Assembly: GCA_903834515.1 (NCBI GenBank)
Contig: CAILJM010000016.1
Span: 1 to 63,425 of the forward strand
Origin: an uncultured Actinomycetes bacterium
GTDB lineage: Bacteria > Actinomycetota > Actinomycetes > Nanopelagicales > Nanopelagicaceae
Length of the DNA: 63,425 bases
Direction: 5' to 3'
The notes below the pieces were generated by a model, which saw only the letters and a program-made list of their open reading frames with translations, searched no databases and was not told the origin of the DNA. Positions 1 through 63,425 of this stretch are shown piece after piece. Position numbers and translations under genes: made by a program. Positions within the stretch are counted from its first letter, which is position 1; each line of letters starts with the position of its first letter.

Positions 1-2
1 TC

Positions 3-683
3 CCTGAAGCAGAGAAGAGCGAAGTTGCCCAAACTCTCAGCAATATGGTGATTGCAGATGAAGGAAAGATCACGACTGGATTCTTAGGAACTCCTCTTAT
101 CCTGCATGCACTCTCGAAGAATGGCCACTTCCAAGCGGCCTACACAATGTTAATGCGCCGCAAAGTTCGTTCTTGGCTTTATCAAGTAGATCAAAAGGCC
201 ACAACAATTTGGGAACGTTGGGATGCCATTAAGGAAGATGGCAGCATTCATAAGGGCGAGATGGCTACAAGTACTGAAGAACAGCCAGATGCTTCAATGA
301 TTTCGTTCAACCACTATGCCTACGGTGCAGTGATCGATTGGGTTTATCGAAATGTGGCAGGAATCGCGCCAGTAAAGAGCAGCCCGGGCTACCGCGAAAT
401 CGTATTTGCGCCACGCCCAGCCACTGGCTTCACCTTTGCAAGTGCGCAGATTGAGACGCCTTACGGCAAAGCAGCGATTGATTGGGCGGTGGATAACGAT
501 CTCCACCTATCTGCAACGATTGTTGTTCCCTTTGGATCAATCGCAACTCTTGATCTTCCAGTGAGCTCACATTCAGCTATTTACCTCAACGGTGAAATCG
601 TGAAGAATGGCGCAAGAGTCAATTACGGCACGTACACCGTACGAGTCCTTAACCCAGAGAGAGTTGAGTACGCGCAAGCATGA
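3..683 (+). CDS. alpha-L-rhamnosidase (GH78), C-terminal part
   Basis: The frame is open to the left window edge, so only about the last 226 residues are seen; the first internal ATG is at 45 but is not the real start. The visible part is the end of the six-hairpin barrel and the C-terminal beta domain of bacterial GH78 enzymes: the TTIWERWD motif, the HYAYGAVIDWVYR helix and the GIAPVKSSPGYREIVFAPRP strand region are typical. These enzymes release terminal alpha-L-rhamnose from plant and algal glycans. The stop overlaps the start of the GH3 gene by four bases (ATGA), so the two are co-translated. The catalytic residues lie mostly upstream of the window and cannot be checked. Confidence 0.85.
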   Translation, partial: PEAEKSEVAQTLSNMVIADEGKITTGFLGTPLILHALSKNGHFQAAYTMLMRRKVRSWLYQVDQKATTIWERWDAIKEDGSIHKGEMATSTEEQPDASMISFNHYAYGAVIDWVYRNVAGIAPVKSSPGYREIVFAPRPATGFTFASAQIETPYGKAAIDWAVDNDLHLSATIVVPFGSIATLDLPVSSHSAIYLNGEIVKNGARVNYGTYTVRVLNPERVEYAQA

Positions 684-3064
684 ATTACAGAGAGTTAGTT
701 GCGAAGTTAACGCTAGAGGAGAAGGTCTCGCTCGTATCAGGTGAAGATTTCTGGAGCACTGTCGCTCTTCCTTCGATCGGACTACGGAAGATGGTTGTCT
801 CCGATGGACCTTCTGGTGTTCGTGGCGCTCTCTGGGATGAACGTAGCCCTTCCCTCTCACTTCCATCAGCTAGCTCAGTTGCTTCAACGTGGAATGTAGA
901 GACCCTTGGTCTCGTCGGCCAACTTATGGCCTTCGAAGCCAGACGCAAAGGTGTTGATGTAGTTCTCGGACCAACAATCAATCTTCATCGATCACCATTG
1001 GGCGGTCGCCACTTCGAGTGCTACTCAGAAGATCCAATCCTAAGTGGAAGGCTGGCTGGAGCTTTTGTGGCCTCGCTCCAACATGAAGGCGTTGGCGGCA
1101 CTCTCAAGCATTACGTTGCAAATGATTCAGAGAATGAACGCTTCACACTTGATGTGAAGGTAAGTGAGAAGACTCTCCACGAGATGTATCTGCGACCATT
1201 TGAGATTGCAGTGTATGAGGCGAATCCGTGGCTTGTGATGTCCTCTTATAACTCGGTCCATGGCACAACCATGTCTGAGAACCCTCTTTTACGTGAGCCC
1301 CTCAAAGGTGAATGGAATTGGGATGGTGTAGTTGTCTCGGATTGGACTGCGGTGCGCAGCGTTGTGGAAGCAGGTAATGGCGGAACTGATTTGGAGATGC
1401 CAGGCGGCCCACGAAAGTTCTGGGGTCAGCCATTAGCTGATGCAGTGAAGAGCGGAGAAGTTTCGCAAGAGGCCCTCGATGAGAAGGTTGAACGCATGCT
1501 ACGTCTTGCCCAACGGGTTGGAGCGCTAGGTGGCGAGGCGAAGGCGAACAAGCAGTTCACCCAAAGTGAAATCGATGCGGCAGCACGCGCGATTTCTGCC
1601 GAAGGAACTGTTCTTGTGAAAAATGAGGGCGCACTTCCCATTAAGCCTGATCTCAAGATCAGCGTCTTTGGTGGCCATGCACTCTTTGGTCGCGAACAAG
1701 GTGGCGGAAGCGCAACGGTTATGCCAGCCAAGGTGGTCTCACCACTTGAGGGTCTTCGCGCGCATAACGATCTCGCCTTTGAATACGGGCCCGAGAGTGA
1801 TGATCGCATTATCTTCTTTACCGGTGATGAAGTTCGGGTGCCTGGAACAGATACGCCTGGACTCACGCTTGAGATTATTGGCGAGAATGATGAAATCCTC
1901 CTCACCGAGCACCGCACCTCGGGCCGACTCGTTTCGATGGATATCGGAATGGCGTTACGCACAAAACGAGTTGTCTACACAACTGACTTCATTCCAGAGT
2001 ACTCCGGTAAGTACCGCATAGGTATGGCGACGGCTGGAAGAGTCGAATACCAGGTCATCGGCGGCGAACTCTTCACGGGTGAGATCACCCTTCAGACAAG
2101 TGATTTTGCTGAATACATTTTAAATCCACCAGATCATAAATCTGAGATCGAGGTAAAGGCAGGGGAGCGTGTACCGCTTCGTTTCACCTTCTATCCCGAA
2201 GATTTAAAGATTCCAACTCTCTCAGTAGGTGTTGGATATAAAGTTCCCGTGAAGCCGGTAGAAGTTGCCCTTGCAGATTCTGCTGCGCTCGCTGCACAGT
2301 CAGATGTCTCCATCGTCTTCGTTGGTACTAACTCGGCGATCGAGAGTGAAGGTTACGATCGCACAAGTTTGAGACTGCCAGATGGGCAAGATCAACTCGT
2401 GGAAGCAGTCGCTACCGCCTCGAAGAAGACAATTGTTGTGATCAACGCTGGATCACCGGTAGAGATGCCATGGTTTGAGAAGGTAGATGCAGTGCTCATC
2501 TCTTGGTTCCCAGGCCAGCAGATGGGTAACGCTATTGCCGACATTATTTTTGGAGTTGTTGAACCCGGCGGTCGTCTTCCAACGACCTGGCCCGTGCTGA
2601 TGAGTGATCTGCCAGTTTCAAATACCAATCCAACTAACGGAACTTTGGAATATTCCGAAGGCATTTATATTGGATATCGCGCCTGGCATAAGAGTGGCAA
2701 GAAGCCGCGCTTGCCATTTGGTTCAGGATTTGGATACACGAGCTTTGAGGCGACGCTGGATAGCGCATCAGAAACTCATTCAACGGTAAAGGTGAGTAAC
2801 ACCGGCGATCGAACCGGATCGCATGTTCTTCAAATATATGCGGCGCCTACTTCAGCAAAGATCGAAGATCGTAAACTCATTGGTTTTGCAAAGGTCAAAC
2901 TAGAGCCAGGTGCATCCACGACGGTTGATATCACTTACCCTCATCATGTCTTTGACGAATGGATCAATGGATGGTCGACAGTCTCAGGTGAGTGGCAAAT
3001 AACCTTGGCAAACAATGCATTTGATGCAGGTCAATCACAGGTTATATCGATCTCCAAAAACTAG
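680..3064 (+). CDS. beta-glucosidase-type glycoside hydrolase, GH3
   Basis: A 794-residue GH3 enzyme that removes terminal beta-linked glucose or a related sugar from oligosaccharides. The N-terminal barrel carries the KHYVANDSE motif and the nucleophile in VVVSDWTAV (Asp221). The second alpha/beta domain begins near residue 300 and is interrupted by a beta-rich insert at about 375-490 that looks like the PA14-type insert of some GH3 beta-glucosidases. A fibronectin-III-like tail ends the protein. No signal peptide is visible, so it should act in the cytoplasm on imported glycosides. It starts inside the stop of the rhamnosidase gene, and its last 23 bases overlap the tail of a hydrolase gene on the other strand. 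Exact specificity (glucoside, xyloside, galactoside) cannot be read from sequence alone. Confidence 0.93.
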   Translation: MNYRELVAKLTLEEKVSLVSGEDFWSTVALPSIGLRKMVVSDGPSGVRGALWDERSPSLSLPSASSVASTWNVETLGLVGQLMAFEARRKGVDVVLGPTINLHRSPLGGRHFECYSEDPILSGRLAGAFVASLQHEGVGGTLKHYVANDSENERFTLDVKVSEKTLHEMYLRPFEIAVYEANPWLVMSSYNSVHGTTMSENPLLREPLKGEWNWDGVVVSDWTAVRSVVEAGNGGTDLEMPGGPRKFWGQPLADAVKSGEVSQEALDEKVERMLRLAQRVGALGGEAKANKQFTQSEIDAAARAISAEGTVLVKNEGALPIKPDLKISVFGGHALFGREQGGGSATVMPAKVVSPLEGLRAHNDLAFEYGPESDDRIIFFTGDEVRVPGTDTPGLTLEIIGENDEILLTEHRTSGRLVSMDIGMALRTKRVVYTTDFIPEYSGKYRIGMATAGRVEYQVIGGELFTGEITLQTSDFAEYILNPPDHKSEIEVKAGERVPLRFTFYPEDLKIPTLSVGVGYKVPVKPVEVALADSAALAAQSDVSIVFVGTNSAIESEGYDRTSLRLPDGQDQLVEAVATASKKTIVVINAGSPVEMPWFEKVDAVLISWFPGQQMGNAIADIIFGVVEPGGRLPTTWPVLMSDLPVSNTNPTNGTLEYSEGIYIGYRAWHKSGKKPRLPFGSGFGYTSFEATLDSASETHSTVKVSNTGDRTGSHVLQIYAAPTSAKIEDRKLIGFAKVKLEPGASTTVDITYPHHVFDEWINGWSTVSGEWQITLANNAFDAGQSQVISISKN

Positions 3065-3833
3065 CGAGAGCATCGGCATTGAGCTGCGGATTATCCTCAT
3101 TGGGGCAATGTCCGCAGCCTGGAAGAACTGTTAATTGAGCGCTCAAGTCCTTTGCCATCTGATTTTGTAACACAAGTGGCCAGGCGTCGTCGTTTTCACC
3201 ATAGATAACATGTGCAGGTATTCCAAGTTTTGCTATCTCTGATATCAAAGTGGGCTGGTTATTGAGATGATCTCTGTAAGTCGCGGTTGAGATGCCATCA
3301 CTTGCAATCCAGCGACGCTTATGAATCTCATACCTTGGGTGGTTTTTTCGCTCTTCATCAAAGTGCTCAAACCAAATCGATTCCATGCTCTGCGTCAAAA
3401 GATTATCAAAGGCGGGCGGGCGAATCCAATCTGCTTGCCCACCAGGACCAGAGCACATGAGTGTCATCGACCTCCACAAATCTGGAGCTTGGATAACTGC
3501 TTGCTGAACAATTAGTCCCCCGAATGAATGGCCGAGAATATGCGCATTCTTAAAGCCAAAGTGGTGCGCAAGTTCGACAACATCTTTACCAAGTGATTCC
3601 ATAGCGTAAGCATCAGAGCGTTTGCTATGCGCGGATTCATATTGTCCTCGGTTATCAAAGGTAAGGACTCGATACCCACCCTTCCCTAAGAGTTCAGCCA
3701 CTTCCGTAAAATCTTCTTTGCTCCCTGTAAAGCCGTGAACTAGAAGTACATCAGCGATGGGTGTAGTTGGTTCAAAGAGGACTGTCGCAAGATTCTCACC
3801 TTGGATTGCAGTATTGACGGCAGTAATCTTCAC
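3042..3833 (-). CDS. alpha/beta hydrolase
   Basis: A 263-residue single-domain alpha/beta-hydrolase. The oxyanion region reads VHGFTGS, the nucleophile elbow is GHSFGG (Ser103), and a C-terminal GCGHCPNEDNP supplies the catalytic His. The start is GTG at 3833, chosen because an AAAAGGAG ribosome binding site lies five bases upstream. It is the last gene of a minus-strand operon after the ThuA-like and Gfo/Idh genes, 11 bases behind the latter, so it may cleave an ester or C-C bond in the same sugar route. The substrate is unknown. Its 3' end overlaps the GH3 gene on the opposite strand by 23 bases. Confidence 0.85.
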   Translation of the reverse strand: MKITAVNTAIQGENLATVLFEPTTPIADVLLVHGFTGSKEDFTEVAELLGKGGYRVLTFDNRGQYESAHSKRSDAYAMESLGKDVVELAHHFGFKNAHILGHSFGGLIVQQAVIQAPDLWRSMTLMCSGPGGQADWIRPPAFDNLLTQSMESIWFEHFDEERKNHPRYEIHKRRWIASDGISTATYRDHLNNQPTLISEIAKLGIPAHVIYGENDDAWPLVLQNQMAKDLSAQLTVLPGCGHCPNEDNPQLNADALASFWRSI

Positions 3834-3844
3834 AAAAACTCCTT

Positions 3845-4933
3845 TTATACTTCAGCAGCGAGCGGAACAAGATCGATAGGAGCAACAGTACTTGTAATAC
3901 CTTTGCGGGTATCAGATTTCCCAGATTGAAGAATCGCTTCCATTACTTCAAGGACATGAAAACCTAAATCACCAGAGACTCGGTGCGGGCGATCCTCTGA
4001 AATTGCCTTCGCCATTTCAGATAGACCAAAGCCACGCCCAGCATCAAGATAACCAGCCTTCGCTTCTACCTCAAGCCACTCTTGCGCCTTTTCAGTATAA
4101 ATCGCGGTCTTTTCGCTAAATTGGTTGGGATCTGGCGCGGTAATAGTTCCTTCTGTTCCGTAGACCTCAATTGTTGGAAGACGAGATCCCCACGCTTCAA
4201 AGCTCACCATGATTGTGGATTGTGCACCGCTCTCGTGCGTCAAGATCGCAGATATGTGGGTATCAACTTCGACACGTATTGGAGTTTCGGCGAGATCACC
4301 AGTATGAACCTTTCGTGCTCTATTTGAACGGGTCGTGTTACCGATTACTGAAGTGATTGGACCGAGGAGAAATACGAGCGCAGTGAGGTAGTACGGACCC
4401 ATATCAAAGAGCGGACCTGCCCCGTCTAAGTAGTAGAACTGTGGGTTTGGATGCCAACGCTCATGACCTGGGGCGCTCCAGAAAGCGGATGCAGCAAAGG
4501 GTGTGCCGATAGCACCAGTTTCCAATAAGTATTTTGATGTTTGGATACCAGTGCCGAGAAAAGTATCGGGAGCACAGCCAATGCGAAGCCCCTTACTTTT
4601 TGCAAGTTCAATAATTGGAAGTGCTTCAGAGACGCTTAAGGCAAAAGGTTTTTCAAGGTAGACATGTTTCCCATTTTCAAGTGCCTTCTTATTGACGAGT
4701 GCGTGAGATTGAGGGAGCGTGAGATTGAGAATCACATCAATATCTGGATCGCCAAAGATTGAGTCACCAGCGAATGCCTTGACACCTTGTTCCGCAGCAA
4801 TTCTCTCCGCGCGAGCATGATCTAAATCAGCGATGCCAATAAGTTTTAGGTTGGGAAGTTTCGGGAGGTTTGTTAAATATTGACCACTGATATTTCCAAC
4901 ACCGACAATTCCAACACCTAGCGGCTTGCCCAT
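3845..4933 (-). CDS. Gfo/Idh/MocA-family oxidoreductase
   Basis: A 362-residue NAD(P)-dependent sugar oxidoreductase. The Rossmann fold opens with VGIVGVGNISGQY and is followed by the family's EKPFALS motif, whose Lys is the usual catalytic residue. The C-terminal alpha/beta sheet domain contains the GPLFDMGPYYL segment. Family members oxidise or reduce sugars and cyclitols, including glycosides at C3. The start overlaps the end of the upstream ThuA-like gene by 16 bases, so the two are translationally coupled. The pairing resembles ThuA/ThuB, in which a ThuA-fold protein and a Gfo/Idh enzyme act on trehalose or similar disaccharides through 3-keto forms. The exact substrate is not recognisable. 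Confidence 0.88.
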   Translation of the reverse strand: MGKPLGVGIVGVGNISGQYLTNLPKLPNLKLIGIADLDHARAERIAAEQGVKAFAGDSIFGDPDIDVILNLTLPQSHALVNKKALENGKHVYLEKPFALSVSEALPIIELAKSKGLRIGCAPDTFLGTGIQTSKYLLETGAIGTPFAASAFWSAPGHERWHPNPQFYYLDGAGPLFDMGPYYLTALVFLLGPITSVIGNTTRSNRARKVHTGDLAETPIRVEVDTHISAILTHESGAQSTIMVSFEAWGSRLPTIEVYGTEGTITAPDPNQFSEKTAIYTEKAQEWLEVEAKAGYLDAGRGFGLSEMAKAISEDRPHRVSGDLGFHVLEVMEAILQSGKSDTRKGITSTVAPIDLVPLAAEV

Positions 4934-5616
4934 AAGAGACCTCTCTCAATAATCGTTCGGACATTTGAATTAAGTACAATTTCAAGATTGTGCCCACACG
5001 TGATGACAAAGATCTTTCCTTTACCCCAATTACGAGTCCAAATTGCAGGTGAAGTAATCTCGCGATTCCAAGGATCCCACGGACGCACTGCTTGAGTAGT
5101 CGTGGCAAGCACATCGTCATAACTGTCGTGGAGCACCCAGTACTGCTCGGTTGTTAACTCAAAATCATTGATTCCTGCGGTTATTTCGTGGGTTTTCCCT
5201 AGTTCGGTCATATTAATCATGTGCGGAACATAGTTATCGGATTGTTCGCCGATCCGTTCTTCCGGTGCCTTCCCAGGGTGATTAGCAAATTGGCCACCAA
5301 GCATTTGAAGATAATCAGATGTGTTGCGATAAGAGTCAGCGATCCCGCCATGCCACCCGCCAAATCCAGCTCCGTTGATAATCGCCTCTTGAAGCCCTAA
5401 AAACTCTTCTTTTTCGATGGTATTCATGGTGTTGGTCTGTTGGATGAGATCAACAGAGGCCATGTAAGTGGCGTCGGCATAGATTGCTGGTGATTCCTCA
5501 ACTCTCACCTCGTATCCGTTCGCCTCTAAAAATGGGATAAAAACTTCAGTTGTCTCGATCGGTTGATGGCCATCCCAACCGCCACGCACAATGAGAGCTC
5601 TCTTTATTGATGTCAT
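4918..5616 (-). CDS. ThuA-like domain protein (trehalose utilisation family)
   Basis: A 232-residue protein of the ThuA fold (glutamine-amidotransferase-like). It begins KRALIVRGGWDGHQP, has the GFGGWHGGIADSYR centre and ends with GKIFVITCGHN, all typical of the family. ThuA proteins take part in disaccharide catabolism through keto-sugar intermediates. It is the first gene of a three-gene minus-strand operon with the Gfo/Idh enzyme and a hydrolase. A clear paralogue of identical length lies at 27955-28653. The gene is divergent from an MFS carrier with only 53 bases between starts, so the two may share regulation. Confidence 0.88.
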   Translation of the reverse strand: MTSIKRALIVRGGWDGHQPIETTEVFIPFLEANGYEVRVEESPAIYADATYMASVDLIQQTNTMNTIEKEEFLGLQEAIINGAGFGGWHGGIADSYRNTSDYLQMLGGQFANHPGKAPEERIGEQSDNYVPHMINMTELGKTHEITAGINDFELTTEQYWVLHDSYDDVLATTTQAVRPWDPWNREITSPAIWTRNWGKGKIFVITCGHNLEIVLNSNVRTIIERGLLWASR

Positions 5617-5634
5617 TGCGCGAGTATTAACTAG

Positions 5635-5662
5635 TTACAGATCACTTACAAGGCTTTAGACT
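5635..5662 (+). promoter_or_regulatory. promoter of the MFS carrier gene, probably leaderless
   Basis: A TTACAG box (5635-5640) and a TAGACT box (5657-5662) are separated by 16 bases. Seven bases separate the -10 from the ATG at 5670, so transcription would begin at or next to the start codon. No Shine-Dalgarno sequence is present. The same -10-to-start geometry recurs at other genes in this window. Confidence 0.5.
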
Positions 5663-5669
5663 GTTCTGT

Positions 5670-6869
5670 ATGCAGCCATCAGCCCAATCGTTGAACAGAG
5701 CAAAATGGGCGATTCGATCGACCTTCTTCTTTCTCGGTATGTCCGTCTCTGTCGCAACAGCAAGAATGGCTGAGATCAAAGGTCATACACATTCAAGTGA
5801 TTCAGCATTTGGTCTAGCGGTATTGATCGGTAATGCCGGCATCATGGTGGGTAACTATTTCGGGGGTTTTGCAGTTCATCGCTTCGGAAGTCGAACCGTA
5901 ATTCGGAGTGCAATATTCGGGATCGCTTTCTCTCAGATCGGCTACGGTTATGCGACCCACCTCTGGCAGATTTCGGCGATCGCCTTTACCGCAGGAGCTT
6001 TTGGAGCTTTCTCAAATGTCGGCGTCAATATGCAGGGTGGAATGGTCGAATCCGGAATCGGTCGCTCGCTCATGCCAAGCTTCCATGGCTCGTGGACACT
6101 AGGTGCCTTTTCAGCCTCACTCCTATCTTCCTTCATCACTCCACACCTCTCACTTCTTTCACACCTCTTTATTAACTGTCTTCTGACTTTCACATGCGTC
6201 TCGTTAGCCGCCCTCTCGCTCTTGCCCTCTGCAGTCGATCACCGGGTCTTAGCCGAACCCCAAAATTCAGGCGATAGCTCCTTTAAATCTGCGCTGACCA
6301 ACCCGGCCGTATTGCTTCTGGCCTTCGCGGCTGCTCTTGGCATGATCGCCGAGTCATCTGTGGGGGAATGGTCATCGATTGTGCTCCATGAGAAGTACCA
6401 CTTAAGTATTTCAGCGGCAGCTCTTGGCTTTACCCTCTTCGCCCTAGGCCAGATCATCGGTCGATTCACGGTGGGGGTTCGAATTGATCGCCTTGGAATA
6501 GGAAAAGTCCTCCGAATTGGAGGGTTAGTAGGCGGGGTTCTCTACATCTTCGGCCCACTCTCGGTGCGCTCGCTTCACCTTCACTCCTCTTCGGCGATCT
6601 TGGCTTTAATGACGGGGCTCTACTTCCTCATTGGCCTATGTGTCGCCCCTATGCCTCCAGCCTTTGCGATCCTGACCTACAGAATCCCTAACATCTCATC
6701 CGCTCGGGCGCTCTCCCAAATGCAGATTATCGGGGCGCTCATCTTCATGGTTGGGCGATTAATCGTCTCTGGAGTCACCAAATTAGTGGGGCTCGAAATT
6801 GCGCTATTAGTACCGGCCTTCGCCCTCTTTGCCACCGGACTCCTGGCTTCACAATTAGTTGAAAAGTAA
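5670..6869 (+). CDS. MFS transporter
   Basis: A 399-residue major facilitator with about twelve hydrophobic segments. The short cytosolic loop after the second helix contains HRFGSRTVIR, the usual charged MFS loop. It resembles the sugar-type MFS group that includes YbjJ and fucose permease relatives. A second carrier of the same size and type lies at 45592-46779 at the end of the arabinose operon. It is divergent from the ThuA operon, which suggests import or export of a substrate of that pathway. Substrate and direction cannot be told from sequence. The ATG at 5670 is supported by a -10 box just upstream. Confidence 0.85.
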   Translation: MQPSAQSLNRAKWAIRSTFFFLGMSVSVATARMAEIKGHTHSSDSAFGLAVLIGNAGIMVGNYFGGFAVHRFGSRTVIRSAIFGIAFSQIGYGYATHLWQISAIAFTAGAFGAFSNVGVNMQGGMVESGIGRSLMPSFHGSWTLGAFSASLLSSFITPHLSLLSHLFINCLLTFTCVSLAALSLLPSAVDHRVLAEPQNSGDSSFKSALTNPAVLLLAFAAALGMIAESSVGEWSSIVLHEKYHLSISAAALGFTLFALGQIIGRFTVGVRIDRLGIGKVLRIGGLVGGVLYIFGPLSVRSLHLHSSSAILALMTGLYFLIGLCVAPMPPAFAILTYRIPNISSARALSQMQIIGALIFMVGRLIVSGVTKLVGLEIALLVPAFALFATGLLASQLVEK

Positions 6870-6924
6870 AGTTGAACTACCTTTCATAACATTCTTATAA
6901 CGATAAACCCGATCTCTTTAATAA

Positions 6925-6938
6925 CAATATCGTTATTG
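6925..6938. promoter_or_regulatory. LacI-type operator candidate upstream of the first binding-protein gene
   Basis: The sequence CAATA-TCGT-TATTG is a perfect five-base inverted repeat around a TCGT/ACGA core, the layout of LacI-family operators. A weaker relative with an ACGA core lies at 6895-6908. Both sit in the 198-base gap before the binding-protein gene, which holds no gene. The core matches the first operator of the arabinose operon at 34707, but the arms differ, so a different LacI regulator is likely. No strong promoter boxes could be assigned with confidence in this gap. Confidence 0.45.
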
Positions 6939-7067
6939 ATTTTGAGCGTATTTTTTCGATCAAAACCTATATTTATCGGACAAATCCTGACAGACTCTCG
7001 CTAACTCTTCTGGGACATATTCTGTTTCAGGATCAGTGAAACCGATTGAACTAGCGAAAGGCTTTCA

Positions 7068-8411
7068 ATGACATCGAAGAAAAAGCGCGGAGTTGTCGTC
7101 GCTGTAGTAAGCACACTTGTTGCTTCTACCGCGATTCTTGGCATCTCTTCACAGCAAGCGCAAGCTGCAGCAACTAACGCTGCAGTTGCAAAGGCACTTA
7201 ACACACCAACAACTCTTACATTCTGGAGCTGGTTGCCAGGTCAGCAGAACGAAGTTAATTTGTTCATGGCAACATATCCAAAGATCAAGGTTAAGCTTGT
7301 TAACGTAGGTTCCGGCGGAACTGAATACAACAAGATCAAGGCAGGCCTCGCTGCTAAGTCTGGTCTTCCAGACGTTGCACAGGTTGAGTTCCAGTACCTT
7401 CCAACATTCAAGGTTCTTGGCGGACTCGCTAACATCAAGCCTTATGTAGCTTCTGATTTCCTTTCAAAGTTCCCACAGTGGATCTCTGATCAGGTTTCAG
7501 ATTCAAAGGGAATCTACGCAGTCCCACAGGATTCAGGTCCAATGGGTCTCCTCTACCGCTCAGATGTATTCACAAAGCTTGGTCTTGCAGCTCCAAAGAC
7601 ATGGGCAGAGTTCGCAACTGATGCAGCAAAGATTCACTCTGCAGATGCAAACCAGTACATCTCAAACATGGTGATGGACTCAGGAAACATGAACGGCCTC
7701 TACTGGCAGGCTGGCGCACGTCCATTCCACATGAACAGCGCTACTTCAATCAACATCAAGTTGAATGATTCAGCTACAAAGTCTGTTTCAAAGTTCTGGG
7801 GCGACCTCGTTGCTGCTGGAAACCTTCCTGTAGATCCATACTGGACATCTGACTGGAACGCAGCCTTCAACAAGGGCAAGTACCTCTCATGGCCAGCAGC
7901 TTCATGGGGTCTTGGAACTGTTACATCAGCAGCAGCTGACACTTCAGGTAACTGGCGTGCAGCACCACTTCCAACTTGGAGCAGCACACCTGTTTCAGGT
8001 TCATGGGGTGGATCAACTGTTGCTGTAATGTCAACATCAAAGAACCTTGCAGCAGCAGCAGCTCTTGCTGAGTTTGTTAACACAAACCCAACAGCAGCAT
8101 TTGCTCTTACACAGGCTCCAACATTTGACTTCCCAGTTATGAAGAGCGTTTTGACTTCAGCTGGATTCCTCGAGACCGCACCTGCTTTCTATGGCGGCCA
8201 GAAGGTCTACAAGTCTTATAGCGCTTACAACAACACTGTTGGTAAGAACTACGAGTGGAGCCCATTCCAGGATCAGGTTTACACACTCTGGACTAACGAT
8301 GTGCTCGATGCAATCCTTAAGAAGGGTGATGTCTCAGCTGCAGTAGATAAGTGGCAGGCAGATACCGTTAAGTACGCTAAGGATCAGGGTTACACAGTTA
8401 CAACTAAGTAA
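7068..8411 (+). CDS. sugar ABC transporter substrate-binding protein (family 1)
   Basis: A 447-residue extracellular solute-binding protein that captures an oligosaccharide for the permeases downstream. Residues 1-34 form a signal peptide: basic KKKR, hydrophobic core, then an AQAA cleavage region. There is no lipobox cysteine, so it should be released or held without a lipid anchor, which is unusual for a Gram-positive type envelope. The mature part has the LTFWSWLPGQ opening and the GLLYRSDVF and FWGDLV segments of MalE/UgpB-like proteins. AAAGG lies before the ATG. Codon choice is strongly skewed to GCA, ACA, TCA, CTT and AAG, consistent with very high expression. The neighbouring GH42 and LacZ genes suggest galactosides as ligand (inference). 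Confidence 0.92.
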   Translation: MTSKKKRGVVVAVVSTLVASTAILGISSQQAQAAATNAAVAKALNTPTTLTFWSWLPGQQNEVNLFMATYPKIKVKLVNVGSGGTEYNKIKAGLAAKSGLPDVAQVEFQYLPTFKVLGGLANIKPYVASDFLSKFPQWISDQVSDSKGIYAVPQDSGPMGLLYRSDVFTKLGLAAPKTWAEFATDAAKIHSADANQYISNMVMDSGNMNGLYWQAGARPFHMNSATSINIKLNDSATKSVSKFWGDLVAAGNLPVDPYWTSDWNAAFNKGKYLSWPAASWGLGTVTSAAADTSGNWRAAPLPTWSSTPVSGSWGGSTVAVMSTSKNLAAAAALAEFVNTNPTAAFALTQAPTFDFPVMKSVLTSAGFLETAPAFYGGQKVYKSYSAYNNTVGKNYEWSPFQDQVYTLWTNDVLDAILKKGDVSAAVDKWQADTVKYAKDQGYTVTTK

Positions 8412-8450
8412 TAACGAGCAATAACGAGCAATAACGAGTAATAACAAGTA
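8411..8450 (+). repeat. four 10-bp tandem repeats after the binding-protein stop
   Basis: Four 10-base units based on ATAACGAGCA (two exact, two with one or two changes) follow directly after the stop codon at 8409-8411. Each unit holds a TAA, and the 10-base period places stops in all three forward frames. The block precedes a long hairpin. Confidence 0.8.
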
Positions 8451-8455
8451 AGTAC

Positions 8456-8489
8456 GAGATAGAGAGGGCAATTCCGCCCTCTCTATCTC
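8456..8489 (+). terminator. strong hairpin between binding protein and permease genes
   Basis: A perfect 14-base stem with a six-base loop (arms 8456-8469 and 8476-8489, starting GAGATAG and ending CTATCTC). There is no T-run behind it, so it more likely slows 3' decay or gives partial termination, raising binding protein over permease, than stops transcription fully. The arabinose binding-protein gene has an equivalent hairpin at 36244-36277. Confidence 0.75.
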
Positions 8490-8519
8490 CACATACATCC
8501 CGATAATGAACTTTGTGAA

Positions 8520-9425
8520 ATGGTGAGTATGAGCGCGAGTAGTTTGAAATCAACAAAGCGGACAGGACTCTGGTTTGTCCTTCCCTTCTTCCTACTTTTT
8601 GTAGTTCTCTTAATCGTCCCCTTGGTCTATTCGGGATATATCAGTCTCTATAAGAAGGGCCTGGTTGGCGGTAACCGTTACGTAGGTCTGGCCAATTACA
8701 TCACCATGATTCACGACCCACAGTGGGTCTCCTCCGTCGGACGAGTATTTCTCTACTTCTTCCTGCAAGTTCCTATCATGCTATTTCTTGCAGTCGTTGC
8801 AGCGCTTGCTCTCGATAGCGGCAAACTTCGTTTCCCAAAGTTCTTCCGCATTGCAATCTTTATCCCTTATGCCGTACCAGCAATTATTGGTTGCATAATC
8901 TGGGGTTACATCTATGGAACAAACTACGGATTCCTCAACCAAGTACTTGGTTATCTAGGAATTCACCATATCAACTGGTTTAGTAACTCAACCCAAGCAC
9001 TTGGATCAATATCTGCGATTGTGACGTGGGAGTTTGCCGGTTACAACATGATCATTCTCTATGCAGCGCTCAAGGGTCTATCTACCGAGCTCTACGAAGC
9101 GGCTGCTGTAGATGGCGCCGGTGCGCTGAAGACTGCGATTCGTATTAAGTTGCCGCAGCTCTACCCAGCGATCTTCTTGACTTTGATCTTCTCAATCATC
9201 GGTAGCTTCCAACTCTTCACCGAGCCGCAGACGCTGAACTCGCAGGCGCCGACCGTTTTGAATAACTACTTCTCGCCGAACGTTTACGCTTACTCGGTCG
9301 CTTTCCAAGGACAGCAACTTAATTACGCTGCGACGATCTCGTTCTCACTTGGCTTAATCATCGCATTCTTTGCAATTATCGCGACTCTCATCGGTCGTCG
9401 TCGTGGAGGAGATTCACTAATATGA
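8520..9425 (+). CDS. sugar ABC transporter permease, MalF/UgpA type
   Basis: A 301-residue inner-membrane permease with about six transmembrane segments. The EAA loop near residue 195 reads YEAAAVDGAGALK, with the family glycine intact, and docks the ATPase. It pairs with the MalG-type permease that follows, overlapping by ATGA. The start is uncertain: ATG 8520 is used here, but a second ATG at 8529 is in frame and neither has a good ribosome binding site. It lies 108 bases behind the binding-protein gene, across the tandem repeat and hairpin. No ATPase gene is in the operon. Confidence 0.9.
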   Translation: MVSMSASSLKSTKRTGLWFVLPFFLLFVVLLIVPLVYSGYISLYKKGLVGGNRYVGLANYITMIHDPQWVSSVGRVFLYFFLQVPIMLFLAVVAALALDSGKLRFPKFFRIAIFIPYAVPAIIGCIIWGYIYGTNYGFLNQVLGYLGIHHINWFSNSTQALGSISAIVTWEFAGYNMIILYAALKGLSTELYEAAAVDGAGALKTAIRIKLPQLYPAIFLTLIFSIIGSFQLFTEPQTLNSQAPTVLNNYFSPNVYAYSVAFQGQQLNYAATISFSLGLIIAFFAIIATLIGRRRGGDSLI

Positions 9426-10294
9426 GCAAAAAAACTTTTTATATGACAAAGAAGAGCAACTTCTTAACGCTCATCATGATCGTCCTCTCCACCTACTTCA
9501 TCGTGCCGCTCTTCTGGGTTGTCGCTGCGAGTACAAAGAACACCAATGACATCTTCTCTACATTTGGCCTCTGGTTCGCTAAGTCATGGCACCTTTGGTC
9601 CAATTTGAAGGCTGTCTTCACTAGCGATAACGGAATCTACAAACTCTGGTTGATGAACTCCCTTATTTATTCCATCTCCGGTGCAGTTGGTGCAGCACTT
9701 CTCTGCACTCTCGCTGGTTATGGCTTCGCCAAGTATCAATTCACAGGATCTAAGGCGATCTTCAGAACTGTCCTTGCTGCAGTCATGATTCCTTCAGCCG
9801 CTCTCTCAATCCCAACATTCATCATCTTCTCAAAGCTTGGTCTCGTAAATACTCGATGGTCGGTCATTCTCCCTTCGTTGATCAGCCCACTCGGTGTCTA
9901 CCTGATGAAGGTTTACTCCGATACATCTATTCCAAATAACATGATCGAAGCCGCTCGTATCGATGGCGCAACAGAGTTCAAGATCTTCCGTACGATCTCA
10001 CTTCGTATGCTTATGCCGGGCTTCATCACGGTGCTCTTGCTCTCAATTGTCGGTATCTGGAATAACTTCTTCTTGCCGCTCATCATGTTGAGTTCAACTA
10101 GCTTGCAACCGCTCACCGTTGGTCTCTCGATTTGGTATGGTCGTATTGCTGGTGGTGGAAGTGGTCGCGACGCGAACTTCCAGGCAGTAGTTATTACCTC
10201 TGCCGCAGTCTCGCTGATTCCATTGATCATCGCATTCTTGTTCTTGCAGCGCTATTGGGAGAACGGTCTCTCACTCGGCGCTGTTAAGGAATAA
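9422..10294 (+). CDS. sugar ABC transporter permease, MalG type
   Basis: A 290-residue permease with six predicted membrane helices. The EAA loop reads IEAARIDGATEFKIF, the canonical form with glycine, and the protein ends FLQRYWENGLSLGAVKE as MalG relatives do. It is coupled to the previous permease by a four-base ATGA overlap and followed 11 bases later by a GH42 galactosidase. It is the only one of the four MalG-like permeases in this window that keeps the EAA-loop glycine. Confidence 0.92.
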   Translation: MSKKTFYMTKKSNFLTLIMIVLSTYFIVPLFWVVAASTKNTNDIFSTFGLWFAKSWHLWSNLKAVFTSDNGIYKLWLMNSLIYSISGAVGAALLCTLAGYGFAKYQFTGSKAIFRTVLAAVMIPSAALSIPTFIIFSKLGLVNTRWSVILPSLISPLGVYLMKVYSDTSIPNNMIEAARIDGATEFKIFRTISLRMLMPGFITVLLLSIVGIWNNFFLPLIMLSSTSLQPLTVGLSIWYGRIAGGGSGRDANFQAVVITSAAVSLIPLIIAFLFLQRYWENGLSLGAVKE

Positions 10295-10305
10295 CTCTTT
10301 ACTCC

Positions 10306-12444
10306 ATGACTCCAGATCGTTTCTCACGTACCCTCTATGGTGCTGCCTATTATCACGAGTATCACCCAACGCATCGTTTAGTTGAAGATATGCGGTTGAT
10401 GCGCGAGGCCGACCTCACCGTGATTCGCGTGGGAGAATCGACCTGGTCTCGCTGGGAACCAAACGATGGTCAATTCGACCTTGAATGGATGCAAGAGATT
10501 CTTGATGCAGCGCATGCTTCAGGCATTTCAGTAATTATTGGTACCCCTACATATGCAATGCCGCCATGGCTACCGCGTAAGCATCCTGAAGTTCTCGCAC
10601 ATAAACATACGGGACAGCCAATTGCATATGGCCATCGCCAAAATATGGATTATCATAGCCCGGTTTTTCTAAAGTATGCCGAACGAGTGATCCGTAAGAT
10701 AGTCGAGCGATACGCTGATCATCCAGCTGTTATTGGCTGGCAGGTCGACAATGAGCCCGGAACTGAAGTGCTCTTCAATGATGGGGTCTTCCAAGGCTTT
10801 AAAGATTATTTGGCGATAAAGTATGGGACGGTTGAAAATCTCAATAAGAAGTGGGGATTGGTCTACTGGTCTCATGAGATCACAGATTGGGATGACCTCT
10901 GGCGGCCTGATGGGAATACCTCTAATAGTTATAACTTAGAGTGGCGTAGATTCCAGGCAAAGATCACTGAGGATTACATGACGTGGCAAGCCGATCTCGT
11001 CCGTAGTTATATTCCAAAGCACCAATTCATCACCACATGCATCGCTATGGGTCGCCCCGCGCAAGATATTACGCGGGTGGCTTCAGGCCTAGATCTCACT
11101 GCAGTAAACGTCTACTACGCGACACAAGATGGTCTGCAATATCCAATTTTTGAATCCGACCGTCCTGGCGAAAAGGCAGAACTACCTGCGCCATTTTGGA
11201 TCTCTCACCATGGGCCAATGGGCTTCATGATGCAGGGTGATATGGCACGTGGAATCCTTGAAGATAATTTCATTGTTACCGAGACAAATGCCTCTTTCAC
11301 CGGACATGGTCCAGCAACAGGATACTTCCCTTCATATCCTGGCCAACTACGCCAAGTTGTTTTGGGGCTTGTTGCACGTGGTGCGAATATGGTCGAGTAC
11401 TGGCATTGGCACACTCTTCCGTATGGAACTGAAACGTATTGGGGCGGAATTCTTGGTCACTCATTAAAGCCAGCTCGTACCTATGACTCCATTGCCGAAA
11501 TCGGGAAAATGCTTAAGGCTGCAGAGAGCAAGCTAGTCGAGATTAAGCCAGCCAATGAAGTAACGATGATCTACTCACCAGAGAGCAACTGGTCACTCGG
11601 ATTCCAACCACCGCTACGACGAGAATTTGATATCGGTCAATTTGGTGATCCTGAAAGCTATAACCGCTTCGTCACAAGTTATTACGATATTTTTTATGGT
11701 GGTGATTTTGGTGTTGACCTTATCGGTGCAAACAAGTTGCCAGATTCGCCTGCCGAGCTTTTGCAACGAACAGGGATCCTCTGCCTGCCGGCTCTTTACA
11801 TCAGTGAAGCGAAAACACTTGAATACGCAGTTGAATTCGCACGGTTGGGCGGCCATTTAATCATTACGCCTCGCAGTGGTTACGCCGATGAACTTTCCGT
11901 CGTGCGCCAAGAAGTCATGCCCGGAATCTTGGCAAAAGCCGCTGGCGTTCATTACGACGAATTCTCCAACCTCTCCCGAAAGGTGAGCGTAGTTGGAAAG
12001 AGTCCTGCGATAGCCAGCGGTGCACTCGGTGACGCGATTGGTTGGGTAGATATGCTCATCACTGACGGCGCGGAAGTATTGGCGAGCTACGACCACCCAA
12101 TGTATAAGAATTACGCCGCAATCACGACCAATGCCTTTGAAAAGGGTCGTGTTACCTATATTGGAACTCTGCCAGACCATACCTTAGGTCGTTCAATTGC
12201 ATCATGGTTGCGAACACTTCACGCATCACCGGTGTCTGCAAAGCCAAGCGCAGATTCGATCAGATTTAGTCGCGGGGTAGCGAAGGATGGCTCTGAATTA
12301 ATCTTCGTATTTAACTGGAGTTGGGAAGCTGCAGATATTTCATTCCCATTTGCAATCGAGAATTACTTGAGCGGTGCTTTAATCGAAGCTAACTCTTCGG
12401 TAGTACTCGGGCCTTGGGATGCCCAAGTACTACGCAAAAAGTAG
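10306..12444 (+). CDS. beta-galactosidase, GH42
   Basis: A 712-residue GH42 enzyme that hydrolyses terminal beta-galactosides. The barrel opens with GAAYYHEYHP; the acid/base Glu150 lies in WQVDNEPG and the nucleophile Glu326 in IVTETNAS. The trimerisation domain and a small C-terminal beta domain follow. No signal peptide is visible, so it should work on sugar imported by the transporter encoded just upstream. No clear ribosome binding site is seen, and it is probably co-translated within the operon. It is convergent with LacZ, with ten bases between the two stops. Confidence 0.93.
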   Translation: MTPDRFSRTLYGAAYYHEYHPTHRLVEDMRLMREADLTVIRVGESTWSRWEPNDGQFDLEWMQEILDAAHASGISVIIGTPTYAMPPWLPRKHPEVLAHKHTGQPIAYGHRQNMDYHSPVFLKYAERVIRKIVERYADHPAVIGWQVDNEPGTEVLFNDGVFQGFKDYLAIKYGTVENLNKKWGLVYWSHEITDWDDLWRPDGNTSNSYNLEWRRFQAKITEDYMTWQADLVRSYIPKHQFITTCIAMGRPAQDITRVASGLDLTAVNVYYATQDGLQYPIFESDRPGEKAELPAPFWISHHGPMGFMMQGDMARGILEDNFIVTETNASFTGHGPATGYFPSYPGQLRQVVLGLVARGANMVEYWHWHTLPYGTETYWGGILGHSLKPARTYDSIAEIGKMLKAAESKLVEIKPANEVTMIYSPESNWSLGFQPPLRREFDIGQFGDPESYNRFVTSYYDIFYGGDFGVDLIGANKLPDSPAELLQRTGILCLPALYISEAKTLEYAVEFARLGGHLIITPRSGYADELSVVRQEVMPGILAKAAGVHYDEFSNLSRKVSVVGKSPAIASGALGDAIGWVDMLITDGAEVLASYDHPMYKNYAAITTNAFEKGRVTYIGTLPDHTLGRSIASWLRTLHASPVSAKPSADSIRFSRGVAKDGSELIFVFNWSWEAADISFPFAIENYLSGALIEANSSVVLGPWDAQVLRKK

Positions 12445-12453
12445 TTCTACTTT
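12438..12453. terminator. hairpin between convergent GH42 and lacZ genes
   Basis: AAAGTAG and CTACTTT form a seven-base inverted repeat over the GH42 stop codon. Read on the minus strand it ends in five T residues and could end the lacZ transcript. A second imperfect stem (12401-12432, arms built on AGTACT and GGGC) lies just inside GH42. Strength is modest because the loop is only two bases. Confidence 0.4.
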
Positions 12454-12454
12454 C

Positions 12455-15400
12455 TTACTCTGTAATAACTGTCCACTTAAAGGTATAACTACCACCCTTA
12501 AGAAGATAATTGTCGAGCGTGTCCGGACCACATGAAGCGGTACCGATTCCTCGATGCGCGCCGTCAATCGTCACAACTGTTGTGCCTGACTTAACGAGCT
12601 CAACATCATGTGTCTTTGCCGTCAGCTCCTCTTGAGTAAATGGCAGAACCGAAACTTGGCGCGGAGCATCGAGTACGAATCGAACTGATTTGCCCTTTCC
12701 GGCACCAGCAGCACTTAGTTCAAACCAACGAACACCGCTATGCCCACCACTTTCTTGTGGCACAACGTATGGCACATATTGATCTGCAACCGTGCTCTTT
12801 ACCTTGGTAATGGCAGCCAACTTACGATCTGGGTAAGTCTCTACTGGCCCCGAACCAAAGAAGGTGAGGTTCGAGAGAGATTGATCGAGTTGGAATGTTG
12901 TACCAACACGTGGCAGATCGGTGATCTCTGACGGAATCTTCACAGTCTCAGTCACCGAGAATCCACCGACGACCGCCTCAATGAGTTGAGTATGTTTGAT
13001 CTCGATGCCGGCGCCAGTCTTCCAGGACTTTGTCACCTTCACTCCAGTTGCGGCCTTCGAAACCTTTGCCGAAGTTTGGGTAAGTGTGGCCAACCCAGCC
13101 TTCTGCCAGCGACGAGAGATCTGGCCATAGGTGTCGTTCTCTGTAGGTGCTCGGAAGAGCGTCAAGGTCGGTGCGACAACCCCATAAGGGAGGTTGATCT
13201 CACCCTTTGTCCCAACGACTCCAGTGAGAGCGGCCGGCTTCTGCTTGCGTGGCTTCGGAAGAGCGAGAGATTTAAGGGCGAATTGGATATCACCAATCTC
13301 AGCCTTCGCCTTTGTCCATTCAGTTGCACTCTTACGAACAATCGTGAAGGTCAGGAATCGTTCTCCGCGTACTTTCGATGAACGACTCTTTCTGCTGCTG
13401 ACTGAGATGAGACGCTTTGCGCGAGGTGCAAGTTTGCCAACTGCAATAACACCCGAGTCAATTACTTCACCTTCGATCGTTACGCTCCACTTAATGTCGT
13501 AATCGCTACCGTCAACGAAGAACTGCTTATTAAAGAGTTCGTATTTAAACCCGTCTGCGCCCTTCTTGGTAATTGCAAATGGTGCAGCGATTGTACGCAT
13601 TTCGTACATGCCTGGCTTTGGCTTGCGATCTGCCCAGAACATGCCGTCGCAGATGAATGAACCATCGTGACGTTCTTCGCCAAAATCTCCACCATATGCG
13701 CTGCGGGTTGTGCCATCAGGAAGAGTTTGAGTAATTCCGTGATCCCAGAACTCCCAAATAAATCCGCCTTGGAGGCCATCGTATTTATGGATTGCATCCC
13801 AATACTCAGCGAGTGTTCCATTTGAGTTACCCATTGCATGCGAGTACTCGCACATGATGAGTGGACGTTGCTTCAATGGTGATTTTGCGTAATCAATGAT
13901 CGCCTTGATCGATGGGTACATCGGACAGATAATGTCTGATTGATCTGCACCCTTCAGGAATTTGTTATGGCGAATTGCGCCTTCGTAATGAAGTGGGCGA
14001 GTTGGATCAAAGCTGCGAAGGAATGCAGCCGCAGCCGCATGGTTAGATCCGCTTCCAGATTCATTTCCAAGAGACCAGAAGACAACTGATGGATGTGCAA
14101 TATCGCGTTGCGCCATGCGACCAATTCGATCGACAAAGGCGGTGAGATATCGAGGGTCATCACAGATTGAATCCTGAAATGCATGCGATTCAATATTTGC
14201 TTCCCCGACTACATAGAAGCCAAGCTCATCGGCAATATCGAGCAACGCTGGATCATTGGGATAGTGCGAGGTACGCACTGCATTGAAGTTAAATGCCTTC
14301 AGAGCCAATAAGTCCTGACGCATGTACTCCTTTGTGAGCACGCGACCGGTTTCTGGGCTGAAATCATGGCGATTCATGCCATAAATAATGACTGGCTTGT
14401 AGTTGAACAAGAAGGTGTGGCCATCGACTCGAGAGTCCCTAAAGCCAGTCTTTTGAGTGAAACGCTCAATGACTTTGCCTTTAGGGTCTTTAACTTCGAT
14501 CACCATCTCATAAAGTGTTGGGGACTCGGGTGACCATGGAAGAACCTGATACTCACCCTTAATGAGAATTTCAGCGAGTTGTGTTGGCCGATACTCGTTA
14601 GCAAACTTGCGAAGAGTAGGGGTGAGGTTATCTGCCCAAAATTCACTTCGCTCTACAGCGCGGAACTCATCGGTCCATTTAGCAAACTCATCGAGAGTTG
14701 ATCCTTGGATCTCTTTTACTGGGACCTTGCTCGTTCCCTTATTACCTTTGCTCTTGACGCCCTTCACGGTGACATCTACAGAATATCCACCAGGATAGGA
14801 GCCATCCGCGCTCGCAAGAAAACCACGCACGTGCAAGGTTCCAGTCTTGAGATCTTTCTTCAGCCCTGGGGTTGCATAGAAGCGCTGAAGGTAGACAGAG
14901 GGAGTTGCAAAGAGTTTCACCGACCGGGTAATTCCACCATGCCACCACTGATCTTGGTCTTCGATATAAGTAGCATCACTCCACTTAACGACTTTGATCT
15001 GGATGCGGTTCTTGCCCTTATTCAAAAACTTAGTGATATCGAAATCGGCAGCAAGGCGTGAATCCTTCGCCATTCCTACTTCAACGCCATTGATAGAAAG
15101 AATGGCAACGGACTCGAATCCACCAATTTGAATAACCTGACGCGTGCCCGCCCAAGAAGCTGGCACTTCGAAGTCACGTTCGTAGATTCCAGTTGGGTTG
15201 AGCGCCGGCACTGCAGGTGGCAACTCATCAAATGGCATCTGCACATTGGTGTAGATCGGCTTATCCCAAAAAACTTCTGACTCTGGTTGCATCGTCCAAA
15301 GACCTGGGACTGGAATCGTTACCCAACTGTTACCTGGGGAGAGATCGGGGGATTTTAGGAGTTGGAAATCCCACACCCCATCCAACAAAATAGATTCTTC

Positions 15401-15466
15401 GTGATCCAAGTTGAGCATCGGCTCACGATTGACGGCAGTGGTCTCGGGGCTATTCCAATAATTCAT
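12455..15466 (-). CDS. lacZ: beta-galactosidase LacZ, GH2
   Basis: A 1003-residue GH2 beta-galactosidase of LacZ size. Domains in order: sugar-binding jelly roll, immunoglobulin-like, barrel with acid/base Glu469 in SLGNESG and nucleophile Glu540 in MCEYSHAMGNS, a second immunoglobulin-like domain, and the Bgal small-chain domain near the end. Lys/Ser-rich stretches interrupt the beta domains (about residues 230-245 and 690-705). There is no signal peptide, so the enzyme is cytoplasmic. The ATG at 15466 has a TAATCT box six bases upstream and no ribosome binding site, which suggests a leaderless message. It is divergent from the GH1 gene and convergent with the GH42 gene, giving two galactosidases back to back. 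Confidence 0.95.
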   Translation of the reverse strand: MNYWNSPETTAVNREPMLNLDHEESILLDGVWDFQLLKSPDLSPGNSWVTIPVPGLWTMQPESEVFWDKPIYTNVQMPFDELPPAVPALNPTGIYERDFEVPASWAGTRQVIQIGGFESVAILSINGVEVGMAKDSRLAADFDITKFLNKGKNRIQIKVVKWSDATYIEDQDQWWHGGITRSVKLFATPSVYLQRFYATPGLKKDLKTGTLHVRGFLASADGSYPGGYSVDVTVKGVKSKGNKGTSKVPVKEIQGSTLDEFAKWTDEFRAVERSEFWADNLTPTLRKFANEYRPTQLAEILIKGEYQVLPWSPESPTLYEMVIEVKDPKGKVIERFTQKTGFRDSRVDGHTFLFNYKPVIIYGMNRHDFSPETGRVLTKEYMRQDLLALKAFNFNAVRTSHYPNDPALLDIADELGFYVVGEANIESHAFQDSICDDPRYLTAFVDRIGRMAQRDIAHPSVVFWSLGNESGSGSNHAAAAAFLRSFDPTRPLHYEGAIRHNKFLKGADQSDIICPMYPSIKAIIDYAKSPLKQRPLIMCEYSHAMGNSNGTLAEYWDAIHKYDGLQGGFIWEFWDHGITQTLPDGTTRSAYGGDFGEERHDGSFICDGMFWADRKPKPGMYEMRTIAAPFAITKKGADGFKYELFNKQFFVDGSDYDIKWSVTIEGEVIDSGVIAVGKLAPRAKRLISVSSRKSRSSKVRGERFLTFTIVRKSATEWTKAKAEIGDIQFALKSLALPKPRKQKPAALTGVVGTKGEINLPYGVVAPTLTLFRAPTENDTYGQISRRWQKAGLATLTQTSAKVSKAATGVKVTKSWKTGAGIEIKHTQLIEAVVGGFSVTETVKIPSEITDLPRVGTTFQLDQSLSNLTFFGSGPVETYPDRKLAAITKVKSTVADQYVPYVVPQESGGHSGVRWFELSAAGAGKGKSVRFVLDAPRQVSVLPFTQEELTAKTHDVELVKSGTTVVTIDGAHRGIGTASCGPDTLDNYLLKGGSYTFKWTVITE

Positions 15467-15597
15467 ACGAGAAGATTAACGAGATGTTGAATAATGCGTA
15501 ACGATCTAAGGGGATTATTTTTCGCTGGTTTCCTGTCATTTTTAGCCCAAGTATGGTTGGCTTTGTTCAATAGAAATTTCAATGTAAGGAGTTATTG
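15467..15597. promoter_or_regulatory. divergent control region of lacZ and GH1 genes
   Basis: On the minus strand TAATCT (15478-15473) lies six bases from the lacZ ATG and is the likely -10, with TTACGC at 15501-15496 as a weak -35. On the plus strand AAGGAG (15586-15591) is six bases before the GTG start of the GH1 gene. No clean operator palindrome was found. Confidence 0.4.
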
Positions 15598-17004
15598 GTG
15601 GCCAATTTTCCAGCAGATTTTCGATGGGGCGCAGCTACCGCTGCTTATCAAATAGAAGGTGCGGCCTATGAAGATGGCCGTGGTGCTTCTATTTGGGATA
15701 CCTTCTGCAAGACTCCTGGAAAAGTTCATAATGGCGAGAGCGGTGACGTTGCCTGCGATCACTACCACCGATTCCTTGATGATATTCAAATGATGAAAGA
15801 CCTGGGATTAAAGAATTATCGATTCTCATTCTCATGGCCAAGGCTCTTCCCGAAGGGCGATGAAGTTCGCGAAGAGCGCGGCTTCGCCTTCTACGACAAA
15901 TTGATCAATGCACTCCTTGAGGCAGGGATCACCCCTCTTGCGACCCTCTATCACTGGGATTTGCCGCAGGCTCTTGAAGATAAGGGTGGCTGGGTAAATC
16001 GTGAGACTGTCGATGCCTTCGGAAAGTATGCGACTGCGGTAGCCGAGCACTTTGGCGATCGGATCAAGAGCTTCTCACCAATCAATGAGCCTTGGGTTGT
16101 CGCTTGGCTTGGATATGGAATTGGCTACCACGCACCTGGCCGTGCCAGCCGCGCCGAGGCCTTTGCGGTAGCACATCACACAGTTGTGGCACATGCAGTT
16201 GCAGCAAATGCGATGCGCGCAGTTCGAAGTGATTTAAAGATCGGTCCTGTCCTTAACCAAGGCAATTACATTCCAGATGACGCGAACAATCCAGAACTTG
16301 CCCATATTGCAGATTTCTTCGATGCGTATCACAACCGATTCTGGATTGATGCCTTCTTCCATGGCAAATATCCCGAAGTGATCATGGAGAAGTACGGATC
16401 CGAAATGAATGCAGTGATCCTGCCTGGCGATATGGAGCTTGCACAAGCAAAGAACGATTTCATCGGCATTAACTATTACAACGACTCTCGCGTCGGTCTC
16501 CCTAAGTCAGATGGCGGGAGTAAGCCATCGGGGACACTCGAAAAGGATGATGCCCCTCGGGATATCCCAGGTCTCTTTGGTTTCGTCGTAGATGGCGAGT
16601 TCCCAGGCGAGAAGACAGATATGGGATGGCCGCTCACCCCAGATGGAATTCGTAATCTCTTAGTTCGCTGGAAGAACGAGCTCGGAGATCGCTGTCCAGA
16701 TCTCTACATCACCGAGAATGGCTGCGCCTATGGCGATGAGCCAGGAGCTGATGGCGAAGTTCACGATGTTAAGCGCATCGCATATCTTAAAAACCACATC
16801 ACTTCGATTTCCAAGGCAATTGAGCAAGGTGCACCCGTCAAGGGCTATTACCAGTGGTCTCTTATGGATAATTTCGAATGGGCACTTGGATATCAAATGC
16901 GATTTGGAATCGTGCATGTTGATTACCAGACACAAAAGCGAACCCCTAAAGGTTCAGCCAAGTGGTACTCAGAAGTTATTCGTACGAATGGTGCAGACCT
17001 CTAA
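15598..17004 (+). CDS. beta-glucosidase, GH1
   Basis: A 468-residue GH1 enzyme acting on beta-glucosides or beta-galactosides. It opens FPADFRWGAATAAYQIEG; the acid/base Glu164 is in INEPW and the nucleophile Glu373 in YITENG. The GTG at 15598 is chosen over the TTG three bases earlier because AAGGAG sits at a normal distance of six bases. There is no signal peptide. It is followed after two bases by the acyltransferase-3 gene, so both are probably in one transcript. Confidence 0.94.
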   Translation: MANFPADFRWGAATAAYQIEGAAYEDGRGASIWDTFCKTPGKVHNGESGDVACDHYHRFLDDIQMMKDLGLKNYRFSFSWPRLFPKGDEVREERGFAFYDKLINALLEAGITPLATLYHWDLPQALEDKGGWVNRETVDAFGKYATAVAEHFGDRIKSFSPINEPWVVAWLGYGIGYHAPGRASRAEAFAVAHHTVVAHAVAANAMRAVRSDLKIGPVLNQGNYIPDDANNPELAHIADFFDAYHNRFWIDAFFHGKYPEVIMEKYGSEMNAVILPGDMELAQAKNDFIGINYYNDSRVGLPKSDGGSKPSGTLEKDDAPRDIPGLFGFVVDGEFPGEKTDMGWPLTPDGIRNLLVRWKNELGDRCPDLYITENGCAYGDEPGADGEVHDVKRIAYLKNHITSISKAIEQGAPVKGYYQWSLMDNFEWALGYQMRFGIVHVDYQTQKRTPKGSAKWYSEVIRTNGADL

Positions 17005-17006
17005 AT

Positions 17007-18230
17007 ATGAGCGAAGGTCCAATCACCGAGAAAATTAGTAATCGTGTGAATGGTGCGGATGGTTTTCGCGCCATTGCCTGTTTGCTTGTGATGTTTCACC
17101 ATGCCTTTCAAAGGATGGGACTTCCCTTCGTAGTCCCACCAGTACAAGCTGGCCTCTATCACATCTTTCTACGTGGAGAAGTTGGCGTAAGTATCTTCTT
17201 TGTCTTATCTGGATGTCTGTTATCGATGCCTTTTTGGTCTCATCGTGTTAATGGAACACCTTTTCCGAGTTTAATTAATTATGCGCGTAATCGAATCGCG
17301 AGAATTGGTCCAGCATTTTGGGTTGTCATGATTCTCTCCACCTTCGGTGGTGCTTGGGCATTTCATACATCGGTGAACTGGGTGCACTTTTGGACGGGCA
17401 TGACCTTCACAAATGGTTTTTATTACAAGACACTCTTCCCAAGTGATTACGACGGCGTTCTCTGGTCTATTGGTTTTGAAGTCTTCTGTTATGCCGTGAT
17501 GCCATTCATCATTTATTCGATCATGAAGGCAACAAAGACTGTGCGCGCAGCGGGTCTCGGTTTGGTTCTTTGGATCTGTCTCCTTCAAGCAGCTCAACCA
17601 TTTATCATCAAGCACTTCATGACTGGTTTTGCTTTCAAGGGTTGGAACTACGGACTTGTTGGTGGCGCTAAACAGTGGATGCCTTACTGGAATCCAGTCT
17701 GCTTCTTGAGCCAATTCATGATTGGATCGGCAGCCGCATTTATCATTACTGTCGAGCGCAAAAATCACTTCCTCAAGCGTTGGATCTGGGATGTCATTGC
17801 CGTTCTCGCAGGCGTTCTGGCATTTATTCTGATTGTTGTTCGCGAGAGCCCAGGAAATCCGGATGAGTGGACTCATCAACCATACGTCTCACCGTTCTAT
17901 GCGATTTTAATTGCAATTTCACTTGCTGCTGCGGCATCTAGCGCCTTTGTTTACAAATTGCTGGATAACCGCCTCTTTAAGTACATCGCCAAGCTCTCCT
18001 TTGGCCTCTACTTGTGGCACTTATTTATCGGCACAATCATGCAGATGACGATTGCGAAAGATTTCTATTATGGTGGAGTGAGTGACATTTTCCGATGGAT
18101 GGATGATGTCTTACTCGCATACGGAAGCGCATTCATCATCGCGGCGCTGAGTTATAAGTACTTCGAGCGACCAATTCTGGATTGGAACTCCCGAAAAATT
18201 CGAGGGAGAGCAGCTAAAAAAGCCGCTTAG
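17007..18230 (+). CDS. acyltransferase-3 family membrane protein (OafA/YrhL-like)
   Basis: A 407-residue membrane acyltransferase of the family that O-acetylates or O-acylates surface glycans and sugars. The first helix holds GFRAIACLLVMFHHA with the family's Arg and His. The GEVGVSIFFVLSGCLLS and LSFGLYLWHLF segments are also typical, and about ten membrane segments are present. ATG 17007 is used; a longer frame reaches back to 16962 inside the GH1 gene and is unlikely. It is the close paralogue of the C-terminal half of the joint frame at 31583-33643 (same opening NGADGFRAIACLLV, nearly the same length). Its last four bases overlap the end of a MalG-like permease on the other strand. Confidence 0.9.
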   Translation: MSEGPITEKISNRVNGADGFRAIACLLVMFHHAFQRMGLPFVVPPVQAGLYHIFLRGEVGVSIFFVLSGCLLSMPFWSHRVNGTPFPSLINYARNRIARIGPAFWVVMILSTFGGAWAFHTSVNWVHFWTGMTFTNGFYYKTLFPSDYDGVLWSIGFEVFCYAVMPFIIYSIMKATKTVRAAGLGLVLWICLLQAAQPFIIKHFMTGFAFKGWNYGLVGGAKQWMPYWNPVCFLSQFMIGSAAAFIITVERKNHFLKRWIWDVIAVLAGVLAFILIVVRESPGNPDEWTHQPYVSPFYAILIAISLAAAASSAFVYKLLDNRLFKYIAKLSFGLYLWHLFIGTIMQMTIAKDFYYGGVSDIFRWMDDVLLAYGSAFIIAALSYKYFERPILDWNSRKIRGRAAKKAA

Positions 18231-19063
18231 CGCGACTCGCCTTCAACAAGTCCTTGTTGCCAATTACGTTGCAAGTAGAAGAAGGCAACAACGCTTGGCA
18301 AGATCGCTGTGAAGATTCCAATAATCTGGAATTGACCACCAAACCAATTAGCCATGCCCACTGTAGCTGGGTAAAGCTTTGGTTCATTGAGCATGATTTG
18401 AGGTAAGAAGTACGAGTTGCAGTTAGTGACAAAGGAGATCAAAAAGACGGTTCCGAGCATTGGTTTAATAATTGGGAAGACGACTTTTCTAAATACCTGG
18501 AACTCGCTTGCCTTATCAAGTCGTGCGGCATTCAAGATCTCATCACTGACATTGCGATCGATGTAGTACTTAACCAAGAAGAGTCCAAGTGGGCTCGGTA
18601 GCGCTGGCAAAATTACCGACCAGATGGTGCCATTGAGGTTCACGCGCGCGAAGAGAATGAAGAGTGGGACGACCAAAGTATTAGCTGGCACCATGATCAT
18701 GCTTATCGTTGCGGCTCCTACAAAATTGGCTCCGCGTTTAACCAACTTGGAGAGCCCATACCCGCCCAATGCTGAGACGAGCACAATAACGAGGGCACTG
18801 GATCCAGCGTAAAGGAGTGAATTACCAAACCATCGTGCGTAGATATTCCCATAACCAGTAAAGAGTTGATGGATATTTTGAAGCGGATGAATTGTGGAGC
18901 CAAACCAGAGAGCATTGGTGGTATCAAAATCTCCATTGACCTTCGTGGAGGACATGGCGATCCAATAGACCGGAAAGCCGAAGTAGATGATTCCTACTAA
19001 GAAGAAGAGTCCCACCCAAATCTTGCTCTGCCTTGAAATGGAAATTCTTTGGAGGTGATTCAC
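18227..19063 (-). CDS. sugar ABC transporter permease, MalG type
   Basis: A 278-residue permease with six predicted membrane segments, ending FYLQRNWQQGLVEGESR. The EAA loop reads LNAARLDKASEFQVF, with Lys where the conserved glycine is expected. The start is GTG 19063, with a TAGATT box six bases upstream and no ribosome binding site for it, so it is probably leaderless. It is divergent from the aldo/keto reductase gene. The matching MalF-like permease lies beyond that gene on the plus strand. No binding protein or ATPase gene is nearby. Confidence 0.88.
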   Translation of the reverse strand: MNHLQRISISRQSKIWVGLFFLVGIIYFGFPVYWIAMSSTKVNGDFDTTNALWFGSTIHPLQNIHQLFTGYGNIYARWFGNSLLYAGSSALVIVLVSALGGYGLSKLVKRGANFVGAATISMIMVPANTLVVPLFILFARVNLNGTIWSVILPALPSPLGLFLVKYYIDRNVSDEILNAARLDKASEFQVFRKVVFPIIKPMLGTVFLISFVTNCNSYFLPQIMLNEPKLYPATVGMANWFGGQFQIIGIFTAILPSVVAFFYLQRNWQQGLVEGESR

Positions 19064-19100
19064 CCTATTAATCTACTAGTTATACATATACATTAATACG
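19064..19100. promoter_or_regulatory. 37-base divergent leaderless promoter pair
   Basis: Two starts face away from each other across 37 bases. On the minus strand TAGATT (19075-19070) is six bases before GTG 19063. On the plus strand TACATT (19089-19094) is six bases before GTG 19101. Outer arms TATTAAT (19067-19073) and ATTAATA (19093-19099) form an inverted repeat covering both -10 boxes, so one bound protein could control both genes. Confidence 0.5.
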
Positions 19101-20075
19101 GTGAATTACAGGAATCTTGGACGATCTGGTTTGACAGTAAGTGAGCTTTGCCTCGGGACCATGAACTTTGGACCGCAAGCAGATATCCCTACATCGCATG
19201 CGATTATGGATACGGCATTGGACCTTGGGATCAATTTTTTTGATACCGCGGATAGATATGGCGGCGATAAAACTAATCTTGGCTGGACCGAAGAGATTAT
19301 GGGTGAGTGGTTCTCGCAAGACTCTTCCCGTCGCGAGAAGGTGGTTCTTGCCACAAAGCTCTACGTTGAGATGAAGGCTTACCCAAATAACAGCGGTCTC
19401 TCTGCGCTCCATATTCGCCGTGCTTGCGAGGCAAGTCTCAAGCGGCTCAAAGTTGATTACATAGATATTTATCAGATGCACCATATTGATCGTGCTACGC
19501 CTTGGGATGAAATCTGGCAAGCAATGGATGTTCTGGTACAGCAAGGAAAAATTCTCTATGTAGGTAGCTCAAATTTCGGTGGCTGGCATATCGCTCAGGC
19601 GCAAGAAGCCGCACGAGCTCGTCACTTCATGGGTCTCATCTCAGAACAATCAATTTATAACCTTTTAAAGCGAGATATTGAACGTGAAGTCATCCCAGCA
19701 TCTCTTCACTATGGCCTTGGCATACTTCCTTGGTCACCTCTCAATGGCGGAATCCTTGGCGGGGTTATCAAGAAAGAGCGCGATGGCAAGCGTCGCCTCA
19801 ACCCTGAAGCAGCGGCTCACGTTGAGAAAATCCGTCCGCAACTACAGGCGTACGAAGATTATTGCGATTCACTCGGCCACGAGCCAGCAGATGTTGCTCT
19901 TGCTTGGCTCTTGGCACAACCAGCGGTCTCTTCGCCAATCATTGGCCCACGGACAATTGATCAACTCAAGGCAAGCATGCCAGCGATCGATGTGAAGCTG
20001 CGCGCAGAAGATCTAACGGCTTTAAATGATATTTTCCCAGGGTTTAAACCAGCGCCTGAAGATTACGCTTGGTAA
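19101..20075 (+). CDS. aldo/keto reductase
   Basis: A 324-residue NADPH-type aldo/keto reductase barrel opening MNYRNLGRSGLTVSELCLGTMNFG. The tetrad is visible: Asp and Tyr in FFDTADRYGG, Lys in VVLATKLY and His in YQMHHID. The tail GPRTIDQLKAS binds the cofactor phosphate in this family. The GTG start has a TACATT box six bases upstream, so the message is likely leaderless. Its place between two permease genes suggests that it reduces or oxidises the imported sugar, but the substrate is unknown. Confidence 0.88.
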   Translation: MNYRNLGRSGLTVSELCLGTMNFGPQADIPTSHAIMDTALDLGINFFDTADRYGGDKTNLGWTEEIMGEWFSQDSSRREKVVLATKLYVEMKAYPNNSGLSALHIRRACEASLKRLKVDYIDIYQMHHIDRATPWDEIWQAMDVLVQQGKILYVGSSNFGGWHIAQAQEAARARHFMGLISEQSIYNLLKRDIEREVIPASLHYGLGILPWSPLNGGILGGVIKKERDGKRRLNPEAAAHVEKIRPQLQAYEDYCDSLGHEPADVALAWLLAQPAVSSPIIGPRTIDQLKASMPAIDVKLRAEDLTALNDIFPGFKPAPEDYAW

Positions 20076-20103
20076 AGGCGTTTATTTAGTGCATAAGAAT
20101 TCT

Positions 20104-20976
20104 ATGCAGCGAAAGCGATCGGCTATTGGCTGGCTCTTTCTCTCGCCATACATCATTGTCGTCGGCGCCTTTCTCTTCACGCCGCTTGCCTACGCCGGAT
20201 GGATGAGTATTCATACTCATAAACTCGTCGGCGGAACACGTCTTGCGCCGCTTGCGAACTTCAAATATGCATTCACAGATGCGACCTTTATTTCAGGCTT
20301 AGAACGAGTTCTCCTCTTTGCAGCAATTCAAGTTCCGATCATGCTCTTTATCGCACTCTTTGGTGCACTCGTTCTCGACCTCTTTAACACCCGACTTGCA
20401 AAAGTATTTAGAATCGTTGCCTTCTTACCATATGCCGTGCCAGCAGTATTCGGTGGAGTTATTTGGGGATTCTTATTCAGCACAGTACATGGACCGCTAC
20501 CAAGATTCTTAGAGCACTTAGGATTTCACAATGTAAATCTCTTCGCGACCTCATCCTTTATCTACTTGGTAGGAAATGTAGTGACATGGGGATGTACGGG
20601 CTTCAACATGATCATCATCTACTCGGCGCTGCAAGGTCTTCCTAAAGATTCGTACGAGTCAGCTGTACTCGATGGTGCTAATCAACGGCAGATCGCTCGT
20701 TATATAAAGATCCCAGAGATCACCGGAGCGCTTGGCCTTACTTCGATCTTCGCCGTCATTACCGCAACTCAGCTCTACTCCGAGCCCTCAATTTTGAGCC
20801 GCTTTACCAATGGGATCAATGATGGCTACACCCCAAATATGTATGCCTTCCGAGTGGCATTTGGAAATGCCCAATTTAATTACTCGGCTGCACTCTCGAT
20901 CACTCTCGCGATTATCGTCTTCATCTTCTCCTTCGGCTTTATCTATATTGCTCGACGCCGTCGCCTCAAGGCGTAA
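20104..20976 (+). CDS. sugar ABC transporter permease, MalF/UgpA type
   Basis: A 290-residue permease with about six membrane helices and an intact EAA loop YESAVLDGANQRQIARYIKIP near residue 185. ATG 20104 is chosen because it gives the same N-terminal length (MQRKRSAIGWLF) as the arabinose permease at 36298 (VKRRQVIIGWLF). An in-frame GTG at 20089 with AAAGG ten bases upstream is an alternative start. It follows the aldo/keto reductase by 28 bases and should partner the MalG-like permease at 18227-19063. The protein is close to the arabinose MalF at 36298-37167, including the shared SRFTN/SRYTN and GYTPN motifs in the last third. Confidence 0.87.
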   Translation: MQRKRSAIGWLFLSPYIIVVGAFLFTPLAYAGWMSIHTHKLVGGTRLAPLANFKYAFTDATFISGLERVLLFAAIQVPIMLFIALFGALVLDLFNTRLAKVFRIVAFLPYAVPAVFGGVIWGFLFSTVHGPLPRFLEHLGFHNVNLFATSSFIYLVGNVVTWGCTGFNMIIIYSALQGLPKDSYESAVLDGANQRQIARYIKIPEITGALGLTSIFAVITATQLYSEPSILSRFTNGINDGYTPNMYAFRVAFGNAQFNYSAALSITLAIIVFIFSFGFIYIARRRRLKA

Positions 20977-21030
20977 AAACAAGCGAGCAAAGCGACCTCA
21001 TCTAGGTATTTGAGAGCCATCAAAGACCTG

Positions 21031-21036
21031 TAAACT
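21031..21036 (+). promoter_or_regulatory. -10 box of the tRNA-Ser gene
   Basis: TAAACT lies 13 bases before the tRNA 5' end, the right distance for a short leader. A TTGAGA at 21010-21015 is a possible -35 with a short 15-base spacer. The rest of the gap 20977-21049 shows nothing else. Confidence 0.35.
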
Positions 21037-21049
21037 ACCCCTGCAACTC

Positions 21050-21140
21050 GGAGACGTCGCATAGCCCGGTCGAGTGCGCCTCACTGCTAATGAGGTAGGC
21101 CCGTTAAAAGGCCTCGGAGGTTCAAATCCTCTCGTCTCCG
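21050..21140 (+). tRNA. tRNA-Ser (anticodon GCT)
   Basis: A complete 91-base cloverleaf with a long variable arm. The acceptor pairs GGAGACG with CGTCTCC, the anticodon arm is CCTCA-CTGCTAA-TGAGG, and the T arm is GGAGG-TTCAAAT-CCTCT-like. The discriminator is G. CCA is not encoded. It reads AGC/AGT serine codons. Confidence 0.95.
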
Positions 21141-21231
21141 CTCTCTCTACTCATCAACTGGATCTATTTCACCTATCTAAAAGGAAGTTTCACAACTAGA
21201 GTTCCTTTTTATTCGGCAAAGGGGAGCTTTG

Positions 21232-21546
21232 ATGTCATTTGAGTTACGCATCTATCATGCCAATCCTGGCAAAATCGACGCTCTTCTTACCCGCTTTCGA
21301 GACCATACAGTTGCACTCTTCGCCAAGCACAATATGGAGAGTCTGGGTTATTGGGTGAGCGATTCAGAACCAAGCGATCTGATTTATATTCTCAAGCATT
21401 CGGGGGAGGCGGCAAAGAATTGGAAAGAATTTTTAGCTGATCCAGAGTGGATTGAAGTGAAGGCAAATTCTGAGGTTGCAGGAGGCTTAGTGGCCTCTAT
21501 CGAAGCAAAGTTCCTAAGCGCTACTGACTTTTCTAAGATTAAGTAA
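21232..21546 (+). CDS. NIPSNAP-family protein
   Basis: A 104-residue ferredoxin-like alpha/beta-barrel protein of the NIPSNAP group: FELRIYHANPGKIDALLTRF at the start, then HNMESLGYWV and a W..F..DPEW segment. The role is unknown in bacteria; members are small stress- or catabolism-linked proteins. ATG 21232 is used, with GGGGAG five bases upstream; a TTG three bases earlier is less likely. It is convergent with the RpiB-like gene, with 62 bases between the stops. Confidence 0.82.
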   Translation: MSFELRIYHANPGKIDALLTRFRDHTVALFAKHNMESLGYWVSDSEPSDLIYILKHSGEAAKNWKEFLADPEWIEVKANSEVAGGLVASIEAKFLSATDFSKIK

Positions 21547-21608
21547 TCGGAAAGTTACTTCCTAAACAGGGCAATTAGTAGAATGGCAAGTTCAAGACGT
21601 GATTAATT

Positions 21609-22067
21609 CTAATTTTCGAAAGAAGTGATGCGTAAAACTTTTTGCGCAGATGGCGAACTCTCATCAAATCTATAAGTTACCCATTCGCTTACCAGTCGCC
21701 GCGCAAGCTCGATTCCAATAACTCGCTGCCCAATCGTTAATATTTGCGCGTTGTTACTCAAAATTAATCTTTCGACAGAATAACTATCGTGTGCAGTACC
21801 TGCGCGAATTCCTTTAACTTTATTGGCAGCGATCGCCATCCCCAAGCCAGTTCCGCAGATTAATAGGGCTCGATCTGCATCCCCCCTTGCCACCACCTGC
21901 GCTGCCGAAAAACCAATATCTGGATACGGGGTGTTGGAATTAGCATCTACTCCGACATCAACTACAGATTCGATATTTTCATTGTCGAGTAAGAGTTCCT
22001 TTAGAATCTCTTTATATGAGAATCCAGCATCATCGGCGCCAATCACTATTCGCAATTTATTATTCAT
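21609..22067 (-). CDS. RpiB/LacA-family sugar-phosphate isomerase (possible D-erythrulose-4-phosphate isomerase)
   Basis: A 152-residue RpiB-fold isomerase. The N-terminal [10 protein letters not shown] binds phosphate, the catalytic Cys is in [16 protein letters not shown], and HDSYSVERL supplies the His. RpiB enzymes interconvert ribose-5-P and ribulose-5-P, but relatives act on other aldose/ketose phosphates. The start overlaps the end of the DhaK-DhaL type kinase by eight bases, so the two act together. With the divergent SDR they make the gene trio of the D-threitol route described in Mycobacterium smegmatis, in which an RpiB-type enzyme converts D-erythrulose-4-P to D-erythrose-4-P. This assignment is inference from context. 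Confidence 0.85.
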
Positions 22068-23829
22068 TTTCTGACGTTTCTAAGTAATCCGATACAACTT
22101 CAATGATCATTGCAAGAGATGATGCGCCTGGATCTTGATGCCCAAGACTTTTCTCTGCATGAGGTCTTGCACGTCCAATTTTAGGTAAAAGGTCGGCTGT
22201 AGATCTAGCTGCGGCTTGCGCAACATTGTTGGAAGCTTTCCAAGCCTCAACAAGGGTTGTTGATGTGGTTGACTTTAGGCTTTCGGCGAATGGAACCAAG
22301 ACATCTACGAGTGTCTTATCTCCAAGTTTTGCCTTGCCAAAGTCAGTGACAACTGATGTTGCACGAACAACTGCATCAATAATCTTCTTGAAGTCAGGTT
22401 GAGTCTCATCACCGATTTCACGTCCAATTTCTCGCAGAATAATTCCCCAGATAAAGCCAGAAGTACCCCCTGCATCATCAGACCAGGCATCAGCGGCAGT
22501 GATGAGGGTCGAGCCGGCACCACCTCCCTTCTGAGCGCAATCACGCGCGGCGCTAGCGGCGGAGCGAGCTCCGCGCGCCATTCCAATTCCATGATCGCCA
22601 TCTCCCGCAATGGAATCTAGCCGTCCATATTCATCGGAATGTTCTTCCGTACTCGAAGCAATCCTACGAATGATTTCGACTATTACTTGCGCACACTTTT
22701 GAGAATCCGCGCTTCCCTGAAGAAAATTCTCTTCACCGATCTCCGTGAAGCTACTTGAATTTTCCGCACTCGTCACAGAAATATTTCCCTTTTTGTATCC
22801 GGGTGTATAGCTAGGCGTTCGCCAGAGCGAATTTAACTCATCATTGAGCCACGTGAAGGTGAGTGAAAGACCCGCCATTTCAAAACTCGTTACAAGCTCT
22901 CCAACTTCGGGTTCGACAATCTCAATATTCTTCTCTTTAAGAATTTTTGAAACATCGTTATAAAAAACGAAAAGTTCTTCATATTTCACCCCACCAAGAC
23001 CATTTACGAGTACGGCAAGTCTGGTGTGTGATTCCCCGGCACACGATGGAGGGGTTTCTTCAAGAAGTCGGTCGACCAAATCCGCTGCAAGTTCACGTGA
23101 AGTTGGAATCTCGCTTTCGCTCAAACCAGGTTCGCCATGAATACCAAGACCGAGGGCCATTTTCCCCTGAGGGACTGTGAAAAGAGGCTCAATTTTTCCG
23201 GGAACAGTACATCCAGAGTATGCGACCCCGACTGTGCGAGTTCTCGCATTAGATTCGGTAGCCACTCGGAATACTTCATCAAGAGAATATCCAGCCTCGG
23301 CTGCTGCACCGGAGACTTTAAATACTACGAGAGCGCCTGCAATCCCACGTCTTTTAAAGGTTTCATCCTTGCTGGCACTCATAATGTCATCAGTAATGAG
23401 AACTGTTTTGCAAGGAATTCCTTCTCTGATGAGCTGCTCTTGGGCTAGATTGAAATTCATAACATCGCCGGCATAATTTCCGTAACTGAGGAGAACGCCT
23501 CCACCAGATTCCGCCTCTTTGCAGACATTGAGAACTCTTTGGCTTGAGGGTGAGGAGAAAACATTTCCAATTACTGCGCCATGGGCTAATCCCGACCCAA
23601 CTACACCAGCAAAAGTCGGATAGTGTCCCGATCCACCCCCGATAATCACCGCTACTTCTCCAGGGTTTTTCTTCAGGTTACGTACCACTCCGCCTTGGAC
23701 TTGACGTATCAAATGCGGATGAGCCGCTGCATAACCTTGGGTTGCCTCTTCGACAAACTCTTCCGGGTCATTCAATACATGTGGCAACGCGATACCAATC
23801 TGTAGCGGGCCTATCTTTAAGGGGCCCAT
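22060..23829 (-). CDS. one-chain DhaK-DhaL type kinase (dihydroxyacetone or erythrulose kinase)
   Basis: A 589-residue ATP-dependent kinase. The DhaK half (about 1-330) has the substrate site [12 protein letters not shown] and the covalent-His motif GLGIHGEPG. The DhaL half (about 380-589) has the Mg-ATP loop [12 protein letters not shown] and a second DDAGGTSG-like loop. Dihydroxyacetone kinases usually read GGGSGHEP; here Glu is replaced by Tyr, which would fit a larger ketose such as erythrulose (inference). It shares an operon with the RpiB-like isomerase and is divergent from an SDR. The ATG has no ribosome binding site; a TACTTT box lies eight bases upstream. Confidence 0.9.
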
Positions 23830-23911
23830 TAGACTAAAAAGTATTCCATACCCTTTATAAAGTTACTAGAGTGCTTCATGGTCCAATAACTAATGCGAAT
23901 CCGGAGTGGAT

Positions 23912-24667
23912 ATGTCTTCTGAAATGAGTTTTTCCTTCACGAATAAGGTTGCAGTAATCACGGGTGGAGCTTCCGGAATTGGAAAATGCATCGCCGAACA
24001 TTTCGCAAAAAGTGGAGCGACCGTCGCGGTATTAGATATGAATATTGAGGCGGCTGCAAACTTGGTTAAGGAGCTAGGTCACGGCGCAACTGCACATATC
24101 TGTGACGTCACCGATGTAGCAAGCATCGAAAAGGCAGTGGCGGAAGTTATATCGGAACACTCAAAAGTTGATATTTTGGTGAATAGCGCTGGTATTGCGC
24201 TTCTGGATCCCGCTGAAGTGGTTAAGACAGAAGATTGGAAATTAACCATAGATGTGAATTTAAGCGGAACCTTCTTTATGTCTCAACATGTTGGTCAGGT
24301 GATGTTGAAGGCCGGCAAAGGCAAGATCATTAACTTGGCTTCTCAAGCTGCAAGCGTTGCTCTCACTGACCATGTGGCATATTGCGCCTCAAAATTTGGC
24401 GTACTTGGGGTCACGAAGGTGCTCGCATCAGAGTGGGGAGGTCGCGGTATCTGCGTCAACTCGGTCTCTCCGACAGTGGTGCTTACTGATCTCGGCAAGA
24501 AAGCCTGGGCGGGAGAAAAGGGCGAGGCTCTTAAAAAAATGATCCCCTCAGGACGATTCGCAGAACCAGATGAGGTAGCATCCGCCGTACTCTTTCTCGC
24601 CTCTGATGGTGCAGATATGGTAAACGGAGCAGATTTAGTGGTTGACGGTGGATACACTATTAGATAG
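23912..24667 (+). CDS. short-chain dehydrogenase/reductase, polyol type
   Basis: A 251-residue SDR. The cofactor motif is TGGASGIGK and the acidic DMN after the second strand favours NAD. The catalytic Tyr157 and Lys161 lie in HVAYCASKFG, with Ser two turns before. It resembles polyol dehydrogenases and could oxidise D-threitol to D-erythrulose, feeding the kinase and isomerase encoded on the other strand. ATG 23912 is preferred to a GTG six bases earlier because GGAG is five bases upstream. The 82-base gap to the kinase gene must hold the control sites for both directions. Confidence 0.88.
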   Translation: MSSEMSFSFTNKVAVITGGASGIGKCIAEHFAKSGATVAVLDMNIEAAANLVKELGHGATAHICDVTDVASIEKAVAEVISEHSKVDILVNSAGIALLDPAEVVKTEDWKLTIDVNLSGTFFMSQHVGQVMLKAGKGKIINLASQAASVALTDHVAYCASKFGVLGVTKVLASEWGGRGICVNSVSPTVVLTDLGKKAWAGEKGEALKKMIPSGRFAEPDEVASAVLFLASDGADMVNGADLVVDGGYTIR

Positions 24668-24732
24668 TTCGATGAATATTTCCACTTCTTACAATTTAGA
24701 TTCTTTCGCGACATAAAACATTAGGAGTAAAG

Positions 24733-25773
24733 ATGAGCCAAGTAAAAGCATATGTAGCACCATCCGAAGGAGCCCCACTTGTTCCAGCGATGATTGAACG
24801 TCGCGAGGTCGGCGCTGACGATGTGCAATTCGATGTTCTCTTCTGCGGAATCTGTCACTCAGATATCCACACCGTCCGTGGTGAGTGGGGCAAGCAGGCG
24901 TATCCATTAGCTCCCGGCCACGAACTTGCTGGAAAGGTAACCGCGGTCGGTGCGAATGTAACTAAGTTTGCTATCGGCGATCATGTTGGTGTTGGTTGCC
25001 TTGTCAATGCATGCCGCGAATGCGAACCTTGCTTAACTGGACATGAACAGTTCTGCTTAAATGGTGGGATCTTTACATATGGATCAACCGATCGAGATGG
25101 CACCATCACACAGGGTGGCTACACACAATCGGCAGTTGTGAACCACAACTTTGTTGTTCATATTCCGAAAAATCTTCCGCTCGATGCCGCGGCACCTCTC
25201 CTTTGCGCAGGTTCAACTCTCTGGGCACCTTTGAAGCGTTGGAATGCGGGACCCGGTAAGAAAATTGCGATTATCGGTTTTGGCGGATTGGGCCATGTCG
25301 GCTTGAAGTTAGCAAAGGCTCTTGGCGCAGAGGTATCTGTTCTCTCTCACTCCGATAAGAAGCGAGAAGATGCGCTCAAGATGGGCGCTGTCGCCTTCCA
25401 CAAGATGGATGCCGAGGCATTTGAATCGCTTAAAGGCAGTTACGACCTCATCCTCAATACCGTGAGCGCCACTGTTGATACCGCTGCTTATTTCAACTTA
25501 CTCAAGTTTGATGGTGCATTTGTCGTCATTGGCGCTGATCCATCCCCATCTGTCTCGCTCTCAACAAGTGTTGGTGTTACTAAGCAGCGCGTATTTACGC
25601 TCTCACTTATCTCCGGTATTCAAGAGACCCAAGATATGCTCAATTTCTGTGGCGAACACAATGTCTTGCCAGAAATCGAAGTAATCCCAGCGAGTTATAT
25701 CAATGAAGCATTCGACAGAGTTGTCGCAAGTGATGTTCGATATCGCTTTGTTATCGATAACTCAACAATGTAA
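24733..25773 (+). CDS. zinc-dependent alcohol dehydrogenase (CAD/YahK-like)
   Basis: A 346-residue medium-chain dehydrogenase. The catalytic zinc site is GICHSDIH with PGHELAG, and the structural zinc cysteines are in CRECEPCLTGHEQFC. The nucleotide site is GFGGLGHVGLKLAK. The sequence is of the NADP-linked cinnamyl-alcohol / broad aldehyde reductase type. AGGAG precedes the ATG. It follows the SDR by 65 bases on the same strand and may handle an aldehyde from the same pathway, though it could equally be a general aldehyde reductase. Confidence 0.9.
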   Translation: MSQVKAYVAPSEGAPLVPAMIERREVGADDVQFDVLFCGICHSDIHTVRGEWGKQAYPLAPGHELAGKVTAVGANVTKFAIGDHVGVGCLVNACRECEPCLTGHEQFCLNGGIFTYGSTDRDGTITQGGYTQSAVVNHNFVVHIPKNLPLDAAAPLLCAGSTLWAPLKRWNAGPGKKIAIIGFGGLGHVGLKLAKALGAEVSVLSHSDKKREDALKMGAVAFHKMDAEAFESLKGSYDLILNTVSATVDTAAYFNLLKFDGAFVVIGADPSPSVSLSTSVGVTKQRVFTLSLISGIQETQDMLNFCGEHNVLPEIEVIPASYINEAFDRVVASDVRYRFVIDNSTM

Positions 25774-25800
25774 CTAAACGACGGAACTCACGATCTTCGA

Positions 25801-26913
25801 TTAAGGGGGCCCGAATCCGGTTGCAGCTATTGCGCCGTATACGAGGCCCCCTATTGCTAATGCGAGAACCACCGCTCTCTGTTTGGCCCTTGATAGTCGA
25901 TTTATATAAAGAGCTGCCGGAATAAAGAGTGGAAAAGCTGGTAAGAAGTAGCGCGGCTTAGAACCAAAATAACCCTGAGTGGTCAGAGAGAGAACCACGA
26001 GCATGGTTGTATAGATCAAGATTGCTGGTACTTCGGTGATTTCAAATAATCTTTTAAGTGCAAGTAACAAAATTGCACAAGAGACAAGTATCAGAATGCC
26101 TAGTAACCACTTATCGCTTATAAGAAAGTCTCGAATCCACTTTACAAAATCTTTCCCACCATCAAATCCATTGCCCCAATGAGATTGAATTGAAAAATAG
26201 GCGAAGAGATTATTTCTCCTCTGCGCAAGGTAGAAGATATAACCAAGCCAGCCAAGTGGGGGAACAATTATGGCGAAGTAATAATCTAGGTTTTTTCTAG
26301 CACTTGGATGCTTAATCACCATATAGAGAGCAGAGAACGAGATCGCGAGGGCAATCGCGAGTCCACTTGGTCGGGTCATTCCAGCCAAAAGAGCCGCAAG
26401 GGCGGAGCTCTTCATCTGATCCCTCTGCCAAAAATAAATAGCGGTTGCAGCAAGAGCAGTAAAGATCGTCTCGGTATATGCCAATGTGTCAACGAAAGAG
26501 AGTGGGTAGATCGACCAGAGAATAACGGTGAGAAGTGCGACCTCCTTTGAGGCTAGCCCTCGCGCTACAAGATAGATCATTGCCGCTGCCCAAATTCCAC
26601 TCAAAGAACTAATGAGAACGCCAGCACCGACATAATTCAAATGAGTGAGGGCGTGGATAAATCTTTCTAAGAGAGGAAATAGTGGAAAGAAGGCCTCGTT
26701 GGAGAGAGTTCTGCCGTGAGAGATTTTCTCAAAGCCATAGCCATTCTGAGCAATCGATAGATACCACTGTGAATCCCATCGTGAGAAAATCGTCATAAAG
26801 CTCTTGTCACGAAGCGCAGATGCACTCCACGTGAGTATGAGCCCAATGGATCGAATGATCACATAAGTGGCCAGAACCGGTAAAAAATCCTTTTTACGCA
26901 TGAGACTCTTCAT
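25801..26913 (-). CDS. PIG-V-like membrane mannosyltransferase
   Basis: A membrane protein of about 370 residues with nine or ten hydrophobic segments. The motif FSRWDSQWYLSIAQNGY after the first helix, with its acidic residue, is the hallmark of PIG-V/GT-C mannosyltransferases, which use polyprenol-phosphate mannose for envelope glycans. The start is uncertain. ATG 26913 is taken because it lies just beyond the stop of the aldo/keto reductase gene; a TTG at 26949 would overlap that gene by 20 bases, and ATG 26901 is also possible. It follows the aldo/keto reductase on the same strand with no obvious functional link. Confidence 0.8.
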   Translation of the reverse strand: MKSLMRKKDFLPVLATYVIIRSIGLILTWSASALRDKSFMTIFSRWDSQWYLSIAQNGYGFEKISHGRTLSNEAFFPLFPLLERFIHALTHLNYVGAGVLISSLSGIWAAAMIYLVARGLASKEVALLTVILWSIYPLSFVDTLAYTETIFTALAATAIYFWQRDQMKSSALAALLAGMTRPSGLAIALAISFSALYMVIKHPSARKNLDYYFAIIVPPLGWLGYIFYLAQRRNNLFAYFSIQSHWGNGFDGGKDFVKWIRDFLISDKWLLGILILVSCAILLLALKRLFEITEVPAILIYTTMLVVLSLTTQGYFGSKPRYFLPAFPLFIPAALYINRLSRAKQRAVVLALAIGGLVYGAIAATGFGPP

Positions 26914-26929
26914 AAAAATAGGGGCATGC

Positions 26930-27910
26930 TTAAAGTGATGTATGTGCAACTTCTAAAAGACCGGCTTCTCGCATCTCATCCCAAAGTCCCTCTGGAAGTT
27001 CTGTGTTGAAGTGATCGATATTTGAAGCGAGCTCAGATACATCACTTGCGCCGATGACCACTGCAGTTATGGCTGGATTCTGTAATGGGAATTGCGTGGC
27101 AGCCGCAATGAGAGAGACCCCTCGTACGTTCAAAAATTCGGCTATTTTCCGAGTTCGTTCAATGATTTCAGTAGGAGCCGGGGAGTAGTTGAAGGTTGCG
27201 CCTATTTTAGGATCAGCGAGGATTCCCGAATTAAAGACTCCTGCTGCAAGCACCGAGACATTTCGCTTCTGCGCCAGCGGTAATAACTCACGACCGGCTT
27301 CTTGGTCGAGCAAGGTATAACGACCAGCAATAAGCGCGACATTTATATCGCATTCGGTAATGAATCGGATCGACTCTTTACAAAAGTTAAGGCCGGTGCC
27401 GACCCCGCTAATAATCCCCTGACTTCGATAGTCATCGAGTACCGGGTAAGCCTCATTGATCGCCTGATCCATATGATTTTCAACATCGTGCATCAGGGCG
27501 ATATCGATATGGTCTACTCCAAGGCGCTGCAGGCTCTCATCGATTGAACGCTTTACACCGTCTGCCGACAAATCAAAGATCGGTTCAAGTTCGGGAAGCA
27601 CATCAATAAAAATTCCTGTATCCGGATTCTGTGCAGGATTGAGTACTCGACCAACCTTCGTTTCAAGTACATAAGGTCTCCCAGTTTTGCGTAAACCGCG
27701 ACCCAATCTCACTTCAGATTTTCCGTATCCATAGAATGGAGCAGTATCGAAGAAGTTGATACCGTGGTCGAGTGCGTAAAAAATGAGATCATCACACTCT
27801 TCTTCAGTGAGAGAACGTCCAATCCCCGCAAGTGGCCCGGTTCCTAGAGCCAATTTAGATACAAGCAATTCCGTACCCAAAATATTTACCAGCGACTCGT
27901 GTCTCTTCAT
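26930..27910 (-). CDS. aldo/keto reductase (aldose 1-dehydrogenase-like)
   Basis: A 326-residue aldo/keto reductase. The motif FFDTAPFYGYGKSE gives Asp and Tyr, LETKVGR gives Lys, and IALMHDVEN gives the His. It is nearest in style to the D-threo-aldose (L-fucose) 1-dehydrogenase group, which oxidises free sugars to lactones. ATG 27910 is chosen over TTG 27931 because TACGCT lies seven bases upstream. It is divergent from the second ThuA gene, with 44 bases between starts, so a shared sugar-oxidation role is plausible. Confidence 0.86.
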   Translation of the reverse strand: MKRHESLVNILGTELLVSKLALGTGPLAGIGRSLTEEECDDLIFYALDHGINFFDTAPFYGYGKSEVRLGRGLRKTGRPYVLETKVGRVLNPAQNPDTGIFIDVLPELEPIFDLSADGVKRSIDESLQRLGVDHIDIALMHDVENHMDQAINEAYPVLDDYRSQGIISGVGTGLNFCKESIRFITECDINVALIAGRYTLLDQEAGRELLPLAQKRNVSVLAAGVFNSGILADPKIGATFNYSPAPTEIIERTRKIAEFLNVRGVSLIAAATQFPLQNPAITAVVIGASDVSELASNIDHFNTELPEGLWDEMREAGLLEVAHTSL

Positions 27911-27954
27911 GTCGGTAAGCGTAACCAGCAATCTCGATGGGTGATACTAGAGAT
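27911..27954. promoter_or_regulatory. divergent leaderless promoter region
   Basis: On the minus strand TACGCT (27923-27918) is seven bases from ATG 27910. On the plus strand GATACT (27943-27948) is six bases from ATG 27955. No ribosome binding site is present on either side and -35 boxes are poor. The layout copies the 19064-19100 region. Confidence 0.4.
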
Positions 27955-28653
27955 ATGAAAAGTGCCTTAATTGTTCGTGGCGGCTGGGAAGGTCATCAAC
28001 CAAAAGAGACCTCTGATTTGTTTATTCCATTTTTGGAGTCGCACGGCTTTGAAGTTCGAGTCGAAGAATCAACGGCGATCTACGCCGACGAGACCTTTAT
28101 GTCTAAGGTCGATCTCATAGTCCAAGTCATCACCTTCGGAACGCTTACCGAGGCGGAGTCAGATGGCTTAGAACGGGCGGTCGTTGCGGGGGCGGGATTC
28201 GCAGGGTGGCACGGTGGCGTGCTCGCATCTTTCCCGTTGGCCGAGAAGTACCTCCACATGATTGGCGCAATCTTTGTCAGCCACCCAGGTAAGCCAGCAG
28301 TGGAGCGAGTCGGCGAGCCGAGCGATTGGTTCGTTCCACACACGTATTCCTTGACTGAAAAGGGTCAAAACCACGAGATCACACGGGGGATCGCGGACTT
28401 TGAACTAGATACAGAACAGTATTGGGTGCTTCATGACCCCTATCTGGAGATCTTGGCGAATACGACTCAGAAGGCGAGGCCGGGGGATCCATGGCATGAG
28501 GATGTGAAATCCCCCGCAGTGTGGACTCGCCTGTGGGGCGCAGGGAAGATATTTGTGATCACCTGCGGCCACGATCTAGAGGTAGTGAAGGATCAGAGAG
28601 TTGAACAGATCATCCAGCGCGGAATGCTCTGGGCAACTCGAAATGACTCTTGA
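27955..28653 (+). CDS. ThuA-like domain protein, second copy
   Basis: A 232-residue ThuA-fold protein, the paralogue of 4918-5616: MKSALIVRGGWEGHQPKETS against KRALIVRGGWDGHQPIETT, and the same GWHGG and GKIFVITCGHDLE segments. ATG 27955 gives exactly the same length as the first copy; ATG 27937 is an alternative six codons upstream. Here the neighbour is a divergent aldo/keto reductase rather than a Gfo/Idh enzyme, so the two copies may serve parallel routes with different redox partners. Confidence 0.86.
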   Translation: MKSALIVRGGWEGHQPKETSDLFIPFLESHGFEVRVEESTAIYADETFMSKVDLIVQVITFGTLTEAESDGLERAVVAGAGFAGWHGGVLASFPLAEKYLHMIGAIFVSHPGKPAVERVGEPSDWFVPHTYSLTEKGQNHEITRGIADFELDTEQYWVLHDPYLEILANTTQKARPGDPWHEDVKSPAVWTRLWGAGKIFVITCGHDLEVVKDQRVEQIIQRGMLWATRNDS

Positions 28654-28677
28654 CCTTCATTTACCGCGTTATACAGT
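28650..28677 (+). promoter_or_regulatory. promoter of the P450 gene, leaderless
   Basis: TTGACC (28650-28655) and TACAGT (28672-28677) are 16 bases apart. Seven bases separate the -10 from ATG 28685. The -35 overlaps the stop of the ThuA gene. Confidence 0.55.
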
Positions 28678-28684
28678 GTGATCT

Positions 28685-29743
28685 ATGGCCGTCGTAAAGG
28701 TTCCCATCGCCCGTATCATCACCGGGCATAAAGCGGTTCGTGAAGCGCTGCGCAATACAGAACTTTATTCATCAGATTTGCAGGGCGATGCGGATGTTCG
28801 CGATTACCGACAGATCCCACTTGAGGTCGATCCCCCCAAGCACCACTTGTACCGAGCTGCGCTCGCTCCATTCTTTGTGAAACCGCATATCGAAAAGTAT
28901 GTAGAAATCTTCACTGAACATACCAAATCTTTACTTGATTCCTTCATGAAAGACCCTGGGGCGGATGTCGTCACTTCACTTGCACTTCCACTGGTGATGC
29001 ATAATCTCGGAGCCTTATATGGTCGTGAGCAAGATGTTTCAGAATGGATCGGGTGGGGACCAGATGTGTGGACCGCTACTGGGTCCAAGCGCGATGGCGC
29101 AGTACTTCATTCCTATCTTGATCGAATTTATGATGAGGCGCTTGCTCAACCAAATGGCGATATCTGGAGTCAACTCGCCTCTCTAGAGATTGAAGAAGAA
29201 CAGATTACTCCGCTGGAATTTCGCGGTATCGCTGGCATCATGTTGGCCGGGGGACGTGACACAATCGTTAAGATGTTCGCAGGAATCATCTGGTACTTTG
29301 GAAAAAATCCACACGAGCTTATTTCACTTCGAGAAGATCCCCAATACATAGATCGAGCAGTCCAAGAATTCTTAAGGTTTTTGACGCCAAACACTGCGAT
29401 GGCTCGAACTACAACACCTGAAAGTTCCCAGACCTCACTTCCAGATGATCGATACGTCAGCATGAGTTTCTTGTCCGGAAATTTTGACGAATCGATTTAC
29501 CCTAACCCTACGACCGTTGATCTTCGGCGCGAGAGAAACCCACATTTGAGTTTTGGTTTTGGACCACATACATGTATCGGTAATCACCTTGCAGAGTTTG
29601 AAGTGAGAATCTTTTTACAATCTCTTATTTCATCAAACTATATGTGGTCTGTGGAAAGTTCATCCGAGATAACTTTTCACCCCGATCCATTACAGAGCGT
29701 GCCACATGAATTCAAAAATCTATTGATTAGGTTGGCTTCATAG
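28685..29743 (+). CDS. cytochrome P450
   Basis: A 352-residue P450, about 50 residues shorter at the N terminus than usual bacterial members. The haem ligand is Cys297 in FGFGPHTCIGNHL; the I-helix reads MLAGGRDTIVK and the K-helix EFLRF has the Glu-x-x-Arg pair. It opens directly at the GHKAVREALRN helix, so the usual first strands are missing. The promoter just upstream argues that this short form is native rather than a wrong start call. It would need a ferredoxin and a reductase; an FprA-type reductase is encoded at 52601. The substrate is unknown, and the next genes are sugar or nucleoside types. Confidence 0.88.
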   Translation: MAVVKVPIARIITGHKAVREALRNTELYSSDLQGDADVRDYRQIPLEVDPPKHHLYRAALAPFFVKPHIEKYVEIFTEHTKSLLDSFMKDPGADVVTSLALPLVMHNLGALYGREQDVSEWIGWGPDVWTATGSKRDGAVLHSYLDRIYDEALAQPNGDIWSQLASLEIEEEQITPLEFRGIAGIMLAGGRDTIVKMFAGIIWYFGKNPHELISLREDPQYIDRAVQEFLRFLTPNTAMARTTTPESSQTSLPDDRYVSMSFLSGNFDESIYPNPTTVDLRRERNPHLSFGFGPHTCIGNHLAEFEVRIFLQSLISSNYMWSVESSSEITFHPDPLQSVPHEFKNLLIRLAS

Positions 29744-29752
29744 ATGTATACT
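29723..29752 (+). promoter_or_regulatory. promoter of the ADP-ribosylglycohydrolase gene
   Basis: TTGATT (29723-29728) and TATACT (29747-29752) are 18 bases apart, with five bases to GTG 29758. It starts inside the end of the P450 gene, and the message would be leaderless. Confidence 0.5.
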
Positions 29753-29757
29753 GACTT

Positions 29758-30663
29758 GTGCCTGAAACCGCTATAAATCAACTATTTGAGCTCGGGATAC
29801 TTCCAGAATCCTTGCGTGACCAAGATGAATCAGGCGCCAATTGGGCTATTGCTTTAGCACTCATTGCTTACGCAGCTGGTGATGCCTTTGGAGCCGCTCA
29901 CGAGTTTGTATCTGATCGATCAGAGAAAATAATTTCCGAACTTTTGGGTAAACCTGACTGGCCCTACGGGGGTGTAAGTGATGACACAACACTTTCGCTA
30001 CTTACTATTGAATCACTTCAAGCAGATACACCTGATGGTGCTGCCGAGAGTTATCTACAACTTCTAAAAAATTCACAAGAAACTTTGCGTGGCCTGGGGC
30101 CAACCACTAGATATGCACTTGGAATGTCAGTGAAACCTGAAGAGATCCACTACATAGGTATAAGTAATGGTGGAATGATGCGAACCGCGCTACTAGGAAT
30201 GCTTTTCACGCCTGATCAATCGGCGCTTCGAGAATCATGGATTCGATCCTCAGTTGAGACAACCCATAAAAATCCGATTGCCGTTGATGCCGCGCTCGAC
30301 ATGTCCGCTGCTTTCTCTGGTGCAGCTACCTATGGCAACTCATTTAAATTTCCAGAGCCATCGCTCGGTTGGGAACCACCAGCGAACGGCATATCGCTAA
30401 ATCCGCGTGAGACGTATCAGGCTGTGATGTATGTAGTTAATCGTTGCGCAACTGTTGAAAGTGCTTACCTTCTCGCATGTGAACTCGGAGGCGATACCGA
30501 CACGGTGGCAGCCCTCTCTGGTGCTCTCGTTGCGGCATCGCGGCGCAAGCAATCGGGACTATTTGAGATTGGGTGGTTATTAGATGTTCGGTGGAGCGAG
30601 ATTCCACAATCTAGGTTTGCACTTGAGCTTATGATGAAGCGACGAGAGGGATGGAATAAATAG
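29758..30663 (+). CDS. ADP-ribosylglycohydrolase (ARH/DraG) family protein
   Basis: A 301-residue all-helical hydrolase of the DraG/ARH fold. Metal-binding motifs are present: GDAFGAAHEF near the start, SDDTTLS around residue 80 and GGDTDTVAALSGAL near 245. The family removes ADP-ribose from proteins or cleaves related N- and O-glycosides of ribose. The GTG shares one base with no leader before it. Its stop (TAG) shares its final G with the GTG start of the PfkB kinase, so the two are coupled. This favours a small-molecule riboside or glycoside substrate whose sugar is then phosphorylated (inference), rather than protein de-ADP-ribosylation. Confidence 0.87.
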   Translation: MPETAINQLFELGILPESLRDQDESGANWAIALALIAYAAGDAFGAAHEFVSDRSEKIISELLGKPDWPYGGVSDDTTLSLLTIESLQADTPDGAAESYLQLLKNSQETLRGLGPTTRYALGMSVKPEEIHYIGISNGGMMRTALLGMLFTPDQSALRESWIRSSVETTHKNPIAVDAALDMSAAFSGAATYGNSFKFPEPSLGWEPPANGISLNPRETYQAVMYVVNRCATVESAYLLACELGGDTDTVAALSGALVAASRRKQSGLFEIGWLLDVRWSEIPQSRFALELMMKRREGWNK

Positions 30664-31538
30664 TGTCGAGAGTCTGGATCATTGGACCACTTGCTTGGGA
30701 CACAGTTCTCAACGTTTCGCACCTGCCCGAATCTGGGGGATTTGTACAAGGAAGCGGCCTTGTAGGTAGAGCGGGAGGCACTGCGGCGAATGTCGCAGTC
30801 GGCCTTGCAAGTTCTGGAGTAAAAACGGGATTTTCGGGCTATGTGGGTCAAGACGAATTAAGTGACAAATTGATGGAGAGCCTGGAAGGTAGCGATATTG
30901 AAACGCTACACATAAAGCACCTGACAGGAAGAGCAAATCACGTACTGATTTTGATTGATGCACAGGGCGAGCGAACCATCGTGGGTCTCACAGAAGATCG
31001 TCTCGATCAAGTGACGATTCGCGATGTTGAGATTTCGCAGGATGACTACGTCGTCTTCGTACTGTGGCGAAACCATTTCCTGCCGGATTTGGAATATGTA
31101 AAAGGTATTGGGGCGAAGGTCATTGTTGGTATTGAAGCCTTAGATGAATTACCTCTTATTACCGCTGATATTTGTATCGGATCTGGCTCAGATTTACGGA
31201 GAGAGCTAAATGCAGATCTATATCTCGATCGCTTCGGAAAGCTTGTTATTACCCGCGGAGCCGACGGTGCACGCCAATACTGGCGAGAGAATGGTGAAAC
31301 GAAGGTTATTCACCAGCCAGCGATCGCCGTGAAGGAAGTAGTAGATACAACCGGCGCTGGTGATTCATTCTTAGCTGGTTATATCAAGGGTCTCATGGAT
31401 GCAGAGAACAAGATTGAAGATCCGATGCTCATCGGTGCACACTGGTCCGCACTTGCAGTATCGACACCTGGTTCTCAGCCGCCCGATTGGACAGATGTTG
31501 TAAATGCATTGCCACCTAAAATCTTGAGAGATAAATAA
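30663..31538 (+). CDS. PfkB-family carbohydrate kinase
   Basis: A 291-residue ribokinase-like kinase. The first signature is GRAGGTAANVAVGLASSG. The second is DTTGAGDSFLAGY, with the catalytic base Asp234 in its centre. Family members phosphorylate ribose, fructose, nucleosides and similar sugars. It is coupled to the ADP-ribosylglycohydrolase gene by a one-base stop/start overlap, suggesting that it uses the sugar released by that enzyme. The substrate cannot be named from sequence. Confidence 0.9.
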   Translation: MSRVWIIGPLAWDTVLNVSHLPESGGFVQGSGLVGRAGGTAANVAVGLASSGVKTGFSGYVGQDELSDKLMESLEGSDIETLHIKHLTGRANHVLILIDAQGERTIVGLTEDRLDQVTIRDVEISQDDYVVFVLWRNHFLPDLEYVKGIGAKVIVGIEALDELPLITADICIGSGSDLRRELNADLYLDRFGKLVITRGADGARQYWRENGETKVIHQPAIAVKEVVDTTGAGDSFLAGYIKGLMDAENKIEDPMLIGAHWSALAVSTPGSQPPDWTDVVNALPPKILRDK

Positions 31539-31547
31539 GAAAAGGAC

Positions 31548-31576
31548 TTACCCTAGTTGAGTTAAACCGCTACATT
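31548..31576 (+). promoter_or_regulatory. promoter of the permease-acyltransferase frame
   Basis: TTACCC (31548-31553, weak) and TACATT (31571-31576) are 17 bases apart, with six bases to GTG 31583. The TACATT-N6-GTG end is the same as at the aldo/keto reductase gene at 19101. Confidence 0.4.
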
Positions 31577-31582
31577 TCAGCG

Positions 31583-33643
31583 GTGAAAACATGGCGCAAA
31601 TATCCACTTGCGAAGGCGCTTATGTTTGTCGGAATTTGCTACTTTGCATACCCTCTTTATTGGCTTGTAATCAACTCATCCAAGGGTTACGGTGCGCATG
31701 ACGGACTTTTTTCTGGCGCAAATCCATTCGATTTGATAAGTAATATGGTGGGACTCTTCTCCCAACCAGATAGTTTATTTGGCCGATGGTTCCTTAATAG
31801 CGTTATATATTCGCTAATCTCTGCGATCGGTGCAACTTTGTTCGCGGCGATGGCTGGGTATGCACTCGCTGTGTATAAATTTAAGGGTTCGGGCTTTATT
31901 CAATTTCTCATACTTTCACTTATCATGGTTCCACCCAACACAATTGTTCTTCCACTCTTTCTCTTTTTTACAAAAATCAATATCGTAAACACTCCGGCAT
32001 CAGTTATCCTCCCTGGGCTCGTAAGCCCAGTTGGCGCTTTTTTCATGATGTACTACGTAAGAACGTCTGTTCCATTTGAGCTCATCCAAGCAGCTCGACT
32101 CGATCGCGCTTCAGAATTCAGAATATTTACTCGGATCGCGATGCCGATCGCGAAGCCGATGCTTGCCATAGTTTTCTTGATTGTCGTTATTGCAAACTGG
32201 AACGCCTACTTCTTACCACTAGTAATGCTCAATGACATGAAGCTCTATACCCTTCAAGTGGGTCTTGGTACTTCCGAAGGTGGCGGCGGATTAATCGCCG
32301 GGTCGATTATTTCTACAATCCCAGTCTTAATTGCTTACCTATACCTTCAAAGGCACATGAGTAGTGATTTATGGAATGAATCGGCCTCGTCAACTCGAAT
32401 ACGAAAGGAGAAGCGCGTGAAAGTGCTTCCAGATACCCAGCCAAAGAGAGATAAGCAGCGCATTAACGGTGCTGATGGATTCAGAGCGATTGCTTGTCTT
32501 TTGGTCTTACTTCATCACGCCATCCAGCGAATGAATGCTGATTTTGCACCTCGTTGGGTGAAGGCAATTTTCTTCATAGGCTGGAGAGGCGAAGTCGGCG
32601 TAAGTATCTTCTTCGTACTATCTGGTTGCCTGCTCTCATTCCCTTTTTGGAACGCATTTGTTAACGATCACAAAATGCCGAATTTGAAGGATTATTTCAG
32701 TCGCCGAGCAGCTCGAATCGTCCCTGGTGCCTGGCTCGCCTTAGGAGTCACGACTTATATCGGCGTTGTGCATCTTCATTATCCAATGAATTGGACTCGT
32801 TTCTTGGCGGGCGTCTTCTTTATCTTTAGTTTTCATTACAAGACATTTTTCCCAAGTGAATTTAATGGGCCTCTCTGGACTATCGGCTTAGAAGTTTGGT
32901 GCTACATCGTGATGCCGTTGATTATTTTGCTTTCATGTAGGTTCACAAAGAAGATTAAATTCGTTTGGGCCTGGCTTTTAGCATGGTTGGTATTTCTGCA
33001 AATATTGCAACCGGTGATCATTCATAACTTTATGACCGGAATTGATAGCAAAGGTTGGATGTACGGTATGACAGGCGGCGCAAAACTCTGGATGCCTTAC
33101 TGGAATTTTGCAACATTTCTATCTCAGTACTTATGTGGCGTTGCAGCTGCTTTCCTCATTGTTGTTGCTAGAAAGAAAGTAATTCTCTCTCCAATTAAGT
33201 GGGACATCATTGGAGCGCTCTCGTTAATAACTGCATTCGTTCTGGTCTGCACTAGAGAGGTACCGGGAGTGCCTGACACATTAACTAAACAACCGTACAA
33301 CGCTCCAATATTCTCTTTGCTTATCGGAGTCGGAATAGCTTCCGTTGCCTTGGGAGGACGACTCTGGAAGAGTTTTGATAATCGACTCTTTGTCTACATC
33401 GCGAAGATTTCGTTTGGGCTATACCTGTGGCATTGGTTCCTTATAACCATTATTCAGGCTGATATTGCTACTGACTTTACAGTGAATGGCCTCCCAGATC
33501 TCTTTAGGTGGCTGGGGCTCGTTACATTTACCTATGTGATTGCTTGGGGAATAGCTGTATTGAGTTGGCGCTTTATCGAAAGCCCAGTCTTGGAATACAA
33601 TCAGCGTAGGATCGCGCGTAGAAAGATGACTCAGGAGGCTTAG
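31583..33643 (+). CDS. MalG-type ABC permease joined in frame to acyltransferase-3
   Basis: One uninterrupted 686-residue frame holds two complete membrane proteins. Residues 1 to about 265 are a MalG-type permease with the EAA loop IQAARLDRASEFRIF (Arg in place of glycine) and the family's C-terminal AYLYLQRHM. Residues 279-686 are an OafA-like acyltransferase-3 with GFRAIACLLVLLHHA, GEVGVSIFFVLSGCLLS and LSFGLYLWHWF. At the junction AAAGGAG lies six bases before an in-frame GTG (residue 279). Starting there gives 408 residues, against 407 for the free-standing paralogue at 17007. So this is either a true fusion, or two genes that lack a stop codon between them with the second also made separately. 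No MalF partner, binding protein or ATPase gene is adjacent. Confidence 0.85.
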   Translation: MKTWRKYPLAKALMFVGICYFAYPLYWLVINSSKGYGAHDGLFSGANPFDLISNMVGLFSQPDSLFGRWFLNSVIYSLISAIGATLFAAMAGYALAVYKFKGSGFIQFLILSLIMVPPNTIVLPLFLFFTKINIVNTPASVILPGLVSPVGAFFMMYYVRTSVPFELIQAARLDRASEFRIFTRIAMPIAKPMLAIVFLIVVIANWNAYFLPLVMLNDMKLYTLQVGLGTSEGGGGLIAGSIISTIPVLIAYLYLQRHMSSDLWNESASSTRIRKEKRVKVLPDTQPKRDKQRINGADGFRAIACLLVLLHHAIQRMNADFAPRWVKAIFFIGWRGEVGVSIFFVLSGCLLSFPFWNAFVNDHKMPNLKDYFSRRAARIVPGAWLALGVTTYIGVVHLHYPMNWTRFLAGVFFIFSFHYKTFFPSEFNGPLWTIGLEVWCYIVMPLIILLSCRFTKKIKFVWAWLLAWLVFLQILQPVIIHNFMTGIDSKGWMYGMTGGAKLWMPYWNFATFLSQYLCGVAAAFLIVVARKKVILSPIKWDIIGALSLITAFVLVCTREVPGVPDTLTKQPYNAPIFSLLIGVGIASVALGGRLWKSFDNRLFVYIAKISFGLYLWHWFLITIIQADIATDFTVNGLPDLFRWLGLVTFTYVIAWGIAVLSWRFIESPVLEYNQRRIARRKMTQEA
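32404..32419 (+). promoter_or_regulatory. internal ribosome binding site and GTG at the permease-acyltransferase junction
   Basis: AAAGGAG (32404-32410) followed by a six-base spacer and GTG (32417-32419), in frame with both halves. It is one of the best Shine-Dalgarno matches in the window and sits exactly where the acyltransferase protein would begin. Confidence 0.6.
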
Positions 33644-33646
33644 TTC

Positions 33647-34666
33647 ATGGCTACACCAAATCGATCTGTATCTATGATCGATGTAGCTGTTCATGCAGGG
33701 GTTTCGCATCAAACAGTCTCACGGGTACTTAACAACCATAAAAATGTAAGTGATAAGACGCGCAAACGTGTTTTGGCCTCAATGGAAGAACTCAATTACC
33801 ATCCTAATATTGCCGCTCGTACTTTAGTTACCGGTAAGTCTTCGTCAATTGGGGTACTAAGTTACGACACTACGCTCTTTGGCCCTGCTTCAATGTTGCA
33901 TGCAGTTCAATTAGCAGCGAGGGCAAAGGGCTATTCAGTCAACTTAGTTTCTCTTAAAGCCACAGATACTGAATCAGTTAATAAAGGCTTGCAAGATCTT
34001 TACGCGACAGGCGTTGAAGGTCTCATCATGATTGTTCCTCACACAAAAGACTCTGCGCAGATCAGAAAACTTCCGGGTGACTTACCTGGCGTTGTCATTG
34101 AGGGGGAAAGTTCCAAGTTCATTCCTTCTGTCAATATTGATCAAGTCGTTGGCGCTGAAATGGCGGTGGAATATTTACTTGAACTCGGTCATAAGAAAAT
34201 TGCACACATCTCGGGCCCGCTCGGCTGGTATGAGGCAGACCTTCGAGTCACTGGGTGGCGTAACGCAATGGAGCGAGCTGGCTTAAAATCTAAAGTGATG
34301 GAGCAAGGGGATTGGTCGCCTCGTTCGGGGTACGAGGCCACGAAGCGAATATTGAAGGCAAGGCAGGGAATTACCGCGATTTTTTGTTCGAACGATGCGA
34401 TGGCACTCGGTGCCTTGAAGGCGCTTTCGGAGAATGGCATGGATATCCCTGCAGAGATGAGCGTTGTTGGTTTTGACGATGTACCAGAGGCCTCTTTTTT
34501 CCAGCCTTCGCTCACAACGATCATGCAGTCATTTGAGGATGTAGGAAATTCAAGCCTAGAACTGCTTGTCTCCCAGATTGAAGGCGGGAAAACCCGGATC
34601 AAACGCGAAGCGATTCAACCGACACTCCTCATTCGAGAGAGCTCGGGCCCAGTTCCTCAAAAGTAA
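33647..34666 (+). CDS. LacI-family transcriptional regulator, probably of arabinose use
   Basis: A 339-residue LacI/GalR repressor. The helix-turn-helix (about residues 6-30) reads IDVAVHAGVSHQTVSRVLN, with the hinge helix NYHPNIAARTL near 55. The periplasmic-binding-like core carries IFCSNDAMALGAL and VVGFDDVPEA. AGGAGG lies eight bases before the ATG, and the gene follows the acyltransferase frame by three bases. It stands directly upstream of two LacI-type operators and the arabinose operon, so it most likely represses that operon until arabinose or an arabinoside binds (inference from position). Confidence 0.92.
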   Translation: MATPNRSVSMIDVAVHAGVSHQTVSRVLNNHKNVSDKTRKRVLASMEELNYHPNIAARTLVTGKSSSIGVLSYDTTLFGPASMLHAVQLAARAKGYSVNLVSLKATDTESVNKGLQDLYATGVEGLIMIVPHTKDSAQIRKLPGDLPGVVIEGESSKFIPSVNIDQVVGAEMAVEYLLELGHKKIAHISGPLGWYEADLRVTGWRNAMERAGLKSKVMEQGDWSPRSGYEATKRILKARQGITAIFCSNDAMALGALKALSENGMDIPAEMSVVGFDDVPEASFFQPSLTTIMQSFEDVGNSSLELLVSQIEGGKTRIKREAIQPTLLIRESSGPVPQK

Positions 34667-34693
34667 CGTTTCAATAACATTCGTGAGAGTGTC

Positions 34694-34722
34694 TTGACTC
34701 ACACAATGTTAACGATAACAAT
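34694..34722 (+). promoter_or_regulatory. promoter of the arabinose operon
   Basis: TTGACT (34694-34699) and AACAAT (34717-34722) are 17 bases apart. The first operator covers the spacer and the -10. Transcription would start near 34729, leaving a leader of about 150 bases. Confidence 0.5.
34707..34720. promoter_or_regulatory. LacI-type operator 1
   Basis: TGTTA-ACGA-TAACA: five-base inverted arms around an ACGA core, the LacI-family layout. It lies between the -35 and -10 boxes, so binding would block polymerase. Confidence 0.75.
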
Positions 34723-34778
34723 TCACACATGCGTTCAGGCTCCTCCATCAAAGCACAAGGAGCTTATTTACCCGTCCA

Positions 34779-34798
34779 AATTGTTAACGCTAACAATT
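34779..34798. promoter_or_regulatory. LacI-type operator 2
   Basis: AATTGTTA-ACGC-TAACAATT: perfect eight-base inverted arms, sharing the GTTAAC...TAACA design with operator 1, 72 bases further on and inside the leader. Two sites at about seven helical turns would allow looping by a tetramer or a roadblock. The rest of the 212-base gap 34667-34878 shows only AAGGA before the ATG. Confidence 0.78.
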
Positions 34799-34878
34799 AT
34801 TCAGGTGGATACTCCTTGGAGATCGCATGTGAACAACAAGTGCTTCATTCATATCCAGCGAGAGAAGGATAAGGAACA

Positions 34879-36222
34879 ATGCAAAAAACCCTCAGAAGCG
34901 GTTCGTTTAAGAAGGCTACGGCCATCTTTACAACTGCAGCTGTTGCGGCCCTCATGGGTACATTTGGTGTTTCAGCACCAGCTCATGCAGCTTCAGCAGT
35001 TCACGTAAAGGTTTGGGCTTGGTATCCAAACTTTAAAGAAGTAGTAGCTAAGTACAACGCTACTCATACAGATATCCAGATTGACTGGACAAATGCCGGC
35101 GCCGGTGGCGACGAGTACACAAAGTTGAAGACTTGTATCAAGGCGAAGTCAGGTTGCCCTGATGTAGCGATGATTGAGTTCCAGACACTTCCTACATTCT
35201 CAATCTTGAACCCATTTGTTGATATGGGTAAATATGGTGCCTCTAATGCAGATGGCCGTTACGCTGGCTGGGCCTGGGCTCAAGCAACAAGCGGAAAGGT
35301 TGTCAACGCGATCCCTGTAGATGGCGGACCTATGGCGATGCTTTATCGCAAGGACCTCTTCGCAGCGAATAACATCAAAGTTCCAACAACATGGGCCGAA
35401 TATGCAAGTGCTGCCGCCGCAATCCACAAGTTGGATGCCAATCAGTACATCGCAACTTACGGTAACGATCCAGGTTGGGCTACTGGCTTGATGTGGCAAG
35501 GCGGATGCCTTCCTTACAAGTACAACGGTACTGCCGCGAAGGCAACCGTTGGTATCAACCTCAACCAGGCTTCATGTAAGAAAGTTCTTAGCTACTGGGG
35601 CGACTTGGTTTCACAGGGTCTCGTAGATACAAAGCCATTCTTCTCAACCGATGCTGGCGCTGACTTCGATACCGGAAAGTATTGGACTTGGGTCGCTGCT
35701 GGTTGGACACCTGGATACCTCAGTGGAGTCTTGAAGACCACAACAGGTAAGTGGGCTGTTGCACCAACACCTCAGTGGACTGCAGGCGCAGATGCTCAAG
35801 GAGACTGGGGCGGATCTAGCTTTACCGTCATGAACCAGACCAAGCATCCAAAGGAAGCTACAAGTGTCGCTATGAACTTGTATCCACCTCAGAAGACTAT
35901 CGATGCAGGAAGCCCTTGGGATATTGGTCTCAACTCAGCATTCTTGTATCCACTCGTCACTGGTGTTGAAAGCAACGCTGCGTTCGTTAACCATACGTAC
36001 CCAGTCTTTGCTGATCAGCAACCAAACCCAATCTATATCCACGCTTCTAAGAAGCTCGGTGCATTCCAGTGGACTCCATTCCAGGATTTCATCTACAGCA
36101 CCTTGCACGACGAGACAGCGCAGGCAATTGCTAAGAAAGAACCTTGGGCATCCGTCCTTGACAATGTTCAGACAAAGGCAGTTGCTTATGCAAAGAAGCA
36201 GGGCTTTAAAGTCACTGCTTAA
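34879..36222 (+). CDS. arabinose-type ABC transporter substrate-binding protein
   Basis: A 447-residue family-1 binding protein. The signal peptide spans residues 1 to about 37 and ends SAPAHAA; again there is no lipobox cysteine. The mature part opens VHVKVWAWYPNFKEVV and has AMLYRKDLF and YWGDLVSQG. Four cysteines in two near pairs (KTCIKAKSGC, GGCLPY and ASCKK) could form disulphides, unlike the cysteine-free binding protein at 7068. It heads the operon with two permeases, GH51 arabinofuranosidase and araBDA, so arabinose or arabino-oligosaccharide is the likely ligand (inference). Confidence 0.92.
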   Translation: MQKTLRSGSFKKATAIFTTAAVAALMGTFGVSAPAHAASAVHVKVWAWYPNFKEVVAKYNATHTDIQIDWTNAGAGGDEYTKLKTCIKAKSGCPDVAMIEFQTLPTFSILNPFVDMGKYGASNADGRYAGWAWAQATSGKVVNAIPVDGGPMAMLYRKDLFAANNIKVPTTWAEYASAAAAIHKLDANQYIATYGNDPGWATGLMWQGGCLPYKYNGTAAKATVGINLNQASCKKVLSYWGDLVSQGLVDTKPFFSTDAGADFDTGKYWTWVAAGWTPGYLSGVLKTTTGKWAVAPTPQWTAGADAQGDWGGSSFTVMNQTKHPKEATSVAMNLYPPQKTIDAGSPWDIGLNSAFLYPLVTGVESNAAFVNHTYPVFADQQPNPIYIHASKKLGAFQWTPFQDFIYSTLHDETAQAIAKKEPWASVLDNVQTKAVAYAKKQGFKVTA

Positions 36223-36243
36223 TAAATTCTCGTAAGAGAGAAT

Positions 36244-36277
36244 GGGAACCGCTCCCTCTAGTTGGGGAGCGGTTCTC
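36244..36277 (+). terminator. hairpin between arabinose binding protein and permease genes
   Basis: A stem of 13 pairs (arms 36244-36256 and 36265-36277, one G-T) with an eight-base loop. There is no T-run, so it is probably an mRNA-stabilising or partial termination element, as at 8456-8489. Confidence 0.72.
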
Positions 36278-36297
36278 CTCTAAATGAAAGGAAGATT

Positions 36298-37167
36298 GTG
36301 AAAAGACGGCAAGTAATTATTGGATGGCTATTCGTTCTTCCGTTTGTATTAGTCGTCTTCTTTTTCTTAGTCTTACCCCTCATTTATGCAGGCTACCTAA
36401 GTTCGCAAGCGGACTCGTTAGTCGGCGGGCAACACTTTGTTGGATTAACCAACTACATCGATACCTTTAAGGATCCACTCTTCCTCGAGGGCTTAAAACG
36501 TGTAGCAATATATGCTGCTATTTCAATTCCGATAATGATCTCAGTATCGCTTACAGCTGCGTTAACTATTGATGTCATTCAGACCCGACTAGCTCGGGTT
36601 TTTAGATTAATTGCATTTATGCCTTATGCAGTTCCTGGTGTAGTCGCAGCTCTCATGTGGGGGTTCCTCTACAGCCAACAATTTGGTCCAATCTATTGGG
36701 TTGCAAAGCGCTTAGGTTATCCAAACCTCGATATGTTCGCCCCAAATGTATTTATCTACTCCATATCTGGAATTGCATTTTGGGCATGGACTGGCTACAA
36801 CATGATCGTTCTTTACTCAGCGCTTCAAGGAATCTCTCGTGAGATATATGAGGCTGCAATTGTGGACGGCGCTAGCCAAAAGCAGATCGCATGGCGAATC
36901 AAAATCCCGGCAATTAAAGGCGCAATCGTCCTCACGGTACTTTTCTCACTCATCGGTTCTATGCAGCTTTTCACCGAGCCTCGCATCTTGTCCCGATATA
37001 CCAATGCCGTTACCTTGGGTTATACCCCGAATATCTATGCCTTTAATCTTGCTTTTAACCAGTCTCAATTCAACTATTCTGCCGCGGTTTCGTTCGCGCT
37101 TGGTTTGATCGTTCTGGTTGTCTCGTATGGATTCCTGCTTCGCAGCCGGAGAATGGCGGATAAATAA
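36298..37167 (+). CDS. arabinose-type ABC permease, MalF/UgpA type
   Basis: A 289-residue permease with about six membrane helices and an intact EAA loop YEAAIVDGASQKQIAWRIKIP. GTG 36298 is the start because AAAGGAAG lies just upstream; the frame extends back to a TTG at 36262, but that lies in the hairpin. Its stop overlaps the ATG of the next permease by one base. It is close to the MalF-like protein at 20104-20976. Confidence 0.92.
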   Translation: MKRRQVIIGWLFVLPFVLVVFFFLVLPLIYAGYLSSQADSLVGGQHFVGLTNYIDTFKDPLFLEGLKRVAIYAAISIPIMISVSLTAALTIDVIQTRLARVFRLIAFMPYAVPGVVAALMWGFLYSQQFGPIYWVAKRLGYPNLDMFAPNVFIYSISGIAFWAWTGYNMIVLYSALQGISREIYEAAIVDGASQKQIAWRIKIPAIKGAIVLTVLFSLIGSMQLFTEPRILSRYTNAVTLGYTPNIYAFNLAFNQSQFNYSAAVSFALGLIVLVVSYGFLLRSRRMADK

Positions 37168-38060
37168 TGTCACTCAAAACTCCGTTTAAGCGCGCCTCTA
37201 AAGGCCAGAAGAGCCTCGTGGTCCCAAGCAGCAAAACAGCTAATACCCTGATGATTGTCGGCATCGGCTATTTCATGATGCCACTCATTTGGGTAATGCT
37301 CGCTTCGACGAAATCTAAGCCTGATCTGTTCTCAACATTCTCACTCTGGTTTGGTCACTCATTTAAGCTATTTGCAAATCTCCATAGCCTTTTCACTCAA
37401 GATGGTGGACTTTACTTAATCTGGATCAAGAACACGGCGATCTATTCCATTACCTCAGCAATCGGCGCAACTTTGATCTCTGCGATGGCCGGCTATTCGC
37501 TTGCTCGATTCAAATTTAAAGGCGTGGTCTTCCTTGAGTCTATGGTTCTCGGCTTAATTATGGTTCCAGCTACAGCGCTCGTTATGCCTTTGTACCTGAT
37601 GCTTTCGAAGGTAAATGTTGTGAATACCCCTTGGGCCGTGATTCTCCCTTCACTGCTCAACCCCTTCGCCGCATTTCTCATTCGTGTCTACGTGTTAGAA
37701 AGTATTCCCGAGGAGCTCATTCAAGCAGCGCGCATCGATCGTGCTGGGGAATTTCGCATTTTCTGGCAAATAGTTCTACCAATGCTTCGTCCAGCATTGG
37801 TAACAGTATTTCTCTTCTCCTTGGTTGCAAGTTGGAATAACTTCTTCCTACCTTTGGTGATGCTCTCAGATAATCACCTCTATCCAGTCACGGTGGGATT
37901 GCAAGCATGGTTCGCGCAAGCCTCTCAAGAATCTGGAAACTCGGTTCTCTATAACTTGGTTATTACCGGCGCTCTGGTTGCAGTCTTGCCACTCATTACC
38001 TCATTCCTATTTTTGCAACGCTACTGGCGCGGCGGAATCAATGCAGGCGCAGTCAAGTAA
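37167..38060 (+). CDS. arabinose-type ABC permease, MalG type
   Basis: A 297-residue permease with a longer basic N terminus (KTPFKRASKGQKS) and six membrane segments. The EAA loop reads IQAARIDRAGEFRIF, with Arg where glycine is conserved, as in the copy at 31583. It ends FLQRYWRGGINAGAVK. It completes the importer of the arabinose operon; no ATPase gene is present. The GH51 gene follows 31 bases later. Confidence 0.92.
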   Translation: MSLKTPFKRASKGQKSLVVPSSKTANTLMIVGIGYFMMPLIWVMLASTKSKPDLFSTFSLWFGHSFKLFANLHSLFTQDGGLYLIWIKNTAIYSITSAIGATLISAMAGYSLARFKFKGVVFLESMVLGLIMVPATALVMPLYLMLSKVNVVNTPWAVILPSLLNPFAAFLIRVYVLESIPEELIQAARIDRAGEFRIFWQIVLPMLRPALVTVFLFSLVASWNNFFLPLVMLSDNHLYPVTVGLQAWFAQASQESGNSVLYNLVITGALVAVLPLITSFLFLQRYWRGGINAGAVK

Positions 38061-38091
38061 TTCTCAAAACACAACTAACAAAGGATAAATC

Positions 38092-39603
38092 GTGGCAAAG
38101 GCAAAAATCGTCGTAGATCGTCATTTCGAAATATCCGAAATTGATAAGAGAATCTATGGTTCATTTACCGAACATATGGGACGTTGTATCTATGGTGGAA
38201 TCTATGAGCCCGGTTCACCTTTTGCTGATGAGAATGGTTTCCGAACAGATGTCATTGATTTGGTGCGTGAGCTCGGAATTTCTATGGTCCGTTATCCTGG
38301 CGGTAACTTTCTTTCAGGTTACGACTGGAAAGATGGAGTTGGACCGAAGGAAGACCGTCCGCAACGTTTAGATCTCGCTTGGCACAGTCTTGAGACCAAT
38401 CAATTTGGATTAGACGAGTTCATGGATTGGTCCGAGAAAGCCGGTGTCCAACCAATGATGGCAGTAAACCTCGGCAGCGCTGGATTGAAAGATGCCTTGG
38501 AGCTATTGGAGTATACAAATGTCGAAGCTGAGTCGAAGTGGGCTCAGTATCGAGTTAAAAATGGAAATAAGGACGCGTATGACATCAAGGTTTGGTGTTT
38601 GGGCAATGAGATGGATGGGCCATGGCAGCTAGGCCATAAGAATGCAACAGATTACGCAAAACTTGCAGGTGATGTAGCACGTGGCATGCGTCAAATGGGT
38701 GAGGATCTCGAACTTGTGATCTGCGGATCTTCAAATAGATCAATGCCAACTTTCGGTCAATGGGAAGAAACAGTATTAGAAGATGCATACGATCTCGTAG
38801 ATCACATTTCCCTTCATACATACTATGAAGACCACGGCGATATCCAATCCTTCCTTGCATGTGCTGTTGATCTTGACTACTTCATTAATGAAGTCTGCGA
38901 GATCGCCGATGCCGTTAAAGCAAAGCTTCGTAGCAAGAAGACCATAACCTTGTCACTCGATGAGTGGAATGTTTGGCGTCTCTCTGAGTATCAAGGAATG
39001 GAACGTCCAAAGACTTGGGAGATTGCGCCAAAGGTTATTGAAGACGAGTACAACGTAGCTGACGCGCTCGTTGTTGGTAATTTACTGATAAGCATTCTAC
39101 GTAGAAGCGATAGAGTAAAAATGGCTTGTCTGGCCCAATTAGTTAACGTAATTGCGCCAATTAGAACCGAACCTGATAAAGCGGCTTGGCGTCAAACCAC
39201 CTTCTTCCCATTTGCGTACACAGCAAAATTCGGTACTGGTAAGACTCTGACTACACGTATCGAATCTGAGAAGATTGAAACAAATAAATTTGGTGCTGTT
39301 GAGGGAATTGATGCGATAACTACCTACGACGCTAAAAAGGGAACACTTGCAGTCTTCCTCATCAACCGTTCGTTAACTCAGTCTCAAGATACTTCCATCC
39401 ATCTAGCCGGATTCAAGGTGTTATCAGTGCTGGATCAAGTTACTTTGGATGATAAAGACTTGAAAAAGACAAATAACTACTCCAATTCTGAGGCAGTTTC
39501 ACCACGAATGGATAAGACAGCTACAATCAGCGAAGGCGGAGTCACTATTTCGCTTCCACCTGCATCGTGGCAGGTCATCAATCTTTCTGTTGAGGAAATC
39601 TAA
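38092..39603 (+). CDS. alpha-L-arabinofuranosidase, GH51
   Basis: A 503-residue GH51 enzyme that releases L-arabinose from arabinan and arabinoxylan oligosaccharides. It opens with GSFTEHMGRCIYGGIYEP and has the RYPGGNFLSGYDW motif. The acid/base is Glu173 in LGNEMDGPW and the nucleophile Glu291 in LSLDEWNVW. The C-terminal beta-sandwich ends SWQVINLS. There is no signal peptide, so imported arabino-oligosaccharides are cut inside the cell. GTG 38092 is preceded by AAAGGA. It stands between the importer and araBDA, as expected for a regulon that takes up oligomers. Confidence 0.95.
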   Translation: MAKAKIVVDRHFEISEIDKRIYGSFTEHMGRCIYGGIYEPGSPFADENGFRTDVIDLVRELGISMVRYPGGNFLSGYDWKDGVGPKEDRPQRLDLAWHSLETNQFGLDEFMDWSEKAGVQPMMAVNLGSAGLKDALELLEYTNVEAESKWAQYRVKNGNKDAYDIKVWCLGNEMDGPWQLGHKNATDYAKLAGDVARGMRQMGEDLELVICGSSNRSMPTFGQWEETVLEDAYDLVDHISLHTYYEDHGDIQSFLACAVDLDYFINEVCEIADAVKAKLRSKKTITLSLDEWNVWRLSEYQGMERPKTWEIAPKVIEDEYNVADALVVGNLLISILRRSDRVKMACLAQLVNVIAPIRTEPDKAAWRQTTFFPFAYTAKFGTGKTLTTRIESEKIETNKFGAVEGIDAITTYDAKKGTLAVFLINRSLTQSQDTSIHLAGFKVLSVLDQVTLDDKDLKKTNNYSNSEAVSPRMDKTATISEGGVTISLPPASWQVINLSVEEI

Positions 39604-39611
39604 ACGTCACT

Positions 39612-41270
39612 ATGTCTGGTTCTGAGAAGTACGTCGTTGGAGTCGATTACGGGACGTTATCTGGACGGGCACTTTTGGTGCGAGTCTCGGATGGCGCGGA
39701 GATTGCTACGGCAGTCTACGAATACCCACACGCGGTAATCGAAGACGTACTTCCTCAGAGCACAATCAAGTTACCCCCAGATTGGGCTCTACAGAGCCCA
39801 ACGGATTATCTCGGTGTTCTGAAGAGCGCAGTTCCTGCAGTCCTCAGATCGAGTGGTGTCGACCCACAGGATGTCATTGGAATCGCTACTGATTTCACCG
39901 CTTGCACGGTCTTGCCAGTGACACGTGCAGGAAAGCCACTCTGTGAGATTTCAGGATTTGAAAATCGCCCTCATGCATGGCCAAAGTTGTGGAAACACCA
40001 TTCAGCACAGCCACATGCCGATCGCATCAATGAACTAGCCCAAGCACGCGGTGAATCGTGGATCAAGCGCTACGGCGGCAAGATTTCATCTGAATGGGAA
40101 TTCGCGAAGGCACTTCAACTCTTTGAAGAAGATCCAGAGATTTACGCCTTGATGGATCATTGGATCGAAGCGGCAGATTGGATTATTTGGCAACTCAGCG
40201 GCGTATATAAGAAGAATATTTGTACCGCTGGCTACAAGGCGATCTATCAGGATGGTTCTTATCCTTCCGTCGATTATCTCGCCGCACTCAACCCCGGCTT
40301 TGCCAATTTTGTCTCAGAGAAAGTTGAGCATGAGATTGCTGATCTCGGTGCTGCAGCTGGCTATCTCACCGAAGAGGCTGCCCAATGGACCGGACTCCCA
40401 GTAGGGATAGTCGTTGCCGTAGGTAATGTTGATGCGCATGTGACGGCTGCTGCTGCGCAAGCAACGCATTCGGGACAGATGGTTGCGATCATGGGTACTT
40501 CAACCTGTCACGTCATGGTCTCTGACAATTTCTCTGAAGTGCCAGGAATGTGTGGCGCAGTCCTTGGTGGAATCGTCCCTGAGAAGTGGGGCTATGAAGC
40601 TGGACAAAGTGGCGTAGGAGATATCTTCGCCTGGTTTGTTAATAATTTCGTCGATGCGGATTATCACAGCGCGGCAAAAACTGCTGGCGTCGATATGCAT
40701 ACTTATCTTTCGAATCTAGCCGAAAGAAGAGCGACTGGTTCACATGGCTTAGTGGCACTTGATTGGCAGGGCGGAAATCGTTCGACGCTCGTTGATCATC
40801 AACTCTCTGGAGTTATCGTTGGATTAACGCTCGCAACAAAACCAGAAGAGGTATACCAAGCGATCGTCGAATCGACCGCCTTCGGTGCACGTAAGATCGT
40901 TGATACCTTCGAATCAAACGGAGTACCAGTTGTTGATTTCATTGCAGCTGGCGGATTAATCAAAAATCGCTTTGTTATGCAGATATATGCAGATATTCTC
41001 AACCGTCCCATACACGTTATTGGGTCAGAACAAGGCCCAGCACTTGGATCGGCAATTCATGCAGCGGTCGCGGCAGGCGCATACCCAGATATTCAGAGCG
41101 CATCCGATGCGATGGGTAGTCTCACTCGAGATGCCTTCATGCCAAATCAGGATTCTGTGAAAGTGTATGAACGCCTTTACAAGCATTACCAATCGCTTTA
41201 CGAGGCCTTCGGTAAAGGCGAGATGATGCACGATCTACGTGCAATCCGCGATGGAAGGGCCACCTACTAA
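39612..41270 (+). CDS. araB: L-ribulokinase
   Basis: A 552-residue FGGY kinase of ribulokinase type and size. It opens VGVDYGTLSGRALLV and has the DFTACTVLPV loop; the second ATP domain holds MGTSTCHVM and AAGGLIKNRFVMQI. It phosphorylates L-ribulose made by AraA to L-ribulose-5-phosphate. Its TAA shares a base with the ATG of araD. The ribosome binding site is weak (GAGGA 15 bases upstream), so translation may depend on coupling with the GH51 gene ending eight bases before. Confidence 0.95.
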   Translation: MSGSEKYVVGVDYGTLSGRALLVRVSDGAEIATAVYEYPHAVIEDVLPQSTIKLPPDWALQSPTDYLGVLKSAVPAVLRSSGVDPQDVIGIATDFTACTVLPVTRAGKPLCEISGFENRPHAWPKLWKHHSAQPHADRINELAQARGESWIKRYGGKISSEWEFAKALQLFEEDPEIYALMDHWIEAADWIIWQLSGVYKKNICTAGYKAIYQDGSYPSVDYLAALNPGFANFVSEKVEHEIADLGAAAGYLTEEAAQWTGLPVGIVVAVGNVDAHVTAAAAQATHSGQMVAIMGTSTCHVMVSDNFSEVPGMCGAVLGGIVPEKWGYEAGQSGVGDIFAWFVNNFVDADYHSAAKTAGVDMHTYLSNLAERRATGSHGLVALDWQGGNRSTLVDHQLSGVIVGLTLATKPEEVYQAIVESTAFGARKIVDTFESNGVPVVDFIAAGGLIKNRFVMQIYADILNRPIHVIGSEQGPALGSAIHAAVAAGAYPDIQSASDAMGSLTRDAFMPNQDSVKVYERLYKHYQSLYEAFGKGEMMHDLRAIRDGRATY

Positions 41271-41941
41271 TGTCTTCGATTTCAGAGATTCGATCGAAAG
41301 TTTGCGATCTCAACATTGCACTTCAAAGATATGGACTTGTCGCATGGACTGCCGGAAACGTCTCCGAAAGACTCCCAGATGGAAATTCATTCATCATTAA
41401 ACCAAGTGGTGTGATGTACGAAGATCTCACGGCTGATTCATTAGTTGTCTGTGATTTAAATGGTGACGTCATCGAGGGCTCACTTGCACCATCAAGTGAT
41501 ACAAAGACGCACGCTTATATTTATCGCAATATGCCTGCAGTCAACGGAATTGTGCATACTCATTCGAATTACGCCTCGGCATGGGCCGCTGCCCAGAGAG
41601 CAATCCCTTGCGCTTTGACCGCTATGGGTGATGAGTTCGGTGGAGATATTCCGCTGGGACCATTTGCATTAATCGGTGGAGAAGAGATTGGCGAAGGCGT
41701 TGTAGAGACTTTGAAGTCATCGAATTCGCCAGCGGTATTAATGGCAAATCATGGCGTCTTCACGATCGGCAAGAGCGCAAAAGATGCAGTTAAAGCCGCT
41801 GTGATGTGTGAAGATGTTGCTAAGACAATGTTTATCGCAGAGCAACTCGGTGAGATAAAACGTATTGCGGATGCAGATATCTCCAGACTTTATGATCGTT
41901 ACCAAAATATCTATGGCCAGTCGAAAGGACCACAGAAATGA
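41270..41941 (+). CDS. araD: L-ribulose-5-phosphate 4-epimerase
   Basis: A 223-residue class II aldolase-fold epimerase. It has [21 protein letters not shown] near the start, the zinc His pair in [13 protein letters not shown] and a third His in [11 protein letters not shown]. It converts L-ribulose-5-P to D-xylulose-5-P, the entry to the pentose phosphate pathway. It overlaps araB by one base and araA by four (ATGA). The gene order B-D-A is tightly packed and certainly one transcript. Confidence 0.95.
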
Positions 41942-43437
41942 CGCTAAAAATTCGTGAAAATGCGGAGATTTGGTTCCTTACCGGCAGTCAGTCGTTATAC
42001 GGTGAAGAGACACTCAAGACTGTTGCCGAACAATCTCAAGAAGTCTTTAAAACGCTCAGTGCCAATCTTGATGTGCCAGTAAAGATCGTATGGAAGCCAG
42101 TTCTTCTCACTCCAGAGACGATTCGAAGAGCGATGCTTGATGCCTCATCAGATGAGAACTGCCTAGGCGTCATCACGTGGATGCACACCTTCTCACCGGC
42201 AAAGATGTGGATCGCAGGACTTAGTGCTCTTCAAAAGCCACTTCTTCATCTCAACACTCAAGCTAATTCGCAATTGCCTTGGGCAACGTTGGATATGGAT
42301 TTCATGAACCTCAATCAGGCCGCCCACGGTGATCGAGAGTACGGCCATATCACTGCGCGTCTTGACGTGCCTCGCAAAGTCGTTGTTGGCCATGTATCCG
42401 AAACCAAGACAGCGAAGAGAATCGGCGATTGGATTCGCGCAACAATTGGTTGGGATACAGCTCAGCATCTAAAGCTTGCTCGTTTTGGTGACAATATGCG
42501 CTTTGTTGCGGTGACTGATGGCGACAAAACGAGTGCCCAGATGCGCTTTGGAATGAGCATAGAAGCGTATGGAATCAACGCACTTGCTGATGCTATTAAT
42601 AAGGTTACGCCCCAGGAAATTGATCAGCTTGTCACTGAGTATCAAGATCTTTATGCCGTGGCACCAGAGCTTTCAAAGGGTGGCGAGCGCCATGAATCAT
42701 TGCGATATGCGGCGAGCATTGAAGCGGCTCTTCACACATTTCTGAAAGCCGGGGAGTTTTCAGCATTCACTACCAACTTTGAAGATTTGGGTGCGCTCCG
42801 TCAGCTTCCGGGCCTTGCAGTCCAGCGCATGATGGAAAAGGGTTATGGCTTTGGCGGTGAAGGCGACTGGAAGACTTCCGCCCTTCTTCGCATTATCAAG
42901 AGCATGGGAACTGGATTAGCTGGTGGCACATCCTTTATGGAGGATTACACCTATCACTTTGGACCAGGTGAACCGAAGGTTCTAGGCGCCCACATGCTTG
43001 AAGTCTGCTCGACAATTTCCGATGAGAAGCCAACAGTTGAGATTCACCCACTCGGTATCGGAGACCGCGAAGATCCCGTGCGCATGGTCTTCACAGCAAC
43101 ACCTGGCGAAGGTCGTGTTGTGAGCTTGATGGATATGGGAAATAGATTCCGGATGGTGACGAACGATATTGAGGTTGTAGCACCTGATGAACCTCTTCAA
43201 AAACTTCCTGTAGCACGTGCGATTTGGAAGCCAGCGCCATCACTTGCTACCTCTGCGGAGTCGTGGATCTATGCGGGGGGATCGCATCACACAGTCCTTA
43301 CGAAGTCAGTCAGCCACGATACTCTCGTCGATTTTGCAAATATTGCAGATGTTGAGCTACTCCATATTGGAGCAAAGACCACCACCGAATCCATTTTGCA
43401 TGAGATTCGATGGAATCAGATTTCTTACTCCAGGTAG
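41938..43437 (+). CDS. araA: L-arabinose isomerase
   Basis: A 499-residue arabinose isomerase, the usual length. It opens [17 protein letters not shown], has [12 protein letters not shown] and TQANSQLPW, and the metal site segments [14 protein letters not shown] and the HMLEVC region. It converts L-arabinose to L-ribulose. It is coupled to araD by ATGA. The mutarotase gene follows after eight bases. Confidence 0.96.
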
Positions 43438-43445
43438 CTGATTTG

Positions 43446-44378
43446 ATGGGATATATAGAACCGCATCATCTTAAGTATGGACTTTATGAGGCACGCGTCA
43501 ATGTGCAAGGTGCTCGATTAGAGTCACTCACCTTTGATGGTCGAGAGATTATCGAGAGCGCGGTTATCGATGGGCCATTTGACGCATATTGGGGTGATCT
43601 CTTGGCACCTTGGCCAAATCGAATCGCAGATGGAAGTTACGCCTTTGGTGGAAAGACATACCAACTTGAACTAAATGAACTCTCTCGAGGAAATTCGCTA
43701 CACGGTTTAGTTAAACGGCTTGAATGGAGCGTTGAATCTAAGAACGAATCATCAATGACATTAACGGTCTCAGATCCAGGAGTTGATGGATATCCCTTTG
43801 CACTCGACTATCGAATCTCATATTCACTCGCTGCAGATGGGATGAGCATTCTGCTTGAGACGAAGAATATCTCTGGAAAAACCGCGCCATTTGGCGCATC
43901 TATCCATCCTTATCTCATTGCCGACCCTCGTTCTACCGTCAACGAATGGCAATTGGAACTGCCGGCAGAGCAATACATGAATGTGGATCCAAAGCGATTA
44001 CTTCCGATCGGCATGGACTCGGTGAGAACTTCTGCATTTGATTTCCGTCGAATTCGCACCATCAGCGATCTCTTCATTGATCACGCATTTCGGGTTAAGG
44101 AAGATTTAGATGAGCGAGTCGTGAGAGTAGTCGCACCGAGCGGAGTCGGCGTTGCGATGCATTTTGATGAAGAATCAAAGTGGGTGCAGATTCACACGGC
44201 TGATCGCGATGGTGACCCTAGTGGGAGAAAATCCCTGGCAGTTGAGCCGATGAGCTGCCCGCCAGATGCATTTAATAACGGAATGGATCTAGTTCTTATT
44301 AAACCAGGAGAAAAATATTCAATTGGCTGGCGAATTGAAGCGTTATCCAGTGTTAAAGTGGGCCATCAGCCTCTCTGA
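43446..44378 (+). CDS. aldose 1-epimerase (mutarotase)
   Basis: A 310-residue galactose-mutarotase-fold protein. It has DLLAPWPNRIADGSY with the substrate-binding Arg, the catalytic His in NSLHGLVK, a second His in SIHPYL and the VEPMSCPPDAFN motif with the base Glu. It interconverts sugar anomers so that arabinose reaches the isomerase in usable form. ATG 43446 with CAGGTAG upstream is preferred; an ATG at 43410 would overlap araA by 28 bases. It is encoded between araA and the iron-type dehydrogenase. Confidence 0.9.
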   Translation: MGYIEPHHLKYGLYEARVNVQGARLESLTFDGREIIESAVIDGPFDAYWGDLLAPWPNRIADGSYAFGGKTYQLELNELSRGNSLHGLVKRLEWSVESKNESSMTLTVSDPGVDGYPFALDYRISYSLAADGMSILLETKNISGKTAPFGASIHPYLIADPRSTVNEWQLELPAEQYMNVDPKRLLPIGMDSVRTSAFDFRRIRTISDLFIDHAFRVKEDLDERVVRVVAPSGVGVAMHFDEESKWVQIHTADRDGDPSGRKSLAVEPMSCPPDAFNNGMDLVLIKPGEKYSIGWRIEALSSVKVGHQPL

Positions 44379-44390
44379 ACTGGAGCCATT

Positions 44391-45569
44391 ATGGAAAATT
44401 TTGGTGCGTTTAACAATCACTTGCCGGTAAAAGTCCGCTTCGGCGAAGGTAAAGCGCTCACCCTGCCAGATGTAGTCGTCGAGTGCGGTGCCGATAAAGT
44501 CTTCTTAATGGTCGATGAAGGCATCGGAAAATTTAATCCTGCAGCCCAGGCCTGCATCGATAATCTCCTAGCTGCCACTGGGTTAGTGATAACAATTTTT
44601 GAAAAACCCGCTGGCGAACCAACAATTGATATGGTCGACGACGCAACAAAGGCACTTGCAGCATCTGGTGCCCAAGCAGTTGTCGCTTTAGGCGGTGGCT
44701 CGGTGATCGATACTGCGAAGGCAGCTCGTCTCTGCGCTCAACTCGGTATCACATTTAGAGATTTCCAAGCTCGCAAGCCTGAGTATCCAATTCCTACTGT
44801 CGCGCTAATCGCTATGCCAACTTCGGCGGGAACCGGCTCTGAAGTCTCTGGCGGATCAGTGATCTCAGATCCTGAAGCTGGTCGCAAGGCGGGAATCGCT
44901 AATGGAAATCTTCGTGCCCAAGTGGCGATCGTAGATCCAGTACTTACCTATTCAATGCCACCTTCAATGACTGCAAACACCGGAATTGATGCTCTCGCCC
45001 AGGCGATTGCCGGCATCATTGCAAAATGCTCTACCCCAATCGGCGATGCGATCGGTTACGAAGCGATCCGCATGATGACACCTGCCCTCGTCGCTGCTTA
45101 CAAAGATGGAAACGACAAAGTCGCGCGCGCCGGAATGGCAGCTGGTTCAATGATGGCTGGTCTCACGATGAATATTTCAGATTGCACTGCCGAGCATTCA
45201 CTTGGTCAAGCAATTGGCGGGCTCAAGCATGTTCCACATGGCCTCACCATTGGACTTGTTCTAGTTGAGACATTAACGCGTGAGGCACGAGTTGTTCCCG
45301 CAAAAATGGAGCGCGTAGCTGATGCGATGGGCGTTCCTAATGATGGCAGTAACGATGGTTCACGTGCCGTAAAGGCGGTTCGAAAGATCCTCGCCGACCT
45401 CAATTTCCCAGTGCTATCAACTCTTGGCTTTGTCGAAGCGGATATCGATAACCTAGCCAATATTGCGCTAGAAGATTTCTTCATCACGATGGCACCAACT
45501 CCGTGGAGCAAAGCAGAAGTAGTCGAAGCATTTATGTCGGCTCTTAACCTGAAAGAACGTGTTGCTTAG
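44391..45569 (+). CDS. iron-type alcohol dehydrogenase
   Basis: A 392-residue member of the iron-containing alcohol dehydrogenase family. It has the nucleotide loop GGGSVIDTAKAA, the TSAGTGSEVSGGSVI loop and metal ligands in NTGIDALAQAI, AEHSLGQAIGG and KHVPHG. Relatives reduce lactaldehyde, glycolaldehyde, propanal or butanal. Its place in the arabinose operon is not explained by the standard isomerase-kinase-epimerase route, so it may serve reduction of a side product or another sugar fed by this transporter. GGAG lies shortly before the ATG. Confidence 0.9.
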   Translation: MENFGAFNNHLPVKVRFGEGKALTLPDVVVECGADKVFLMVDEGIGKFNPAAQACIDNLLAATGLVITIFEKPAGEPTIDMVDDATKALAASGAQAVVALGGGSVIDTAKAARLCAQLGITFRDFQARKPEYPIPTVALIAMPTSAGTGSEVSGGSVISDPEAGRKAGIANGNLRAQVAIVDPVLTYSMPPSMTANTGIDALAQAIAGIIAKCSTPIGDAIGYEAIRMMTPALVAAYKDGNDKVARAGMAAGSMMAGLTMNISDCTAEHSLGQAIGGLKHVPHGLTIGLVLVETLTREARVVPAKMERVADAMGVPNDGSNDGSRAVKAVRKILADLNFPVLSTLGFVEADIDNLANIALEDFFITMAPTPWSKAEVVEAFMSALNLKERVA

Positions 45570-45591
45570 CCCCAGTAAGTAGGATTCGCAG

Positions 45592-46779
45592 ATGGCCGTA
45601 TCTAAAAAAACGATGTTCTCTTTGAGGGTATCGTTCTTTACTCTCTCGATAATCTACTCGGTCTACGCCCCACGTATCCCAGAACTAAAAGACCGGTTAC
45701 ACGTATCTGTACCAACCTTGGGTGTGATCTTTATGATCACTGGGTTAGCCGGGGCACTTACATCCAAACTTGTTGCGCGGATCATCACCTGGTTAACCTC
45801 GCGACGATCGATTCTGTTCGCGATCCCAGTCGCATTTCTTGGAAGTCTGATCGTCGGTAATACCTTTCGGGTGCCCTTCTTTATCGCCGGATTAATCATG
45901 ATGTCTTTTTCTGGGTTTCTCATTAACACCGCTATCAATACCCAATCGAATAATCTTCGAGCCACAACAGGGGATAACCAACTCAATAATCTCTCTGCAA
46001 TTTCCAACTTAGGTGCACTCTTCGCCATGGTCTTAGGGTCAATATTTCTTAAAGTTTTCACAACCACTCAATACATAGTTGGCCTTGAAATTATCGCTTG
46101 CGCAATCTATCTCTTGACCTATCACAATCTCATTCCTACCGATGTCATCGGTGGCAAAGGCGAGAAGGCGAAATCCAAGTTCCCTTGGTTCAAGAGAGAT
46201 CGAGATATCATCCAATTCTGGATCATCGTGGTCGCACTCTTTGCCAGCACAACTGCGGAATTTTCAGTGAGCGACTGGGGCGCCATCTTGAGCCGCGACA
46301 GTTACGCCGTTAAGGCACCTCTTTATCTGATTCCATTTATCGTTTTTCAATCCGGCGTTGTTCTGAGTCGTTTCTTGACGACTAAATTAAGTGAGAAATA
46401 TGGTGAAGTGGCATATGTACGCTACTCAGCTATAGCAGCCTCAATCATTTGGGGTTCGTCGATTCAGATCTTGGCTCACACCAAACAGACTCACCAGGTG
46501 CTCACAATTATTATTCTTATTGTCGGTTTCTTTGCCGCAGGTTGCGGTGTTGGGCCAGTCTGGCCAACGATGCTTACTAGCGCAGCAAAATCTCACTACC
46601 CAACACCGGCGGTCTACGCTCGCCTCTTTGCAGCGGTAAGCCTCGCATTCGTCTTCGGACCGGGAATTATCGGATATGTATCTAAGGTGACTTCGCTATC
46701 GAATTCGCTCATGATTCCGGTCGTGGCGCTATTCATCGTCGGAATTTTTGCCCGTAAGAGCCTTGAACATCAAGCCTGA
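45592..46779 (+). CDS. MFS transporter, second copy
   Basis: A 395-residue major facilitator with about twelve membrane segments, same class and size as 5670-6869: both open with YAPRIPELK or a similar RMAEIK motif after helix 1 and share AEFSVSDWGA / AESSVGEWSS in the middle. It closes the arabinose operon 22 bases behind the dehydrogenase and may add a low-affinity sugar route or export a sugar product. Its last ten bases overlap the end of cydC on the other strand. Confidence 0.84.
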   Translation: MAVSKKTMFSLRVSFFTLSIIYSVYAPRIPELKDRLHVSVPTLGVIFMITGLAGALTSKLVARIITWLTSRRSILFAIPVAFLGSLIVGNTFRVPFFIAGLIMMSFSGFLINTAINTQSNNLRATTGDNQLNNLSAISNLGALFAMVLGSIFLKVFTTTQYIVGLEIIACAIYLLTYHNLIPTDVIGGKGEKAKSKFPWFKRDRDIIQFWIIVVALFASTTAEFSVSDWGAILSRDSYAVKAPLYLIPFIVFQSGVVLSRFLTTKLSEKYGEVAYVRYSAIAASIIWGSSIQILAHTKQTHQVLTIIILIVGFFAAGCGVGPVWPTMLTSAAKSHYPTPAVYARLFAAVSLAFVFGPGIIGYVSKVTSLSNSLMIPVVALFIVGIFARKSLEHQA

Positions 46780-48326
46780 ATAGGTAGATGAGAAACAATT
46801 ACAAGTGTTTTATTGCTTAACCGCGAGAGAAGCATTTTGCTCAATCGTGCAGCTTGGGCCATCCCGATATATTCAAAGGGTTCGTCGAGCAGATAAATAT
46901 CTGAATCACGTAGGAGCACTCTTGCCAGTTTCATCCGTTGTTTCTCACCACCCGAGAAATTAAATCCGGATTCTCCTATCAATGTATCGAGCCCCTCTGG
47001 AAGGTTGCGAAGAAGTACATCGAGTTCAACGAGTTCTAAAACCTCGACTAATTCTTGATCAGTTGCTTCTGGCTTAGCAATCTTCAGGTTTTGACGAATC
47101 GATGTTACGAAGAGATGGTCATCCTGTAACAAAGTGGTGGTGTTATCGGGGGAGAGCGAAGATATCGTTTCGCCGTCCACAGTGATCTGCCCAGAGTATT
47201 GGATAAACCCTAGAAGAGCATAGAGAAGCGAAGATTTTCCGTAACCACTGGCTCCAGTGACGATCCATGGATTATTCGGAGATGCCTCTCCTGAAAATGT
47301 AGGGAGTTCCTTATCGGGAATTTCAGGCGAGAGTTCCTTGATGACTAGCGAAGAACCTCGCTTACGATGAGGTGTTTGAAGATCTAAAGTAAGAGGCACC
47401 AGCAATGGCTCAATTGCATTGATTGACTCTTTTACTTTCAGCGCTCGTGCGAAAGCTATTGGCAATGAACTTACGCCATCAAATATCGCAAGGGGTAGCA
47501 AGATCACTACCGCAATGTTTATGCCGATTAGCTCATGGTGGTGGAAAGCGCGAGATGCGTAGAGAACTCCAAGGACGAGGGCGATACCTAGCGCCTTTGC
47601 ATATCCAGCACTAGCCACACCCGCCCAGCGTGCTGCACGCTTATCCAATCTCGCAATATTGCGTTGTTGATGTGTAACTTCGTTCATTAAATCGGCTTGA
47701 TACCCAAAGATGAGGGATTCGTCGACGCTCTCGAAACTCTGCATTACGCGATCAAAGAGTTCGCTCTCTTTATTGCGGATATCGGCTGAACTCCCCGATA
47801 AATATGCAACCAAAGGGGCCGAAGTGATTGCTACAAGAAAGAGAAGGGCGAGCCAATAGGCATACAAAGGTAGAAGTGCGTAGATAATTCCAATTCCCGC
47901 CACGCCGGTAATGAGCGCCGAAAACCAAGGATTCCAGAGTCTTAACCAAAGATCTTGACTCGTATCCACATCCGCAACTAATTGTTGCATCACCTGGCCC
48001 CGTTTCAATGCTCCGAAATGGAGAGATGGAATTAGGCGCAAATTTTCATAGATACGGATTCGCAGATCAGTCTGAGTTTTGAGTGCAACATCATGTTCGA
48101 TGATACGACTCACATATTTGAGGAGTCCACGAGAGAGGCCAAAGGTACGAACGGCGACGATCGCTACTTCTAGAGCCAAGACTGGCGGCCGTGTCGATGC
48201 CTCTGAGATTAACCAGGCACTCGTAGCCAATAGCCCCATTGCAGCGCTCAACGCACCAGCACTAAGAAATATCGCTGTGGCAAGTTTTGAAGCGTGTGGC
48301 CTATTGAAGGTTAGAAGAGTTCTCAC
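46770..48326 (-). CDS. cydC: thiol reductant ABC exporter subunit CydC
   Basis: A 518-residue ABC half-exporter: six membrane segments (about 1-300), then an ATPase domain with Walker A TGASGYGKSSLL, signature FSGGEKQRMKLAR and Walker B IYLLDEPFE. Together with CydD it exports cysteine or glutathione and is needed to assemble cytochrome bd. The GTG start overlaps the stop of cydD (GTGA). It is the last gene of cydABDC and convergent with an MFS gene, sharing ten bases. Confidence 0.9.
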   Translation of the reverse strand: MRTLLTFNRPHASKLATAIFLSAGALSAAMGLLATSAWLISEASTRPPVLALEVAIVAVRTFGLSRGLLKYVSRIIEHDVALKTQTDLRIRIYENLRLIPSLHFGALKRGQVMQQLVADVDTSQDLWLRLWNPWFSALITGVAGIGIIYALLPLYAYWLALLFLVAITSAPLVAYLSGSSADIRNKESELFDRVMQSFESVDESLIFGYQADLMNEVTHQQRNIARLDKRAARWAGVASAGYAKALGIALVLGVLYASRAFHHHELIGINIAVVILLPLAIFDGVSSLPIAFARALKVKESINAIEPLLVPLTLDLQTPHRKRGSSLVIKELSPEIPDKELPTFSGEASPNNPWIVTGASGYGKSSLLYALLGFIQYSGQITVDGETISSLSPDNTTTLLQDDHLFVTSIRQNLKIAKPEATDQELVEVLELVELDVLLRNLPEGLDTLIGESGFNFSGGEKQRMKLARVLLRDSDIYLLDEPFEYIGMAQAARLSKMLLSRLSNKTLVIVSHLPIQA

Positions 48327-49960
48327 TCTTGATCACCAACCAGAGTTGAAGAATGAGTCATCATTGATTCAAATTTTCGGTGACTAATCAGAAGAATCAA
48401 TTTATCCGGATCTGCCTGAGATGAAATTAATTGACCAATGAGTTCTTCACTTATGTCATCGACAGATGCCGAAGGTTCATCGAGAATCAGTATTGGCGAT
48501 GGTTTCAGGACTGCACGGGCTAAGGCGATCTTTCTCAGCTGACCAATAGATAGCGGAGCCTTATTTGTTCCGAGAGCGGTATCTAGACCCTGCGGTAAAT
48601 CTGCGATATCTAGGCCCACTCGCGTCAAGAGAGAAACCAACTCGGGATCACTTACATCGCTCTTTGCTTGATGCAATAACCCACGAAGGGAGTTGGAAGG
48701 AAATGCGGGCTCTTGTGGCATCCAACTCACGAGTGAGTGCCATGATCGTTTATCGATAGCTGATAGCGGATGTAGACCAGATTCGGTCGATACTAAAACC
48801 TCACCTGATGTTGGCGTGAGAAAACCAAGCAAGATCTTTGCGAGCGTAGATTTTCCGGCTCCGGAGACCCCGATGACTGAATGGATATCACCACGGCGAA
48901 TTTGGCCGGCAGGGATGGTGATTGGCTCGCGGTCGGCATAGGCCACAGTGAGTTCACTCCAAGAGATGGCATCGACAGTGCGTATAACAACGCCGCCGGC
49001 GTGTGGGGCTCGGTCGAAGTGCTCGTAAAGTTGATCAAAGACGGCGATGCCATCGGATGCTGCATGGAAGTAGCTCGCAACCTGCCGTATCGGCCAGTAA
49101 ACCTCGGGCGCGAGTATCAAGACTAATAGGCCAGTCCGTAGTGAGATAGCGCCATCGACAAGACGCAATCCAATTGAGACCGCCATGAGCGCTACACTCA
49201 ACGTCGCAACAATTTCAAGGGCGAGTGATGAGAGGAATGAAATTTTGAGAACTTTCATAGTTTCAATCCGATATTTTTCGCCAACTTCTTTGATCTTCTT
49301 GCTTTGAAGATTATCCCGACCGAAAACCTTTAGCGTATTGATTCCACTGATCAAATCGAGAAAATACCCACCCATCATGCCGAGCGCTTCCAGTTTCTTC
49401 TGTGTTGCCGACGCCGTGTAACGCCCGATAATGATTCCAAAGAGTGGAATGAGCGGGAGAGTGAATAAGCAAACGAGGCCCGAGCGCCAATCCTTAAAAA
49501 AAATCACTAACCCAACTGATACCGGAACGAATGTGGCGATGAGTAGTTGCGGCAAGAACTTCGCAAAATAGCCATTAAGGTCGTTAATTCCCCTTGTAGC
49601 AAGAATCGCTAGGCGAGCAGATCCGCCTGAATGAGCAACTTCTGATCCATCGCGCAATGCTGACTCTAATAACTTCTCACGGAGTTCGTTTCGTATCGTC
49701 GTCGATGCACTTGTTGAGGCCCACTCACCGAAGAAATTGACGCAAGCTCTCAGGATAAAAATAAGTGTTAAACCAATAGCGGTCCGGGAAAATAAGCGAA
49801 TACTGGCATTTTGTTGAAATATTTGGACTACCGCCCCTGAAAGTAAGAGAGCTTGGCATATTGTCAGAACTGCATTCACAAGGGCAATGCCTGCAGTCAG
49901 GAAAATAAAACCGCGGCTACTGCGAGAATATTGGAGTAGCCGCGGATCTATTGGTTTCAC
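48323..49960 (-). CDS. cydD: thiol reductant ABC exporter subunit CydD
   Basis: A 545-residue ABC half-exporter with six membrane segments and an ATPase domain. Walker A is IGVSGAGKSTLAK and Walker B is ILILDEPSASVDD. The signature reads LSIGQLRKIALAR, where the usual second glycine is missing (LSGGQ to LSIGQ), so the two ATP sites of the CydDC dimer may be unequal. The GTG start overlaps the cydB stop by four bases, continuing the coupled operon. Confidence 0.9.
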   Translation of the reverse strand: MKPIDPRLLQYSRSSRGFIFLTAGIALVNAVLTICQALLLSGAVVQIFQQNASIRLFSRTAIGLTLIFILRACVNFFGEWASTSASTTIRNELREKLLESALRDGSEVAHSGGSARLAILATRGINDLNGYFAKFLPQLLIATFVPVSVGLVIFFKDWRSGLVCLFTLPLIPLFGIIIGRYTASATQKKLEALGMMGGYFLDLISGINTLKVFGRDNLQSKKIKEVGEKYRIETMKVLKISFLSSLALEIVATLSVALMAVSIGLRLVDGAISLRTGLLVLILAPEVYWPIRQVASYFHAASDGIAVFDQLYEHFDRAPHAGGVVIRTVDAISWSELTVAYADREPITIPAGQIRRGDIHSVIGVSGAGKSTLAKILLGFLTPTSGEVLVSTESGLHPLSAIDKRSWHSLVSWMPQEPAFPSNSLRGLLHQAKSDVSDPELVSLLTRVGLDIADLPQGLDTALGTNKAPLSIGQLRKIALARAVLKPSPILILDEPSASVDDISEELIGQLISSQADPDKLILLISHRKFESMMTHSSTLVGDQE

Positions 49961-50997
49961 GCGTGGATAGTATCTAACACTCCAGATTCAGGGTGCGCGA
50001 TGTCATGTGAACTTATGCGCTTACGGAAGACCCAATATGTCCAGCCCTGGTAGATCAGGACCAGAGGCGTCATGACAACCGCAACCACCGTCATGACTTT
50101 AAGCGTGTAGTGAGTACTTGAGGCATTGAAAATATCCAACCCTGCGCCGCCACCAAGGTTTGGCATGACATGCGGATATAAAGTGCCGAACAAGGTGATA
50201 ACTACAGCCGCAGTTGCGATCGAAGAGAGCAGGAATGCCCAACCCTCGAAACCACGGAGATTGGCGCCGAGCGCAGCAAGCCAAGCGACCACTACGATGA
50301 TCGAACCACCAATAACGATCCCCTTCGAGCTGACATCGAAGAGAGTCCAACCTAAGAAGATTAAGGCAAGTACGGCAGTAACTAGCCCTGCTTGGGTAGC
50401 GATGCTATTAGCGCGGATACGAATATTTCCCTCAGTCTTCAGCGCCAAGAAATAAGCGCCGTGGGTGATGAAAAGTGCCAAGGTCGTGAGCCCACCAACG
50501 AGAGCATAAGGATTTAAGAGATTGAAGAATCCACCCGCATACTGAAGTGCGCCGTGGGAATCCGCTTTAAGAGGAACTCCGCGAACAATATTTGCAAATG
50601 CAACACCCCACAACAATGCAGGAATGAAACTTGAAATAGTGATCGCCGTATCCCAGCGATTTCGCCATTGTGCCTTTCCATATTTACTCCGATATTCGAA
50701 GGCCACGCCTCGAACAATGAGTGAGACAAGAATCAAGAAGAGCGGAAGATAGAAGCCTCCAAATAGCGTTGCATACCATTCTGGGAATGCAGCAAAGGTA
50801 GCTCCACCAGCAACGAGTAACCAGACCTCATTGCCATCCCAGACAGGCCCAAGTGTTGTAAGTATAACTCTGCGCTCTGCTTGGTTCTTTCCTACGACCT
50901 TAAGAAGAATTCCGACACCAAAGTCGAACCCCTCCAAAATGAAGTAACCGATCCAAAGCACGGCGATGATGACGAACCAGAATGAGTTGAGTGACAT
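49957..50997 (-). CDS. cydB: cytochrome bd quinol oxidase subunit II
   Basis: A 346-residue membrane subunit with about eight or nine helices. The N terminus FWFVIIAVLWIGYFILEGFDFG is the CydB hallmark, and WDGNEVWLLVAGG is also conserved. With CydA it forms the high-affinity, non-proton-pumping terminal oxidase. AGGAG precedes the ATG. It follows cydA by 24 bases and overlaps cydD by four. Confidence 0.96.
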   Translation of the reverse strand: MSLNSFWFVIIAVLWIGYFILEGFDFGVGILLKVVGKNQAERRVILTTLGPVWDGNEVWLLVAGGATFAAFPEWYATLFGGFYLPLFLILVSLIVRGVAFEYRSKYGKAQWRNRWDTAITISSFIPALLWGVAFANIVRGVPLKADSHGALQYAGGFFNLLNPYALVGGLTTLALFITHGAYFLALKTEGNIRIRANSIATQAGLVTAVLALIFLGWTLFDVSSKGIVIGGSIIVVVAWLAALGANLRGFEGWAFLLSSIATAAVVITLFGTLYPHVMPNLGGGAGLDIFNASSTHYTLKVMTVVAVVMTPLVLIYQGWTYWVFRKRISSHDIAHPESGVLDTIHA

Positions 50998-51021
50998 TTT
51001 TTTCTCCTATTCCCAATATTC

Positions 51022-52413
51022 CTAGTAGGCCATCACGAGGGTGGAGGCTTCTTCAGCCTTTGCGTGCATGCCTTCTGGCTCTGGTCCAACCTTGATGGTT
51101 CGGCGAATGAGGCCGAACTCGATGACTGCAAGGAGTCCGTAGAGCAAGGTAAAGACAACGACTGTGAAAGCCACACTGCCGGTATTAACAGTTGGGCTCA
51201 CCCCGTCAGCAGTCTTCATTAGTCCAAAAACAACCCAAGGTTGTCGAGCACTTTCGGTGAAGATCCATCCGAAAGAGTTAGCCAGGATGGGTAGGAATGG
51301 AAGTACGATCATCGAAATTCCAAACCAACGGCCTTTAGGTAGGCGACCCTTGCGCATGAGCCAAAGAACCAATGCCGCAAGGAGGGTTGCGATTGCACCG
51401 AAGCCAATCATCAGGCGGAAGGACCAGTAAGCGAGTGGAATATTTGGTTTGTAATTACCCGCACCGTACTTTGCCGTGTATTGCTTCTGCAGATCGTTCA
51501 CGCCTTCAACGACGCCATTGAAATTACCCGTAGACATGAATGAGAGCATGGATGGAATGCCGATCTGGAAGACAGGTCGAGATCCATCGAGGGTACCGAT
51601 AGTAAATATCGAGAACGGCGCATTAGCTTTACTGTCATATAAAGCTTCTGCAGCGGCCATTTTCATTGGCTGCTGTTTCGTCATAATGCGTGCTGTGTAG
51701 TCACCGGATACACCAACAATTAAGAACGAGATAACCACTGTAATTAAGCCAGCCTTGAGAACTGGACGAGCGATATCGGCATCGCGACCTTTCACGATCA
51801 TCCACCCTGCGACACCTGCAAAGAGTGCGCCGGCGGTAAGGAATGCAGATGGAATCGTATGTAAGAAGGCGCTATATGCAGTGTTCTGGGTGAGCACCTT
51901 CATAATATTGGTGAGTTCAGCACGGCCACGCGTCTGATTTAAGACATATCCGACGGGGTGCTGCATGAAAGCATTCGCTGCCAAGATGAAATATGCGGAC
52001 AACAATGTGCCGGTTGCGGCGATCCAAATTGTTGCAAGGTGAACCTTTTTAGGCAGGCGATCCCAGCCGAAGATCCAGAGTCCAAGGAATGTGCTCTCCA
52101 AGAAGAAGGCGAGCAAGCCTTCCATCGCCAGAGGTGCGCCAAAAATGTCGCCAACGAATCGGCTATATGAAGACCAGTTCATGCCGAACTGGAACTCTTG
52201 GACGATCCCGGTCACTACGCCGATAGCAAAGTTAATAAGGAATAACTTCCCGAAGAACTTGGTCGCTCGAAGGTATTTCTCCTTTGAGGTGCGAACCCAA
52301 GCTGTCTGTAGGCCTGCCACCAGGAAGCCCGATCCAATTGTGATCGGCACGAAGATGAAGTGGTAGACGGTAGTTATTGCGAATTGCCATCTGGCAAGTG
52401 AAAGTGCATTCAT
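51022..52413 (-). CDS. cydA: cytochrome bd quinol oxidase subunit I
   Basis: A 463-residue haem-carrying subunit. His18 in TTVYHFIFVPITIG is the expected haem ligand; a second conserved His is in AYSAFLHTIPSAF and the GWIFTESARQPW segment is typical. The quinol loop is of the short kind. It oxidises menaquinol or a similar quinol and reduces oxygen, giving tolerance to low oxygen. AGGAGA precedes the ATG. It is the first gene of cydABDC, and its promoter lies in the 187-base gap shared with fprA. Confidence 0.96.
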   Translation of the reverse strand: MNALSLARWQFAITTVYHFIFVPITIGSGFLVAGLQTAWVRTSKEKYLRATKFFGKLFLINFAIGVVTGIVQEFQFGMNWSSYSRFVGDIFGAPLAMEGLLAFFLESTFLGLWIFGWDRLPKKVHLATIWIAATGTLLSAYFILAANAFMQHPVGYVLNQTRGRAELTNIMKVLTQNTAYSAFLHTIPSAFLTAGALFAGVAGWMIVKGRDADIARPVLKAGLITVVISFLIVGVSGDYTARIMTKQQPMKMAAAEALYDSKANAPFSIFTIGTLDGSRPVFQIGIPSMLSFMSTGNFNGVVEGVNDLQKQYTAKYGAGNYKPNIPLAYWSFRLMIGFGAIATLLAALVLWLMRKGRLPKGRWFGISMIVLPFLPILANSFGWIFTESARQPWVVFGLMKTADGVSPTVNTGSVAFTVVVFTLLYGLLAVIEFGLIRRTIKVGPEPEGMHAKAEEASTLVMAY

Positions 52414-52600
52414 TGGAACTCTCCTTTTTCCTGATTAAATTTTCCCCTGCTCACGATGAGAAATGAACAGAATTACTCGTGTTGTGAACCACAGGAATAC
52501 TTTTTACGCTTAATTAGCCTCACTTTTCGCATTGCGGGAGTGCTAGCCCTTGGCCTGTAAACTTCAATCCTGATCCGATCTACAGCGAAAAAGGAATCCC
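52414..52600. promoter_or_regulatory. divergent control region of cydA and fprA
   Basis: A 187-base gap without genes. A short palindrome TGTG-AAC-CACA lies at 52483-52493 and could bind a redox regulator; it lacks the full Rex or CRP pattern. TAAACT (52558-52563) is a likely -10 for fprA and matches the -10 of the tRNA-Ser gene in its first flank (CCTGTAAACT). AAGGAAT precedes the TTG start of fprA. Confidence 0.4.
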
Positions 52601-53911
52601 TTGGCTCATTATTCGATAGCAATTGTTGGCGCAGGACCCGCTGGTTATTTCACTGCCCAAGCGCTCCAGAACGCCCAAAACGAGGATCGCATCTTCTCTA
52701 TTGATCTATTCGAGCGCCTCCCGACCATGTGGGGATTAGTCCGTTCGGGTGTCGCACCAGATCATCCAAAGATTAAAACTGTTGCAAAAGTTTTCGAAAA
52801 GGTTGCTGCCGAGCCCAACTTCAGATTATTTGGCAATATCGAAATTGGAAGAGATATCGATATCGAAGATCTCACTTCTCGTTATGACGCCGTAGTCATG
52901 TGTACCGGATCATCCATAGGGAAGAAACTTGGTATCCCAGGTGAAGATTTTCCAGGATCGATTTCTGCAGCAGAGTTTGTACCTTGGTATAACGGTCATC
53001 CAGATTATGCACGGCTGGACATTGACCTCTCTGGAACCACAGCGGTGGTTATCGGCGCGGGTAACGTCGCAATGGATTGTGCACGAATGCTTGCCCTCAA
53101 TCCAAGTGAACTCGACCCAACAGATACCCCCGAGTATGCGCTCTCGAAGTTTCATAGCTCAAATATTCGCAAGGTCTACATCGCAGGTCGACGCGGCGTA
53201 GAGCATGCAGCATTTACAGCCCCAGAGTTGCGAGATCTTCCGAAACTTGAACATACCGATATTCATATCGATGCTGATCAAGTAAGTGCCGCTCATGCAC
53301 GCGTTGAAGCCATTGGAGAGATTGAAAAGCACACCGTATCTAATCTTGAAGCGTGGCGCCTCATTGCCGAGCATCCAAAATCTGGCCACGAACGTGCTAT
53401 GGAATTTAGATTTCTCTCAACACCAAAAGAGATAAAAGGTAACGGCAAGGTTGAAGAAGTTGTCTTTGGAATCAACAAGATCGAGAACGGCAAAGTGATC
53501 GATACGGGCGAGAGCTATTCGATCCCATGTTCGCTTGTGATTTCTGCGATTGGTTATCAGGCGGCTCCAATTAATGGCGTCTACTTCCATAATGGCATCA
53601 TCGAGAATGAAGCAGGCCGAGTGCTTGGCACCAATATCTACACAGTGGGTTGGGCAAAGCGCGGTCCATCGGGGGTCATTGGCACAAATAAAAGCGATGC
53701 ATCCGACGTTGTGAATTTAATCTTGGAAGACCTCAAAGAGCCGAAGGCAACGATGGATATCCAGATGTTGATTCCAGAGAGCCATCAAGTGATCGATCAG
53801 GGCTCGTGGTCGAAGATCAATGCGGCTGAAATATCGGCAGGGGAGCCGGCCGGAAAGCCTCGAATTAAAGAGGTTTCCTGGACCAAATTGTTGAGTTTGG
53901 GGCTTAATTAG
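52601..53911 (+). CDS. fprA: ferredoxin/NADP reductase, FprA (adrenodoxin reductase) type
   Basis: A 436-residue flavoprotein. It opens with the FAD motif IVGAGPAGYFTA, carries MWGLVRSGVAPDHPKIK and the NADP motif VIGAGNVAMDCARML, and ends with the GWAKRGPSGVIGTNK segment. It transfers electrons between NADPH and ferredoxin and could serve the P450 at 28685. The start is TTG 52601 with AAGGAAT just upstream, the only start that gives the full FAD motif. It is divergent from the cyd operon. Confidence 0.94.
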   Translation: MAHYSIAIVGAGPAGYFTAQALQNAQNEDRIFSIDLFERLPTMWGLVRSGVAPDHPKIKTVAKVFEKVAAEPNFRLFGNIEIGRDIDIEDLTSRYDAVVMCTGSSIGKKLGIPGEDFPGSISAAEFVPWYNGHPDYARLDIDLSGTTAVVIGAGNVAMDCARMLALNPSELDPTDTPEYALSKFHSSNIRKVYIAGRRGVEHAAFTAPELRDLPKLEHTDIHIDADQVSAAHARVEAIGEIEKHTVSNLEAWRLIAEHPKSGHERAMEFRFLSTPKEIKGNGKVEEVVFGINKIENGKVIDTGESYSIPCSLVISAIGYQAAPINGVYFHNGIIENEAGRVLGTNIYTVGWAKRGPSGVIGTNKSDASDVVNLILEDLKEPKATMDIQMLIPESHQVIDQGSWSKINAAEISAGEPAGKPRIKEVSWTKLLSLGLN

Positions 53912-53972
53912 TTAGCAGGTAGTATTCACTCTCCACCAACCAGTGGGATCCAGATGGTTTCATAGGGATCTT

Positions 53973-54048
53973 GCGCTTGTAGCTCAACGGATAGAGCATC
54001 TGACTACGGATCAGAAGGTTAGGGGTTCGAATCCCTTCAAGCGCACCA
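53973..54048 (+). tRNA. tRNA-Arg (anticodon ACG)
   Basis: A 76-base cloverleaf with the acceptor pair GCGCTTG/CAAGCGC, anticodon arm TCTGA-CTACGGA-TCAGA and T arm with GTTCGAATC. CCA is encoded (54046-54048). It reads CGT, CGC and CGA after deamination of A34. Confidence 0.95.
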
Positions 54049-54354
54049 TCTCGTAATTTGAGAGTAATAGGCGTGAAATAGTCTTTGAGTTGAAGTTGTT
54101 GGAATTATCACGAATATGTTTCTGCATGGTCTATTTCTTCTCATTATTGGGCTAAATCCATTGGCTGCTACCTAGGCGGAAGAACTGGGCCAACTATTTC
54201 TAAGAGAGAAAAAAGGCTCCCAGTTGGGCACCGAGAGCCTTTTTACATCCGCCTGACTGAATGTAATCCTAATAGATTTCCACAGCTCGCGTCTATCAAG
54301 ACTTGCTTGCATGCAGGGGATGCAATTATCCGAAAATTCTTACGCTTATCGAAT
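54049..54354. other. 306-base gap between two tRNA genes with a tiny possible transcript
   Basis: No normal gene is present. A 19-codon frame at 54116-54175 would make a hydrophobic peptide MFLHGLFLLIIGLNPLAAT, followed 35 bases later by a clean terminator. A weak TATCAC box lies four bases before its ATG. It could be a small transcript or a chance frame. Confidence 0.25.
54210..54244. terminator. bidirectional intrinsic terminator
   Basis: A perfect ten-base stem AAAAAGGCTC / GAGCCTTTTT with a 15-base loop. The T-run on one strand and the A-run on the other make it work in both directions. It lies between the tRNA genes. Confidence 0.85.
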
Positions 54355-54428
54355 GCGGCTGTAGCTCAGTGGATAGAGCATCCGCCTGACTAACGGAAGG
54401 TCCGTGAGTTCGATTCTCACCAGTCGCA
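54355..54428 (+). tRNA. tRNA, probably Val (anticodon GAC)
   Basis: A 74-base cloverleaf: acceptor GCGGCTG/CAGTCGC, D arm GCTC/GAGC, T arm GTGAG-TTCGATT-CTCAC, discriminator A, no encoded CCA. The anticodon arm TCCGC-CTGACTA-ACGGA gives GAC, but the last stem pair is C-A, base 37 is T rather than a purine, and the variable loop has six bases. The family is clear but the isotype is less certain. Confidence 0.8.
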
Positions 54429-54439
54429 TATATACAGAG

Positions 54440-54477
54440 TGACCTCCGTCTAGTCAGCGGGGGTCATTTCTCTTTTT
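54440..54477 (+). terminator. intrinsic terminator after the tRNA
   Basis: TGACCTCCG and CGGGGGTCA form a nine-pair stem with one G-T, a nine-base loop and a T-rich tail (54467-54477). Confidence 0.75.
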
Positions 54478-54597
54478 CCCAAACCGCGAAATTTTGAAAG
54501 CTCAAAAGTGAACTCCCAGTGCCCAGTTTCATCACGACAAAGCGCAACACCTAGTACTTTTTTAACTGAATTCTCCGACGAGTCACCCGTTATCGTG

Positions 54598-55680
54598 CTA
54601 CACCCTGACGGAAACTGAATGCCAGCCTTGCGCACCGTTCGGTAAGACATCGGCGATCTCTGGGGTTTGCACTTCTCCTGAAGTATTTATTGCGCGGACT
54701 GATATTTGATGTTGACCAGATGTGGCGCTCCATTTAATCCACCATTGACGCCAAGTTGTTCCAGAGAGTGCAGGCCCAAGAGTCGCTGAGATCCAAGGGT
54801 CATTATTTATTTTGATCTCGACTGCCTTTACTCCTGAATTTGGTGCCCAAGCGACGCCGGCGATGTAGGTATCACCTTTTGCGAGAGTGGCGCCATCTGC
54901 AGGCATATCAATGCGCGATTCCATTTTGATGGGCCCGAGTTTCGACCACCCACGAGAAATCCAATAAGCCTGTTTTCTATCAAAACGAGTGAGCTCAATA
55001 TTGGAGAGCCACTTTGTTGCAGAAACATATCCATACAGGCCAGGCACAACGATTCGTGCTGGGTAGCCGTGAATTATTGGGAGTGCAGATCCGTTCATGC
55101 CTACTGCAATCATTGCGTCGCGACCATCAAGATTCGAAAGTGGGAACCCAGCGCTAAAACCATCTACAGAACTACTTAAAACTTGATCTGCCGATGCGAG
55201 CGGACCAGCTTCTTTAATAAGGTCATCAAGTCTGCATCCAAGCCATCGTGCATTTCCGATTAGGAAACCCCCAACGGGATTTGAGACACATGACATCGTG
55301 TCATCTAACTCAAAGAGTGGACGCTTAAGTAAATCCGAATAACTCAACGAGATTGGATTCTTAACCATGCCGGTGATTGTTAGGCGCCAAGTGCTGATAT
55401 CAATCTGTGGGAGTTCTTGGGCTACATCGATCCGAAAGAAATCCTTATTTTTTGTGATCAATGGAGATAAGCCTTGAATTGATAGCGCCGGATCGACGGG
55501 CAGAGGAGGTAGGGTTTTTGAAGGAAGGGGCAAAATTGTTTGGATCTTTTGGATCGCCTTAATGCCTTGCTTCTTAATGGCACCACCACGAGCGAGGAAA
55601 ATTCCACCGAGAAGGGTCACGCCACCAATACCGATCAACAACTCTCGACGGGTTTTTGCGCCTTTTCCCTCTTCGCTCAT
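54598..55680 (-). CDS. Tat-exported molybdopterin oxidoreductase (sulfite-oxidase fold)
   Basis: A 360-residue enzyme. A Tat signal TRRELLIGIGG with a hydrophobic core sends it folded across the membrane. The Mo-cofactor domain (about 90-250) has the Mo-ligating Cys131 in DDTMSCVSNP and the IIHGYPARIVVPGLYGY segment; the C-terminal immunoglobulin-like dimer domain follows. Relatives oxidise sulfite or reduce sulfoxides (YedY/MsrP). With a dimer domain it is nearer to sulfite oxidase-like proteins than to YedY. No cytochrome partner gene is adjacent, so its electron acceptor is unknown. Confidence 0.9.
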   Translation of the reverse strand: MSEEGKGAKTRRELLIGIGGVTLLGGIFLARGGAIKKQGIKAIQKIQTILPLPSKTLPPLPVDPALSIQGLSPLITKNKDFFRIDVAQELPQIDISTWRLTITGMVKNPISLSYSDLLKRPLFELDDTMSCVSNPVGGFLIGNARWLGCRLDDLIKEAGPLASADQVLSSSVDGFSAGFPLSNLDGRDAMIAVGMNGSALPIIHGYPARIVVPGLYGYVSATKWLSNIELTRFDRKQAYWISRGWSKLGPIKMESRIDMPADGATLAKGDTYIAGVAWAPNSGVKAVEIKINNDPWISATLGPALSGTTWRQWWIKWSATSGQHQISVRAINTSGEVQTPEIADVLPNGAQGWHSVSVRV

Positions 55681-55725
55681 CTCAGAACCCTACCTTCGGT
55701 TTATTGAACTCGAGGACTGAATGTT

Positions 55726-56571
55726 CTAACGATTGAGAAGTTCGATTGCCGTATCGACTATTTGAGCTGCTCGGTTATACATGAGAGAAATGTGACCCTC
55801 ACCCGGGGCAAGTATCAACTCAGCGTTACCGAGGTTTTCGGCGAGGAAGTATCCATGCGCTGGAACACACATCCGGTCTTCATCCCCTTGGAAGACGGCA
55901 ACGGGCTGCATCACCTGAGATAAGTCGATTCCCCATGGTGCGCCATCGCTTTCAAGATCATCAAGTGCTCCGAAATCACCACTGCTCATTCCATGTTGTG
56001 AAGCATGTGATAAATCTTCGCCGAGTTTGCTCTGGCATATCTCGACATCTTTCTGCGAAAGAAGATGATTAAAAAGCTTCACTAGTCCCTCAGGTCCAGT
56101 AGTCCGAATCTCATCAAAACTTGGAAAGGCTGGTTCTTCAGTTGCAGGATTTTGAGGTGGATACTTCTCAATGTATGAATCCCAATCAGCGCTATCTCTT
56201 GGTGCATCTCCGGAAATCGTAACGGCACCTTTGCACCTGGCATCTTGAGTATCTGAAATCGCAGCGGGGGATCCACTCGACCAGCCGAGTGATACGAATT
56301 CCGTGATGTTGAAATGATTGAGAGCTGCTTGCGTCTCCAAGAAATAATTTACCGCACGGCGGCCCTCGCGACGCGTACTTGACGCGTACCCAGGGCGAGT
56401 GATGCCAATTGCGCAGAGTCCACGGGATGCTGCCTCACGAAAGATCGGCGCCATATTTTCGGATGATCCAAAGGCGCCATGATGCAGAATCAGAACCTTG
56501 GAGTGCAGCTCTCCTTCCATGACAACTTCTAGATTCTGATTATCCGAAATGGATATAAATTCTCTTCGCAT
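55726..56571 (-). CDS. alpha/beta hydrolase
   Basis: A 281-residue alpha/beta hydrolase. LILHHGAFGSSENM is the oxyanion loop, GWSSGS holds nucleophile Ser98, and the catalytic His is near GEGHISLM at the end. An acidic FQGDEDRM loop supplies the Asp. It resembles small esterases and proline-iminopeptidase relatives. The ATG at 56571 has no strong ribosome binding site. It is encoded 19 bases behind a VOC-family gene on the same strand; the substrate is unknown. Confidence 0.85.
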   Translation of the reverse strand: MRREFISISDNQNLEVVMEGELHSKVLILHHGAFGSSENMAPIFREAASRGLCAIGITRPGYASSTRREGRRAVNYFLETQAALNHFNITEFVSLGWSSGSPAAISDTQDARCKGAVTISGDAPRDSADWDSYIEKYPPQNPATEEPAFPSFDEIRTTGPEGLVKLFNHLLSQKDVEICQSKLGEDLSHASQHGMSSGDFGALDDLESDGAPWGIDLSQVMQPVAVFQGDEDRMCVPAHGYFLAENLGNAELILAPGEGHISLMYNRAAQIVDTAIELLNR

Positions 56572-56590
56572 GGTCAGATGTTACAGAAAA

Positions 56591-56959
56591 CTAGTGTGCA
56601 AACTCCCATAAATGACCGTCAGGATCTGCAAAAAGGGCAGTCCTGATACCCCAAGGTCTATCCATCGGCCCGTTCACGAGATCGATTCCCAAGGAACGAA
56701 GTCGGGCGACGTGCGCATCCACATCCTCAACTTGCACAGTCATCTGCGCGCGCGATCCCCCCTCTTGTGTAGCCACCTTCGCTGGTGAGATCAATCCAGG
56801 TGCCTGGGTTTCAACAAGTAGATTGATGAGACTTTCGCCGAATTGGAAGACGACCGAGTTTGCATCCTCGTATACCGGGCTCTTCTCAAATGCCTTTGAA
56901 TAAAAGTCCTTAGTACGCGCAAGATCAGCAATGAAGAGCGTTGTTGCGAAGAGTTTCAC
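56591..56959 (-). CDS. VOC (glyoxalase/bleomycin resistance) family protein
   Basis: A 122-residue protein of two beta-alpha-beta-beta-beta units: KLFATTLFIADLARTKDFYSKAF at the start and FADPDGHLWEFAH at the end, the usual metal His/Glu ends of the fold. Such proteins are glyoxalase-like lyases, dioxygenases or drug-binding proteins. GTG 56959 is preceded by GGGAGA. It is cotranscribed with the hydrolase gene. Confidence 0.86.
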   Translation of the reverse strand: MKLFATTLFIADLARTKDFYSKAFEKSPVYEDANSVVFQFGESLINLLVETQAPGLISPAKVATQEGGSRAQMTVQVEDVDAHVARLRSLGIDLVNGPMDRPWGIRTALFADPDGHLWEFAH

Positions 56960-57072
56960 TGGATTTCTCCCTTTTTCGGCCTGGCTACTCCCACAACTTC
57001 GGGGAAACCCTGAATTCCAGGGAAAGGATATTTGGCCTAGTTCTTAGTAGGCAACTCCTGTTTAATACCCTC

Positions 57073-59673
57073 ATGACTTTATTAGCTTCAAGAATTAAGC
57101 TTTTGAGCGCAAGCACAGCGATGATCCTCCTTGCATCTTTTTTCACTTTTTCGGTCTCGCAAGTGACGGCTCGCGCCGACCATTCGATGCTCAAGAGTGG
57201 CGAACATTTTCAGTACGCATGTCCTGAAAAGGGCATTTGTTCCGCCCTCCAAGAAAGCGACGACGCAGCTGGTCTTACACATAGTGGCGAAGAACCGTAT
57301 TTAGGTCTGATCAATGCCTACGATGGGAGCGGTAATAGTTTCTCAAAAGCCATTCAATTCGATATTAATGCTGATTTGAATGGTCTCCTTCCTGGATTTT
57401 TACCAGAGGGTCATGCAATCGGTCTCACCTGTATGAGTGTTGGAAACTGTGAAGGAATCGTCAAAGTAGATGTTGGCGGAAAGAATGGACCGCTTCATGA
57501 TGATTACGATCTAGCGAAGAACATAAGCGAAACTTATTTCCTAGTCTCTGAAGTTTCCTCTGTTTGGCAGAAGCCAGTCATGATTAAAGAGCTGAGCATG
57601 GTGATGAAGCAGACCCCTCAAACTTATTATTGGACCGGAGACATTTGGTGCCAGTCTCATGGAAATTGCAACATGATTGGGAATACAAATAATGCGAAGG
57701 AATCCCAGCATAAACTCCCATGGTCCCAATATCTAGGGATTCAGCCTTTCATCGCCACTGAACGGAACGGTGTTTGGGGGAAACCGCAATTTTTATTGGG
57801 TAATCAATTAAATAACCGCGGCGGTTATTTCTATAAATTAAATTGCACGACTCTTGCGGATTGCACAATTTATGGCAGCTATGTTCCATCAACAACCATT
57901 GAAAAGAATCTTCTTGCTCAATACGGAACATATGCTGGAAAAACGATTCGGGATCCAAACTCTGGTGCTCCACTTGGTCTCACCTTCACCATGAGTGCTG
58001 GAAAATGGGGATCACCAGTAACTAACCTCGGCCCAGCTTTTCTTGGCGGTCCGTACCCTAAAGCTGATCCAAATATTGTTGAAGGTTTCCCGCACAACAG
58101 TTATTCACCAAAAGTCTCAACAAATGCGATGGCGTGTATAAAAGAGAACGATGTCTCAGATTGCACCTTCGCAGTGCCAACTCCTCCCGACAGCGTGAGC
58201 CACCCAGTTCTACCCACAGTTAAAACCGCCTTCCCCGGCTCTGGCGCCAAGTGTGTCGTTGGAAACTGTCCAGTGGGAAGTGTTGGACCAGCGGGTGGAA
58301 TCGTCTTTTATGACGCAGGAAGTGTGAAACCTTGGGGCCGGTATCTAGAGGTTGCGCCTGCTGGTTGGAATGATGGTGCGCCTGATGCACGTGCATCCTG
58401 GTGTGACGAGAGCAAGAACACCACGCTTGACCTCTCCGCTATTAAAAAGGGATCGGCAAATTCACAGGGCTCTCACCCACAAAACACTATTGGGCTAGGT
58501 AGATCACAGACAGCTGCGATGTTGAAACTTTGCACATCGGGTGCAGCATATGTGGCATCAAATTATCTTGGAGGAAATACCTCCGATTGGTTCCTACCTT
58601 CGGTTGGCGAGATGAATGCCCTTTGCCAATTCGCGTACGGGGAAAAGAATTCACCGACTACCGAATGTGCAAGCATTGGAAATCCTGGCGGTGGTTTTGT
58701 TCAGAGCCACTATTGGACTTCGAATCAATTGTCTGCAGGCGCGCCATTCGCTCTTGTTGTATATATGGGAGCACAAACGAGGCAGAGATACTCACAAAAT
58801 TCTGCATCGCTCGCTTATGGATTACCAATTCGCCCAATCCGTGCTTTTGCTTCACCAGCCCAACCACTTGTACGTGCGAGCGGTCTCGTTCAACCGGCCG
58901 GCGTCGGAGATCCTTCATGGCCAGCGAAGTGTCCTGTGGTCTTAGATAAGGCAGGTGGCACACAGCCAAAGGTAACTGGTTTCTATAATGATGGAACGAA
59001 AGAGACCTTTGTGCGTCTTGGAGATAATTCAACAAGTGCTGTGATGACTCCAGAAAATATAATTGGTTGTTATGCAGACCTTCAATCATTGACAAGCAAG
59101 ATTGGAAATGGTTATCACATTGGCACTATCAGCCGTGATGCATCCGGTTATTACTGGCTAAATGCCCAGGGTGTCAGATTTGGTTTGGTCCTCAATGGCA
59201 CAGTTATGGATACAGATAAAAGCAATCCGTACTACGACGATGGCCATCAATTTGTCTTGAAGATAGCCGCAACCTCGACTGCAAACCCTCAAATTCAGGC
59301 TCCCGGTGCTGGTGCATCGAACTGGGCAGCCAAATGTCCCGCGGTCATAGATACAGTGGGTGGAGCTCAGCCCAAGATCTCGGGCTTCAAATTCGACGGT
59401 TCTGGCGGTGAAAATTACATGCGACTCACAGATGGTGGCAGTACAGCAGTAACTTCGCCAGGAAACTTGCTGGGTTGTTATGCCGATATTCCTTCACTCA
59501 ACACCCCCCAGGGCAATGCGTGGCATGTTGGAACGATCAACCGAGATGCGAATGGCTTTTACTGGCAGAACGCTGCTGGTGTCCGTTGGGGATTGACGCT
59601 ATCGGGGACGATTCTTATTACTGATAAGAGCAACCCTTATTACGACAAGGGCCATCAATTCATCACGTATTAG
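57073..59673 (+). CDS. large secreted protein with DUF1566-like domain and tandem C-terminal repeats
   Basis: An 866-residue exported protein with a signal peptide (cut near TARA/D, residue 36). Residues 37 to about 390 form a Cys-containing region without a recognised fold. Residues about 405-593 match the DUF1566/Lcl-C style: GPAGGIVFYDAG, YLEVAPAGW, SDWFLPSVGEMNAL, YWTSNQ and PIRPIRAF. The tail has two copies of a unit of about 116 residues (616-731 and 750-866), each with WxAKCPxVxDxxGG, GCYAD, HxGTIxRDAxGxYWxNAxGVRxGL and DKSNPYYDxGHQF. ATG 57073 is chosen because it begins the signal peptide; TTTAAT lies six bases upstream. Role unknown, perhaps adhesion or ligand binding at the cell surface. 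Confidence 0.8.
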   Translation: MTLLASRIKLLSASTAMILLASFFTFSVSQVTARADHSMLKSGEHFQYACPEKGICSALQESDDAAGLTHSGEEPYLGLINAYDGSGNSFSKAIQFDINADLNGLLPGFLPEGHAIGLTCMSVGNCEGIVKVDVGGKNGPLHDDYDLAKNISETYFLVSEVSSVWQKPVMIKELSMVMKQTPQTYYWTGDIWCQSHGNCNMIGNTNNAKESQHKLPWSQYLGIQPFIATERNGVWGKPQFLLGNQLNNRGGYFYKLNCTTLADCTIYGSYVPSTTIEKNLLAQYGTYAGKTIRDPNSGAPLGLTFTMSAGKWGSPVTNLGPAFLGGPYPKADPNIVEGFPHNSYSPKVSTNAMACIKENDVSDCTFAVPTPPDSVSHPVLPTVKTAFPGSGAKCVVGNCPVGSVGPAGGIVFYDAGSVKPWGRYLEVAPAGWNDGAPDARASWCDESKNTTLDLSAIKKGSANSQGSHPQNTIGLGRSQTAAMLKLCTSGAAYVASNYLGGNTSDWFLPSVGEMNALCQFAYGEKNSPTTECASIGNPGGGFVQSHYWTSNQLSAGAPFALVVYMGAQTRQRYSQNSASLAYGLPIRPIRAFASPAQPLVRASGLVQPAGVGDPSWPAKCPVVLDKAGGTQPKVTGFYNDGTKETFVRLGDNSTSAVMTPENIIGCYADLQSLTSKIGNGYHIGTISRDASGYYWLNAQGVRFGLVLNGTVMDTDKSNPYYDDGHQFVLKIAATSTANPQIQAPGAGASNWAAKCPAVIDTVGGAQPKISGFKFDGSGGENYMRLTDGGSTAVTSPGNLLGCYADIPSLNTPQGNAWHVGTINRDANGFYWQNAAGVRWGLTLSGTILITDKSNPYYDKGHQFITY

Positions 59674-59688
59674 TCAGAGAGTAAGAAC

Positions 59689-60513
59689 TCATTTCTTCTG
59701 ACATTTTGGACAGAAGTGTGACGATCGGTTTGCAAACTTGATGCGGCGAATTTCAGTGCCGCATCGAGGGCAAGCTTTCCCTTCTTGGCCGTATGCGTTG
59801 AGCGAGAGATCGAAGTATCCGCTCTCACCATTCACATTTATATAAAGCTCATCGAAGGAGGTTCCGCCCACCTCAAGTGCCTTTTTCATTACTTCTTGAG
59901 CAGCCTTTATGAGCCGCTCGACATCGCTTACTTTCAACTCATTTGTTCTGGATTCAGGATGGATTTTTGCAAGCCATAAAGACTCGTCAGCATAGATATT
60001 TCCGATTCCCGAAAGGATATTCTGATTGAGGATGGCGGTCTTTATTGAGATGGATCGCTGAGTGATTACTCTGGCTACATTTTTTGAGTCGAATGAACTC
60101 TCAAATATATCTGGTGCAATCGATTGAACAGATATCGGCATTTGATTGATTGTCTCTTCGATAGAGAGCCAGCCGAAGGTTCGTTGATCATTGAAATGAA
60201 TGACGCTCTTTTTCGAGCCCTTCTTTAAGTGAAGAATCGCACGAGTGTGTCGATGGTCTACTGGATCCACCAAGAATTGACCCGACATCCCTAAATGAGC
60301 TGAAAGTACAAATGGTCTATCGAGAACAAACCAGAGAAACTTCCCTCGTCGCTCGATCGAAAGAATCTTGGCGCCATCTAAGACTTCTAATCCCGCGTTA
60401 CTTTTCGGGTTGAGAGCTCTGGGGTGAAGTTGCAGAGTGTGGGTGATAGTGCGCCCAACCGTGTGAGTCTGCAAACCCCGCCGGACTGTTTCGACCTCTG
60501 GAAGCTCTGGCAC
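59689..60513 (-). CDS. mutM: formamidopyrimidine-DNA glycosylase
   Basis: A 274-residue Fpg/MutM glycosylase that removes oxidised purines such as 8-oxoguanine. The N terminus MPELPEVETVRRGL carries catalytic Pro2 and Glu3; Lys in the HFNDQRTFGW region and the helix-two-turn-helix with GIGNIYADE follow. The C-terminal zinc finger has CPRCG and CPKC. It stands alone between a secreted protein gene and an isochorismatase-like gene. Confidence 0.96.
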   Translation of the reverse strand: MPELPEVETVRRGLQTHTVGRTITHTLQLHPRALNPKSNAGLEVLDGAKILSIERRGKFLWFVLDRPFVLSAHLGMSGQFLVDPVDHRHTRAILHLKKGSKKSVIHFNDQRTFGWLSIEETINQMPISVQSIAPDIFESSFDSKNVARVITQRSISIKTAILNQNILSGIGNIYADESLWLAKIHPESRTNELKVSDVERLIKAAQEVMKKALEVGGTSFDELYINVNGESGYFDLSLNAYGQEGKACPRCGTEIRRIKFANRSSHFCPKCQKK

Positions 60514-60550
60514 CTGATAAGAATATGTGAAGGCTTAGCGCTTGGCAGTT

Positions 60551-61102
60551 TTAAAAGGTTAGCTTTTCAGCCGTTACGACGTCGACCATACTGTCGGGAA
60601 GTTCATAACCCATGCATGATCTATTGAGTTCGGCGACGATTAATTCCGCAGGGATTGAGACTCCGTTCCATGACTCATCCATGGTGGTATGTGCATCCTC
60701 TACCAGGGTCACGTCGAGGCCACGTTCGATCGCGGCATGAATCGTGTGCCTGACGCAGTAATTGGTCTGCGCACCAGTCACAACGAGGTGGCCAATTCCC
60801 AATTCTTCCAAAACATCTTCCAAATCTGTCTCTTCAAAAGAGCTACGCCACAGCTTATGGATAATGCGATCGCTTGAAGCTGGCTTCAACTCTGGGACTA
60901 TCTGCCAGTATTCGCTATCAATTGGCATGTCATCTTCTGAATGCTGAACCCAAATGACATCGATACCGTTCGCTCGAGCACGCTCGACAATCCCAGCGAT
61001 TCGAGTGACGATTTCATTTCGGTTTCGAGCGAAGTCAACAACGCCGTTTTGAACATCAATAACAATTAGCGCACGCTTTGAACGATCTGGGTAAGCACTC
61101 AT
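60551..61102 (-). CDS. isochorismatase-like cysteine hydrolase
   Basis: A 183-residue hydrolase of the isochorismatase/nicotinamidase fold. The first strand ALIVIDVQNGVVD gives the catalytic Asp, the Lys lies in the middle, and the nucleophile Cys116 is in TGAQTNYCVRHT. Family members hydrolyse amides or vinyl ethers such as nicotinamide or isochorismate. It is preceded by the mutM gene in the other direction of transcription order and is probably a separate unit; the substrate is unknown. Confidence 0.9.
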   Translation of the reverse strand: MSAYPDRSKRALIVIDVQNGVVDFARNRNEIVTRIAGIVERARANGIDVIWVQHSEDDMPIDSEYWQIVPELKPASSDRIIHKLWRSSFEETDLEDVLEELGIGHLVVTGAQTNYCVRHTIHAAIERGLDVTLVEDAHTTMDESWNGVSIPAELIVAELNRSCMGYELPDSMVDVVTAEKLTF

Positions 61103-61163
61103 CGTTGACTCACTTTCACTTTCTGGCTCAGACAGTAATGATACGCGTCGAAAGTAACAATTA

Positions 61164-63044
61164 CTAAAAGCCTACTAATCCTTTGAAAAGAGCGAGAATA
61201 TCTTTACCACGGACTATCTCGTAAATGAGGAATAGAACGACCATGCCTCCGACTCGGTAGACCCAGATTCCATAGTTGTGCCTCTTCAATCCTCCGGCAT
61301 TTTGGTCGTCAGAGACTAGACCAAGAAGTGAGAATACCAAGCCGGGGATACTCAACAGTACGAATCCCCAAGTCAAAAAGTCGGATGGATTTGTGAAGAG
61401 AGATTTAGAAAGCGAAGCAAATAATGTTCCAACAATTGTCATAGTGACAATTCGAATCGCGCCTTTTGGAACAGCGAAGTGCATCATCCGGCTCTTTGGC
61501 AAGATATGACCCACGGTAAGTTTCAGAAAGTTAGGAAGGACGAAGAAAGTGGTTCCAAGAACTAACTGAATATTTAACCCCACGAAAGTTTTCATCACTA
61601 AGCCAAAGATGAGTCCCTTTAAAAGGAGGGAGACGAATTGCTGACTTTTGGATGGCTTCGGTTGTTTGACGGTAAATTTAGAGGATCGTTGCGGATATAG
61701 ATAGGTTGAAATATCTTCGAGAATCATTCTTGTGATTACAGCGACTCCCACAATTAATCCGATAGTTGAAGCATGAGCAACAATAGGAAGTTGTTTGCCC
61801 GCCACAACATTCAGGGTCCCTACAAACTTTGAAAGCGTCCATCCCGTCAATAGCGCCGAGAGTATGTAATCTGCAGCACGCTCCCACGGGTGTTCGTGGG
61901 CCGAGATCCTGCGTCGAAGGGGGCGGAAAGATCCTGCGATGATTGAAGGTGAGGCACATATCGCAGCAAATGCCAGAATTGTCAGAATGTTATTCAGATT
62001 ATGAATGTGTCCGGCTGCTATTACCCCGATCACAAAAATGGCTGAAGCAAGTAAGCCAGCGAAGGCATCTGCCAAACCAAGAACTGTCATCGCAGCCATA
62101 ATTTTCCAAGCTGGTGGAATCGGTTGAGCGTGATTGCTTGCTAAGGCCTGAGCGCCTAGAAGAACGCTTAGTGGCAAAGTGAAGATTGAAATTGAACCAA
62201 TCATCGCGCGTAGATAACTTGCATCGATGAGCATTTTTGAAAGTAATGGTGAGAAGCGAGCCACACGAAGGGATGTCAGAACAAATACCGAATCCAAAGT
62301 TGGGGTGAGTGGAGCCTTCCAGGTAAAGGATTTATCACCTAGCCCTGGTGGAGTGTCGGCCAGGCCAGATAGGTCATCATTGCTTCCGTGCTTTGCATGA
62401 GAAGCGTGAAGTAGTTTCTCTTCGGACTCGGACTCGGACTCGGATTCGGACTCGGACTCGGATTCGGATTCCGAGTCCGAACCTGACTCTGATTTTTCGT
62501 CACGCTTGGCTTCAGAGCGAGTATTACCGCTACCTGTACTTCCGCCGGATCCTCCACCTGAATTACCGCCGGATCCTCCACCTGAACTGAGACCACCCGA
62601 TGCCGCGCCTGTCGCTGCAACTGCTGCCCCTCCCGCAGAGAGCACACTGAGGGCGGTGAATCCCGCAACTTGTGTCTGCGATGTTTTGGTCGGTTCAGAT
62701 GTTGGGCTATATGGTGGCAACGCTTGAACATCGGTCACATTTTCCAAGGTAGTGGGGTCAGCTACTGTCCCTGCCGCCTCTAGATCGGGACAATTGTTAT
62801 CCCAATGAATTTCTCCTGCGTTATCTTTACAAAAACTAATATCTTGAGTGGTTACTTCACCTGTATCTGGATCGGTGACTTCAGTTGAGGCTACGTGATA
62901 GCCGGAAGGCAGGTCGGCTGGCAGATCAATATTTACGTCCTGGCTCGTATCTTGGGCGGTGGTACTTAGAACCTGGTCGTCAGCATGAGCCCCGAGAGTC
63001 GAAATATTTAAAGCGAAAATGAAGAGAAGTAGAAAGCGTCTCAC
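61164..63044 (-). CDS. exported multi-pass membrane protein with Ser-Glu repeat, unknown function
   Basis: A 626-residue protein not recognised. It has a signal peptide (RRFLLLFIFALN...GAHA), a short acidic domain with a Cys pair (residues about 70-85), a Gly/Ser linker (about 150-172), a run of Ser-Glu dipeptides (about 185-207), and from about 250 a membrane domain of roughly ten hydrophobic helices. The GTG start overlaps the stop of the upstream Ala-rich gene (GTGA), so the two are one operon. The layout suggests an envelope protein with an outside flexible stalk linked to a membrane channel, anchor or enzyme domain; none can be assigned. Confidence 0.7.
   Translation of the reverse strand: MRRFLLLFIFALNISTLGAHADDQVLSTTAQDTSQDVNIDLPADLPSGYHVASTEVTDPDTGEVTTQDISFCKDNAGEIHWDNNCPDLEAAGTVADPTTLENVTDVQALPPYSPTSEPTKTSQTQVAGFTALSVLSAGGAAVAATGAASGGLSSGGGSGGNSGGGSGGSTGSGNTRSEAKRDEKSESGSDSESESESESESESESESEEKLLHASHAKHGSNDDLSGLADTPPGLGDKSFTWKAPLTPTLDSVFVLTSLRVARFSPLLSKMLIDASYLRAMIGSISIFTLPLSVLLGAQALASNHAQPIPPAWKIMAAMTVLGLADAFAGLLASAIFVIGVIAAGHIHNLNNILTILAFAAICASPSIIAGSFRPLRRRISAHEHPWERAADYILSALLTGWTLSKFVGTLNVVAGKQLPIVAHASTIGLIVGVAVITRMILEDISTYLYPQRSSKFTVKQPKPSKSQQFVSLLLKGLIFGLVMKTFVGLNIQLVLGTTFFVLPNFLKLTVGHILPKSRMMHFAVPKGAIRIVTMTIVGTLFASLSKSLFTNPSDFLTWGFVLLSIPGLVFSLLGLVSDDQNAGGLKRHNYGIWVYRVGGMVVLFLIYEIVRGKDILALFKGLVGF
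62423..62490 (-). repeat. 6-bp coding repeat for Ser-Glu dipeptides
   Basis: About eleven copies of a six-base unit GGACTC or GGATTC (plus strand), coding Ser-Glu or Ser-Asp on the minus strand. Such short tandem repeats change length easily. Two near-identical Gly/Ser units of about 24 bases lie next to it around 62535-62590. Confidence 0.85.
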
Positions 63045-63425
63045 TTCTTAACCCCCTTCTTAATGACAATCACAATCTTCGAGCCCTTCTTTATACCCGT
63101 AATTTTTATACTGGCGCTGGACTTTCCGGTTTTCGAAGCGCTCGCCTTGAAGGAGCCCGTAGGAATAGCGGTTGGCGTAGAAGTTGCTGCGCTCTGAGGT
63201 ATTTCACTTTGATTTACGGCGGTTGAGCCTGAAGAAGTCGGGATTGTATTCGCATTTGATTGAGCAGCAGCCTTCGCTTCGGCAACAACCTTTGCAGCGG
63301 CAGCAGCTTTCGCATCCGCAGCGGCCTTCAATTTTGCCTTCGCATCAGCAGCAGCCTTCGCATCAGCAGCAGCCTTCGCATCAGCAGCAGCCTTCGCATC
63401 AGCAGCAGCCTTCGCATCAACAGCA
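63041..63425 (-). CDS. Ala/Lys-rich repeat protein, C-terminal part
   Basis: The frame is open to the right window edge, so the start is not seen. Visible are about 127 residues. First come AKAAAD hexapeptide repeats, a likely single long helix as in TolA-like proteins. Then follows a Ser/Thr/Pro-rich linker, and finally a small basic domain with KASASKTGKSSASIKITGIKKGSKIVIVIKKGVKK-like content. The stop overlaps the GTG of the membrane protein gene. It is probably an exported spacer or periplasm-spanning protein working with that membrane protein (inference). Confidence 0.65.
   Translation of the reverse strand, partial: AVDAKAAADAKAAADAKAAADAKAAADAKAKLKAAADAKAAAAAKVVAEAKAAAQSNANTIPTSSGSTAVNQSEIPQSAATSTPTAIPTGSFKASASKTGKSSASIKITGIKKGSKIVIVIKKGVKK
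63337..63425 (-). repeat. 18-bp tandem coding repeat (AKAAAD)
   Basis: Five near-perfect copies of an 18-base unit reading CTTCGCATCAGCAGCAGC on the plus strand, running into the window edge. It keeps the frame and codes six residues per unit. Confidence 0.9.

Follow-up and report, generated by a model that had tools for sequence, protein, structure and literature searches.

Acyltransferase-3 (AT3) enzymes are thought to take acyl groups from acyl-CoA in the cytosol and pass them across the membrane to external acceptors, according to the parts of two papers available to us (PMC9558356, PMC9833829), and two of their motifs, R-X10-H and RXXR, are given in the second of these as essential in other AT3 proteins (PMC9833829). 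The commonest fusion partner of AT3 is described as the SGNH domain (PMC9558356), further partners being a racemase, in VanTG, and NRF domains (PMC12423673). For AT3-only proteins without SGNH, the available text of one of these papers treats the last transfer step, and the possible need of a partner protein, as an open question (PMC9558356). Among the matches listed in our literature searches, which covered open-licence papers, we found no report of a fusion between AT3 and a transport permease. Here we describe one, in a stretch of DNA of 63,425 nucleotides (the window) from an actinobacterium with a small genome; coordinates refer to its forward strand unless stated otherwise.

The reading frame at 31583-33643 starts with GTG, codes for 686 amino acids and has no internal stop. 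Pfam identified two domains only: BPD_transp_1 at residues 90-258 (1.7e-11; 44.6 bits against a curated cut-off of 26.4) and Acyl_transf_3 (PF01757) at residues 295-658, covering model positions 2-325 of 326 (4.8e-29; 101.9 bits against a cut-off of 31). The MalG-type half (codons 1-278, 31583-32416), assigned by Pfam, matches to SugB and MalG chains, its place in a tree and its loop length, has six predicted membrane spans. The AT3 half, counted from an internal GTG (32417-33643), has 408 residues and ten predicted spans, and a free-standing AT3 paralogue elsewhere in the window (17007-18230) has 407. The idea in the earlier note that two full-length membrane proteins share one frame is thus confirmed, including the near-equal length of the two acyltransferases. 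Hydropathy, with a cut-off of our own choice, places a linker loop of 40 residues (256-295) between the six and the ten spans. Lysines and arginines number 43 over the nine stretches placed inside, 11 of them in the linker, and 15 over the eight placed outside, a distribution that fits a cytoplasmic location of both termini and of the linker; the fit is poorer for two loops, 315-337 with 4 on the outside and 93-108 with 2 on the inside. The EAA-type loop of the MalG half reads QAARLDRA (169-176), with Q and R replacing the E and G of the consensus, as they also do in MalG3, another permease of the window. In the AT3 half we found R-X10-H (R301/H312), RXXR (R375/R378, at 375-378), VxxFFxLSG (340-348) and a W....E pattern. 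Neither an SGNH domain, by Pfam, nor an 11th span, among the ten predicted after residue 295, was found. The AlphaFold model, built from 7 alignment rows, had a pLDDT of 35.6 and a pTM of 0.22 and was set aside.

The same fusion is present at full length in a second species (genome G027, contig CAJBLC010000094.1 of E-1_bin-164), as a protein of 688 amino acids with 84% identity to that of the window's own genome (G000) over residues 1-686. The identity was 89% over codons 1-257, 81% over the junction tail (codons 258-278, 32354-32416), which is free of stops in both species, and 82% over codons 294-686. Between the last two lies a variable linker (codons 279-293, 32417-32461) with the same length in both and only 20% identity. 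Synonymous sites were saturated, with pS values of 0.79 and 0.75 in the two halves. Their Ka values of 0.08 and 0.12 fall within the range of eight neighboring genes (0.05-0.28), among which the importer genes and an arabinofuranosidase had 0.05-0.07 and the PfkB, LacI, ADP-ribosylglycohydrolase and P450 genes 0.15-0.28.

When the fusion was searched against the genus, 31 of 32 genomes gave a match, and among the matches listed both halves stood in one frame only in G000 and G027. With up to three candidates per genome scored at E up to 1e-30, the same two were the only genomes of the family with both halves in one match (2 of 296). In evenly drawn and overlapping sets of the class (394 genomes) and the phylum (396), one-match fusions appeared only in the window's own genome; scoring there took in two candidates per genome at E up to 1e-40, a setting that weak fusions could escape. 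None of 199 pattern matches in viral contigs was a relative. This particular AT3 occurs in three of the 32 genomes of the genus (E up to 1e-20), fused in two and apart from a convergent MalG gene in the third (G007). The situation that the earlier note would have taken against the fusion, relatives that always carry two separate genes here, is therefore not what we see, since two of these three genomes carry it. In two genomes of another genus, g11 (G236 and G248), AT3 matches extended about 20 residues upstream across a stop. We read this as overhang and not as fusion, in G236 because the gene upstream is a divergent ORF.

The fusion lies in a cluster of sugar utilization genes. Directly behind it is a LacI-type regulator (33647-34666), followed by a putative solute-binding protein (SBP3, 34879-36222) and the permeases MalF3 and MalG3 (36262-38060). 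SBP3 was named by its roughly 35% likeness to SBP1 (SBP_bac_1, PF01547); neither Pfam nor NCBIfam had a model that it matched at E up to 0.001, and it appears to be a divergent binding protein. The SBP_bac_8 model has four matches in other parts of the genome; this contig has none. Other genes of the cluster code, by Pfam, for beta-galactosidases (GH42, GH2), a GH1 enzyme, arabinofuranosidase, an FGGY kinase, a class II aldolase and arabinose isomerase, a set of enzymes that suggests arabinogalactan-type sugars. The contig carries three MalF and four MalG genes and no MalF adjoins the fusion, so that the fused MalG must either share a MalF or not transport; more distant MalF-like genes are on contigs C4 and C2, the former with two MalGs. 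Genes for ThuA, P450, ADP-ribosylglycohydrolase and PfkB (27937-31538; Pfam) precede the fusion and are absent from the stretch of G007 contig C4 that was read; the last three evolve faster (Ka 0.19-0.28) than the importer genes. A protein encoded near the end of the window (61164-63044) matched no Pfam model; a long Ser-Glu repeat marks its N-terminal third.

Two translation starts can be recognized in the fused frame. Before the internal GTG 32417 there is a Shine-Dalgarno (SD) sequence AAAGGAG (32404-32410) with a spacer of six bases, and in the second species AAAGGAA precedes an ATG at the same aligned codon. We computed SD strength as a simple duplex energy to what we take to be the sequence of the 16S tail. 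The internal site, at -9.0, ranked first of the 501 in-frame internal ATG and GTG codons in 35 coding sequences of the window (itself included) and was matched by 2 of 36 listed gene starts; the value of G027, -5.9, was reached by 16 of the 501 internal codons and 11 of the 36 starts. A chance SD was discarded on the basis of this rank and of the second species, so that the internal ribosome binding site predicted earlier stands at the level of sequence. The 5' start, GTG 31583, has no SD. Six bases upstream of it there is a -10-like TACATT (31571-31576), replaced by TAGATT at the same place in G027, and 18 bases before that a possible -35 element, CTTACC (31547-31552), read by eye, with its spacing kept in the second species. 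In the window 15 of the 36 listed genes lack an SD, and TANNNT was found 4-8 bases upstream in ten of these 15, the fusion among them, versus 2 of the 21 with SD, which indicates that leaderless starts seem to be common in this genome. TA-like signals about 10 bases upstream have been taken as marks of leaderless starts, and more than 20% of the genes of Actinobacteria have been given as leaderless, in the part of the source available to us (PMC3160421). The start of the fusion looks leaderless in type. Together with the internal SD start, it means that both the fusion and a free AT3 are encoded, and most likely both products are made. The suggestion of the earlier note that the cell makes the two forms holds as coding potential, and for the proteins themselves it stays a reading of these signals.

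We have also compared the fused MalG with its relatives. Downstream of the free AT3 paralogue, tail to tail with it, is an extra MalG gene (MalG2, 18227-19063, reverse strand), which belongs to the same subfamily as the fused half. The two genes (16962-19063) overlap by 4 bases, as they do in G027 and at G007 contig C4, and by 12 at G007 contig C14. The subfamily is marked by the loop between two anchors around TM5-TM6, with 29 residues in all 15 subfamily rows versus 34-46 in 91 other MalG rows; the fused MalG, with its 29, falls short of the normal length. This loop probably corresponds to the scoop loop of MalG. In MalG3 it has an ordinary length (40), and the loop of the extra MalG is 11 residues shorter than that of the MalG3 of G000, G027, G007 and G239. 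Fifteen matches in 10 of 296 family genomes scored above 400 bits against the subfamily profile, a line that we drew in the gap between 404 and the next score, 346; besides MalG2, loci of the subfamily are L147:2200-3036, L066, L068, L070, L072, L074, L076, L078 and L148. In a tree of 28 MalG rows the fused MalG grouped (97/98) with the MalG2 genes and the solitary MalGs of g11. We considered whether the fused MalG could have arisen from MalG2 by a simple inversion; this was not supported, the fused MalG being a long branch of its own beside the MalG2 and g11 groups.

This AT3 was found in 18 of the 296 family genomes, and all ten genomes with an extra MalG are among these 18. Split by AT3 clade, the extra MalG is present in 10 of 10 genomes versus 0 of 8; G248 and G149 were assigned to their clades by identity, and the partial matches G166:C19 and G149:C40 were left unplaced. 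The hypergeometric value for the co-occurrence, 4e-14, overstates it because the genomes are related, and the pattern may arise simply because the genes move as a single cluster. In the genus of the window (g1), all six AT3 loci, in three genomes, adjoin a short-loop MalG, two by fusion and four tail to tail. In g11, AT3 was beside none of the nine extra-MalG loci, at five of which the MalG is at a contig end with one neighbor unseen; at G239:C11 the MalG2 adjoins GH42 instead. In the stretches examined around the g11 members, this last one apart, there was neither a MalF gene nor a gene for a binding protein. A tree of 19 AT3 rows put the fused AT3 next to that of G007 contig C4 (85/88, under the starred level) and apart from the group of the free paralogue (100/100). 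These two neighbors in the tree are found at the same place, upstream of LacI-SBP3-MalF3-MalG3-arabinofuranosidase-araBDA. The AT3 of G007 is a close relative (59%) and is a separate gene that faces an extra MalG, and fusion is therefore not needed there.

Taken together, we consider it fairly probable that this fusion, kept in two species, gives dual products and that its MalG part is a dedicated partner, positioning the AT3 next to an importer. Under this proposal, a malG-like gene would have merged with the AT3 gene downstream of it into one reading frame in the ancestor of the two species. Ribosomes starting at GTG 31583 would run through into the AT3 and give a fusion of 16 spans, and those entering at the internal SD and start would give the AT3 separately. 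With acyl-CoA of the cytosol as donor, the AT3 part may acylate a sugar or glycan at the outer face. The MalG part, with a loop trimmed at the point from which a MalG usually extends to the binding protein, might pair with MalF2 or MalF3, since no MalF adjoins the fusion, and would put the AT3 beside the importer of arabino- or galacto-oligosaccharides. We hypothesize from this that uptake could be coupled to acylation. The earlier note had thought of a physical link between import and acylation of the sugar; given the outward mechanism proposed for AT3, the product is likely to be a sugar or glycan acylated at the outer face, and the imported sugar is unlikely to be acylated within the cell.

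The joined state itself has probably been kept by selection. If stops in the junction were harmless, and with Ks set at 1.5, the probability of finding none would be 0.04-0.08 over codons 271-278 and, over the longer range of codons 260-278, about 0.001. The first is the safer range and is only suggestive of selection for the fusion; since synonymous sites are saturated, the real path was probably longer than assumed, and both probabilities would then be smaller. The main competing explanation is genome compaction alone. On this view, chance removed the stop, the cell tolerates a fusion whose halves function independently of each other, and the internal start is left over from the time when the AT3 gene was separate. 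This explanation has some chance of being right, though we doubt it. The divergence of codons 279-293, the free AT3 of other relatives, the separate genes of G007 and the similar length of each half and its free paralogue are all what it would predict. Against it, the second start was kept with its SD, as GTG or ATG, despite saturated synonymous sites, neither lineage has regained a stop, the junction tail is conserved, and an extra MalG adjoins AT3 also at the four unfused loci. We put forward tentatively a wider and rather unlikely reading: the extra MalG in general could be a dedicated partner of stand-alone AT3 enzymes, in a membrane complex where a glycan captured at the outer face is acylated at the importer or held by it, and the fusion would then be a frozen form of a partnership that other members of the subfamily keep as two proteins. 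It is quite improbable that a single chain is cut in the linker and that the working proteins are separate. In its favor, the loop there is long, basic and variable; against it, we know of no cutting site in the linker, and with a second start the AT3 would have no need of cutting. Finally, a stop deleted by a sequencing or assembly error, for which the earlier note proposed to check the reads, is hardly credible in spite of both genomes being drafts (39 contigs, and contig 094 of 170), because the open frame and the equal-length linker recur in a second species at 84% identity over saturated synonymous sites.

We regard the permease-AT3 fusion as a real, conserved and new domain combination, with a function that we can propose from its context. 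Its conservation, together with the adjacency and co-occurrence of the unfused genes, names a concrete candidate partner for AT3-only proteins. It also seems to be a single gene built to supply a membrane enzyme in two forms, fused and free, and it opens a possible link between sugar uptake and sugar acylation to testing. Compared with known systems, the MalG half matches residues 18-267 of 274 of SugB (8ja7_B, 7cad_B) and 78-287 of 296 of MalG (2r6g_G), and has in common with the MalG-type (CUT1) permeases of ABC importers the six predicted spans and the EAA-type loop. It differs from them in a C-terminus that continues into a second protein, in a TM5-TM6 loop shorter than in the 91 rows compared, and in the lack of an adjoining MalF. 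With stand-alone AT3 proteins (PF01757, TmAT superfamily) the fusion shares a nearly full model, R-X10-H, RXXR, FFxLSG and ten predicted spans, but here the AT3 is joined at its N-terminal side to an ABC permease. The AT3-SGNH proteins OafA, OafB and OatA, the AT3-serine racemase VanTG and the animal NRF-AT3 proteins likewise carry AT3 and a second part in one chain; their partners, as far as the available parts of the sources describe them (PMC9558356, PMC12423673), are not transport permeases, unlike the one found here.
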